A stretch of 38,477 nt of DNA from a virus, in IMG/VR virus record IMGVR_UViG_3300001815_000002, positions 1 through 38,477 of that record; one strand, given 5' to 3'. The translations under genes were made by a program, and so were the position numbers. The notes under the pieces are model-generated. The model made no database searches. It was not told the DNA's origin and worked only from the letters and a program-made list of their open reading frames with translations. This document shows, in pieces, positions 1-38,477 of the stretch (positions are counted from its first letter, which is position 1; each line of letters opens with the position of its first letter).

Positions 1-112
1 GACCTATGGCCAAGACCAACCGTGCAAGAAGTCACAGTAACCGTAATATCACCAGAAGACTCGAAACCAGTACCAATAGTGAGCGTGATCGACCCATTCA
101 CAACTTTAAAGA
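1..112. repeat. 112-base direct terminal repeat, left copy
   Basis: The first 112 bases are identical to the last 112 bases of the window. They lie inside the coding sequence of the gp12-like tail gene, which reads in one frame across the junction when the ends are joined. This is best explained as the overlap of a circular or circularly permuted genome assembly. A true fixed phage terminal repeat is less likely because it would interrupt a structural gene. Confidence 0.95.
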
Positions 113-2069
113 ACCCTATATACCTACCGGGGGCCTTAACCTGGACAATCTTCCCTTCAAGGTGGTCCAGCCCAGTGATAGTATCCGTGGGAGTCTCGAA
201 ATTAAAGTGTTTGGTCGATTGCGTAAAGTCCCAGTCCCGAGTTTCTCTCCAATTGGGGATGCACTCAAGATAAAGCTTCTTCTCGCCGTTGATATCTCTC
301 TCAACCGTCATGAACAAGACATCAGTACCATTGCTGTCCGGTACTACACAAATATCCCGGATGATCCCGCCTTCAAGCTTGTATCGGCACCATCCATTCA
401 GCCCGGACTCGGAATGGAAAACCGCCAGAGTTCCATCGGTCTTGAGAACCACACACATCTGGTGCGGGTTCCTCATGCGGACCATACGCTTGATTTTCGG
501 ATTGCATATCGCCGGGTTAAAAAGAGTAAGGTCAGCAGCAACCCACCCCTGGGTTTCATCCCTATAGCTTAGGCTGCGGACCTTCGTGCCACCATCTGCC
601 GGAAATAGCAGCCCCTCACCAAATGCAGCGGGTTGTACATTGGTGCTACCGTGCGTGGTCTGTAGGAACACGCCAATATCGCCAGGAGCAAGTATACCCT
701 CACCACGGACTGAATATTCATATTCGAGGCTCCCCACCAGAAGCGACCTTGCTCCATATACCCATTGAATCGGGGACCTATAGATCGCCGTGAATTTGAT
801 CGAGTCACTGGCGGCCACCGGGGAAGTGGTGGTAAAGGTGGACCAGTCACCCGGATCAGTCATCCAAACCGTCTCAGACACTGTAGCTACAGGATCCCCG
901 GAAGCAGTCTTGAAAGTTTGTGCCCCGGCGAGGACCAACCTACCAAGGTAGGACGTACATGCAGCTGGATAATTGTTTGTTCCCCACTCACTCGGGGTAC
1001 CAGTGAAACTAATGGCCTCGAATGTGTACGACCCACCCCCGGTATTAAAATAAAGCTTGCTGGGCTCGTGCCGGGAATGGGTGAATACAATCTCCTTATC
1101 AGCGTAAGGGGACTGCACGTATTGGATATCGTCCAAATCAGCTGCTGTATAAGAGGTTGAAAGATCAGCCTCAGTGAGGGTGGTTTCTCCGTCCGCGTAT
1201 ATCTGGAAATAGTTTACCTTGATGAGCGGATTGGAGTAAGGTTGGTCGTCGGTGGCAGTAGCTTCCGCCGTGAACTTGATATACAGGGTTCCAGTCCAGT
1301 CAGCCGTGGGAAGGTCCACGTTCTCTTGGACTTCGAAAGTAGAACCCTGGGACGGGTTAGTAACCTCGTTGTAGGTTTCCTCGTACAGAGGACTGGAATA
1401 ATCGGAATTGGCAGATACTATAACCTTGAAAGTGTAACCACCGTTGAGCACAACCTCCGGCTGATCAGCGAAAACAGCTCGGTAATTTAGAGTTATTACG
1501 TCAGTACCTACGTCAACTTCGGCGGTAGCTTCCGCCATGACCAACTCTTCTTCTTGGGAAGGGTACCGGTACAAACGGGGGCGCAGTGCAAGGCGACTGC
1601 CGCCATTGCTTTCTTCGATATAAACACCAAGGGGGCCGTCTCCGTTTACGCCCGTGTATTGCTCGGGTGTAAAAGTCCAGCCCACTTTGCCCTGGCGGAA
1701 CTGACTATTCTGAACGATGTTTTTACGGTACGTGATGGTGGTACCGTTAATTTCGATATTGGCCCAGCTAGCCTCGTCTTCAATCCGCTCAGTAACGTTG
1801 CGGATCAGTCGAAGCCCCTCAGGAGTAAGAACGATTAAACTGCGTTCATTTCCTGAGGTAAGGTATGGGATGATCCTGGCGTTAAGGTCTTCGAGTTCTT
1901 CATAGAACCGAGTACCCGGCATACGCATCGCGCTTCCCTGAGGCATGGGCATGTAGTTTATCATGCCTATAGCAGACTTGCGATATACCTCAGTATCCGA
2001 ACGCATAAGCATACGCCCGGAGATTTCTCCTCCAGAGAAGTCGCGCTGAACATGTTGCCAGCTAGTCAC
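1..2069 (-). CDS. Tail tube/nozzle protein, T7 gp12-like (5' part, runs off left edge)
   Basis: Structural protein expected to form the distal tail nozzle of a short-tailed phage. The frame opens with GTG at 2069, which overlaps the TGA of the endolysin gene (GTGA), and stays open to base 1. It continues across the contig junction to a stop at 38071, giving about 787 residues, a normal length for T7 gp12-like proteins. I translated it by hand. The N-terminus has the Q-x-D-F-S-G-G-E-I-S pattern typical of this family, and near residue 320 it has the FTHSRHEP segment followed by a YPAACTSYLGRLVLAG-type stretch, the family hallmark. It sits between the lysis genes and the fibre-adaptor genes. 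The family call is from motif memory and the exact start is moderately certain. Confidence 0.85.
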   Translation of the reverse strand, partial: MTSWQHVQRDFSGGEISGRMLMRSDTEVYRKSAIGMINYMPMPQGSAMRMPGTRFYEELEDLNARIIPYLTSGNERSLIVLTPEGLRLIRNVTERIEDEASWANIEINGTTITYRKNIVQNSQFRQGKVGWTFTPEQYTGVNGDGPLGVYIEESNGGSRLALRPRLYRYPSQEEELVMAEATAEVDVGTDVITLNYRAVFADQPEVVLNGGYTFKVIVSANSDYSSPLYEETYNEVTNPSQGSTFEVQENVDLPTADWTGTLYIKFTAEATATDDQPYSNPLIKVNYFQIYADGETTLTEADLSTSYTAADLDDIQYVQSPYADKEIVFTHSRHEPSKLYFNTGGGSYTFEAISFTGTPSEWGTNNYPAACTSYLGRLVLAGAQTFKTASGDPVATVSETVWMTDPGDWSTFTTTSPVAASDSIKFTAIYRSPIQWVYGARSLLVGSLEYEYSVRGEGILAPGDIGVFLQTTHGSTNVQPAAFGEGLLFPADGGTKVRSLSYRDETQGWVAADLTLFNPAICNPKIKRMVRMRNPHQMCVVLKTDGTLAVFHSESGLNGWCRYKLEGGIIRDICVVPDSNGTDVLFMTVERDINGEKKLYLECIPNWRETRDWDFTQSTKHFNFETPTDTITGLDHLEGKIVQVKAPGRYIGFFKVVNGSITLTIGTGFESSGDITVTVTSCTVGLGHR

Positions 2070-2383
2070 TTCGGATCATACTCCACATGGATATGGTCTT
2101 CTTCGTTCACCACATCCCATTCTTCACCAAGGGCCTGTTGAAGATCATAAACGATCTTTTCCAGTTGAAAGCCACTCAGCGACCACGTACGAATATCAAA
2201 CGCTAGCCCTGCTGAGTGAAGAGAACCCGGAAGACGGTCTTCGGCCCCGTCAGTCACACTAGTGATCGTAAAATCCTGGTTGTGCATCTGGAATACTGAT
2301 GAAGCAATCATCATCCCAAAGATAGTCTCGGGCTGAACGTCGTTAATCCTTACACCATTAGGACCCGTCTTAATCTTAATCAT
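2066..2383 (-). CDS. Endolysin, M15-type peptidoglycan peptidase
   Basis: Probable lysis enzyme of about 105 residues. It has the zinc-peptidase signature of the M15 family: a S-L-H-S-A-G-L-A-F-D motif in the middle (His and Asp metal ligands) and D-H-I-H-V-E-Y near the C-terminus (third ligand H and general base region). M15 phage enzymes cut peptide cross-links of the cell wall. I chose the ATG at 2383 because it makes an ATGA overlap with the stop of the holin gene. A GTG three codons upstream (2392) is the alternative. No signal peptide is seen, so export should depend on the adjacent holin. It is followed by a GTGA overlap with the gp12-like gene. Confidence 0.8.
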   Translation of the reverse strand: MIKIKTGPNGVRINDVQPETIFGMMIASSVFQMHNQDFTITSVTDGAEDRLPGSLHSAGLAFDIRTWSLSGFQLEKIVYDLQQALGEEWDVVNEEDHIHVEYDPK

Positions 2384-2745
2384 CGCTTCCACAACCTAGA
2401 TGGAACATCTTTGATTCCGACACCCCAGATGGCGCCGAGAACCAGCAACCACGACCACAAGGCAATCGGCGGTAGCTTCTCGATCTTCGCCAGCACGGCG
2501 AAAGTATGGTCCGCTACCCCCCACCACGGAATCCACATGGAGAGGTATGGGTAAGCCACCATCCAGAAGCTGATATGAAGGATGTACTTGCGGCTGCGAA
2601 GGGCCACGCCGTTACGCATGGCTTCCACACGAGCTTCATGCTCCGCCGCAACTTCCTCGCTCTTGCGCTGCTGGTAGGTCTCCCAGCCGTCCACCAGTTT
2701 CCCGGCGAACGGCAGGACAGCGCCTATAGTGGCTAAGACGGACAT
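2380..2745 (-). CDS. Putative holin (three-segment GTA-holin-like)
   Basis: A 121-residue protein with three hydrophobic stretches: a short one at the N-terminus (ATIGAVLPFAGKLV), then HISFWMVAYPYLSMWIPWW in the middle, and ALWSWLLVLGAIWGVGI near the C-terminus. A charged helical region (QQRKSEEVAAEHEARVEAMR) lies between the first two. This layout matches the 'holin of 3TMs' type found in gene transfer agents and many phages. It is translationally coupled (ATGA) to the M15 endolysin, which fits a holin-endolysin lysis pair. Function is inferred from topology and neighbour. Confidence 0.7.
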   Translation of the reverse strand: MSVLATIGAVLPFAGKLVDGWETYQQRKSEEVAAEHEARVEAMRNGVALRSRKYILHISFWMVAYPYLSMWIPWWGVADHTFAVLAKIEKLPPIALWSWLLVLGAIWGVGIKDVPSRLWKR

Positions 2746-3254
2746 CAGCTTGCGCCGAGGTAGCCGGACTCGATGCCCTCAGAAGACGGCGCAGATTCCG
2801 GCATATCGAGCGGCTGCGTGTTATCCACGTAGTCGTTCAGGAACTTCTCGATCTTTTCCATGACCAGATCGAACCGGCGCTTGTCGTGCGTGGTAAGGCC
2901 GTTGGCCGCACGGGCAGACTGGCTATTGGTAAGCTCCGTGATGATTGCCCGGTACATGCGGATCAGGTCACGAAGGGCTTTGTTTTCCACGTCCGCATCG
3001 ACACCTTCCGAAATGTACTTGATCGGGTAGTCACGCGGGTGGGTTTCCGGCAGGTCGATGTCCGGTGCATCGGTCACCCAAGCCGCATAACGATTGAGCA
3101 TCCCGTTGTACTCGGTGATGCGGGTGCGGTCAAATGGACGCATATCAGTCAGGTTTGCCGACTGGCTGCGGGCAATCTCGTAAATTACTTCATCAACGCG
3201 CTCGGTCAGACCAGCAACGTCTTGGTTCAAAACGCTCTTTACTTCATAAGCCAT
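2745..3254 (-). CDS. Unknown late-operon protein, 169 aa
   Basis: Not recognised. It is a soluble, mainly helical, acidic protein starting MAYEVKSVLNQD. It has a central region rich in charged helices (ALRDLIRMYRAIITELTNSQ) and a Pro/Ser-rich C-terminus. No membrane segment is visible. It overlaps the holin start by one base and lies between small structural genes and the lysis pair, so it is probably a virion component or a morphogenesis factor. The start ATG at 3254 is preceded by an AGGAG-type site on the minus strand. Confidence 0.75.
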   Translation of the reverse strand: MAYEVKSVLNQDVAGLTERVDEVIYEIARSQSANLTDMRPFDRTRITEYNGMLNRYAAWVTDAPDIDLPETHPRDYPIKYISEGVDADVENKALRDLIRMYRAIITELTNSQSARAANGLTTHDKRRFDLVMEKIEKFLNDYVDNTQPLDMPESAPSSEGIESGYLGAS

Positions 3255-3265
3255 GGTTAGTGCTC

Positions 3266-3547
3266 CTAAGACAAGGAAGATACAATGGAAAAAATAGCAG
3301 AGCTTTCGCTCAAAGCGACAATTGCCGCCAAAATATAGAGGAGCTTCTCAGCTACACCCTGTCGCCTGTCCATGGCGTTGAACCTCTCGTCCGTTTTATC
3401 AACATGTCTCGTGAGTCTATCACTAAGCTGCGCCGCATAATGTTCCAACGCGTCAATGCGACCGTCACGAAGACCTTGTATATACGCCGCCTGTTCCGCC
3501 TCTGAATGTCTTCTGTCCGGATCGGAATCATTTCTGATAGGCTCCAC
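3266..3547 (-). CDS. Small protein with C-terminal membrane segment, possible lysis accessory
   Basis: A 93-residue protein starting at a GTG (3547) behind a good AAGGAG site. The first 60 residues are charged and probably coiled-coil (LEHYAAQLSDRLTRHVDKTD). The C-terminus has one hydrophobic span (LLYILAAIVALSESSAIFSIV) and no long tail. This layout resembles XhlA/hemolysin-type holin-associated proteins, and it lies two genes upstream of the holin. A second holin, an antiholin or a membrane-bound virion protein are all possible. No spanin pair (Rz/Rz1) was recognised anywhere, so this gene is a candidate for an outer-membrane-disruption or lysis-timing role. Confidence 0.65.
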   Translation of the reverse strand: MEPIRNDSDPDRRHSEAEQAAYIQGLRDGRIDALEHYAAQLSDRLTRHVDKTDERFNAMDRRQGVAEKLLYILAAIVALSESSAIFSIVSSLS

Positions 3548-3556
3548 GTTTACTCC

Positions 3557-3760
3557 TTACGGGGCTGTCTCGATGGTGCCCGCCCAGTACGTGGCTGCAA
3601 AGTCACTGATGTGTCCGCTTTCCCACCCGTTGGCGATATACAACTCGCGCATAGTTCCGTAACCAAGCTCGGCTAGATAAGCTTTGCGCATGTCCGCGAG
3701 AGCGCCGGTATAACCGGCGTCCCGCAGAGCAGCGAACATCAGATCATTGATCTGGGCCAT
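3557..3760 (-). CDS. Small structural-operon protein, 67 aa
   Basis: Short protein MAQINDLMFAALRDAGYTG with the pattern LRDAGYTGALADMRKAYLAELG. Similar short proteins with a G-Y-T-G-x-L-x-D-M-x-x-A-Y/F-L pattern are common near capsid and tail genes of proteobacterial phages, but their function is not known to me. It is tightly packed between its neighbours, with 3 bases to the next gene downstream, and starts at an ATG. It is probably a minor virion or assembly protein. Confidence 0.65.
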   Translation of the reverse strand: MAQINDLMFAALRDAGYTGALADMRKAYLAELGYGTMRELYIANGWESGHISDFAATYWAGTIETAP

Positions 3761-3763
3761 GAT

Positions 3764-4126
3764 TTACTGAGCCGCAAAGACCGCAGAACTGAGGTCCACA
3801 TTCCAGGCAACCCCAGACAAGCACTCGATCGTGACAATGTACTCGTAGGGGGTGTTACGAGTCCAGGTCGCACGAGCGCCGGTAAGGTTGGAGTTGAGTT
3901 CTGCAACGAGAGCCTCGATAAGGTCCTGGTTGTTGGTTACCGCCGTGGTTTCAGTCGCGATTGCGGCAGACGCATCAACGTCAGTACCGCCCTCGTCGGT
4001 CGTTACCGCAGTTACACCAATGTCCCAGTTGTCCGGTACGGTAAGGTTACCGTCCATATCGAACTTGATCATTGCCCCGCGGATTTGGTTGCCATCCGCC
4101 TGTACGATAGTTGCTGCACGTGCCAT
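3764..4126 (-). CDS. Putative virion protein, 120 aa
   Basis: Not recognised. It is Thr/Ala/Val-rich with predicted beta strands (GAMIKFDMDGNLTVPDNWDIGVTAV) and no membrane segment. It has alternating TTA/TET patterns typical of surface or fibre-like phage proteins. The position three genes after the capsid suggests a head-decoration, head-fibre or connector component. The start is ATG at 4126 with GGAGGT upstream on the minus strand. Confidence 0.65.
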   Translation of the reverse strand: MARAATIVQADGNQIRGAMIKFDMDGNLTVPDNWDIGVTAVTTDEGGTDVDASAAIATETTAVTNNQDLIEALVAELNSNLTGARATWTRNTPYEYIVTIECLSGVAWNVDLSSAVFAAQ

Positions 4127-4138
4127 GGGGTACCTCCC

Positions 4139-4534
4139 TTACTTGGCGTTTTCGAGCAAAAGTTCAATGAGCCGCTTGAAGGTGCGGTCCATGAAGTGAG
4201 ACTTTTGTGTGCCAAAAATCTCGTCCGTAATGTGCAGGGATACTGCACTGTTCGTATGGCCCGTTTCCACAATACCCCAGTACCCGGCACCGGGGGGCGC
4301 AGAGATAACGGCGGTTGTGGCACCAGACGAACCGCGAAGGAACTCGTTCTTCGCGTACCGGTAGAGCAAGTGGAGAGTACCGACCAGTTGCTGGGTATTA
4401 CCCGTACTGACGGCGGAGCCGATCTGTATAGCCATTTCACCGGCTGCCACGGTAATACTACCCGTGTTTACAGTGGCTGTCTTTTTGGGCTTAGAAGCCC
4501 CGAGACGTATATACGTCCCTGCTGCAATTGCCAT
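4139..4534 (-). CDS. Putative virion protein, 131 aa
   Basis: Not recognised. The N-terminus is beta-rich (TATVNTGSITVAAGEMAIQIGS), and the second half is helical with an H-F-M-D-R-T-F-K-R-L-I-E-L-L-L-E segment. It is in the capsid-proximal cluster, 12 bases from the next gene. A role in head completion or as a head-surface protein is plausible from position only. The start ATG (4534) has a GGAGGTGAAGG-type ribosome site. Confidence 0.65.
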   Translation of the reverse strand: MAIAAGTYIRLGASKPKKTATVNTGSITVAAGEMAIQIGSAVSTGNTQQLVGTLHLLYRYAKNEFLRGSSGATTAVISAPPGAGYWGIVETGHTNSAVSLHITDEIFGTQKSHFMDRTFKRLIELLLENAK

Positions 4535-4562
4535 CCTTCACCTCCATGGCTACTTCCGGCAT

Positions 4563-4799
4563 TTATTCCTCGGGGTCTTCCTCGGAATCGTCTTCAACGG
4601 GGTCAGGAACCTCGTCAGTGACTTCTTCCGTATCCGGTGCCGAGAAGTCACCGAATTTCTCTACGACAGAAGCTTCAATCAGAAGCTGGTCCGAAATCTC
4701 GTCAACAGAGTAACCCGCAGCACACATTTCGTTGATCCGGTTACGGTCCTCGAAATTGACTCCAGGCTTTTTGTTGATGTGTAGTTCTTGGTTAGCCAT
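4563..4799 (-). CDS. Small acidic protein with helix-turn-helix-like middle, 78 aa
   Basis: The first gene after the capsid terminator. Residues 17-50 (DRNRINEMCAAGYSVDEISD) look like a small HTH of the 'GYSVDEIS' type also seen in terminase-small-like and phage capsid-adjacent proteins. The last 25 residues are almost all Asp/Glu/Pro/Val. The acidic tail suggests binding to a basic partner or a DNA-mimic surface, but this is inference. It starts at ATG 4799 with GGAGGTAGCC upstream, inside the run that follows the terminator hairpin. Confidence 0.65.
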   Translation of the reverse strand: MANQELHINKKPGVNFEDRNRINEMCAAGYSVDEISDQLLIEASVVEKFGDFSAPDTEEVTDEVPDPVEDDSEEDPEE

Positions 4800-4819
4800 T
4801 GGCTACCTCCATTAAAAAC

Positions 4820-4841
4820 AGGGGGGACCGAAGTCCCCCCT
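4820..4841 (-). terminator. Intrinsic terminator after the capsid gene, C(UUCG)G loop
   Basis: On the minus strand a perfect 9-bp stem (AGGGGGGAC/GTCCCCCCT) closes a TTCG tetraloop and is followed by GTTTTTAA. It lies just downstream of the capsid stop (4853) and just upstream of the next gene. This is a textbook Rho-independent terminator. It is probably leaky, because the downstream head and tail genes show no promoter of their own. Confidence 0.9.
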
Positions 4842-4852
4842 AGGAGCCCGCC

Positions 4853-5719
4853 TTACGTTACCGTATCAGCGAGATGGACCCGCACAAGGTGCTCGTCTTC
4901 GATCCGAACCGCGCCAAAAGTGGCGTAGGTGTAGATGCGCCATGCGAAGCTGATGGTCGGGTCTTCACTGATCTTCACGGTGATGTCCCGGTTCACCTGC
5001 ATGCCGAGTGCCCGCTTCGTCATAGCAAAGCAGTAAATCTCGTCAGTGTCAGGTGCCTGCAGGCGCGTGGAAACGAGCCAGGTATAGCCCATCCAGGATT
5101 CCACATAACCCTTGGAAGCCAGAGGACGAACGGCGTTGTAATCGCCGCTGGTAGCCTCGGTCAGCTGGAGGAGCTTCCGGGCCTGCTTCGGGCCAATGAC
5201 CATGACTTTCGGTTCATCGGGGTCGATGTCGCTGGTCATGAACTTCTCGCTCACTTCCGTCACGATATCGAAGTTGAGTTCCGCAGAACCGTCACCGATG
5301 TTCTGGTCGGTGTTAAAGGTAACAGAGTTGCCTGCGCCATCGCGGGAAGCACCGACCGCAGCCGCGATGATTTCGTCATCGAAGGCGCGCTTCATGGCCA
5401 TACCCTGGGCACGGGCAAACGTGCTGTTCGGGTCGATCAGAAGCTGGACGATATCTTCCTGCTCGGTTACATCACCGGTGTGGTAGGTAACCGGGATGGA
5501 CTTCCGACGGCTGAACGCCGTTTCATCGTCCGGGGTGGCCGTCTTCCGAGTGGTTTTCTTGGCAGCGGCAGTAGCGGACGCGAGATCCCAGTTGTGGCCC
5601 TCGGATCGTACGGATTTCTCCATAACATGAGGGCGAAGGCGAGACATGCCCTGCTGGGCAAGGTGACGTACGGTAGATTCGTACGTCTGAATAAACGCAT
5701 TGTCAATAGTGGCCGACAT
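4853..5719 (-). CDS. Major capsid protein
   Basis: A 288-residue protein with the features of a phage capsid of the HK97-like class found in T7-like and related podoviruses. It has an N-terminal helical arm, a SIPVTYHTGDVTEQEDIVQ segment, a long central helix region (ARAQGMAMKRAFDDEIIAAA) and a C-terminal beta-rich part ending FGAVRIEDEHLVRVHLA. It sits directly after the scaffold gene and has its own strong promoter (5871-5899) and its own terminator, the usual arrangement for the most abundant phage protein. The start ATG at 5719 follows GGAGGTCCGAA, a strong ribosome site. Confidence 0.88.
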   Translation of the reverse strand: MSATIDNAFIQTYESTVRHLAQQGMSRLRPHVMEKSVRSEGHNWDLASATAAAKKTTRKTATPDDETAFSRRKSIPVTYHTGDVTEQEDIVQLLIDPNSTFARAQGMAMKRAFDDEIIAAAVGASRDGAGNSVTFNTDQNIGDGSAELNFDIVTEVSEKFMTSDIDPDEPKVMVIGPKQARKLLQLTEATSGDYNAVRPLASKGYVESWMGYTWLVSTRLQAPDTDEIYCFAMTKRALGMQVNRDITVKISEDPTISFAWRIYTYATFGAVRIEDEHLVRVHLADTVT

Positions 5720-5844
5720 TTCGGACCTCCCAATAACGAAAAGTTGTCAATTAATCGCTACTAGGCAACCCGTAGTCTTCGACGGACCCCTTTGCTATCT
5801 TCGCCTACCTTTTCATGGGACCCTCACGGGCAATCCAGGTGAGC

Positions 5845-5860
5845 GGGGGCGATGGCCCCC
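5845..5860 (-). other. Hairpin in the capsid mRNA leader
   Basis: A 6-bp GC stem (GGGGGC/GCCCCC) with a 4-base loop lies between the capsid promoter and the capsid start codon. It would form about 10 bases into the transcript, so it may protect the 5' end of the capsid mRNA. It has no T-tract on the downstream side of the minus strand, so it is not read as a terminator. Confidence 0.55.
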
Positions 5861-5870
5861 TAAAAATTCC

Positions 5871-5899
5871 AGTATAGCACACCCGTGGACCCGTGTCAA
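5871..5899 (-). promoter_or_regulatory. Consensus sigma70 promoter for the capsid gene
   Basis: On the minus strand TTGACA (5899-5894), a 17-base spacer and TATACT (5876-5871), with an extended TGC before the -10. This is the best -35/-10 pair in the window, located in the gap between scaffold and capsid. It should boost capsid expression over the rest of the late operon using host RNA polymerase. Confidence 0.9.
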
Positions 5900-5901
5900 C
5901 C

Positions 5902-6801
5902 CTATATAAGTGACGGGTCAGCGGACCGGTCCCCGGCTTTAAACTTATGTAGTTCGACCACCTTCTTAACCGCCCGCGCATGGCCCGGATCAGCTGCGTT
6001 CCAATAAGCATGCTCGGGATTGTTCATGATTTCCGAGATTCGGGCCTGGGCCTCGTCCGGAGAAATCATCGCCGGGTTATCTCCGTTCCCTTGGTTAGCA
6101 ATTTCTGCCTCGGATTTGGTTGATTTTGCGACGGAATGGATCCATTTGATTTCTTCGGGGGACATTGCTCCTTGAGACAAAAGTTCGACAATTCCCTCCG
6201 GCGCATCAGTGAGGCGCAGGAAGTTCTTAACTGTCGTGAGGTTCTGTTCATAAGCAGCACCCCATTCCTTCCCAAGGGATTTCATGGCCTCGGCCTGTTC
6301 GGCACTGAGTTGGTCTTGCTGTTCCCATTGGGGACCGAGAAGGTCATTCAAGATGCCCTTGAACTGATCCTTTGAGAGGCCGTGTTTATGCGCGATCTTC
6401 GAAAAAGCCTCGAAGTCTTCTGGTACCTCCCGGCCCTCCGGGGCGTCAAAGGAATATTGATCGGGCGACTCAGGGCGGAGGAACTTGTATAGTTCCTCTA
6501 AGTTGTCGTCGCTCGGCTTCGGCATAAGACCCGGAACTTTCTCTTGAAGTTTCTCATAGAAAGCAGAACGATCTTCTTCGGACGCGTCTTCCCCCGGAAT
6601 CCTGAGCGCATTACCCATGTACGACGCGGCGTTTTGAATCTCTTGGAGGGCCTTCTCAGGGTCGTCGGCAGCTTTAATAAACGGTGCCTCGCGAAGGGGT
6701 TCAGGTAGCGAGTTCCGCCAATCTTGGGACGTGCCTCCCTCTCCTGCTCCCTGTCCAGTTTCTTCGCCAGTTCCCGGATCCTGGTTATGTTCGTCATCCA
6801 T
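5902..6801 (-). CDS. Capsid scaffolding protein
   Basis: A 299-residue, strongly acidic, Glu/Gln/Gly-rich protein lying directly before the capsid gene, as scaffolds do in T7-like phages. The N-terminus is disordered and acidic (DPGTGEETGQGAGEGG). The middle carries conserved-looking helices (DQYSFDAPEGREVPEDFEAF, HKHGLSKDQFKGILNDLL), and the C-terminus is basic-helical (ARAVKKVVELHKFKAG), matching the capsid-binding end of scaffolds. Scaffolds guide procapsid assembly and then leave the shell. The ATG at 6801 lies inside the upstream gene (8-base overlap). Confidence 0.85.
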   Translation of the reverse strand: MDDEHNQDPGTGEETGQGAGEGGTSQDWRNSLPEPLREAPFIKAADDPEKALQEIQNAASYMGNALRIPGEDASEEDRSAFYEKLQEKVPGLMPKPSDDNLEELYKFLRPESPDQYSFDAPEGREVPEDFEAFSKIAHKHGLSKDQFKGILNDLLGPQWEQQDQLSAEQAEAMKSLGKEWGAAYEQNLTTVKNFLRLTDAPEGIVELLSQGAMSPEEIKWIHSVAKSTKSEAEIANQGNGDNPAMISPDEAQARISEIMNNPEHAYWNAADPGHARAVKKVVELHKFKAGDRSADPSLI

Positions 6802-7045
6802 CTTGTTGCTCCGTGTAGTCCATCATACGCTGAATGTGCCGCACTACGTCTCGTTTACCGATGTTCTGTGCGGTTTTATAGGGGTCCTGCCCTATTAGGT
6901 CATCATGGTCAAATATTTCGACCAGATGCTCCAGTACCAGCTTGCCGTCGTGACTGTTAAATACAGTCCGGTACGAACCAGCTAGTTTCCGAAGACGCTC
7001 TTTAAACTGATCTATCTGGTCCTTGCTCCGAAGGTGTCGATTCAT
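6794..7045 (-). CDS. Bbp19-like head-operon protein
   Basis: An 83-residue protein with the pattern F-N-S-H-D-G-K-L-V-L-E-H-L followed by I-G-Q-D-P-Y-K-T-A-x-x-I-G-K-R-D-V-V-R-H-I. This resembles the Bbp19 family found between portal and scaffold genes of many podoviruses. Its molecular role is not known to me. It overlaps the portal stop by 4 bases and the scaffold start by 8 bases, so the three genes are translationally linked. Confidence 0.75.
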   Translation of the reverse strand: MNRHLRSKDQIDQFKERLRKLAGSYRTVFNSHDGKLVLEHLVEIFDHDDLIGQDPYKTAQNIGKRDVVRHIQRMMDYTEQQDG

Positions 7046-8652
7046 CGTACGGCCTCCAGATTCTTGATAGCCTTGGATTCAGTTTCCATGGCCTGCGCAT
7101 CTTGCTGGCGCTCCGCCATTTCCTGCATCTTCCGGCGCTCGCGTTTCACGGCAGCATCAGACTTGAGTATCTGAGGTTCGGCTCCATGGTATTGGGCGAG
7201 GAGTTCCACAGCCTTGTCCCAGTCTACCTTCGTCATAGCCTCGGGATTAATATTCCCAAGCTCGGCGACAGAACCTAGGAACCGCTGCAGGTTTGTAGCG
7301 TCGTCCAGACGCTGAGCGCGGGCCATAGGACTAGTATACTCAATGACAAAAGATGGGTCACCACCTTGAAGTATAGAGTCGGGGGCTTGCGGAATCTTCT
7401 TGTAGCGGTAAAGATCTGCGAAAGTAGAAGAAACGAGAGGGTCCAGGAAATCAGACTCAAGCCTACCAAGGGTAGGACCGAGAAGGCGCTGCATGAGTTC
7501 ATAACGTACCTGAACCTCCGTTGCAGTCATGGCCGGAGACTCCTTGAGTTCCAGCTGGTCCACGTAAAAAATGTTTCGAATCGAGCGCTGTAGCTGATCG
7601 CGGTTAAGTTCCGCGACTTCGAACCGGGCGCGAGATTCAAACGCCTCCATATCATCGATGTTTCGCAGGACGTTAATCCCTGCAGCCCCGAGGTCGAGGT
7701 CGGTAAGCAAAGCGCGTTCCGTGACTTTAATCGCAGGGTCGACGACTTTTTCCAAAGAGTTGAGGATAAGCTCGACCAGCTCGTTGAGGGTCAGAATGTC
7801 CGGGAGCGCATGCATGGCGGGCGAGTTGCCCCACATAGAGTCCGTTGTGGACCTCCAGCGCATCGCGAAGACCGGCATACTGTAGTATCCGGTTTCTTCT
7901 CCCAGCTGCTCGCCGGTTTCGAACAGGAAGTATTTAGCACCGATGGGGCGGTTCTGGGGCGCAGAGGTCCTATAGGCGGTAGCCCCATTATCTCGGTGAT
8001 ACACGGCAAACACAATATTAATTTTGTCCTTGCTTGTGCCCTCCTCATGCATCTTGCGAATGTTCTCGGGAGTCTTCTCACCGAATTTCTGGTAAATCTG
8101 AGTAGGCGTCCACTTCATCTTACGGAAGAAACGGTGTACCCGACCCCGTGAATCCTCGTCGAAATATGCTTCGGAAATGGGGATGGCTTTGAAAATAAAG
8201 TCCTCGAAGTCTCCGTTGGTTTCTTCGATTTCCTTAGAAAGGAAGGCGGTGCCCATCGAGGTAAGATCCAGGTATGCTTCGTTTCCTTCGAGATTAAAGT
8301 TAGAATCTCGGATAGTTTCGAAAGTAACTCGTGAACAGTCCCGGAGCCATTGGGCGGCTTCTTTGTCATCTTGGAGTTGATCCGCGCGGAACCTAAGATC
8401 AAACCACTGATGAGAGGGGTTCGTAATGGCCCCATGAAGGCTCGCAGCAAGGGTGTTGTTGGCCTGAATGGCCGTCGCGTCAAACACTTGGCGGTTTCGA
8501 CGCCAGTCTACGGAGTTCTCGTTACTCACGTCTTGGTAGAAGGAACCTCGAAACGGGGTGACGTAGGTCTTGATGAGGTCCCAAGTGTATTCAAGAGCGC
8601 TCCGATTACTTTCGAGCGTCTCCAGATGTTTTTTCAATAGTTTACATTCCAC
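7042..8652 (-). CDS. Portal (head-to-tail connector) protein
   Basis: A 536-residue protein matching the T7 gp8-type connector: the length is right, and segments such as NNTLAASLHGAITNPSHQWF and the ESPAMTATEVQVRYELMQRL stretch (about residues 375-395) are characteristic. It forms the dodecameric ring through which DNA enters and leaves the head and onto which the terminase docks. The start is GTG at 8652, behind a GAGGAG site and overlapping the terminase stop by 11 bases. The C-terminus is charged and helical (KRERRKMQEMAERQQDAQAM). The call is firm. Confidence 0.93.
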   Translation of the reverse strand: MECKLLKKHLETLESNRSALEYTWDLIKTYVTPFRGSFYQDVSNENSVDWRRNRQVFDATAIQANNTLAASLHGAITNPSHQWFDLRFRADQLQDDKEAAQWLRDCSRVTFETIRDSNFNLEGNEAYLDLTSMGTAFLSKEIEETNGDFEDFIFKAIPISEAYFDEDSRGRVHRFFRKMKWTPTQIYQKFGEKTPENIRKMHEEGTSKDKINIVFAVYHRDNGATAYRTSAPQNRPIGAKYFLFETGEQLGEETGYYSMPVFAMRWRSTTDSMWGNSPAMHALPDILTLNELVELILNSLEKVVDPAIKVTERALLTDLDLGAAGINVLRNIDDMEAFESRARFEVAELNRDQLQRSIRNIFYVDQLELKESPAMTATEVQVRYELMQRLLGPTLGRLESDFLDPLVSSTFADLYRYKKIPQAPDSILQGGDPSFVIEYTSPMARAQRLDDATNLQRFLGSVAELGNINPEAMTKVDWDKAVELLAQYHGAEPQILKSDAAVKRERRKMQEMAERQQDAQAMETESKAIKNLEAVR

Positions 8653-10012
8653 GGCTTAATCTCCTCGGAGTGTGCGCTCGCTTTACCCGGATATTTGGAC
8701 GATACCTTCCACCTTCATCCGGTACTAAGATGGATCCGTATTTGGTTTCTGAATACCCCACCGCGAGCGTCCTGAATGCATCCGCATCGTGCGAGGAATG
8801 GTCATGATTGGGTTTATCTTTGAAGATATTGCGGGTAGAGTCCCACTCGCGGTGGTAGTAAGCCAGGTTATCGCGTAGAGTTTGGGTTTTCTCCCGGTCC
8901 CATTTGGCCTTGCGGATCAGAGAACGTGCCGAATCAATGCCATCCTGCACTGAAATCTTTTCCACGACATCAAAATGAAGGCCGAGTTCCCGCGCCATTT
9001 CCAATCGGGTCGCGGCGGAACCCCACTCCGTAGTTCCAATGTCGTGCGGGCCGTTGTGCGATCGGTACGCGTAGGGTTGTTGTAACACTATCTTGGCCCA
9101 GTCCGGTAGGCCCTTGTTGCGGTGAGAAATATGGTCTATGATTATCGGGACGCCAGAGGGGTGGTCTTGGGTAAATATGACGCTGGTGTTGTCCCGGTAA
9201 CCAATATCCCACCATGTGTCAACGGGTTTGTTGGGGTCCCAAGGATAGTCACCAATGTTGCCGGACTTCTCCGCGTAGTTGAGTTCCTCGGTGTAAAACG
9301 CACCCTCCATACCCACATCGAAGCTGCAGTAAAACTCCTGCATCGCCTTCTCTCGGGACATCCCCAGGGAGATCTCTTCCTCGACGTCTTCCCGGCTCAG
9401 AATCTGGGTATCTTCAACGGTCAGGAGGCTCGAAAACCAATTGGGGTTGGTCTGAGAAGCCTCTTCCGCTACACGGTATTGGGTGTATCCGTGAGTCTTT
9501 CCACGTGGCGTATATATGAATACGGCCCAACCATCGTTCTCACGTAAGATTGGACGGAAATATTCCCAGGCAAGTGGGTCAGCAATTGAATACTCTGAGA
9601 ACACGATCCCGACAGGGTTGGACCCGACGAGACTATCAAAGTTATCCGAACCAACGACTTGCCACACTGATCCATTTGCAAGCTCGATCTTCATGTTGGA
9701 CTCGTTGGGACGACCGGCTCGAATTTCCTTAGGGAAAGCCTGATCAATCATCCTACGGCCCAACTTATCGCGGGCCTCCCATACAACACGGCGACCCTGC
9801 TGGAGAGTAGGTAGCATGTGCCAATATGTACCCACCCGCATTTGTGTCCCCACAGCCGCAATCTGTAGAGAGCATGAATCCTTCCCGGCACGGCGGTGCC
9901 ATACACAATTGGCCCGCTTCTTGTCCATCGACCCATTCTTCAACATATGGGTCATCAGGGGAAATTGATATTCCCTAGCCTCCCACTCGTGAGGTAGACT
10001 AATCTGAGGCAT
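8642..10012 (-). CDS. terL: Terminase large subunit
   Basis: DNA-packaging motor, 456 residues. The ATPase domain has Walker A HRRAGKDS (39-46), Walker B IVFSE (136-140) and the coupling segment TPRGKTH (168-174). The nuclease domain has acidic residues in WWDIGYRDNTS (Asp269 region) and HDADAF (408-413). It pumps DNA into the prohead through the portal and cuts the concatemer. It overlaps the small terminase gene by 14 bases and the portal gene by 11 bases. The start is ATG 10012. The short C-terminal tail is basic (RVKRAHTPRRLSRG), perhaps for portal or DNA contact. Confidence 0.95.
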   Translation of the reverse strand: MPQISLPHEWEAREYQFPLMTHMLKNGSMDKKRANCVWHRRAGKDSCSLQIAAVGTQMRVGTYWHMLPTLQQGRRVVWEARDKLGRRMIDQAFPKEIRAGRPNESNMKIELANGSVWQVVGSDNFDSLVGSNPVGIVFSEYSIADPLAWEYFRPILRENDGWAVFIYTPRGKTHGYTQYRVAEEASQTNPNWFSSLLTVEDTQILSREDVEEEISLGMSREKAMQEFYCSFDVGMEGAFYTEELNYAEKSGNIGDYPWDPNKPVDTWWDIGYRDNTSVIFTQDHPSGVPIIIDHISHRNKGLPDWAKIVLQQPYAYRSHNGPHDIGTTEWGSAATRLEMARELGLHFDVVEKISVQDGIDSARSLIRKAKWDREKTQTLRDNLAYYHREWDSTRNIFKDKPNHDHSSHDADAFRTLAVGYSETKYGSILVPDEGGRYRPNIRVKRAHTPRRLSRGM

Positions 10013-10535
10013 CGACTACCCGCCCCTTGACTTCTTTTTCCTCTCTCACCCCAAAATTCCTAAGATCAAAATGCACATGGACACCAGAACCATCAGGAGA
10101 ACCTCCGCCTTTATCAAGCCCGGCCAGTCCTCGCATTTCTTTAAGAACCGCGATTTTTGCTTGGAGATCAGTTTTGCGACCCACAAAGCTATTTCCTTCA
10201 CGGTCAACCATATGTACGTCAACGTCTCCATTCGCCTGCTCCAATGTCTCCAGCATCTGTAGCTCGATAAAAGGGCGGGTTAGGATCGAGTCCTTACGAA
10301 TCTCAGCGAGAATATCGTCGAGATACGCAGCCACCAAAGGGTTGCGCAGACGACGAGAAGCAGTAGCAGGTTTAATACCCACCGCCGCCGCAGCATCCTT
10401 GAGGCTCCCAGCGACGGAAAACTCACTTGCCAAGAGCTTGTCCTTATGCTCAACATCAGGCCAGTTGTTCTCCCGATTCCTCTCGATTAGCTCTTTCAAG
10501 CCATCGCTCGGCGGTGATACGGCGTTGCTCTGCAC
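9999..10535 (-). CDS. terS: Terminase small subunit
   Basis: A 178-residue protein just upstream of the large terminase. It has an HTH-type segment (AGSLKDAAAAVGIKPATASR, roughly residues 42-61) followed by a helical oligomerisation region (ILTRPFIELQMLETLEQAN). The small subunit recognises the packaging site and activates the large subunit. The start is GTG at 10535. Its first 80 bases overlap a possible 58-residue gene in another frame (10456-10632). The repeat-rich non-coding block directly upstream is a natural candidate for the DNA it recognises. Confidence 0.85.
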   Translation of the reverse strand: MQSNAVSPPSDGLKELIERNRENNWPDVEHKDKLLASEFSVAGSLKDAAAAVGIKPATASRRLRNPLVAAYLDDILAEIRKDSILTRPFIELQMLETLEQANGDVDVHMVDREGNSFVGRKTDLQAKIAVLKEMRGLAGLDKGGGSPDGSGVHVHFDLRNFGVREEKEVKGRVVDASD

Positions 10536-10632
10536 GATAAGCCCTCATCAACTCTCTGTCAAGCTCACGCTCCTTAGCCTCGAATCCAAATTCTTCGATC
10601 ATCAAGTCTCGGATTTTTGAGGAAGCGCCCAT
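10456..10632 (-). CDS. Possible small gene at the head of the late arm, 58 aa
   Basis: An ATG at 10632 opens a 58-codon charged, helical frame (MGASSKIRDLMIEEFGFEA... ending NREESGEQLA). It overlaps the small terminase by 80 bases in another frame. Its amino acid pattern looks protein-like (balanced Glu/Arg helices), unlike the Cys/Leu/Arg-rich nonsense that this same open frame encodes further upstream. No strong ribosome site is visible. It could be a real first gene of the leftward operon or a chance extension. Confidence 0.4.
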   Translation of the reverse strand: MGASSKIRDLMIEEFGFEAKERELDRELMRAYRAEQRRITAERWLERANREESGEQLA

Positions 10633-10706
10633 ACCATATCGTACCACACCAAAGAAAACAGCACAACCCCTGTTTCCCACACGCGTACGCGCGAGCACAC
10701 ACCAAA

Positions 10707-10919
10707 GAGGACCCAGCCGAGGACCCCTTTCCCAGCACCGGAGGACCCAGAACGGAGGACCCAGAACGGAGGACCCAGCCGAGGACCCTGTGTAAGTTTC
10801 GCGAAGCTCGAAATATAACGCGCGGCGTGAGACTGGGGGACGACCAACGCCGGGAGGACCCGAAAAGCGCGGGGGCACCCCCACCCCCCAGGAGCCACCG
10901 AACGGGCCGAGGAGGACCC
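10707..10919 (+). repeat. Eight GAGGACCC iterons
   Basis: Exact GAGGACCC copies start at 10707, 10719, 10741, 10755, 10769, 10781, 10854 and 10912, all in the same orientation. The first six are 12-22 bases apart and most are embedded in a longer unit (CGGAGGACCCAG). Two further units share ACCAACGCCGGGA (near 10844 and 10922). Closely spaced same-direction repeats of this kind are typical of origin iterons, terminase binding sites or arrays of operator sites. Confidence 0.8.
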
Positions 10920-11103
10920 AACCAACGCCGGGAACACAAGGAGAGGGGAGGGCACGCGCGCGCAAGCCCCAGGGGACCACGGAACCCGGAACCCGCCCAG
11001 GGCGAACCCCGACGCGCCGCCCAACCCAAGAGACGAGGGCGGAGACGCCCGCGCTATCAGAGCAACGGGAGAGCGAAACGGAGGAACGGCGCGCCGAGAA
11101 CCG

Positions 11104-11129
11104 CCGCGCAAGCGCGGCCGCAAGCGGCC
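11104..11129. other. Two abutting perfect hairpins
   Basis: CCGCGC-AA-GCGCGG (11104-11117) is followed, with two shared bases, by GGCCGC-AA-GCGGCC (11116-11129). Both are 6-bp perfect GC stems around the same AA centre. Their overlap means only one can fold at a time, which suggests a structural switch or a protein-binding double dyad. There is no T-tract, so they are not terminators. Confidence 0.6.
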
Positions 11130-11234
11130 CTGGACGGAACCCGGAACCCGCGGCGGGAGGGGGCGGCGGCGCGAGCCACACAGAGCAGCGCCCCAAAACC
11201 CAAACCACCAAGCCCAAGAGGCAAGGAGCACAAA

Positions 11235-11603
11235 ATGACCGCAAAGCACGAAGCACGAAGCAAAGACGCAGCAGCCAAAGCCCAAGAGCACGCGAAACGG
11301 GCACAAGAGGCAGCAGACGCCAGCGCAGCAGCAGCGCAGCGCAACGACCACAAGGAAGCAGCGGCAGCAGCCAGGGAGGCACGAAAAGAAGCGAGGCAAG
11401 CAAGAGAACAAGCCGAACGCGCGATGAACGCAGCGTACGCACTCTGCGCCAGCGCACAAAGCGAGACAGGCACGGAGTACGAGGCAGCGGACGAGGCAAC
11501 CCGACACGCCTACAACCGGGGGGAGGAAGCAACGAGAAGAGCCGAAGACGCGGACCAGGCCGCACAAGAAGCCACAGAACACGCACAACGCAAGGCGAGG
11601 TAA
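11235..11603 (+). CDS. Ala/Glu/Arg-rich coiled-coil early protein, 122 aa
   Basis: First gene of the rightward arm. The start is ATG 11235, six bases after AAGGAG; a longer open frame exists upstream but is repeat-driven nonsense. The protein is almost entirely charged alpha-helix (EARSKDAAAKAQEHAKRAQE, AAAAREARKEARQAREQAER), a single long coiled coil with an Ala-rich face. No family was recognised. Its leader resembles that of the next gene (CAAGAG..AGGCAAGGAGCA..AAA), so the two are probably controlled alike. It is a possible host-takeover or DNA-binding protein, by position only. Confidence 0.65.
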   Translation: MTAKHEARSKDAAAKAQEHAKRAQEAADASAAAAQRNDHKEAAAAAREARKEARQAREQAERAMNAAYALCASAQSETGTEYEAADEATRHAYNRGEEATRRAEDADQAAQEATEHAQRKAR

Positions 11604-11612
11604 CCACCGAAC

Positions 11613-11630
11613 GGGGGCCGGAAGGCCCCC
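11613..11630 (+). terminator. Intercistronic hairpin with GGAA loop
   Basis: A 7-bp stem GGGGGCC/GGCCCCC around a GGAA tetraloop lies between two small early genes. It is followed by AAAACCC rather than a T-run, so it is more likely an mRNA-stabilising or processing hairpin than a true intrinsic terminator. Confidence 0.45.
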
Positions 11631-11664
11631 AAAACCCAAGAGCCGAAAGGCAAGGAGCAAAAAG

Positions 11665-11895
11665 ATGCGCTATCACAAGCACGAAGCACGCAACAACAAG
11701 CACCAAGAGGCACTGACCGCACTGAGCGAATGGGCCTCGGAATGCGACGGACTGTTCGAAGTTTACCAACGGATGCTGGAGGACATGCTGGAGCAAGACT
11801 GGATCGACGAAGAGCAGCACGAATGGCTACTGGAGAACGTCACACTGGAGCCGTTTAGAATGACCGCAGAGGAGGACGAACAATGGGCGGAGTAA
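11665..11895 (+). CDS. Small acidic early protein, 76 aa
   Basis: The start is ATG 11665 behind AAGGAG in a leader nearly identical to that of the preceding gene. The N-terminus is basic (RYHKHEARNNKHQE), and the rest is acidic and helical (ECDGLFEVYQRMLEDMLEQD, EEDEQWAE). No family was recognised. Its start codon overlaps one of the GCGCTATCA copies (11667). Small acidic early proteins of phages are often inhibitors of host enzymes or defence systems, but nothing in the sequence proves that here. Confidence 0.65.
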   Translation: MRYHKHEARNNKHQEALTALSEWASECDGLFEVYQRMLEDMLEQDWIDEEQHEWLLENVTLEPFRMTAEEDEQWAE

Positions 11896-11935
11896 CGATG
11901 ATCGACATCCTGAACGAACTGGACATGGACCTCTG

Positions 11936-12010
11936 ATGGGAGTCTTGGCACTGGGGCTGACGGTTTTACTGTTGGCCACATACGAACGTTTCACCCGAGA
12001 CGACGACTAA
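11936..12010 (+). CDS. Tiny membrane protein, 24 aa
   Basis: The ATG at 11936 overlaps the stop of a 12-codon mini-frame (11898-11936, MIDILNELDMDL) in a TGATG junction. It encodes MGVLALGLTVLLLATYERF and then an acidic end. This is one hydrophobic span with a short charged tail, typical of phage membrane micropeptides. It is followed by a strong hairpin terminator at 12017-12045. It is supported by coupling, composition and the terminator, but by no homology. Confidence 0.45.
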   Translation: MGVLALGLTVLLLATYERFTRDDD

Positions 12011-12016
12011 CCGAGC

Positions 12017-12045
12017 GGGGCGGGAGGCCGAAAGGCCCCCGCCCC
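12017..12045 (+). terminator. Strong GC hairpin with GAAA loop ending the first early unit
   Basis: GGGGCGGG-x-GGCC stem closed by GAAA and matched by GGCC-CCCGCCCC. The downstream AAATTCATGCTAAAAAATC is AT-rich but lacks a clear T-run on the plus strand. It follows the last small gene of the first early block and precedes the non-coding hub with parS-like and promoter sites, so transcription termination or attenuation is likely. Confidence 0.6.
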
Positions 12046-12178
12046 AAATTCATGCTAAAAAATCAAAATCGTAAAAGCTGTGACAAGTCACGTGTTTATA
12101 AGATCGTCCTCCAATAGGCTGCGCCAGAGGCGCGCTATCATTGCGTTGACCAAAGACTCCCGGCCCCGGCCAGGCTCG

Positions 12179-12194
12179 TGTTTCACGTGAAACG
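12179..12194. promoter_or_regulatory. parS-like site (chromosomal ParB binding sequence)
   Basis: TGTTTCACGTGAAACG matches the bacterial chromosomal parS consensus TGTTTCACGTGAAACA at 15 of 16 positions, with a perfect 14-base palindrome at its core. It is non-coding, about 95 bases upstream of the -35 of the next early promoter. A second CACGTG core lies at 12089-12094 without the flanks. No ParB gene is visible in this genome, so host ParB is the expected ligand. Confidence 0.8.
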
Positions 12195-12287
12195 CCCCTG
12201 GAGGTTACATCGACGAGCACTAAACTCCCGGTTATAGACAGACTGCTCTTTATGAAAAGATGATCTAAGCGAGATAGTGTAAGTCGC

Positions 12288-12316
12288 TTGACCGCCGGGC
12301 CTTCATATGCTATACT
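12288..12316 (+). promoter_or_regulatory. sigma70 promoter, early region
   Basis: TTGACC (12288-12293), 17-base spacer and TATACT (12311-12316), with TGC directly before the -10. The predicted leader contains a short hairpin (GGGG-ATGGT-CCCC, 12330-12342) and leads into the gene at 12371. Confidence 0.88.
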
Positions 12317-12370
12317 TTTTTTATGGATCGGGGATGGTCCCCGGTCCGGGTCAAATCGGAGGATACGACC

Positions 12371-12805
12371 ATGAGCAAGCAAGCATTCAACACTGGCGAC
12401 CGTGTTTCTACCCCCAAGGGCGAGGGCGAAATCCTGGACTACAAGCGCGGCTGGTTTATCGTGGACCTCGGAGAGGAGGAAGGCGAATGCAAGTTTCGTG
12501 CCAAGGACCTCACCAAGGCGGGCAAAGTCAAGATGTCCGAACAGCTGAAGAAGTACCGCGTAGGTTACACCAAGAGCGTTGGGCCTGACGGTTCCCGGTC
12601 CATGAGCAACGGAGACGACCTCGCGCAGTACCTCGAAGGCAAATCCTGGGAGGAGGTCTGCAAACTGGCGGACGAGGTGCTGGAGGAGGTGCCTGGGTTC
12701 CATGCCGCCAAATACCAGAAACTGAATCTCGGGGCGCGGAGGATGAACGCCGGAAACCGGATCCGGGCGGCCATCAAGCGGGGTGATTGGGAGGTGCCCC
12801 AATAG
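12371..12805 (+). CDS. KOW/SH3-like early protein with shared C-terminal module, 144 aa
   Basis: The start is ATG 12371, after GGAGG. Residues 7-45 (GDRVSTPKGEGEILDYKRG, then a beta-rich FIVDLGEEEGECKF) look like a small SH3/KOW barrel of the nucleic-acid or ribosome/polymerase-binding kind. Residues 80-144 contain a module also present in the gene at 16484: an L-x-G-x-x-x-x-E-V-x-x-L-A-x-E helix, then the pattern AKYxxLNxGxxRMNxGNRIR. The function is unknown. The combination suggests binding to RNA polymerase, DNA or RNA. It is driven by the promoter at 12288-12316. Confidence 0.8.
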   Translation: MSKQAFNTGDRVSTPKGEGEILDYKRGWFIVDLGEEEGECKFRAKDLTKAGKVKMSEQLKKYRVGYTKSVGPDGSRSMSNGDDLAQYLEGKSWEEVCKLADEVLEEVPGFHAAKYQKLNLGARRMNAGNRIRAAIKRGDWEVPQ

Positions 12806-13112
12806 GGGCGCAAGGAGGGGGCCGGGTCTAGGGTGTCTGGGGTCTGGGTTCTCTCCGACTCGGTCAGATATATATCTCCGAGGGGGGGGAGTCTTCTTTT
12901 TTACTCCCCTCCCCTCCCCCTATACCCTAAAAAAAGTCTAAGAGATACAGACACCCCAGACAGGTCAGACCAGCCCCCGCACGACGCGCCCTTTGGTGGT
13001 CCGGGCTTGGTTTCCAGGTCTGGGTCCAGTCCAGACCGTGTAACGATACTTGGCACCAGGCACCCGATGTGCTATACTGGTGTCTCAGATGGAGCGTAGG
13101 AGGCGCGCTATC
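12806..13112. other. Non-coding region with palindromes and polypyrimidine tract
   Basis: No gene is supported here. It contains a 12-base palindrome AGATATATATCT (12866-12877), a purine run followed by CTTCTTTTTT and a pyrimidine run (stem GGGGAGT/ACTCCCC), an A7 tract (about 12930-12936) and five GTCTGG/CCAGAC motifs in both orientations (12835, 12842, 12956, 13018, 13031). The last pair forms GGTCTGG/CCAGACC just before a promoter. It may hold a terminator plus operator sites, or be an origin with mirror-repeat (triplex-prone) DNA. Confidence 0.6.
13050..13078 (+). promoter_or_regulatory. sigma70 promoter, early region
   Basis: TTGGCA (13050-13055), 17-base spacer and TATACT (13073-13078) with an extended TGC. 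It sits 35 bases before the ATG at 13113. The dyad GGTCTGG/CCAGACC ends 13 bases upstream of the -35 and could be an operator or activator site. Confidence 0.85.
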
Positions 13113-13391
13113 ATGTACAATTCATCCCGCTCGCTTTACAGCTGTATCACCGATGTCCTTGGTATGGATGTCGAGGTCCAGTACAAGTATTACCCCGCCG
13201 CACCGGGCACTTACGAGTGTCCCGGCGACCCGGCAGAAGCGGAAATCATCCACGTTCTTTCCTTGGTAGAGGCGCAAGGCGTCGAACGAGGCGAGGACAT
13301 TTTGCCCCGGTTGGCCGAGTCCCAGATTGAGGCTCTAGTCGACTGGATTTACGAGAACGACAACCCAGAGGACCGCAGTTATGAGGACTGA
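13113..13391 (+). CDS. Small early protein, 92 aa
   Basis: I chose the ATG at 13113 because it follows GTAGGAGG and lies downstream of the promoter; the open frame extends further up but would include the promoter. The protein starts MYNSSRSLYSCITDVLG and has a beta-rich VEVQYKYYPAAPGTYECPGD segment and an acidic helical C-terminus (ESQIEALVDWIYENDNPED). No family was recognised. The start codon is fused to a GCGCTATCA copy (13105-13113). It overlaps the next gene by 11 bases. Confidence 0.7.
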   Translation: MYNSSRSLYSCITDVLGMDVEVQYKYYPAAPGTYECPGDPAEAEIIHVLSLVEAQGVERGEDILPRLAESQIEALVDWIYENDNPEDRSYED

Positions 13392-13713
13392 GCAGTATCC
13401 TTACCCCATGCCCGAAGTTGAGATTCTGACTCGGGTCATGGTCGATTCCACTCGCTTCAACGGCGATTGTTATTTCCTCCCGTCCACCTTTGGTGGCACC
13501 ACTGGCGAGATTGACAAGGCGTTTCAGGTCATCGAGTCCAAGATAGTTTCCTTGGAGAAGAAGCTCCAGGTCCCCAAGGACGCGTTCAGGTATGAGCTTT
13601 CACGGGTGACGCCTGCCGTATCGGTTTACGCCCCGACCCATCCCGGTTGGCATCATATGCCGATGTTTGTAATCATGACCACCAACTTAGACGGAGATCC
13701 CAACAATGGGTAA
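13381..13713 (+). CDS. Unknown early protein, 110 aa
   Basis: Starts at ATG 13381 inside the end of the preceding gene. The protein is alpha/beta (FNGDCYFLPSTFGGTTGEID, then FQVIESKIVSLEKKLQVP) with an aromatic, Pro/His-rich C-terminus (APTHPGWHHMPMFVIMT). No motif was recognised. It belongs to the operon from the promoter at 13050. Confidence 0.7.
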   Translation: MRTEQYPYPMPEVEILTRVMVDSTRFNGDCYFLPSTFGGTTGEIDKAFQVIESKIVSLEKKLQVPKDAFRYELSRVTPAVSVYAPTHPGWHHMPMFVIMTTNLDGDPNNG

Positions 13714-14560
13714 CCAGAAGACAGGTCGCGCTATCATGGGTCGTGACGAATACGAGCAGAAGTTTGGATCCTTGCAGCCCATGGAGGCGTCCAAGGGTAA
13801 GTGGCACTCCGGCATTTCGGCTGAGAACCTGCAGAGGCTGGACGAAATCCAGCAGAAGATCGCTGGTAAGATCGACGAGACTGTGATTTCAGTGGCCCGC
13901 GCTCGCCTCTACATTGGTGAGCACCTAAACGAGGCCCGCGAAATCTTCGCCGGGGATCAAGAATTCGGGAAGTGGCGCAAGTCGGTCCTGCCGAACCTCG
14001 CCCCCAGGACTTGCACGGCATACATGGCTATGGCCCGCGAGTTTAAGGACGCGCCCTCCTTGGTGGAGGCTATGGGCTGGTCTACTGCTCGCGAGCTGAT
14101 TTCTGCACCAGAGGATGTGAAATCCGAGGTGAAATCCAAAGTGGCCGAGGGTGAAGTCATCACCAAGGAGGATGTGAAATCCGCCAAGGCCAAACCAACC
14201 TCTGCTCCCCAGCCCTCTGGTGCCGACAGGCCGAACGCTCGTTCGGTCACGCAAACTACGCCCCCGCCGGAGCAAATCCAGTCTAGCTCCAATCGGAAGA
14301 AGTCACTTGATCAGCGGATTGAGGAGTTCATCGACAAACCCAGTCAGCACCGGATCGAAAACGCCAAGGAAGACTTTGGCGACGAGCTTGATGATTACAG
14401 CATCGCAGCCATGGTCTTCGGTTTCTCGCCCGGCATCTTGGATGGGCGACCCAACATGGACGTTTGGCTTAACGTCTACGATTTCGTGCGCGGACAGCTG
14501 GACGACGAAGTAAAGGAAGACCTCGACCACTGGTACACCACAATCAAGGAGGCGTGGTGA
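13706..14560 (+). CDS. DUF3102-like early protein, 284 aa
   Basis: The start ATG 13706 has GGAG eight bases upstream; an in-frame ATG at 13736 lies directly after a GCGCTATCA copy and is an alternative. Residues 50-110 (ARARLYIGEHLNEAREIFAG, then FGKWRKSVLPNLAPRTCTAY) resemble the DUF3102 domain, a helical, putatively DNA-binding unit found near plasmid and phage replication or partition genes. Residues 135-205 form a disordered K/P/S/Q linker, and the C-terminus is acidic-helical. It could be a regulator or a DNA-binding scaffold. The family call is from pattern memory and uncertain. Confidence 0.75.
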   Translation: MGNQKTGRAIMGRDEYEQKFGSLQPMEASKGKWHSGISAENLQRLDEIQQKIAGKIDETVISVARARLYIGEHLNEAREIFAGDQEFGKWRKSVLPNLAPRTCTAYMAMAREFKDAPSLVEAMGWSTARELISAPEDVKSEVKSKVAEGEVITKEDVKSAKAKPTSAPQPSGADRPNARSVTQTTPPPEQIQSSSNRKKSLDQRIEEFIDKPSQHRIENAKEDFGDELDDYSIAAMVFGFSPGILDGRPNMDVWLNVYDFVRGQLDDEVKEDLDHWYTTIKEAW

Positions 14561-14847
14561 TGGTTAAATCGAAGCTCAGGTCCAGGCGCGCGGATGTTTG
14601 GCATCTTGGCAGTTGGTGGTGTGTCACGACCTACGAGGACAATTGCCGGGACGAAATCGAAACGAATCGTTTTCGCAGGGTAGGAAGCGCTATCAGGCGC
14701 GCCGAGAGTCTGGCGTCCATGAATCTGGTGGACGAGGTATGGATTTTTGGTGTCGACCACCGCCTCCAGACGTGCCGGACCCTCGACGATATCTGGTCGT
14801 ATGTCCCGGACCGCACCCGCGCCCACGGGAGCCACGCGACGCACTGA
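14560..14847 (+). CDS. Small basic early protein, 95 aa
   Basis: The ATG at 14560 overlaps the TGA of the previous gene (TGATG), with AAGGAGG just upstream, so translation is coupled. The protein begins MVKSKLRSRRADVWHLGSWW, is Arg/Trp-rich and contains a GCGCTATCA copy within the codons for S-A-I. No family was recognised. The basic N-terminus suggests nucleic acid contact. A GC hairpin follows the stop (14865-14890). Confidence 0.7.
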   Translation: MVKSKLRSRRADVWHLGSWWCVTTYEDNCRDEIETNRFRRVGSAIRRAESLASMNLVDEVWIFGVDHRLQTCRTLDDIWSYVPDRTRAHGSHATH

Positions 14848-14864
14848 CCCGGTATATATGCACC

Positions 14865-14890
14865 GCCCCCGCGAGCGTGTCTCCGGGGGC
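14865..14890 (+). other. GC hairpin between early genes
   Basis: GCCCCCG (14865-14871) pairs with CGGGGGC (14884-14890) across a 12-base loop. It ends about 15 bases before the ribosome site of the next gene and has no T-run. Likely roles are mRNA stability, attenuation or control of the downstream start. Confidence 0.5.
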
Positions 14891-14918
14891 CACGGAGAGG
14901 CCACGAGAGGTATATGAA

Positions 14919-15209
14919 ATGAGTAACGATATAGATCACCTGTACATGGAACTAACTGAAAGGCCAGTAAAAATCAAGGTGGTATACCTTGCTAACGTAG
15001 AGGTCATGGAGCAACTTGACTTGGCTGGAAAAGGTACACTGTTTCACCATAAAGACGGATACCCGATTTTCAGCGTTAAGCAGCCGGTTGAGTATTCATT
15101 CGGATCAGCGGATGCCTATGTTGGGGATTGGTTAGTGGCCCATGGTCCCGACACTTGGAGGGTGATGTCGGATGGTGAAATCAAAGCCAAGTTCCAGTTC
15201 AATGATTAG
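14919..15209 (+). CDS. Unknown early protein, 96 aa
   Basis: The start ATG 14919 follows GAGAGG. The codons here are more AT-rich than in the preceding genes, suggesting a different origin. The protein MSNDIDHLYMELTERPVKIK is a small alpha/beta fold candidate with strands around KIKVVYLANVEV and YPIFSVKQPVEY and a C-terminal DTWRVMSDGEIKAKFQF. Function unknown. It overlaps the next gene by 8 bases. Confidence 0.7.
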   Translation: MSNDIDHLYMELTERPVKIKVVYLANVEVMEQLDLAGKGTLFHHKDGYPIFSVKQPVEYSFGSADAYVGDWLVAHGPDTWRVMSDGEIKAKFQFND

Positions 15210-15492
15210 ATTTTTCGGCCCAGATTCATCCGTCGAGGAGGCGATGAAAATGCACACCAAGGAGTATGAAAAAGAATTCGGACCACCGGTAACGCTCATG
15301 GTTTATTATAAAGACCAGAGTCGGTCCGTCCTGGAACTAGACGGCAGATTTAGCCCAAATGATCTGCCTTTAAAAGAGAACTTCCTCCGGCCTTTTTATA
15401 TTGAGGAAGACACTACTGGCAGGAAAGTGGTAATTAACATAAACCTCGACGTGGTAGAAATGGTAAGGGTGGTTCCTTATGGACGAGACTAA
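15202..15492 (+). CDS. Unknown early protein, 96 aa
   Basis: Begins at ATG 15202, overlapping the stop of the previous gene. An alternative start is the in-frame ATG 15250, which has a much better ribosome site (GAGGAGG, 8-9 bases away) and would give 80 residues. It is acidic, with a helical N-terminus (SVEEAMKMHTKEYEKEFG) and a beta-rich second half (RKVVININLDVVEMVRVV). No motif was recognised. Its end overlaps a tiny membrane-protein gene. Confidence 0.65.
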   Translation: MIRFFGPDSSVEEAMKMHTKEYEKEFGPPVTLMVYYKDQSRSVLELDGRFSPNDLPLKENFLRPFYIEEDTTGRKVVININLDVVEMVRVVPYGRD

Positions 15493-15556
15493 ATTCGTCA
15501 TCCTAGTGGTCATAATTGGCCTCTGGATTCTCACACTCTGGTCAATGGGAGATTGA
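15479..15556 (+). CDS. Tiny membrane protein, 25 aa
   Basis: ATG 15479 to TGA 15556, overlapping the previous gene by 14 bases. It encodes a short charged start (MDETK), one hydrophobic span (FVILVVIIGLWILTLW) and SMGD. It lies immediately before another small membrane protein. The size and single span match phage membrane micropeptides; no homology can be stated. Confidence 0.5.
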   Translation: MDETKFVILVVIIGLWILTLWSMGD

Positions 15557-15557
15557 C

Positions 15558-15674
15558 ATGGTACACGATCGCAGAATCACGGATACAGACGTAGCAGGCT
15601 TTATCCATTGGTTGTTCCGCCTGTTTTTAATCGCATGCGCTATCACGTTCTTTGGCGCTATGTTCATAGTATAA
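15558..15674 (+). CDS. Small membrane protein, 38 aa
   Basis: ATG 15558 follows GGGAG and the stop of the previous micro-gene by one base. A polar start (MVHDRRITDTD) is followed by a long hydrophobic span (LFRLFLIACAITFFGAMFIV) that ends at the C-terminus. The span contains a GCGCTATCA copy. Together with the 25-residue neighbour it looks like a two-component membrane micro-operon, perhaps for superinfection exclusion or membrane targeting (inference). Confidence 0.55.
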   Translation: MVHDRRITDTDVAGFIHWLFRLFLIACAITFFGAMFIV

Positions 15675-15684
15675 GGAGTCTTAA

Positions 15685-15903
15685 ATGACACGAGGTATGA
15701 ACAACGGGCGCAAACTGAAAATCAGGCGCTACAGCGATCTGGTAGCGGAGAACAAGGCGCTCAAGGTAGAGCTGGATGCGCTGAAAACGTCGCGCAAGAA
15801 AGATTGTGTTGCGTTTTTCTGCTGGTGGTGGAACCAGCTAGGGACAAACACCGAGCAGGGCTATGACGAGTGGGCAGCCCTCGCCGCAGAGGAGGAAAAG
15901 TAG
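15685..15903 (+). CDS. Small early protein with Trp-rich end, 72 aa
   Basis: ATG 15685 has AAGGAG 8 bases upstream. It has a basic N-terminus (TRGMNNGRKLKIRRYSD), a coiled-coil middle (AENKALKVELDALK), then FFCWWWNQLG and an acidic end (DEWAALAAEEEK). No family was recognised. Its last codons (CCCTCGCCGCAGAGGAGG) resemble the repeats in the next gene, suggesting they arose by local duplication. Confidence 0.65.
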   Translation: MTRGMNNGRKLKIRRYSDLVAENKALKVELDALKTSRKKDCVAFFCWWWNQLGTNTEQGYDEWAALAAEEEK

Positions 15904-16248
15904 ATGAGTGACGACGCTTACGACAAAATCGGAGACCCCGCATACGCGGAGGAGGTTCGTTTACTTGCTCACATCGAAGACCTCGAATCCCAGCTCGCCG
16001 CAGTGACGGCAGAGAGCGAGCGGCTGCGGGAGGAGGGAGAGCGTTACAGCGCGGACGCCTACCACTACGAGAGACAGCTCGCCGCAGTGACGGCAGAGCG
16101 GGATGTGCTGAAAGGCCACGCGACCGACATTATTGATGGGTGGAACTGGTGGCAAGTAGACCCCACAGACCGATGCATTTCAGTAGTTACTGAATCAATC
16201 GACGAAACCCGCGCAGCCCTCGCCGCAGTGGAGGAGAGCCATGAGTGA
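15904..16248 (+). CDS. Coiled-coil early protein with internal repeats, 114 aa
   Basis: ATG 15904 starts directly after the previous stop, with GAGGAGG upstream. Residues 20-75 form a coiled coil with two LAAVTAE repeats encoded by identical 24-base DNA repeats, and a third LAAVEES near the C-terminus. A GWNWWQVD segment lies between. Proteins of this type are common and variable in phage early regions, and their function is unknown. It overlaps the next gene (ATGAGTGA). Confidence 0.65.
   Translation: MSDDAYDKIGDPAYAEEVRLLAHIEDLESQLAAVTAESERLREEGERYSADAYHYERQLAAVTAERDVLKGHATDIIDGWNWWQVDPTDRCISVVTESIDETRAALAAVEESHE
15991..16098 (+). repeat. Two identical 24-base direct repeats inside a gene
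   Basis: The 24-base unit beginning CAGCTCGCCGCAGTGACGG occurs exactly at 15991-16014 and 16075-16098, 84 bases (28 codons) apart. A shorter form (CCTCGCCGCAGTG) follows near 16219, and CCCTCGCCGCAG ends the previous gene. In-frame heptad-multiple spacing lets the coiled coil lengthen or shorten by recombination. Confidence 0.85.
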
Positions 16249-16396
16249 AAAACTGACAGGCAGACAGAAAGCAGCAATAAGGCTGCTCTTTTTCATCGTC
16301 AAGATTCTTTCGCCCACCGGATACGTGCATCAGATTGATCAGTTGCAGCGCGAGCTAAATCGGGACTTGGAGGAGGAGGAGGACAGGTCTAAATAG
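16241..16396 (+). CDS. Small early protein, 51 aa
   Basis: The ATG at 16241 overlaps the previous stop. The protein is MSEKLTGRQKAAIRLLFFIV and so on, with an amphipathic N-terminal helix, a Gly/Pro turn and an acidic end (LEEEEDRSK). It is not a clear membrane protein, but it has a hydrophobic patch (LLFFIVKIL). Coupled translation and the good codon pattern support it. It ends four bases before a promoter. Confidence 0.55.
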   Translation: MSEKLTGRQKAAIRLLFFIVKILSPTGYVHQIDQLQRELNRDLEEEEDRSK

Positions 16397-16399
16397 ACC

Positions 16400-16428
16400 T
16401 TGACTGGCACCCGAGAGGGTGCTATACT
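16400..16428 (+). promoter_or_regulatory. sigma70 promoter before the replication block
   Basis: TTGACT (16400-16405), 17-base spacer and TATACT (16423-16428), extended TGC. It begins directly after the preceding stop codon and reads into the gene at 16484 and probably the helicase beyond. Confidence 0.88.
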
Positions 16429-16483
16429 GACCGTCTGGGCATATAGCCTAGACTTCAAACAACATCTCAGGAGATGGACAATC

Positions 16484-16921
16484 ATGACGGAAGAAGCAAA
16501 GACGACGATCCGCCCGGATATTTCTGGTTACCAGAAGGCGAAAGCCGCGTCCGGCGCAGTGTCGCACAACAACGGCGATTCGGTCGCAACGGCGCTGCAG
16601 GGTGCAAACCTGGATGAGGTCTACAGCCTCGCAGCCGAGATCACCGAAACCCCCGCCAAGGACCTGCAGGCCAAGTACGGCCACCTGAATGCCGGTCAAC
16701 AACGCATGAACCTGGGCAACCGGATTCGTGGTGTTGTCAACAAGATGAACAAGGAGAAGGAAGGCTCCGGTGACAAGTTCATCAAGTCCGCTTCCTCTGG
16801 CATTCGCGATGCCGTCGCCCAGCGTGAAAAGGCTGCGGCGGCTGCGAAGAAGGAGAAAGAAGCGGCGGCAGCTGCAAAGGCCAAGGAAAAGCAGGCCAAG
16901 TCCAAGGCAAAAGCCGCCTAA
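16484..16921 (+). CDS. Histone-like tailed protein sharing a module with the 12371 gene, 145 aa
   Basis: ATG 16484 follows a CAGGAG site. Residues 30-85 carry the same module as the gene at 12371: L-Q-G-A-N-L-D-E-V-Y-S-L-A-A-E and then AKYxxLNxGxxRMNxGNRIR. The last 40 residues are nearly all Lys/Ala/Glu (AAAAAKKEKEAAAAAKAKE), like an H1-type DNA-binding tail. A role in DNA compaction or replication, or as a DNA-bound regulator, is plausible. Function unknown. It is followed by hairpins and a short T-run (16974-17004) before the helicase. Confidence 0.8.
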   Translation: MTEEAKTTIRPDISGYQKAKAASGAVSHNNGDSVATALQGANLDEVYSLAAEITETPAKDLQAKYGHLNAGQQRMNLGNRIRGVVNKMNKEKEGSGDKFIKSASSGIRDAVAQREKAAAAAKKEKEAAAAAKAKEKQAKSKAKAA

Positions 16922-16973
16922 GAGGTCAACCCGACCAGCGCTTGCCGCCCGGCAACCGCCCTCTGGCAGGATC

Positions 16974-17004
16974 GCCCCACCTGTGGTCACAACGGGGCAC
17001 TTTT
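16974..17004 (+). terminator. Hairpin plus T4, possible leaky terminator
   Basis: GCCCC (16974-16978) pairs with GGGGC (16994-16998), with an inner GTG/CAC pair, followed by ACTTTTAC. A smaller hairpin TTGCC-GCCC-GGCAA (16942-16955) precedes it. It sits between the abundant-looking basic protein and the helicase and could reduce read-through. Confidence 0.5.
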
Positions 17005-17020
17005 ACAGAGGAAGTTAGAT

Positions 17021-18511
17021 ATGGGATTTCCGTACAAAGCTCCACCGATGGAGCATCAGCGCCGTGCTCTCAAGAAGGCGTGGAAGAAAAAAGACTTTGC
17101 CCTCTTTTGGGAAATGGGCACCGGCAAAACCTATACCGCTATCAACCTTGCGGCGGGCAGGTACAAGCAAGGCAAAATCGACTCCCTTCTGATCATATGC
17201 CCCACCCCGATCAAACTCGTCTGGGAATCAGAACTTGAAAAATGGAGCCCGGTTGATTATAAGGTCCAGGTCCTAGTCGCAGGCCGAGAGCCACAGAAGC
17301 AAGCCAAGGCGTTCGCCAAGGAGAAACTCGACGCGCTCAAAGTCTTGGTGGTGGGAATTGAAGCCCTGTCTCAAGGAAAAGCGTCAGAGGTCGCCAAGGA
17401 ATTCGCGGCACTAAATACGACCATGGTGGTCGCGGACGAAAGTTCCAGGCTCAAGAACCACAAGGCAAATCGAACAAAGCGCGCTATCACGATTGCCGAT
17501 CACTGCGTCTACCGGCTTATCCTAACCGGGACACCCATCACCCAAGGCGTGGAAGACCTGTTCGGCCAATTTCAGTTCCTAAACCCCGGAATCCTTGGCA
17601 CCAACAGCTTTGTAATATTCAGGCGACGGTACTGTATCACCAGAAAAATCAAAATTGGTGAGAAGGTTATCAATGGTAAACTCAGGCAGATCACGGTGCC
17701 CAAAATTACAGGGTACGTGAGGCTTGACGACCTATTCGACCGGGTGCGGCCATATTCAGATATTGTGAAAAAAGAGGACGTGCTTGACCTGCCGCCCAAG
17801 GTGTACCAGAGGGTGGTGGTTGAGCCGACCGACGAACAACTGCACCTGATCGACGAACTTAAACAATCGTTTGAGGTAGAACACGGCGGCGAAATGCTCA
17901 TGGCTGAGACTATCCTTGAACGCCTGACCAGATTCCAGCAGATCATCGGGGGCCACTTCCCGTTCAACCTAGAGAACGGTGGCTACGATATCAAGCCCCT
18001 TGAGGGAAAGAACCCCAAACTAGACGCTCTCTTGGAAATTCTCGACGAGATAGGTGACGACACCAAGGTGATAATATGGACCCGATTCAAACCGGAATCC
18101 CGGCTAATCAAGAGCTCGATTTCGACACAGTTCGGAGAGGAAGCGATAGCAAGCTTTACGGGGGAAGACGACGAGGACTCCAGAAAGGACGCCGTGAAGC
18201 GGTTCATGCATGGGAACGCGAGGTTCATGATTTCGAGTCCCCAATTGGGAGGGATGGGACAAACCTGGACTGCTGCGACATTGGTGATCTATTACTCGAA
18301 TAGCTTCTCGTTTGAGGACCGGAAGCAATCCGAGGATCGTGCCCACCGGAAAGGGCAAACCGAGTCGGTGACCTACATCGACATTGAAGCAAATCACCAC
18401 TACGACCAGATCATCTTGAAGGCGATCGGGGCCAAGCAGGACGTGGCATCCATGGTCGAGAGAAACCTCGCGCCGGATATGGCAATAAGTCTTGACGAGG
18501 CCCTGCCTTAG
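17021..18511 (+). CDS. SNF2-type DEAD-like helicase/translocase
   Basis: A 496-residue superfamily 2 ATPase. Motif I is MGTGKT (32-37), motif II is DESS (139-142, in VVADESSRLKN), motif III is LTGTP (168-172), and a late motif VI is of the type SEDRAHRKGQ, the SNF2 signature. These enzymes translocate on double-stranded DNA and remodel protein-DNA complexes. Phage versions are linked to replication restart, recombination or clearing of bound proteins. The start is ATG 17021 after AGAGGAAG. A GCGCTATCA copy lies within the R-A-I-T codons (17481), and the promoter for the next unit overlaps its 3' end. Confidence 0.9.
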   Translation: MGFPYKAPPMEHQRRALKKAWKKKDFALFWEMGTGKTYTAINLAAGRYKQGKIDSLLIICPTPIKLVWESELEKWSPVDYKVQVLVAGREPQKQAKAFAKEKLDALKVLVVGIEALSQGKASEVAKEFAALNTTMVVADESSRLKNHKANRTKRAITIADHCVYRLILTGTPITQGVEDLFGQFQFLNPGILGTNSFVIFRRRYCITRKIKIGEKVINGKLRQITVPKITGYVRLDDLFDRVRPYSDIVKKEDVLDLPPKVYQRVVVEPTDEQLHLIDELKQSFEVEHGGEMLMAETILERLTRFQQIIGGHFPFNLENGGYDIKPLEGKNPKLDALLEILDEIGDDTKVIIWTRFKPESRLIKSSISTQFGEEAIASFTGEDDEDSRKDAVKRFMHGNARFMISSPQLGGMGQTWTAATLVIYYSNSFSFEDRKQSEDRAHRKGQTESVTYIDIEANHHYDQIILKAIGAKQDVASMVERNLAPDMAISLDEALP

Positions 18512-18520
18512 TGGTATACT
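18492..18520 (+). promoter_or_regulatory. sigma70 promoter inside the helicase 3' end
   Basis: TTGACG (18492-18497), 17-base spacer and TATACT (18515-18520). A GGACGTCC palindrome (18525-18532) covers the expected start point, a possible operator. It drives the gene at 18551 and the SSB-like and replication genes beyond. Confidence 0.85.
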
Positions 18521-18550
18521 GGACGGACGTCCCTGATAGAGGAGGTAGAC

Positions 18551-18991
18551 GTGAATACTGATCTTAAAGATTATGAAGACACCCTTGGGTCTATGAACTA
18601 CGGGGATCTGGCCCAAGAGTTCAAATACCTGAGAGAGTCTATGGACGAAGCTAAGAAGCTTCACGCTGATCTGTGGAAAAGGTATGAAGTTCTAACGACC
18701 CAAGTTCTCCCGGATCGCATGGCAGAAGATGGGTTCAAGAACATCACTTTAGAGGGAGTCGGCAGATTCCAGGCCAGTGAACAAGCTCGCTGTTCCACCA
18801 GAGAGGGACAGAAGGAAGCACTGTTCCAGTGGCTCCAAGACAACGGATTTGAGGACCTTATCACGGAGGTCGTCAATCCTTCAACCCTGAAGGCCTTTGT
18901 TAAGGAATGCAGGGATGGAGGTCGCCCGGTACCCCCGGACGAAATCGTGAACTACGAGCCATACACCCGTGTGACGCTCGTGAAATCGTAA
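18551..18991 (+). CDS. Unknown replication-region protein, 146 aa
   Basis: The start is GTG 18551 after GAGGAGGTAGAC. The first half is a long charged helix/coiled coil (AQEFKYLRESMDEAKKLHAD), then a GVGRFQASEQARCS strand region, then helices and PPDEIVNYEPYTRVTLVKS. The 'long coil then G-x-G-x-F' layout reminds me of Gp157-type phage accessory proteins, but the match is too weak to claim. Its position before the SSB-like gene suggests a replication or recombination accessory. Confidence 0.75.
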   Translation: MNTDLKDYEDTLGSMNYGDLAQEFKYLRESMDEAKKLHADLWKRYEVLTTQVLPDRMAEDGFKNITLEGVGRFQASEQARCSTREGQKEALFQWLQDNGFEDLITEVVNPSTLKAFVKECRDGGRPVPPDEIVNYEPYTRVTLVKS

Positions 18992-19014
18992 TGTGAACTG
19001 AAGGAACTAGAACC

Positions 19015-19779
19015 ATGGCAACGAAGAAAGCAGTAGCGACGGTAGGTAACGACCTGCCGATGGAACGCCCGTCTTGGATGGGTGACAGCAACCGGGGTAA
19101 CGAGGGTGTGTCTGCGGATGATATGACCATTCCTCGAATCTCCATCATTCAGGACCTCTCGCCGCAGCACAAGAAGTCCAAGCCGGAATACATCGAAGGC
19201 GCTGAGCCGAAGATGATGTTCAACACGGCGACGGGCGAACTGTACGGCAACGACGTCATGGTTGTCCCGGTCCTGTTCCGCAAGGAATGGGTGATCTGGA
19301 AGAGCCTCGACGTTGGTGGCGGATTCATGGGAGCTTACCACTCCGCTGATGAAGCCAACGAGGCCCTGTCGGCACTGGAGGACGCAGAAGATTGTGAGGT
19401 CGTGGATACGGCCCAGCACTTCGTCCTGATCTTTGATCCGGCCTCCCCGGTTGACAACCCGCACGTGGAGCAGGCGGTTATCTCCATGTCCAAGTCCCAG
19501 ATGAAGGTGTCCCGGAAGTGGAACACCATGATCACCGCCAATGGCGGCGACCGTTGGGAGCGGGTGTACAAGCTCGAAGTTGTCGACGACAAGAACAAGC
19601 AGGGGCAGGAGTACTACAACTTCAAAGTCTCCCAGCTTGGTTTTGTCACCGAAGCTCTGTTCAAGACCGCTGAGAAGATGTACGATGCGGTCCGCACCGG
19701 GGCGATGGACGTCAAGCGTGATCCCGAGGGCACTGCACCCGCAGAACCTCAGGAAGACGACGACAACGACGAGTTCTAG
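19015..19779 (+). CDS. Probable single-strand DNA-binding protein (gp2.5-like role)
   Basis: A 254-residue soluble protein with a beta-rich core (EPKMMFNTATGELYGNDVMV, WERVYKLEVVDDKNKQGQEY) and a strongly acidic C-terminal tail that ends in Phe (EPQEDDDNDEF). The size and the acidic tail with a terminal aromatic residue match T7 gp2.5, where the tail contacts the polymerase and helicase. It precedes the polymerase gene set. ATG 19015 has AAGGAAC upstream. The function is inferred from tail, size and neighbours; no OB-fold motif can be proven by eye. Confidence 0.7.
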   Translation: MATKKAVATVGNDLPMERPSWMGDSNRGNEGVSADDMTIPRISIIQDLSPQHKKSKPEYIEGAEPKMMFNTATGELYGNDVMVVPVLFRKEWVIWKSLDVGGGFMGAYHSADEANEALSALEDAEDCEVVDTAQHFVLIFDPASPVDNPHVEQAVISMSKSQMKVSRKWNTMITANGGDRWERVYKLEVVDDKNKQGQEYYNFKVSQLGFVTEALFKTAEKMYDAVRTGAMDVKRDPEGTAPAEPQEDDDNDEF

Positions 19780-20027
19780 GATATGCGGGTAGTGGCCCAT
19801 GGTACTCCCCGCCCGACACCTGACGGGGGAGGGCGGGTCTTTGGAAAATACAGCACTGGTCTTGTATTGCAATACTGTAGTGTCTCTCAACGAGGTCCCG
19901 CGTTTTCGGAATCGATCGAGCCGCGTTGATGAGGGAAAGGGTTGGCCACCTAAAACATTGGCTCAAACTACAGGATACCAGCGAGCGGGTGGAAGGCCCG
20001 CATCTTTTAACTTACGAGGATAGAAAA
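19780..20027 (+). other. Structured non-coding gap with palindrome and terminators
   Basis: About 250 bases without a supported gene. CCCGCCC/GGGCGGG (19808-19837) makes a hairpin followed by TCTTT. GTATTGCAATAC (19864-19875) is a perfect 12-base palindrome, flanked loosely by CACT/AGTG. GCGGG/CCCGC (19985-20001) is followed by ATCTTTT (20002-20008), a good intrinsic terminator just before the next gene. Between them lies a purine-rich stretch that could encode a small RNA about 100-140 bases long. No promoter was recognised. Confidence 0.6.
19985..20008 (+). terminator. Intrinsic terminator upstream of the 20028 gene
   Basis: Stem GCGGG/CCCGC with a 7-base loop and ATCTTTT downstream. It would separate the SSB-like transcript from the downstream replication genes or end a small RNA. 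Confidence 0.6.
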
Positions 20028-20303
20028 ATGGCAGATGCAGTTCCTTCTCACCCTGATTTTCATAGCCTTATGAATGCTGGTCTAGAGCTTCTTGAAGCTG
20101 CCCATATGTGCACCCGAAGAGGAGCATTCCACTGTCTTAACAAATCAGAGTGCGATCGTCTTATCCAAATTTTCGGTAATAAGCCGGATTTCCAAGACAA
20201 GCGTCGTCAGAAGCTCGACCAGAATTCTTGGGAGGCCAAGAAGCTTAAGCAACTTCATAAGTTGGCCAACGAGCTTGGAGTCAAGATAATCAGTCCGGAG
20301 TAA
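20028..20303 (+). CDS. Unknown replication-region protein, 91 aa
   Basis: I chose ATG 20028, behind ACGAGGA, because upstream codons of the open frame include the terminator. The protein MADAVPSHPDFHSLMNAGLE is helical, with Cys and His residues (AAHMCTRRGAFHCLN) and a Lys-rich second half (KRRQKLDQNSWEAKKLKQLH). No family was recognised. It is two genes upstream of the polymerase. Confidence 0.7.
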   Translation: MADAVPSHPDFHSLMNAGLELLEAAHMCTRRGAFHCLNKSECDRLIQIFGNKPDFQDKRRQKLDQNSWEAKKLKQLHKLANELGVKIISPE

Positions 20304-20306
20304 TGT

Positions 20307-20567
20307 ATGAGCACTTTCATTGAAATTACGAAAGAAGTTGCCGGGTACGGCCCTATGGAAAATGGCTCGACGGGCTACGAAAAAAGGGTCTTCTCGAAAA
20401 CTAGAGAAGTGGTAGAATACCTATCCCTATCTCAGATTCGTTCCATAATTCCTAATAATGGAGGGTATGCCAACGTATACACTATGGATAAGGAAATCAT
20501 TCACACCAAGCACTCGGTGGACGAAATGATTGAGAAAATCAGGGAGGCGGGAGCAACAGTGATATGA
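20307..20567 (+). CDS. Unknown replication-region protein, 86 aa
   Basis: ATG 20307, with GGAG at a normal distance. The protein starts MSTFIEITKEVAGYGPMENG and has a helical C-terminus (SVDEMIEKIREAGATVI). It is a compact alpha/beta fold candidate. It overlaps the next gene by 4 bases (ATGA), so the two are coupled. No function is known to me. Confidence 0.7.
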   Translation: MSTFIEITKEVAGYGPMENGSTGYEKRVFSKTREVVEYLSLSQIRSIIPNNGGYANVYTMDKEIIHTKHSVDEMIEKIREAGATVI

Positions 20568-20830
20568 GCGAGTACGACAACACCAATTCCGGTGCCATGT
20601 TCAAGAACGACCGGAAAAAGACCGAGCGCCACCCGGATCGTCAAGGGCAGGCAGACATCATGTGCCCCGAGTGCGGGGCCGTCACGCCCTTTTGGGTATC
20701 AGGCTGGTTGAAGAAGGCCAAGCGCACCGGGCAACAGTTCCTCTCTTTGGCATTCACTCCCAAGGATAGCCCGGCCCTGCAGAACGATCAGCAGGATGAT
20801 AACTTCGATGACGGGGATATCCCGTTTTGA
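20564..20830 (+). CDS. Small Zn-type protein with SSB-like DDGDIPF tail, 88 aa
   Basis: Starts at ATG 20564 in an ATGA overlap. The N-terminus YDNTNSGAMFKNDRKKTERH matches a widespread short phage/bacterial protein pattern (Y-D-N-T-N-x-G-x-x-F-K-N-D). A CPEC motif (Cys34, Cys37) may bind zinc. The C-terminus is NFDDGDIPF, a near copy of the bacterial SSB tail (DDDIPF) that recruits replication proteins. It lies directly before the polymerase, whose TTG start overlaps its stop. It probably acts as a small replication-fork adaptor (inference). Confidence 0.75.
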   Translation: MSEYDNTNSGAMFKNDRKKTERHPDRQGQADIMCPECGAVTPFWVSGWLKKAKRTGQQFLSLAFTPKDSPALQNDQQDDNFDDGDIPF

Positions 20831-22665
20831 TCGACCTGACGCGCTATCATGCAGTGGCTATCGATACCGAAACCACCGGGTTGCGCTGGCCCAAGGACGA
20901 AATGTTTGGGTTCAGCGTGACGGTGCCGGGATGGTCCGAGTATTACGATATTCGCGAGCGCCCCGACGCTCTCCTTTGGTTGCAGGATCAGGCCCGCAAA
21001 TTCAAAGGGACGTGGATTCTGTTCAACGCCACCTTCGACATCAAGATGCTGCACTCCAAGGGGGTGTACATCCCAATCAACCAAGTAGAGGACACATCAA
21101 TCAATGCTGCTCTTATTGACGAGCATTTGCCTTCTCATTCTCTTGACTTCCTCGGACGAAAATATCTCGGGGCCGAGAAATTAAGCGAGATTTACGACGA
21201 TCTTGCGGCCCTGTTTGGGGGTCTGCCCACCAAGAACGTCCAGATGCCGAACCTGCACCGGGCACCACCGGAGGTTGTTGCTCCGTACGCGATTCAGGAT
21301 ACCGAACTCACCTACGCCCTTTGGGAATGGCAGCAAAAGGAAATCGGTCGCCAAGGGATTGAGCAGATCGTGGATTTCGAGCACCGGGTCCTGCCCTATG
21401 TTCTTAAACAGGAAATGGCGGGCATCCGGGTCGACATCCAGCAGGCACAGAAAGCCCGCGAAGGGCTTCACGTGATCATTGACCGGGAATACAACATCCT
21501 CCGCAAGGAAGTTGGCGGGGATATGAACGTGAACAGCACCCCGCAGATCAAGGCATATTATGACCCGCACCAGAATGCCGATGGAGATTGGGTCCTCAGG
21601 AACGGGCTGATCTGCGGCACCACAGAGAAGGGAAATCCGAGCATCAACAACGACGTCCTGCAGGCGATGCGTGAGAAGGACGTTGTGGCAGACCAGATCA
21701 TCAAGCTCCGGTCCCTGATACGAACAGCGGACACTTTCCTTGGAGGACATATCCTTGGACACGAAATCGATGGAAGGGTCTATCCTACGATCAACCAAGT
21801 TGCCCGAGATACCGGGGGTACCAAGACAGGTCGTTTTTCATATACTGACCCAGCCATGCAGCAAATCCCTAACCGAAACAAGGAAGTGGCAGCGCTGGTC
21901 AAACCCTGCTTTCTGCCGGACCCCGGCCACGTTTGGGTCGACGCTGATCTCAACTCCTTTGAAGTCCGGACATTTGCTCACCTTGTGGCAGCATATAACC
22001 AAACGATTTCAGACGCGTACCGGCAGGACCCTTACACTGATTTCCATAGGTGGGTAGCCGGACTCATGGGGGTCCCAAGGGACCCTCAGCCCAACGGCGG
22101 ACCCAACGCCAAGCAGATAAATCTGTCAATGATTTTCAACTCTGGGAACGGCTCAATTGCCGAGCAGCTTGGGTATCCCACCTTCCCGGATCAGTTCCTT
22201 GGGGATGACGGCAAGATAGTCAAGTACCGCAAGGCTAGCCCAGAGGCTATGAAGGTCATCAACGATTACCATCGCAGGGTACAGGGGGTGAAGACCCTGG
22301 CCGAGCGGTGTAAAAAGAAGGCCCTCAAGCGGGGATATATCAAAACGAAGTACGGACGTAGGCTCCGGTTCCCAAACCACTTGAAGAGCAAAGCCTACAA
22401 GGCATCAGGAATCCTGATCCAGGCGACGGCGGCAGACATTAACAAAGAGAATTGGATGATTGTCGACGACGCCATTGGTGATCGGGGCCGGATGCTTCTA
22501 AACACCCACGACAGCTACAGCATGTCCATAGAAAAGGACGCGTGGAAGGGGGCGTGGAAGGACGTAAAGGCCGCAATTGAAAAGCGGGACTGGATGCGTG
22601 TTCCACTGATTCTTGACTTTAATGGGATGGGCACCAATTGGTGGGAGGCCCTGCAAGGTGAATAA
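20827..22665 (+). CDS. dpoZ: Family A DNA polymerase, probable 2-aminoadenine-type (DpoZ)
   Basis: A 612-residue polymerase with 3'-5' exonuclease. Exo I is D13-x-E15, Exo II ends in D71 (NATFD), and Exo III is Y154-x3-D158. Polymerase motif A is ADLNSFEVR (373-381, D374), motif B is K429-Q-I-N-L-S-M-I-F437, and motif C is H561-D562-S563. Compared with E. coli Pol I, motif C Glu is Ser, O-helix F762 is Leu433, Y766 is Phe437, and the Arg four before K429 is Gly. There is no 5' nuclease domain. The start is TTG 20827, overlapping the previous stop. The nearby PurZ/DatZ/MazZ cassette supports use of dZTP; this is inference from context. Confidence 0.88.
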   Translation: MIDLTRYHAVAIDTETTGLRWPKDEMFGFSVTVPGWSEYYDIRERPDALLWLQDQARKFKGTWILFNATFDIKMLHSKGVYIPINQVEDTSINAALIDEHLPSHSLDFLGRKYLGAEKLSEIYDDLAALFGGLPTKNVQMPNLHRAPPEVVAPYAIQDTELTYALWEWQQKEIGRQGIEQIVDFEHRVLPYVLKQEMAGIRVDIQQAQKAREGLHVIIDREYNILRKEVGGDMNVNSTPQIKAYYDPHQNADGDWVLRNGLICGTTEKGNPSINNDVLQAMREKDVVADQIIKLRSLIRTADTFLGGHILGHEIDGRVYPTINQVARDTGGTKTGRFSYTDPAMQQIPNRNKEVAALVKPCFLPDPGHVWVDADLNSFEVRTFAHLVAAYNQTISDAYRQDPYTDFHRWVAGLMGVPRDPQPNGGPNAKQINLSMIFNSGNGSIAEQLGYPTFPDQFLGDDGKIVKYRKASPEAMKVINDYHRRVQGVKTLAERCKKKALKRGYIKTKYGRRLRFPNHLKSKAYKASGILIQATAADINKENWMIVDDAIGDRGRMLLNTHDSYSMSIEKDAWKGAWKDVKAAIEKRDWMRVPLILDFNGMGTNWWEALQGE

Positions 22666-24993
22666 ATGGCAGCGATCGACTTATACCGTATCAGCGAAAT
22701 CGATGCGATTGAGGACTGGGACGAGAAGATATTCGCGGCAGCAACCATGTATGCCGAGTATGGTTTCTATGTCGTACCAATCAGGCGCGGCGGGAAGCTT
22801 CTCCCGAGTGACCGACACGGAGTAAACTACTACCACGCAACCAAGAATCCCAAGAGCATCAAGAAGTGGTTCGGTCCCGGAGGTAAATTCGAGGGCTGGA
22901 ACATCGGGATCGCAGCCGGACGGGAAGATGGTTGCTTTATAGTTGATATCGACAACAAGGGCGGCAAGAACGGTAGCGAGGAATTTGCGAAGATTGCGCC
23001 AGCCGGGTACGAATACATCGGCCCCGTTCAACGCACCCCCAGTGGTGGCTTCCATCTATTCTACACATGGATGGACAGCTGCATCAACAGCACCAGCAAG
23101 ATCGCCAATGGAGTAGACACCCGAGGCGGGGAATCTGATATGCCCCGTGGACACGTGGTTGCCTGGCCCTCCATGGTTGGTGATGAACAATACGTATGGA
23201 TCGAAGGTGGTGAAGTCCCGGACCTACCGGACTTCATCCACCGGTACTTTATATCGGACGTGCGTGAAGCTTCCAAGGCCAAAGGTCGTGGAAATGAGCA
23301 TGTAGGAAAGGAAGATAAGGAAGAAAAGCTCAGTGTCGGTCAAATCCGCAAGGTTTTAGAGTGCGTCAACCCGGAAAAAGACCACGACGACTGGTTCCGG
23401 TGTATGGCCGCGATTCACTCTCAGCACCCGAACGACGAAGGCCTGGCTTTGGTGGACGAGTGGAGCAGCCGGGATAAACGGACCGGGCCGGATGGCAAAC
23501 CGATGTACGACCCACGGCTTATCCGCGCCAAATGGAAAAGCTATGACGGGAATAAGGGTGTGCGAATTGCTACCCTCCTGTACTACGCCAAGCAGGATAC
23601 CCCGGATTTCGATCCCAAGACTCTGAAGTTTGAGCCTCCTAACCCGGATAAGCTCGACCAGATCGTGGAGCAGCTGAATAAACACTTTGCCGTGATCCCG
23701 CTGGGGTCGGATGTATTCGTATTGGAGGAAATGGCCGTCCCACCCGAGCTTTCCAGGATTCAGGCCCCATTCCGCATCCTCAAAAAGAATGGTTTCAGAA
23801 GCCTATTGGAAAATCAAACTGAGATTGCGGTGACTGCCGATGGAAGACCCATTAAGAAAACCTATGCTGATATATTCTTGGCCCATGAGAATAGGCGAAC
23901 CTATCCCAGCGGAATGGGACTCTTCCCCAACAAACCTAAGCGCTACATGGGCTATTATAATATGTGGCAGGGCTTCACCACTTCGCCCGATCCCGGAGAT
24001 TGGAGTCTTTTTCGAAGTCACATCCAAGACATAATCTGCTCTGGGGACGAAGACCTGTTTGATTGGGTACTGGACTGGATGGCTGACCTGTACCAAGACC
24101 CGGCCAATCCCAAAGGGTGCGCCCTTGTGATGCACGGCATCGAGGGTTGCGGTAAGGGGACATTTGCTCAATATTTAGGCCAGCCATTTGGGACTCATTT
24201 CAAGCACCTGTTGGACGAAGAGCACTTGATCGGGAGGTTCAATGGACACCTTGCTGATGCAATATTCGTATTTGCGGACGAAATTACTTACGGCGGCAAT
24301 AAGAAGACAGCTGGGAAGCTCAAAGGGATGGTTACCGAGAAGTATCTCGTCTCCGAGCGCAAGGGAGTCGATGCAGTCCAGTTTCACAACTGCGCCCACT
24401 TGGTTGTATCCTCAAACGAAGATTGGTTTATCCCAGCTGGTCCCGACTCAAGACGCTGGTTGGTTCTTGAGGTCGCACCCGATAGAGCCAACGACAAGGA
24501 ATACTTTACCCAGATCAACGACCAAATGAGCAACGGTGGGGTTGAGGCAATGATGCACGACCTTATGGAGCGTGAAGTCACCAATGACCTTCGTAAGGCC
24601 CCGGTGACAAAAGCGCTGCAATATCAAAGGGGCAGGTATGTTGCCGGGGACCCGGTACTATCCTGGATTTCAGGTCAACTTATGATGGGAGGGATTCTTA
24701 TACCGGATATTGATGATCAAGGGGGGTCGAAAGGGTGGCCCGAAATGATTTCAACCTCGGATGCTTATCAACACTGTCGCCAATGGTGCCTTGAAAACAA
24801 AATGCGAACCCCGGCAGATGTTGTGTTTGGTAAGTGCTTGAGAGAGCTAGGATTCGATTCTACCCGGCCCAAGAGGGCTGGGAAGAGAATATACGCGTAC
24901 AAAGTTCCGCCCAAAGCGGAGCTTTTGGAAAAGTTGGCCTCCAAGGGGGTCCACCTTGAAATTGATCTAGAGGACGAAGAACATGAAGATTGA
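22666..24993 (+). CDS. Primase-polymerase with SF3-type helicase
   Basis: A 775-residue multi-domain replication protein starting one base after the polymerase stop. The N-terminal AEP primase-polymerase has D94-x-D96 (FIVDID) and H130 (PSGGFHLFY). A PriCT-2-like linker spans about 225-310. The D5/NrS-1-like SF3 helicase has Walker A GIEGCGKGT (491-499), Walker B VFADEI (535-540), sensor N584 (SSNEDW) and Arg596/597. It should unwind the fork and make primers. Z-genome phages such as S-2L also pair PurZ with a PrimPol. The stop overlaps the purZ start (11 bases). Confidence 0.9.
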   Translation: MAAIDLYRISEIDAIEDWDEKIFAAATMYAEYGFYVVPIRRGGKLLPSDRHGVNYYHATKNPKSIKKWFGPGGKFEGWNIGIAAGREDGCFIVDIDNKGGKNGSEEFAKIAPAGYEYIGPVQRTPSGGFHLFYTWMDSCINSTSKIANGVDTRGGESDMPRGHVVAWPSMVGDEQYVWIEGGEVPDLPDFIHRYFISDVREASKAKGRGNEHVGKEDKEEKLSVGQIRKVLECVNPEKDHDDWFRCMAAIHSQHPNDEGLALVDEWSSRDKRTGPDGKPMYDPRLIRAKWKSYDGNKGVRIATLLYYAKQDTPDFDPKTLKFEPPNPDKLDQIVEQLNKHFAVIPLGSDVFVLEEMAVPPELSRIQAPFRILKKNGFRSLLENQTEIAVTADGRPIKKTYADIFLAHENRRTYPSGMGLFPNKPKRYMGYYNMWQGFTTSPDPGDWSLFRSHIQDIICSGDEDLFDWVLDWMADLYQDPANPKGCALVMHGIEGCGKGTFAQYLGQPFGTHFKHLLDEEHLIGRFNGHLADAIFVFADEITYGGNKKTAGKLKGMVTEKYLVSERKGVDAVQFHNCAHLVVSSNEDWFIPAGPDSRRWLVLEVAPDRANDKEYFTQINDQMSNGGVEAMMHDLMEREVTNDLRKAPVTKALQYQRGRYVAGDPVLSWISGQLMMGGILIPDIDDQGGSKGWPEMISTSDAYQHCRQWCLENKMRTPADVVFGKCLRELGFDSTRPKRAGKRIYAYKVPPKAELLEKLASKGVHLEIDLEDEEHED

Positions 24994-26011
24994 TCTTATC
25001 TTTGATATGCAGTACGGCAGCACCGGGAAGGGACTCCTCGCCGGGTACCTTGGTGAGGTAAACCGACCTGATACGGTCGTGAACTGTAATATGCCGAATG
25101 CGGGGCACACATATATCGATTCCGAAGGGCAGAAGATGATCTTCAAATGCCTGCCGAATTCGATCGTGTCCCCCAACCTCCGCGCGGTTCTCTTGGGGCC
25201 AGGGTCGGTCGTCAATCTTGATCGGTTGAATGACGAGATTCGGGAGGCAAAATCATTTGGTTATTTGCAGCACACCAAAGTATGGATTCACCCCAACGCC
25301 ACGATCCTTAAGGACGAACATCGGGATTTCGAAGCCTCGACCCTTAACTGTATTGCCTCTACTATGCAGGGGTCAATGGCGGCGACCTTCGAGAAGATGG
25401 CCCGAAATCAGGAGAACTCGCCCATCGCCAGAGACAACGACCAATTGGTGGATTGGAAAACGAACGGATGCGCCAGGGTGTGCACCCATGAGGAGTGGAT
25501 GATTGCTGTTGCGAGTGCCAAGGTGGTCGTGGCTGAGGGTTCCCAAGGGTATTCTCTTGGTCTAAATGGGCGGTTCTGGCCTTACTGTACCAGCCGGGAC
25601 TGCGACCCGCTGCGCCTGATGGCCGATATGGGTCTTCCTCGTGTACCGGCGACCATATGGGGCACTCTCCGCACCTACCCGATCCGGGTTGGAAACACTC
25701 CGGGCGGTTACAGCGGCGACATCTATCCCGACCAGAACGAAATCGATTGGTCAGACATTGGTCAGGCCCCCGAGTTCACTACCGTGACCGGGCGGCAGCG
25801 ACGAGTGTTCACGTTCTCCCGCCATCAGCTTGAGGATGCGATGTTCATGACTCGACCTGACAAGCTCTTCCTCAACTTCTGCAATTATATGGACCCAACT
25901 TCTCTCGCTGGTCTGGTAGAGAACATCGAGGAAGTAGCCAATTACTTCAACTCTGATCTCACTCTCATGGGGTATGGACCTACATTCCACGACGTGAAGG
26001 AGTTCAAATGA
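24983..26011 (+). CDS. purZ: PurZ, succino-2-amino-2'-deoxyadenylate synthase
   Basis: A 342-residue PurA-family enzyme. Its P-loop is G12-S-T-G-K-G17, so Ser13 replaces the catalytic Asp13 of bacterial PurA; this change is the recognised PurZ signature. Other conserved parts are NAGHT (39-43), ASTMQGS, WGTLRTYPIRVG and the Asp-binding loop TTVTGRQRR. PurZ condenses dGMP with aspartate using ATP or dATP; host PurB then gives dZMP, and host kinases give dZTP. It is followed by datZ with an ATGA overlap. PurA proper has about 430 residues, and the shorter length here fits phage PurZ. Confidence 0.95.
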   Translation: MKIDLIFDMQYGSTGKGLLAGYLGEVNRPDTVVNCNMPNAGHTYIDSEGQKMIFKCLPNSIVSPNLRAVLLGPGSVVNLDRLNDEIREAKSFGYLQHTKVWIHPNATILKDEHRDFEASTLNCIASTMQGSMAATFEKMARNQENSPIARDNDQLVDWKTNGCARVCTHEEWMIAVASAKVVVAEGSQGYSLGLNGRFWPYCTSRDCDPLRLMADMGLPRVPATIWGTLRTYPIRVGNTPGGYSGDIYPDQNEIDWSDIGQAPEFTTVTGRQRRVFTFSRHQLEDAMFMTRPDKLFLNFCNYMDPTSLAGLVENIEEVANYFNSDLTLMGYGPTFHDVKEFK

Positions 26012-26481
26012 AAATCCAGGACCTGATGCGGATTTCCAGCGTCAAGCGATGGCACATCGTGGCTACCGCCAAGGAGCAAACCTTGGCGGATCACACCTGT
26101 AGGGTGGCCATCCTCGCTTATGAAATAGCAATGAGGCTGGGTTATATACATGAATGGGGTGAAGAGGGGGATATCCTACTTACCGCTTTAACGCACGACA
26201 CCGATGAAATTATGAACGGAGACACCCCAGGTAACACTAAAAATAGCATAGAGGATGAAGTATTACCGAAGACCACAACCGAAATGGTGGTAAAGCTGGC
26301 TGACGTCTTGGAGACGTACTTGTTCATTCAACAGTATCACGTAGACAGGCACGGCAAGCAGGTAGCCCATTGGTGTGCCAAAAGGTGGACCAATCTGATT
26401 TCCCAACTGCCTGATCGTGACAATAAGAAGATGATCGAACTCGAAAACGAGTTGTTCGTCGGGGAGTACACAGACGCCTAG
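26008..26481 (+). CDS. datZ: DatZ, HD-domain dATP triphosphohydrolase
   Basis: A 157-residue HD-domain phosphohydrolase. The likely metal ligands are H29 (ADHTCRVA), H63-D64 (LTHDTDE) and D99 (KLADVLE). R14/W15-H16 near the N-terminus fits the YfbR-like fold. In Z-genome phages, DatZ removes dATP so that the polymerase takes dZTP. Its coupling to purZ (4-base overlap) supports this role over a general nucleotide phosphatase. The length is close to the 175-residue S-2L enzyme. Confidence 0.92.
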   Translation: MKIQDLMRISSVKRWHIVATAKEQTLADHTCRVAILAYEIAMRLGYIHEWGEEGDILLTALTHDTDEIMNGDTPGNTKNSIEDEVLPKTTTEMVVKLADVLETYLFIQQYHVDRHGKQVAHWCAKRWTNLISQLPDRDNKKMIELENELFVGEYTDA

Positions 26482-26494
26482 TAAGCCAGAACAG

Positions 26495-26869
26495 TTGTTC
26501 TGGAGGAACGAACTCCGGTACAACTTGAAGAGAATGGGCCATTGCTGCCGAGTGGAGAGTGGCCCCATCACACCTGGAATCCCAGATGTAAACATCCAAA
26601 TGAGGAACGGGCCGGAGGTATGGATTGAACTCAAGGTAGTGAACCCAAAAGGCAAACTCCACGTTCGTTCCGGACAAAGAGCTTGGCATACTCGGAGACT
26701 CAAGGAAGGAGGAAAGTGTTTTATCCTCACCAAGTGGGAGTACACCTACTTCTTGAATCGTGGAATCACAGACGGCGCCGATCCTAATGACTGGATGGCG
26801 GATTCCGGGATAATATGGACCGGCAGCATCAATTTTGATCAGCTGGAGGAGATACTACGAAATGCGTAA
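26495..26869 (+). CDS. PD-(D/E)XK-type nuclease (VRR-NUC-like), 124 aa
   Basis: Contains G-P-I-T-P-G-I-P-D-V-N and W-I-E-L-K-V-V, the PD and E-x-K motifs of PD-(D/E)XK nucleases, in the short VRR-NUC/Holliday-resolvase-like layout, followed by a GQRAWHTRRLKEGGKCFI block typical of that group. It probably resolves branched DNA, as T7 endonuclease I does. The best start codon is TTG 26495, but the frame is open further up (KPEQLFWRNELR) and no ribosome site is clear. It sits between datZ and mazZ and overlaps mazZ by 8 bases. Confidence 0.82.
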   Translation: MFWRNELRYNLKRMGHCCRVESGPITPGIPDVNIQMRNGPEVWIELKVVNPKGKLHVRSGQRAWHTRRLKEGGKCFILTKWEYTYFLNRGITDGADPNDWMADSGIIWTGSINFDQLEEILRNA

Positions 26870-27191
26870 GAATCAAGGAAAACCTAAGCTTCATAAGGCT
26901 ATGATGATGCCGGAAGCTCTCAAGGCCATGGTCGACGTTATCGAGTTCGGGGAGGAGAAATACACCCCCGCCAGAGAGCGAGGGTGGTTGAATTATAACG
27001 TGGACGACACCATGGACTCATTGCTGAGGCATGTGACGGCCATGATCAACGGGGAATCGCATGACCCGGAATCTGGGCTTCACCATGCTGCACACGCACA
27101 GTTCAACGCCTGCGTGTTGGTGGAGCTTCTCAGCCGGATCGATTCCCCCTCTGGAGATTCTTCCTCTGACTCATTACTCGCAGATTTTTAG
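26862..27191 (+). CDS. mazZ: MazZ-like dGTP/dATP pyrophosphohydrolase
   Basis: A 109-residue protein with the pattern of the dATP/dGTP diphosphohydrolase N-terminal family (DUF5664 type): KPKLH-x6-P-x-A-L, VIEFGEEKY (26-34), RGWLN, SLLRHVTAMINGE (53-65) and DPESGLHHAAHA (68-79). In Z-genome phages, MazZ turns dGTP into dGMP, the PurZ substrate. I placed the start at ATG 26862 (GGAGGA upstream) rather than a TTG at 26835. The Ser/Asp-rich C-terminal tail overlaps the HNH gene on the other strand by 62 bases. Confidence 0.88.
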   Translation: MRKNQGKPKLHKAMMMPEALKAMVDVIEFGEEKYTPARERGWLNYNVDDTMDSLLRHVTAMINGESHDPESGLHHAAHAQFNACVLVELLSRIDSPSGDSSSDSLLADF

Positions 27192-27411
27192 GTGAGTTAC
27201 CACCACCTTTACTCATGGGGCGCTTATGATCGACGTGCTTGCCGTCCCCCCGGCGCACCCGGCCCTGCTTCATGAGCTTTGCACGGGCGGAGTTCCTTTT
27301 GGCGCGGTTCTTACGCTGCTGGGGCTTCGCTTGGTACGTCCGCCCGTGCCTTTTTATTTGTCCAGGGGTTCTGTGAGCCGTAGGGCTTCGCTTTTCTCCA
27401 CCTTCCGCCAT
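27130..27411 (-). CDS. Small HNH-type nuclease
   Basis: A 93-residue, very basic protein. The C-terminal half holds VDHKRPMSKGGGNSPKNLRV followed by a second Asn near RKN, which is the 'DH...GG..N..NL...N' core of HNH nucleases, without zinc-binding cysteines. This short type is frequent at the ends of phage virion operons. It may act in packaging (nicking next to terminase) or as a stand-alone homing-type enzyme. It is the last gene of the leftward arm, with AAGGAG before its ATG. Its 3' end overlaps mazZ antisense. Confidence 0.8.
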   Translation of the reverse strand: MAEGGEKRSPTAHRTPGQIKRHGRTYQAKPQQRKNRAKRNSARAKLMKQGRVRRGDGKHVDHKRPMSKGGGNSPKNLRVMSQRKNLQRGNRSG

Positions 27412-27414
27412 GAT

Positions 27415-30400
27415 TTACTCCTTAATTCCAAGGCGATCTTTTTCCTGTTGTTCAACAGCGTCGAATAACCAGCGGATGTATGCTAGGTTTTGATAAGGCG
27501 CAAGCCTACGGAGCGCTTCTACGTCCCCCGCATTTGGTTCGTCCTTAAAGAAGTAACGACCAGACCGCATGATATCTTCCGCAAGGCCAGCAGATGGGCC
27601 AAGTAGAGTCCCCCACATACCTTGCTTAGCCCAGCGGAAGTTACCTTCTCCCTTGTACACACCCATGTTATGGGCCACACCAGTACCAATAGTAACAAGT
27701 TCTGAGCCAAAACCGATCACGCCACTGTATTCAATGCCACGCATCAGGAGTTCAGCTTCAGACATATCCTGATCGTCATAACCAGCGAGGCGGCGCTTAA
27801 TGCTCCAAGTCATGGCACCAAGGGCGATCGCAGCCAGCATCCCTTGATAAATCATCGCATCCTGATTCTGCAACCCGCTGATGAACTGTTTGTTGGTGGC
27901 AGCGAAGGCGAACGATTTGAACTGCAGTAGGACTTTACCGGCTTCGGTTGACATCCAGAGGGGCTTGTCCATAATGCCGGGAGTAATGATAGTCCCGTCA
28001 ACCTCCCGCATAAGGGTGGCCTCGAACAAGTCTGCAGCTTCAAGGTCGGTCCACTTGTCTGAATGACCAACCCTCAAGTCGCCCCCAACTTTCTCACCAA
28101 ACTCGTCGTATTGGGCCTTGATGCGACGAGCCATATCATCTGAAATCCCGGCCTGCCTGAGTTTTTTAGCGAACTTGACCGGTTGGTTGATATGAGCAAT
28201 AAGTCCATCCTGAGACATCAGGAAGGTCATCATCTTAGCGTTCGCGTTCCAAGGGGACATCAGAGACAGATGGCCGAAGCTCAGCGCCCCGCCCGTGGAG
28301 CCAGTTACCCCCTTTTCCAGCTTATACTCCGCACGATCAAGGAAGCTGTTTTTCCCAAGGTTGGGTAGATAATCGACCTCAGTCATGGCAACCAGCCGCT
28401 GGTGCAGGACCATATCCTGGGCAATGCCCATCCGGCGAGCGTCTTGGTAAAGCATCTTTCTAACAGTGTCGTCAGCGAACACCATATGTTTGATTGCTTT
28501 AGCGTACGTCGAAAAGTGGTGATGGTAAAGAGGGCGCGCAAGATCCGGGAACGCCGATAGGGTCATACCTCCCAGTTTGGTGAGGACATTCAAGTTTCTT
28601 GCGGCTTTGCTCAGCCGGATCATTCCGGCAGTCCTGTTTTCTGGCAGAGCGTATCGATTCAACAGCCGGGAGTGTAGCGCTTTAAGAACCGCGATATCAT
28701 CGTTCTTCCGGCGGGTAAGTTTGGAAGCTTGAGTCGGGTTCTGTTTACTAGCCTCCGTGATGATCTCGTCCCATTCATCCTCGACTTCTCTCAGAAAGTC
28801 GTCGATTTCCGTGCCACCGAACATTCTGGTAAGCTCAATCTCCGTTGCCATGTTGTGACTCCAAGCACGGAGAACAACATCTGGGTCCGAAATCAGCCAC
28901 GGTTCCAAAACTTCATCAGGGATAGGAACCTTCCGGCCTTTGAGCGCCGAAGCGGTAAACACAGCATGATTCGCCAAGGCATGATGGGTGTCAAACTCGT
29001 GGGTGATCTTCCGGGCGATTTCCTCCGCCGCGAGTTTCGCATCAAGAGGGTCAAGATCCGGCATTTCTTTCTGCAGCCAATTGGTGAGGTCTGCCTTGAA
29101 TTTGGCTCTATTGGCATTGATCTTGTCGAAGTTGTACATCCGGGGGAAGTAGCCCTTGGCGAACTTGGCTACGTCTTCGTCGGATAGGTAAACCCCGACC
29201 TCTTTTGCCTTCATCCGAACAGGGTCCATAATCCCACGCCGGATCTTACGCGCGGCTTCTTGAACTTCGGCAATCGGGTGCTCGTCACCCCGGCGCATGG
29301 CCTTGGCAACTTCTTCGTTAAAAGCACCCCGACTCATGCGGCCTGACCCCGGACCCATACGGCGGCGGTAGGCGTTAAATGCCCCGCGCATATCGATTAT
29401 GCTCTGGGCAAGATATCCATCGTACATCTTAACCGCAGTTTCCACCGCCTGGCGACTGGTACCCTTGACCGATTGCTCACCAAGGAGTGCTCCGAGTTTC
29501 CGCGCGTTCTCGGAAGGAGAAGTCAGGACCCGAAGGGGAGTAAGCTTGGCCATGGTCCGGGAAACTACGCCCGTGATCTGGTCGACACCGGGAACGTCTT
29601 TGAGGGAGGATATGATTGTGTTCCCTCGCTCCATCGCGCCTTTCATATTCTTGATCGCAGCTTGGTTTACCCGGTCTTCGTATGCGCCACGGGTTTCACC
29701 TTCCAGACGCTGAATTTTCTTATGGGCTTTCTCGTGCTGGGCCACGAATTCCACGAACTCTTCGAACGTAGCAAACTGATTCTCGGGAAGGGGACTGGCC
29801 TTACTGATGCCATTTACCCCAAGGTTGTCCGAAAGCTCACGGGGGTTGGTCCAAGCTTTTTCATCCCACGCCTTTTGCCAAACATGAGGGTCGCGAGAAA
29901 GTTTAATGCGACCGGTTTTCCGATCCAACTGACCAGTAATCTTAACTCCGGGGTCCCTCTGAGAAGATAGACCGGGTACTGCCTCAATCTTTTCTCCGAG
30001 TTTCTTGGATAGGGCTTCAAAAAACTTAGGATCAGAAATCACGGCACTTTCCGGCATCACCGGGCCGACAAACTCCATTTCAGCCTTAAGCTTGGCTTTA
30101 ATTTCTTTGAGTTCGCCCCCGGTGAATGCGTTCTTTCGGGCTGCCCCGGTCAGGACACCACCGATCATGGCCCCGGCCATAATGTTGAAAATCGATTCTC
30201 CGGTGGTACGGGTCATATCAAGATCGCCGGTATGATAAACACCCTCAGTCAGGGCCTCACCAATGGCGGCATCAGCAAAGGATTTCGCATAACGCATCCT
30301 CTGCCCTATTTGGAGATAGGGCATCATGTAAAGCGGATTCATAACCCCGCCCGCAATCGCGGAAGCTACACCCATGGCCCCGGATTCCTCAGAAACCCGC

Positions 30401-30750
30401 TGCAGGTACCGGTCCCGGTCGTATTGAGACTTGATAAAATCTTCATGGCGACGGGATTTAGAGTCTATGAATAGATCTTTGGGATAACCGGCCAATCTTT
30501 CGGGGTTATCATATGGGTTGTAATTGGGGTCTGGGTCTTCCAAATGCAGGCCAGCGCCAATGTAGTCCGCAGCCTTGCGGGTCCCGGATACTATGGGGTT
30601 ATATTTAAACTGCCCAGATAGGAATACCTCCCCAAGGGAGAACTGCATATCTGGATCTTTCTGTTGCAGGTCCTCAGGGCTGAAGTTCTGGGGAGGAACA
30701 GCTGCTCCCATTCCACCCGGTGTAGTTAGTGCTTTATCAGTAAACTTCAT
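27415..30750 (-). CDS. Large internal virion (ejection) protein, 1111 aa
   Basis: The longest gene; last of three internal-protein genes, in the position of T7 gp16. It has an N-terminal hydrophobic region (ASAIAGGVMNPLYMMPYLQIG, about 130-150; MAGAMIGGVLTG, about 191-202) and another near the C-terminus (MLAAIALGAMTW), useful for crossing membranes during DNA ejection. Residues 339-343 are HEKAH, an HExxH zinc-protease motif, followed by E351/E358. It could be a cell-wall or protein-cleaving ejection factor. It overlaps the next gene upstream by 4 bases and lies 4 bases before the HNH gene. Confidence 0.85.
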   Translation of the reverse strand: MKFTDKALTTPGGMGAAVPPQNFSPEDLQQKDPDMQFSLGEVFLSGQFKYNPIVSGTRKAADYIGAGLHLEDPDPNYNPYDNPERLAGYPKDLFIDSKSRRHEDFIKSQYDRDRYLQRVSEESGAMGVASAIAGGVMNPLYMMPYLQIGQRMRYAKSFADAAIGEALTEGVYHTGDLDMTRTTGESIFNIMAGAMIGGVLTGAARKNAFTGGELKEIKAKLKAEMEFVGPVMPESAVISDPKFFEALSKKLGEKIEAVPGLSSQRDPGVKITGQLDRKTGRIKLSRDPHVWQKAWDEKAWTNPRELSDNLGVNGISKASPLPENQFATFEEFVEFVAQHEKAHKKIQRLEGETRGAYEDRVNQAAIKNMKGAMERGNTIISSLKDVPGVDQITGVVSRTMAKLTPLRVLTSPSENARKLGALLGEQSVKGTSRQAVETAVKMYDGYLAQSIIDMRGAFNAYRRRMGPGSGRMSRGAFNEEVAKAMRRGDEHPIAEVQEAARKIRRGIMDPVRMKAKEVGVYLSDEDVAKFAKGYFPRMYNFDKINANRAKFKADLTNWLQKEMPDLDPLDAKLAAEEIARKITHEFDTHHALANHAVFTASALKGRKVPIPDEVLEPWLISDPDVVLRAWSHNMATEIELTRMFGGTEIDDFLREVEDEWDEIITEASKQNPTQASKLTRRKNDDIAVLKALHSRLLNRYALPENRTAGMIRLSKAARNLNVLTKLGGMTLSAFPDLARPLYHHHFSTYAKAIKHMVFADDTVRKMLYQDARRMGIAQDMVLHQRLVAMTEVDYLPNLGKNSFLDRAEYKLEKGVTGSTGGALSFGHLSLMSPWNANAKMMTFLMSQDGLIAHINQPVKFAKKLRQAGISDDMARRIKAQYDEFGEKVGGDLRVGHSDKWTDLEAADLFEATLMREVDGTIITPGIMDKPLWMSTEAGKVLLQFKSFAFAATNKQFISGLQNQDAMIYQGMLAAIALGAMTWSIKRRLAGYDDQDMSEAELLMRGIEYSGVIGFGSELVTIGTGVAHNMGVYKGEGNFRWAKQGMWGTLLGPSAGLAEDIMRSGRYFFKDEPNAGDVEALRRLAPYQNLAYIRWLFDAVEQQEKDRLGIKE

Positions 30751-33038
30751 TGTGAATCCAAATCTTCAAGAATGGCGCTCTCAGCAGCAATTTCGCGGCT
30801 ACGTTCCCCAACGACACGAAGCCTGGATTGCTCGATCTTTTGCTCTTTGGCGGCTTGTTTCTTAGCTCGGGCCATATTACTTTCCCAAGAAGCCTTCTCA
30901 AAGCCCATTTGCTGGCGCTCAGCGAGAGTACGAGGCATGTTTTCGTTGCTATACTTATCAAGTGCTTCTTGGCGGGCCACGGGATCATAGCCAAGGGTGC
31001 GGAGGTTGTTGGCCCTCTGCAAATCTCTACTCGCCGCTTCTTGGAGGATTTGTTTCTTGTTCGGACGGTATCGCAGGACATTTCCTTCGTCGTCCATCAT
31101 CATATTTACCATACCGTTCTCGTCCTCGTGAAAGACGACATAGGACGGCTGGCCCTCGGACAAAGTAATCATATCCGGGTACATTTGGTACTCGCCGGTT
31201 TCACTATAGTCCTCAGGGTCGATAGAGTCTTTGACATACTTCTTGAAATCGTACTGAAGGTCTTCGGTATCAAGACCATAAATAAACTCGGGGGCCATTC
31301 TCATTCGCTGAGCACGACCGTTTACCCCGGACACAGTGTGATTTGCGGCCCAAGTTTCGAATGCGACCTCCAAAGCGACGTCTTCTTCCGCCCCGTTGAG
31401 CATGTAGTGGCGCACCAACTGGTTGTAGTCTTGCTGGTCTTGGAATCCAATTTCAGCGAACGATTCTTCCATGAATTGACGAAGAACGGCTGAAGCAATG
31501 GGTATTTTTTCATACCAAGCCTTAACCCTATTCTTCAACTCAGTCTTGAGGACATCATGCTGGCTGTCCTCAATGTTCTGGAATTCTTTTTCCCGTTGCA
31601 AAATAGCGTCTTCGGTCATTACGCTATAGCGGGCGTGGATATCCCGGACAGCATCTTCCATATTTGCCCCGGCGCGGGAAGCAAGGAAGACTTCCTTGGC
31701 GATCAACCGGTCCTTGTCGCTCAGGTCATTGAGTAGGTTAGGGTGGCCTGAGGTAGCATATTGATTGTAAATAGCCCCATAAAGCTGGATATCCTCCAAG
31801 GAAATGTTAGGTTGGGCCAGATCTCTGATCATTTCCTTATGGACATCAGGCATAACACCCACCCCAACCCCGGCGTCAGCAATCTGGGCGTGGGCTTGGT
31901 TTATAACAGTTGGGTCGCCAGTGGACTCAGCGGTTTCAAGAACCGCACCTACCACTTTATTAATTTCGTCGATTTGCTTACTGTCGGTCTGGTCAATGGT
32001 CCCGTAGTCCTTGGAGAAGAATGCTGGGGCCACCCAAGCCATATCCTGAGCGTCTTTAAACAGCTTGGTCAAGGAACCCAGTTCCTCAGCAAACCAACCC
32101 TTCCCCTTATAGTCATACATGTTATTATCGAGGAGCAGCTGCTCCAGTTGGTTCAGAGCTTCGAAAGCCCTCGGGTCTTCAAGAGATTTAAGGACCTCAT
32201 ACTGCTTTTGCATGTTCTCGAATTCCATGAACCGCTTTGTGTTTGAAGCAGCCGCAATTCGAGATTGCTCAGCCCGAAGCATATTTACATAGGAGGTGCG
32301 CTCTACGGTTTCCAATTGACCTGCGTATTGGTCGTTTTTGAGGGACTCAATAACATCTTCCATCGCCTGGGGGTCGCCGGACAGGTAAGCCTCATTGACG
32401 ACCGCCACTTCCTCAGCCTTGTTGACGTCCTGCACCAGTTGTAGGCGTTTCTCGGGGTCCGGGTGACCGGCTGCGAGACTCCGAGCTAAGTTGTAGTCCT
32501 GCAACTGGACGGCATCATCAATTGCTTCTTCCTGACGGGCGATTTCGCGCAGGAATCGCTGCTCTCGGCGGGAGGCGTCTAGTTTATCATAGTACTCCTG
32601 AGCCTTTTGGCGACGAGCATTGATCCAGCGCTGACGATTACCGGAGCCGCTGAGTTGAGAACCGAATTCCTCCGTTAGTTCGTCATATTGCTTCTTCGTG
32701 TATTCGGGCAGGATTTCCCAAATGGGAATCTCCTCCCGATCCTCCCCCTTGGCATCAGTGATCATACTCTCGTCTTCAACACCAAGCTCTCGGGCCTGAT
32801 CAGCCGAGATAAACTCACCGAGTTCGTTCAGTTCGTTCATCTTCTTGGAGAAGGCGAGCGACATCTCAGTGCTGGCGCGATCTTTCTCAAGTTCTTTGAA
32901 ATAGGTAGTAGCAGCCCGTCCGGCCTGGGCAATAGATTCCATGCCGTACTGGATCTGTCGGCCCTCCTGTGCCGCCAAGGAAGGACTTTCTGATCTAAGA
33001 GCGGGGGTTCCGCCGAGGTCGGGCCTTACGAGTTTCAT
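30747..33038 (-). CDS. Internal virion protein, coiled-coil rich, 763 aa
   Basis: In the position of T7 gp15. Mostly acidic alpha-helix with repeated coiled-coil blocks (REQRFLREIARQEEAIDDAV, ERTSYVNMLRAEQSRIAAAS, LARAKKQAAKEQKIEQSRLR at the end). No enzyme motif was recognised. It probably builds part of the internal core and trans-envelope channel. It overlaps the smaller internal protein gene upstream (44 bases) and the large ejection protein downstream (ATGA). Confidence 0.82.
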   Translation of the reverse strand: MKLVRPDLGGTPALRSESPSLAAQEGRQIQYGMESIAQAGRAATTYFKELEKDRASTEMSLAFSKKMNELNELGEFISADQARELGVEDESMITDAKGEDREEIPIWEILPEYTKKQYDELTEEFGSQLSGSGNRQRWINARRQKAQEYYDKLDASRREQRFLREIARQEEAIDDAVQLQDYNLARSLAAGHPDPEKRLQLVQDVNKAEEVAVVNEAYLSGDPQAMEDVIESLKNDQYAGQLETVERTSYVNMLRAEQSRIAAASNTKRFMEFENMQKQYEVLKSLEDPRAFEALNQLEQLLLDNNMYDYKGKGWFAEELGSLTKLFKDAQDMAWVAPAFFSKDYGTIDQTDSKQIDEINKVVGAVLETAESTGDPTVINQAHAQIADAGVGVGVMPDVHKEMIRDLAQPNISLEDIQLYGAIYNQYATSGHPNLLNDLSDKDRLIAKEVFLASRAGANMEDAVRDIHARYSVMTEDAILQREKEFQNIEDSQHDVLKTELKNRVKAWYEKIPIASAVLRQFMEESFAEIGFQDQQDYNQLVRHYMLNGAEEDVALEVAFETWAANHTVSGVNGRAQRMRMAPEFIYGLDTEDLQYDFKKYVKDSIDPEDYSETGEYQMYPDMITLSEGQPSYVVFHEDENGMVNMMMDDEGNVLRYRPNKKQILQEAASRDLQRANNLRTLGYDPVARQEALDKYSNENMPRTLAERQQMGFEKASWESNMARAKKQAAKEQKIEQSRLRVVGERSREIAAESAILEDLDSQ

Positions 33039-33459
33039 GTGCCTGCCTATCGTAGTTGATCAGAGTATTTGCGATGCTGCCGATCCCGGAAGCTATGGTA
33101 CCAAACGCAGAACCTTGGCCCGGTGCCCCCTTACGGATAGCTTCTCGTTCTAGTTTGGCGGAGCCACGGCGATAGTTAAGATCGGCTGCAAAATCCGACT
33201 GCACCTGATTCAGGAACCGGGCCGTAGAGCCACCCTTCTGGACACGGACACCAGAGGCATAAGCCATAGCCCGGTTTTCGCCCATAACTACTTGTTGTTG
33301 TTGCCGGAGCTTGCGAATTTCTTCCATCCGCTGGATATAGGTAAGCTCTGCTTGTTTCTTGGCAGCTTTTTTAGCTTTGTTTTGGCCAGACAAACCTCCG
33401 GCCATACCAAGGATGCTGGAACCAATAGATACACCAGCTGCAATGGTTGCTAGGGCCAT
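32995..33459 (-). CDS. Small internal virion protein, gp14-like, 154 aa
   Basis: The N-terminus has a Gly/Ala-rich hydrophobic segment (LATIAAGVSIGSSILGMAGG) followed by a long basic coiled coil (KAKKAAKKQAELTYIQRMEE, RQQQQVVMGENRAMAYASGV). This matches gp14-type ejection proteins: a membrane-inserting hairpin plus helix. It overlaps the tail tube gene by 1 base and the 763-aa gene by 44 bases. Confidence 0.78.
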   Translation of the reverse strand: MALATIAAGVSIGSSILGMAGGLSGQNKAKKAAKKQAELTYIQRMEEIRKLRQQQQVVMGENRAMAYASGVRVQKGGSTARFLNQVQSDFAADLNYRRGSAKLEREAIRKGAPGQGSAFGTIASGIGSIANTLINYDRQAHETRKARPRRNPRS

Positions 33460-34070
33460 CAGATTCTCCTCCTACTGACCAATTTCCCCGGTTTTTCCTT
33501 GGCGGGGGAAATGATCTCATTTCTACCCTGAATCCCGTCACCAGAAACAGCATCCCGGAGCTTCATTTCATAAAGTTGCCAGAGGTCCGCTTGCAACTGC
33601 CTATTCTCTGTAAACGGGATCGCCATTTCTGCCGCCATTCTACCACAGAGAGCCTGCACGAACAAGTTACTGAATTTTGATGTATCAATGATCCGTTTGA
33701 TTCCCCAAAGGTAGACCGTCTCGCAGTCCGAGAGAATCCACTCGCCTTCACGCTCCCATTTGGCGACGATTTTTCCTTCCGAATCTTCAAAGACCCGGTA
33801 AACCGCGAGCCACTCTTCCGGGATCCGGTGTTTATACCAGTTGTTCCAGTCGTCTTTATCACCACTGGTGCTAATATCTCTTCCCTTGGCAAAGTTCCAA
33901 ACAGCGGCCTCCAACACAGCATCGCGGAGAAAGTCGTAATTGTTCTTGCACCACTCGGCTGAGGGATGAGGATCATCCAAAGAACTTATTGGATTTTGAC
34001 CAACATAACCGAGCGCCTGATTGCAGATGCTCACTTCGCTGATCATTGACTGTGCGGTTTGAGTTGCCAT
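33459..34070 (-). CDS. Tail tube protein, T7 gp11-like
   Basis: A 203-residue protein starting MATQTAQSMISEVSICNQAL. The ICNQALGYVGQNPISSLDD and W-N-F-A-K-G-R-D segments are typical of tail tube protein A of T7-like and related phages. It forms the upper tail ring that connects portal and nozzle. Unlike T7, it is separated here from the gp12-like gene by the fibre genes. The C-terminal tail is basic (KEKPGKLVSRRRI). Confidence 0.85.
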   Translation of the reverse strand: MATQTAQSMISEVSICNQALGYVGQNPISSLDDPHPSAEWCKNNYDFLRDAVLEAAVWNFAKGRDISTSGDKDDWNNWYKHRIPEEWLAVYRVFEDSEGKIVAKWEREGEWILSDCETVYLWGIKRIIDTSKFSNLFVQALCGRMAAEMAIPFTENRQLQADLWQLYEMKLRDAVSGDGIQGRNEIISPAKEKPGKLVSRRRI

Positions 34071-34072
34071 GG

Positions 34073-36865
34073 CTACGTCACCGTGTTCTTTCTAAAGGAT
34101 TCTACCAACGCGTCGATGTCGAAGGTCTGGATAGAGTTATATCCGGTCAGCCCGGCCATCGTCACAATACTGATACCCATGCCGAGGAAATACTGGCTGC
34201 GGTAGATGGACGGTGAGCCTGCTTCAGTCAAAATTTCCAACCCGTTGAACGGCTCTTCTGAGGGGTTCCACGAATACGGCATCTCTTCAGTTGGCGAAGT
34301 GCCGGACTGCTCAAACAGCGTTAGGTCTGCATCGAGCGGGTCTTCCGGCTCCGGGGCTCGGAAAATTCGGACATCATATTCCCATGGGATGTAGAGATTT
34401 GAAGAAATGCTATACGCGGTCCCAAAGGTGATCGAGGCGTTGATCAACTTGATCTTGTCGTCGCGGTACGGGCTTGTGCCCGGCAGACCCATGTTCAGCA
34501 GGAACAATTCGTTGGGGCTTCGCGTTGGGAAAAACAGGTACAGGTGGTGTTCAATGCCTTCTGCGGTAGATACAGCACGCACTTCGAGTCGGGGCGCGAA
34601 CCGGGTAATCCTGTCCGTGATAGGATTGTCAAGCAGCACGCGCACCTGCGTTCCGACCCGCATGAACTCACCAGTTGAACCGGCATCGAGTGAAGACCCG
34701 ATGTATGCCAATGAAAGCTGGTGATTTCCTTCAAGCGACGACTTAGGCCAGAGCGAATACACCGACCCCGGCTGATCACTGTTGAAGCGAATGATCCGGG
34801 TGATCTCCCCCTCACAGGGGTCATACTGCAAGCCGTCAGGAACCGGCACCGACCCCACGATTGCGTTAAATGCGTTGGTAGGCCATGCGTAGTTAGTTAC
34901 GGCCCCGTTATCAAACCGGCGCACGAGGAACGGGTTGGGGTCTGCCACCGGACCGAACGGTGCTTCGTGATCCTCGAACAGTGCGTCGATGCTGTAAATC
35001 CTGAGCCAGTAGTCGGCATTGGACGTTAACTCTTCCTCAAGCGCGTTACAGACATACTGGTTTTCCGGTTCGATCACTTCTTCGTCGGTGCCGTCAACTA
35101 CGGCCAGCGCGGAATCCTCACCGCACTCATTGGATACGACAACCTTTACGTCCCTTGGCTGGTTGATCTTGATGCTGAACGTCGTCCCGGTTTCACCGAC
35201 CTGCTCAACGTCGTCAACGAACCACGCGTAGGTAAACGGGGGCGTACCAGCAATCACGTTAGCCGTAAACGTCACGGTGGAGTTTGCCGGTGCTGTCGTC
35301 GGCACGTTAGGCGACACCACAAGCTCGCCTTCGGTTTCGCCGGGAGGAAGCTCGGTGATCTCGAACGTCAGGTTGACGACTGGCACGATGCACTCAAGGC
35401 ACTCGCAGATGTGGCCTTCAATCTCCTGACAGATCATCATGTATTTATCGACCTGATACTCGAACGCGTTCCAGTCAGGCTCTTCGCTAGTCGTAAACGA
35501 TATGTCCTTGGTGATTGGTGTCTTGCGCTCGATGGACAGGTACTCGCCTTCCTTGAGCGGACGGCTGAGAATCACGGTGCCGTTCTTGTAGAAAGGCTCG
35601 CGGTAGCGGCCAAGGCGCAGCGTGTAGGTGATCGGCTCAATATCGTCTACACCGTCGTCGGTTGTGGCGACTGTCATACCTGCATCAGCAGAAGTCGTGC
35701 TGCCGACATCGTTTGACACGATCACGTAAACGTCTTCGCCATCGTCGTCAGGTGAGAGCTCGCGATTGTAGGTAGACGCCGTAGCGAACTGGATCAGGCC
35801 GCCCTGGTCATACCACTGGTAAGTAACCGTGCCAGCGCCAGCAGGCGAATCAAGATCGGTGACGGCAAACTGCACCACGTCCCCGGCGTTGCCGCTTACC
35901 GGTGCAGGATCGGTAAAGCGTGGCGGATACAGAGGAGTAATATCAAGCGCCTGCTCCGTTTCAACGGCGGTCTTGACGACATCCAATCGCGTCATCGGCA
36001 GGGCGGTTTCAGTTTCCGACGCCTGTTCTACCGGAACACCAACGATAATCTGCGGGGTGATCGACAGTGCGGTTTCCGTTTCTGTTGCCAAGGCTATTTC
36101 AGCACCGACAGTCGGTGCCGCAGATTTATACGGGTGCCCACCCGGCAGGTCAGCCTCGATACCCCACTTGTGGGCCAAGTATCCTTCGATGGTTTCGCGT
36201 TCGTCCTCAGTCGCCTCTTTCGACAGAACAATAATCTCGAACACGTCCCCAATAAGATCGCTGCCAAAGGTTATATCAGCCCAGCGACCGACCACAAAAG
36301 GCAATAATGATATGTTCGGGGTAGAGCTAGAGTGTCCAGAGGTGCCATCTACAGTTCCGTTCTTCCACGCGCCTGAGCTTGTGTTTATTGGACCAGGAGA
36401 CTTTGTGTAAGCAAGAATTTTCGCAGAAGAAACAGACAGGGTATTAATGTTGTAATTTCGAGCACCAGCAAACGCCCATGCCACAAGGCTGTTGTCATCA
36501 TAGAGACCAGCCGCAGTAGCCGCTGCTCCGGTGAAACCCCAGCCGAGAACAGACCCTGCCCCTGCCGTCGCCCCTTTCTTATAGGCCACAAATATAGAAA
36601 ACGCTGCGTCACCACTGACCGGGAAGTTGCCCGAAGTAGCCAGCCGGTCAGACGAAAACGAAATCGCATCCTTTCCATTCTGTGCCGCAGCAGACAGCGC
36701 AGGCTGTAACGACACTGTGGCTTGAGATACATGGTGATTATTTCCACTTTTGTCGTCCCATTGCGATACGCTGCCGCCGCTTTCCGTAATGGTTGATGCG
36801 TCGTCAGCGTCCAGCCACAGGGCCAGAATATCGCTACTGATATTTGCGGGAGTCCAGTCAGCCAT
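34073..36865 (-). CDS. Tail fibre / receptor-binding protein with lectin and Ig-like domains, 930 aa
   Basis: A multi-domain host-binding protein. Residues 1-235 form a ConA/LamG-like lectin (WDDKSGNNHHVSQA... EGYLAHKWGIEADLPGGHPY). Residues 250-310 carry a Thr/Glu-rich repeat (ATETETALSITP type). Residues 315-400 are Ig-like (VTYQWYDQGG). Residues 405-500 resemble the second half of the T7 gp17 N-terminal adaptor (EYLSIERKTPITKDISFTTS). Residues 510-590 are again Ig-like (PFTYAWFVDD). Residues 600-930 form a unique C-terminus of unknown fold. It sits next to the gp11-like gene. It likely projects from the tail and binds sugars. Confidence 0.82.
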   Translation of the reverse strand: MADWTPANISSDILALWLDADDASTITESGGSVSQWDDKSGNNHHVSQATVSLQPALSAAAQNGKDAISFSSDRLATSGNFPVSGDAAFSIFVAYKKGATAGAGSVLGWGFTGAAATAAGLYDDNSLVAWAFAGARNYNINTLSVSSAKILAYTKSPGPINTSSGAWKNGTVDGTSGHSSSTPNISLLPFVVGRWADITFGSDLIGDVFEIIVLSKEATEDERETIEGYLAHKWGIEADLPGGHPYKSAAPTVGAEIALATETETALSITPQIIVGVPVEQASETETALPMTRLDVVKTAVETEQALDITPLYPPRFTDPAPVSGNAGDVVQFAVTDLDSPAGAGTVTYQWYDQGGLIQFATASTYNRELSPDDDGEDVYVIVSNDVGSTTSADAGMTVATTDDGVDDIEPITYTLRLGRYREPFYKNGTVILSRPLKEGEYLSIERKTPITKDISFTTSEEPDWNAFEYQVDKYMMICQEIEGHICECLECIVPVVNLTFEITELPPGETEGELVVSPNVPTTAPANSTVTFTANVIAGTPPFTYAWFVDDVEQVGETGTTFSIKINQPRDVKVVVSNECGEDSALAVVDGTDEEVIEPENQYVCNALEEELTSNADYWLRIYSIDALFEDHEAPFGPVADPNPFLVRRFDNGAVTNYAWPTNAFNAIVGSVPVPDGLQYDPCEGEITRIIRFNSDQPGSVYSLWPKSSLEGNHQLSLAYIGSSLDAGSTGEFMRVGTQVRVLLDNPITDRITRFAPRLEVRAVSTAEGIEHHLYLFFPTRSPNELFLLNMGLPGTSPYRDDKIKLINASITFGTAYSISSNLYIPWEYDVRIFRAPEPEDPLDADLTLFEQSGTSPTEEMPYSWNPSEEPFNGLEILTEAGSPSIYRSQYFLGMGISIVTMAGLTGYNSIQTFDIDALVESFRKNTVT

Positions 36866-36876
36866 TATTCGGCCCC

Positions 36877-37353
36877 TTAGCTAGCCCGATGGAACCCGGC
36901 AGTGTTCACCTGCGCCACCAGATCGTTGCCGTCCGTCGTTTCAACGAAGTCGTGGTGGGTCAGCGGAATCAAGTTAGCGTCCGTCCCGCCAGTAGTATCG
37001 CTGTCGTAACACACGATCAGCTTTGCCGTGGTATTGTTCGACGCACCCCCGGCTGAAGTCCACGTCTGATCGGGAATATCCGAATCCACCCGGTTGTCCG
37101 TATCGTCTACGGTCGGAGCGGACAGGTCAGCATCCGTCAGCGTCTTCCGGGCGTAGTTGGTGAAGTCCGCCTCGGTGTTGCCGCCAGCGGTGAGCAGCGC
37201 GTCGAGGTCGTCATAGTCCTCAAGAGTCGCGTCCGCTTCTGCGGCCTTGAGCAGCACCACTACTAGGGCAGAGTTAGCCGGGTCGTTGTTTACAACGCGG
37301 CGAACACGTTCGGCCACGCTGCCCTTTGCAATGTTGAATACACCATCAGCCAT
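36877..37353 (-). CDS. Tail-fibre-region structural protein, 158 aa
   Basis: A protein with the pattern NTEADFTNYARKTLTDADLS and PDQTWTSAGG, ending in a G-F-H-R-A-S tail. Similar proteins with this pattern are common beside fibre genes in phages of proteobacteria and are assumed to be minor virion components. It is beta-rich and soluble. The start is ATG 37353. It lies between the small adaptor piece and the fibre gene. Confidence 0.72.
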   Translation of the reverse strand: MADGVFNIAKGSVAERVRRVVNNDPANSALVVVLLKAAEADATLEDYDDLDALLTAGGNTEADFTNYARKTLTDADLSAPTVDDTDNRVDSDIPDQTWTSAGGASNNTTAKLIVCYDSDTTGGTDANLIPLTHHDFVETTDGNDLVAQVNTAGFHRAS

Positions 37354-37355
37354 GG

Positions 37356-37526
37356 TCAGTTCTCCACGTAGATTGTTTCAGTTCGCGTCAGCAGGACGCG
37401 GGTTCCATCGTCACGAACTAGGTACACCTTCACTGCCGGGTCGCCAATGGACTCGAACGTGAAAGGGTACTCTACCTCGCTGTCCCGTTGCCGGATTTCC
37501 GGTTCGTAGCGGCTGTCAATCGTCAC
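37356..37526 (-). CDS. Small fibre-adaptor piece, 56 aa
   Basis: GTG at 37526 overlaps the TGA of the preceding gene (GTGA). It encodes TIDSRYEPEIRQRDSEVEYP followed by FTFESIGDPAVKVYLVRDDG. It resembles only the first half of the T7 gp17 N-terminal adaptor (F-x-I-P-F-E-Y-L... V-V-V-T-L-I-G). It is too short to be listed by usual length cut-offs, but the overlap and conserved pattern make it convincing. It probably attaches fibres to the tail or is a remnant of a split fibre gene. Confidence 0.68.
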   Translation of the reverse strand: MTIDSRYEPEIRQRDSEVEYPFTFESIGDPAVKVYLVRDDGTRVLLTRTETIYVEN

Positions 37527-38074
37527 GGCTCGTACTCCGGGTAGGGTTCGTTATTCCACCGGCAGTCTGTGCCGGATTGGTCAATCTCGAACAGGATGCG
37601 GTTGATCTTCTCCAGGCAGCGGTTGATCTGCCCGGCGGTGATCGACCAGTAGCTGCCGAAGGTAACTTCCTGCGTGATCGGCACAGACACGCTGGTTTCG
37701 CACTTCCGGTCGTTAATCTCCTGCGCGATCATCGTCAGCTTGTCGAAGGTAAACTCGATCATCCGCGTGTTAAACGGACTGAAACTTTTCCAGTCAACTA
37801 CTTGATCCATGAAGGTGTTGCGCTCAATCCGTACAAGCTCCGTGCCGACCGTGTGCGGGCGCAACAAGCGCACCGACCCCCGGTACTTGAGCGGATCGCG
37901 CGGTGCCGAGGCGAACTTGACCACCATATCTTGCTGCCGCACGGGCACACGCTCGCCAGTAGAAAGTACCTCGAATACGAATACCGCATCCTGCCCGACA
38001 CAAGGGAACGTGAACCGGTAGAATCGGTCGTCGTTGATGGCATATTCTTCCGGTTCGTAATCTTCGAGGATCAT
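37523..38074 (-). CDS. Tail fibre adaptor, T7 gp17 N-terminal-like, 183 aa
   Basis: Carries the complete T7-type fibre N-terminal domain: FYRFTFPCVGQDAVFVFEV, then LKYRGSVRLLRPHTVGTELV, then RIERNTFMDQVVDWKSFSPF and EFTFDKLTMIAQEINDRK, in the same order as T7 gp17 (beta strands, then a helix that binds the tail). It stops after about 183 residues, with no shaft or receptor tip. It is thus an adaptor-only fibre protein. It is coupled to the gp12-like gene (ATGA), which is the expected docking partner, and the frame is otherwise intact. Confidence 0.82.
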   Translation of the reverse strand: MILEDYEPEEYAINDDRFYRFTFPCVGQDAVFVFEVLSTGERVPVRQQDMVVKFASAPRDPLKYRGSVRLLRPHTVGTELVRIERNTFMDQVVDWKSFSPFNTRMIEFTFDKLTMIAQEINDRKCETSVSVPITQEVTFGSYWSITAGQINRCLEKINRILFEIDQSGTDCRWNNEPYPEYEP

Positions 38075-38477
38075 TTGATGCTCCCCTGTTTAAGCTTGCC
38101 GTATACCCCAAGAACCTCATTGAAGAACGGCAGATGTTCCTCGATGGTTATCACTTGGTACGGGTCCCATCCGAATTTGGGTTCTACTATATCATTGAAC
38201 AGGTCAAGCGGCTGACTGACGTCCATGATGGTCATCGGGTCCCTGTCAGAAGGACGATAACCATTGATGATCGGGCGGGTTGAGCCAAGAGTCCTGACTC
38301 CATAATCAGCGAATCTTGCCTGAGCACCGGGGTCCATCTTTTCAGGGGGGAGAGTCGTGAGTACGGACCTATGGCCAAGACCAACCGTGCAAGAAGTCAC
38401 AGTAACCGTAATATCACCAGAAGACTCGAAACCAGTACCAATAGTGAGCGTGATCGACCCATTCACAACTTTAAAGA
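38071..38477 (-). CDS. Tail tube/nozzle protein, T7 gp12-like (3' part, enters from right edge)
   Basis: C-terminal part of the same gene that starts at 2069. Bases 38366-38477 repeat the left edge, so unique sequence here is 38071-38365. The frame matches: a codon starting at 101 on the left corresponds to 38466 on the right. The protein ends with KLKQGSIK, and its TGA overlaps the ATG of the next gene (ATGA, 38071-38074), so translation is probably coupled to the fibre-adaptor gene. An ORF caller that ignores circularity reports this as a separate 131-residue protein, which it is not. Confidence 0.85.
   Translation of the reverse strand, partial: FKVVNGSITLTIGTGFESSGDITVTVTSCTVGLGHRSVLTTLPPEKMDPGAQARFADYGVRTLGSTRPIINGYRPSDRDPMTIMDVSQPLDLFNDIVEPKFGWDPYQVITIEEHLPFFNEVLGVYGKLKQGSIK
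38366..38477. repeat. 112-base direct terminal repeat, right copy
   Basis: Exact copy of bases 1-112. Joining base 38365 to base 1 restores a continuous leftward open frame from 2069 through the junction to 38071. The unique genome length is therefore about 38,365 bases. Confidence 0.95.

Follow-up and report, generated by a model that had tools for sequence, protein, structure and literature searches.

The window analysed here is the whole of the uncultured-phage record IMGVR_UViG_3300001815_000002, 38,477 bases in length. The two ends of the record share 112 identical bases, and a tail-protein gene continues in frame over the joined ends; joined in this way, the record forms a 38,365-base circle. 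Despite these closing ends, the record is classed as linear in IMG/VR. The minus strand holds the structural half of the genome, where comparison with phrogs pointed to head, connector, tail, and internal virion proteins, and the plus strand holds the early and replication half (Table 1). No tRNA genes were found in the window, and no RNA families were found there with Rfam.

Table 1. Plus-strand genes of the replication module and their positions in the window
Feature	Position	Strand	Basis
SNF2-type DNA helicase (upstream replication module)	17021-18511	+	PF00176, 100.6 bits; order as phiVC8 p34
DUF7307 (Pam3 gp33-like) protein (upstream replication module)	18551-18991	+	PF23984, 112.6 bits; order as phiVC8 p33
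Pam3 gp34-like protein (upstream replication module)	19015-19779	+	PF23977, 232 bits; order as phiVC8 p32
Single-strand DNA-binding protein (upstream replication module)	20564-20830	+	phrog_7364, E 1.9e-15; place as phiVC8 p31 SSB
DpoZ, 2-aminoadenine-incorporating family A DNA polymerase with 3'-5' exonuclease; 612 aa, TTG start	20827-22665	+	NF038380
Primase-polymerase/helicase (Prim-Pol, PriCT_2, and DUF5906 P4-type ATPase)	22666-24993	+	PF09250, PF08707, PF19263
PurZ, N6-succino-2-amino-2'-deoxyadenylate synthase	24983-26011	+	NF038379, 6fm1, residues
DatZ, HD-domain dATP triphosphohydrolase (predicted)	26008-26481	+	phrog_7076, 6zpa, residues
VRR-NUC-like PD-(D/E)xK nuclease; 124 aa, TTG start	26495-26869	+	phrog_2165, E 3e-16
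Stand-alone DUF5664 protein, predicted dNTP pyrophosphohydrolase; 109 codons (earlier called MazZ)	26862-27191	+	PF18909

Judged by sequence comparison, the window is a podovirus genome with a phiVC8-type layout, syntenic with the genomes of Vibrio phage phiVC8 (Enhodamvirus) and Alteromonas phage ZP6 (Mareflavirus). The order of the SNF2 helicase, DUF7307, gp34-like, SSB, DpoZ, primase, PurZ, DatZ, and VRR-NUC-like nuclease genes is the same as in phiVC8, with an identity of 51% for PurZ and about 49% for DpoZ. ZP6 shares the core genes and their order, and its PurZ is 49% identical to that of the window. The position of the primase-polymerase/helicase gene matches those of phiVC8 p28 and ZP6 gp24. 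Unlike the window, phiVC8 has p30 between the SSB gene p31 and the DpoZ gene. Both phages also have a MazZ-2 gene between purZ and datZ (p26 in phiVC8, the MazG-like gp22 in ZP6), whereas the window has no MazZ. The gene that follows the nuclease is the DUF6378-like p22 in phiVC8 and a DUF5664 gene in the window. We considered p22, which is weakly DUF6378-like, as a DUF5664 homologue because of its place, and profile comparison did not support this.

The polymerase, PurZ, DatZ, and the nuclease

A first-pass annotation of this DNA described a complete 2-aminoadenine (Z) cassette of purZ, datZ, and mazZ that follows a family A polymerase and a primase-polymerase/helicase. All of its open reading frames are present at the coordinates given there, and both replication genes are confirmed. 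The family assignments of the polymerase, PurZ, and DatZ lie well outside what chance would give. The polymerase is more exactly DpoZ: it scores 786.8 bits against NCBIfam NF038380 (aminoadenine-incorporating DNA polymerase DpoZ), for which the cut-off is 500. Its best PDB match is phiVC8 DpoZ (7pbk) at 650 bits, versus 98 for the Klenow fragment. The exonuclease triad is kept (D13, E15, and D71, corresponding to D26, E28, and D85 of phiVC8). L433 and G528 of the window correspond to L455 and G548 of phiVC8, and insertion 2 is also present; these are the features that distinguish phiVC8-like DpoZ (PMC8599892). Of all the evidence that we have, the identity of this polymerase, which the first-pass annotation did not name as DpoZ, weighs most.

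PurZ and DatZ stand as that annotation named them. The former scores 329.9 bits against NF038379 (cut-off 300), and its best PDB match is phiVC8 PurZ (6fm1) with 350 bits, versus 65 for the best PurA. S13 in its YGSTGKG motif is located at the place of the catalytic Asp13 of PurA. This residue is serine in all 16 aligned PurZ sequences, and the replacement has been described as a rule for all phage PurZ (PMC12884076). The dGMP pocket is identical to that of cyanophage S-2L in 14 of 15 residues, G130 of S-2L being replaced with A125, and the aspartate loop TTVT is present at 266-269.

The match of DatZ to phrog_7076 has an E-value of 2.3e-23. The best PDB match is S-2L DatZ (6zpa), whose lead over YfbR is small in bit score, yet the residues agree. 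In particular, R14, W15, I17, Q24, and H29 of the window correspond to R19, W20, I22, Q29, and H34 of S-2L; H63, D64, E67, G71, and D72 to H66, D67, E70, G74, and D75; and K78, K96, and D99 to K81, K116, and D119. All of the metal and phosphate ligands checked are therefore identical, as are the base-selective W20 and I22 of S-2L, the latter of which excludes purines bearing a 2-amino group (PMC8065100). The base-contacting P79 of S-2L aligns with N76 of the window, at a position that is variable among relatives. Although S-2L (with its purZ, mazZ, and datZ) shares the active-site residues of both enzymes with the window, it differs in having MazZ-1 and in lacking DpoZ, its sole polymerase being a PrimPol (PMC8065100).

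Taken together, PurZ, DatZ, and a phiVC8-type DpoZ with the published signature residues make a genome with Z in place of A a strongly favoured prediction from the sequence. Partial substitution, with mixed A/Z DNA, or a return to A would be compatible with an enzyme of the nucleotide pool that comes from a different family (see below) and with the loss of even DatZ from some related PurZ loci. We consider it very unlikely nonetheless, because the reading frames of PurZ, DatZ, and DpoZ are all uninterrupted and each encodes a full set of catalytic residues, and the three co-occur in about 79 of the 92 PurZ loci of our PurZ tree.

The cassette also encodes a nuclease. The protein has no Pfam VRR-NUC match, and its profile match to the phage nuclease of PDB entry 4qbo is weak (E 0.011). 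Its PD-(D/E)xK residues E21, P30, D31, E45, and K47, together with G28, are invariant in about 20 relatives. The ZP6 counterpart was named VRR-NUC (PMC8515928), and a literature search for VRR-NUC together with PurZ returned no paper besides that one. The nuclease had been regarded as a structure-specific enzyme that was inserted in the cassette and must work on Z-DNA. Its structure specificity and its action on Z-DNA are conjectural, and the description as an insertion does not hold: the gene is present in 55 of 55 phiVC8-like clade loci with enough sequence, which makes it a fixed member of the cassette, more constant than MazZ or DatZ. Among PurZ loci having DatZ, it directly follows DatZ in 65 of 82. 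One may guess that the nuclease would process replication intermediates or host DNA.

A stand-alone DUF5664 gene in a cassette without mazZ

The published Z-cluster is purZ-mazZ-datZ, and mazZ is said "always" to occupy the middle position (PMC8342488). In the window purZ and datZ share 4 bases (26008-26011), which leaves no space for a gene between them. The first-pass annotation placed MazZ downstream of the nuclease, but the protein encoded there belongs to Pfam PF18909 (DUF5664), its sole Pfam match (74.1 bits, cut-off 27), and keeps the family motif K-G-KY-D/S-RH-GE-D-ES-H. PF18909 also matches the DUF5664 protein of Arthrobacter phage Wayne and the N-terminal part of the enzyme of Acinetobacter phage SH-Ab 15497. 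S-2L MazZ is matched by PF04447 (DUF550), as is the C-terminal portion of the SH-Ab 15497 enzyme. Profile searches found no PF04447 or MazZ-1 match in this gene or anywhere in the genome, and no match to MazZ-2 (the phiVC8 p26 type) across the genome. As positive controls, the MazZ-1 profile recovered its targets in contigs G010 and G011, and the MazZ-2 profile recovered those in G012 and G013. Thus the third enzyme is DUF5664 rather than MazZ, and the cassette is not complete in the published sense. The profile comparison proposed in the first-pass annotation matched PurZ and DatZ and left MazZ unmatched; its prediction of a Z-for-A genome has the support of PurZ, DatZ, and DpoZ with the signature residues.

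The AlphaFold model of the DUF5664 protein is all-helical (pLDDT 82.7), and its good viral structural matches are DUF5664 proteins. In the PDB, its best match is 2p06 (Z 7.9), and S-2L MazZ (7ody) has Z 4.4; for helical bundles, such values are too low to carry weight. Neither Foldseek nor VIA-align gave a decisive PDB fold match, and a sequence search found no solved DUF5664 structure. The helical fold, the weak structural match to 7ody and MazG-like proteins, and the DUF5664 part that precedes DUF550 in the "MazZ" of SH-Ab 15497 are what one would expect if the gene encoded a bona fide MazZ diverged beyond recognition. This is extremely improbable. In hhalign comparisons the DUF5664 family of the window has a probability of 0.1% against MazZ-1 and 0.2% against MazZ-2, PF18909 is well above its cut-off while PF04447 is absent, and some relatives have MazZ-1 or MazZ-2 and DUF5664 as separate genes.

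In a 2026 survey, the DUF5664 of PurZ phages is described mainly as a fusion partner of DUF550, and the protein that was studied without such a fusion came from Wayne, a phage of the PurZ0 group (PMC12884076). SH-Ab 15497 has the DUF5664 domain, DatZ, DpoZ, and PurZ in common with the window; its DUF5664 is fused ahead of DUF550 (MazZ-1) and located between PurZ and DatZ, whereas that of the window is alone and downstream. Wayne shares DUF5664 without DUF550. It has PurZ0, a Wayne-type DpoZ, and DutZ/DmtZ and lacks DatZ, while the window belongs to the PurZ/phiVC8-DpoZ group with DatZ.

mazZ loss and DUF5664 in related phages

We surveyed 80 IMG/VR loci kept of 412 candidates from the PurZ alignment, six from genomes, and further annotated phages. 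The gene order at each locus was determined by iterated profile searches over open reading frames. The PurZ tree places the window inside a phiVC8-like clade of 58 rows. Among the 54 clade loci compared, stand-alone DUF5664 is present in 9 of 9 mazZ-less loci, each time after the nuclease gene, versus 9 of the 45 that have MazZ-1 or MazZ-2 (Fisher p 9e-6, uncorrected for the kinship of the rows). Whole-contig profile searches found neither MazZ-1 nor MazZ-2 in any of the nine related mazZ-less contigs. Only one of these, L041, has ends that overlap and close (by 117 bases); the others may therefore be incomplete. By comparison, MazZ-1 or MazZ-2 is present in 10 of 10 reference PurZ-group phages.

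The mazZ-less loci form three groups: the window with L018, L019, and L020 (support 100/99); L036, L038, L040, and L041 (91/84); and L088 alone, adjoining a MazZ-2 locus (99/97). Parsimony gives about three mazZ losses, each in a DUF5664 carrier. Judged from these sequences, the swap of MazZ for DUF5664 appears to have happened more than once, in about three related lineages of phages. An independent-pairs test has 2-3 pairs only, all of them in the expected direction, and significance is thus out of its reach.

The DUF5664 protein of the window has matches in 362 records, and phages beyond the PurZ list commonly carry this family. Those that match best (Alteromonas PT11-V22, Autographiviridae such as glasur, and Edwardsiella KF-1) do not occur among the 201 PurZ-matching records, within the PurZ matches listed. 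In a tree of 39 short DUF5664 domains, whose deeper branches are unresolved, the window groups with L018-L020 only, in a separate long-stemmed clade (100/99). Descent from the fused DUF5664 of Acinetobacter and Klebsiella PurZ phages was rejected on the basis of this separation. The DUF5664 domains of L031 and L088 are close to those of phages outside the PurZ group, with weak to moderate support. Together with the occurrence of the family outside PurZ phages, this placement makes several separate uptakes of DUF5664 into the same cassette slot likely, although not proven.

The replacement of MazZ by DUF5664 is our best reading of this homology and co-occurrence. It is also possible to suppose that the phage has a Z genome and obtains dGMP from host enzymes, MazZ being dispensable and DUF5664 an unrelated accessory, for removal of dATP or dUTP, that stands in the cassette by chance. 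The frequency of DUF5664 in phages without PurZ speaks for such a view and would count against the replacement, as would the separation of the DUF5664 of the window from the fused forms of PurZ phages; the independent-pairs test, being underpowered, does not contradict it. The Wayne enzyme converts dATP, dGTP, and dUTP to monophosphates with a kcat tenfold higher on dATP than on dGTP (PMC12884076), and this preference means that the role of DUF5664 may be dATP removal rather than dGMP supply. We nevertheless regard a chance neighbour as unlikely, since all of the mazZ-less loci have the gene in the same post-nuclease place, versus 20% of the mazZ-bearing ones, and since the apparently separate mazZ losses all fall within DUF5664 carriers.

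Conversion of dSMP to dZTP by the host, the preference of DpoZ for dZTP, and the dATPase activity of DatZ are published for phiVC8, S-2L, and SH-Ab 15497. By homology with these systems, PurZ of the window would join dGMP and aspartate into dSMP, which host enzymes would convert to dZTP. DatZ would degrade dATP to dA and thereby make A unavailable, and DpoZ would prefer dZTP over dATP opposite T. The conversion of dGTP to dGMP that feeds PurZ is normally performed by MazZ and would here most likely be performed by the stand-alone DUF5664 protein. As Wayne DUF5664 acts on both dATP and dGTP, the enzyme of the window could feed dGMP to PurZ and also support DatZ in dATP removal. By analogy with the literature on Z-DNA, the phage would be resistant to restriction. 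In sum, the window probably carries a phiVC8-like podovirus module that puts Z in the place of every adenine, with a stand-alone DUF5664 taking the MazZ step and with the nuclease as a fixed member.

Z-genome phages of the phiVC8 kind are already known, and the mazZ-less variant with DUF5664 is modestly new. The existence of related phages without detectable MazZ suggests that the mazZ part of the Z-cluster is exchangeable. We put forward, as a tentative generalization that could well fail, that MazZ is not needed for Z-genome synthesis. The trimming of dGTP would have passed to DUF5664, repeatedly acquired into one cassette slot, and the VRR-NUC-like nuclease would be the sole family besides PurZ and DpoZ that was never lost in the clade. 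If this is true, the nuclease is a functional member of Z-DNA replication; its near-constant gene may be a member of the module that has so far been overlooked. The putative minimal set of PurZ, DatZ, DpoZ, and DUF5664 is directly testable and would be useful for engineering cells with Z-DNA.

Genome closure and single genes of the window

The first 112 bases of the window are repeated exactly at its end, and the tail-protein gene remains in frame through this terminal overlap. Thus the window closes as a circle of 38,365 bases, although the record is classed as linear in IMG/VR.

The VRR-NUC-like nuclease of the Z-cassette was matched in phage records of ZP6 and one unclassified phage, and otherwise only in M6-type Pseudomonas phages and Bordetella phages FP1, CN2 and MW2. 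Pseudomonas phage M6 has modified bases in its DNA as well; this parallel may be a coincidence. An HNH-like ORF is convergent to the DUF5664 gene (the proposed MazZ replacement) and overlaps its final 62 bases. Two early genes match the same family of unknown function and, judging by this similarity, are possibly paralogues.

Features of the window
Feature	Position	Strand	Details
Terminal overlap	1-112 = 38366-38477		exact, 112 bases
T-poor stretch	10835-11700	plus	~870 bases nearly without T
T-free run	10835-11054	plus	exact, 220 bases
Early gene	12323-12805		phrog_8941
Early gene	16400-16921		phrog_8941
VRR-NUC-like nuclease	26495-26869	plus	
DUF5664 gene	26862-27191	plus	
HNH-like ORF	27130-27411	minus	93 aa; phrog_4590, E 7e-18

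PurZ contigs with incomplete gene sets

Three phage contigs encode PurZ, DpoZ and MazZ-1: L049 (40.8 kb, with a 141-base terminal overlap), L051 (29.4 kb) and L059 (32.7 kb). DatZ was not detectable across the whole of these contigs with a profile that does find it in close relatives. Their gene content suggests that DatZ, too, may be dispensable.

The PurZ of L053, a viral contig of 119,931 bases, belongs to the phiVC8-like clade. Neither DpoZ nor DatZ was detected by profiles run across this whole contig, and profile searches of the locus ORFs detected no MazZ, PrimPol or nuclease.

The T-poor stretch between divergent operons

The T-poor stretch is flanked by the two divergent operons of the window. 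Its AT skew reaches 0.95 (over 500 bases), whereas the maxima in phages phiVC8, ZP6 and BUCT555 are only 0.35-0.49. A similarity search revealed no resembling DNA among phages. If the genome is indeed a Z-genome, the minus strand of this stretch would contain zero Z.
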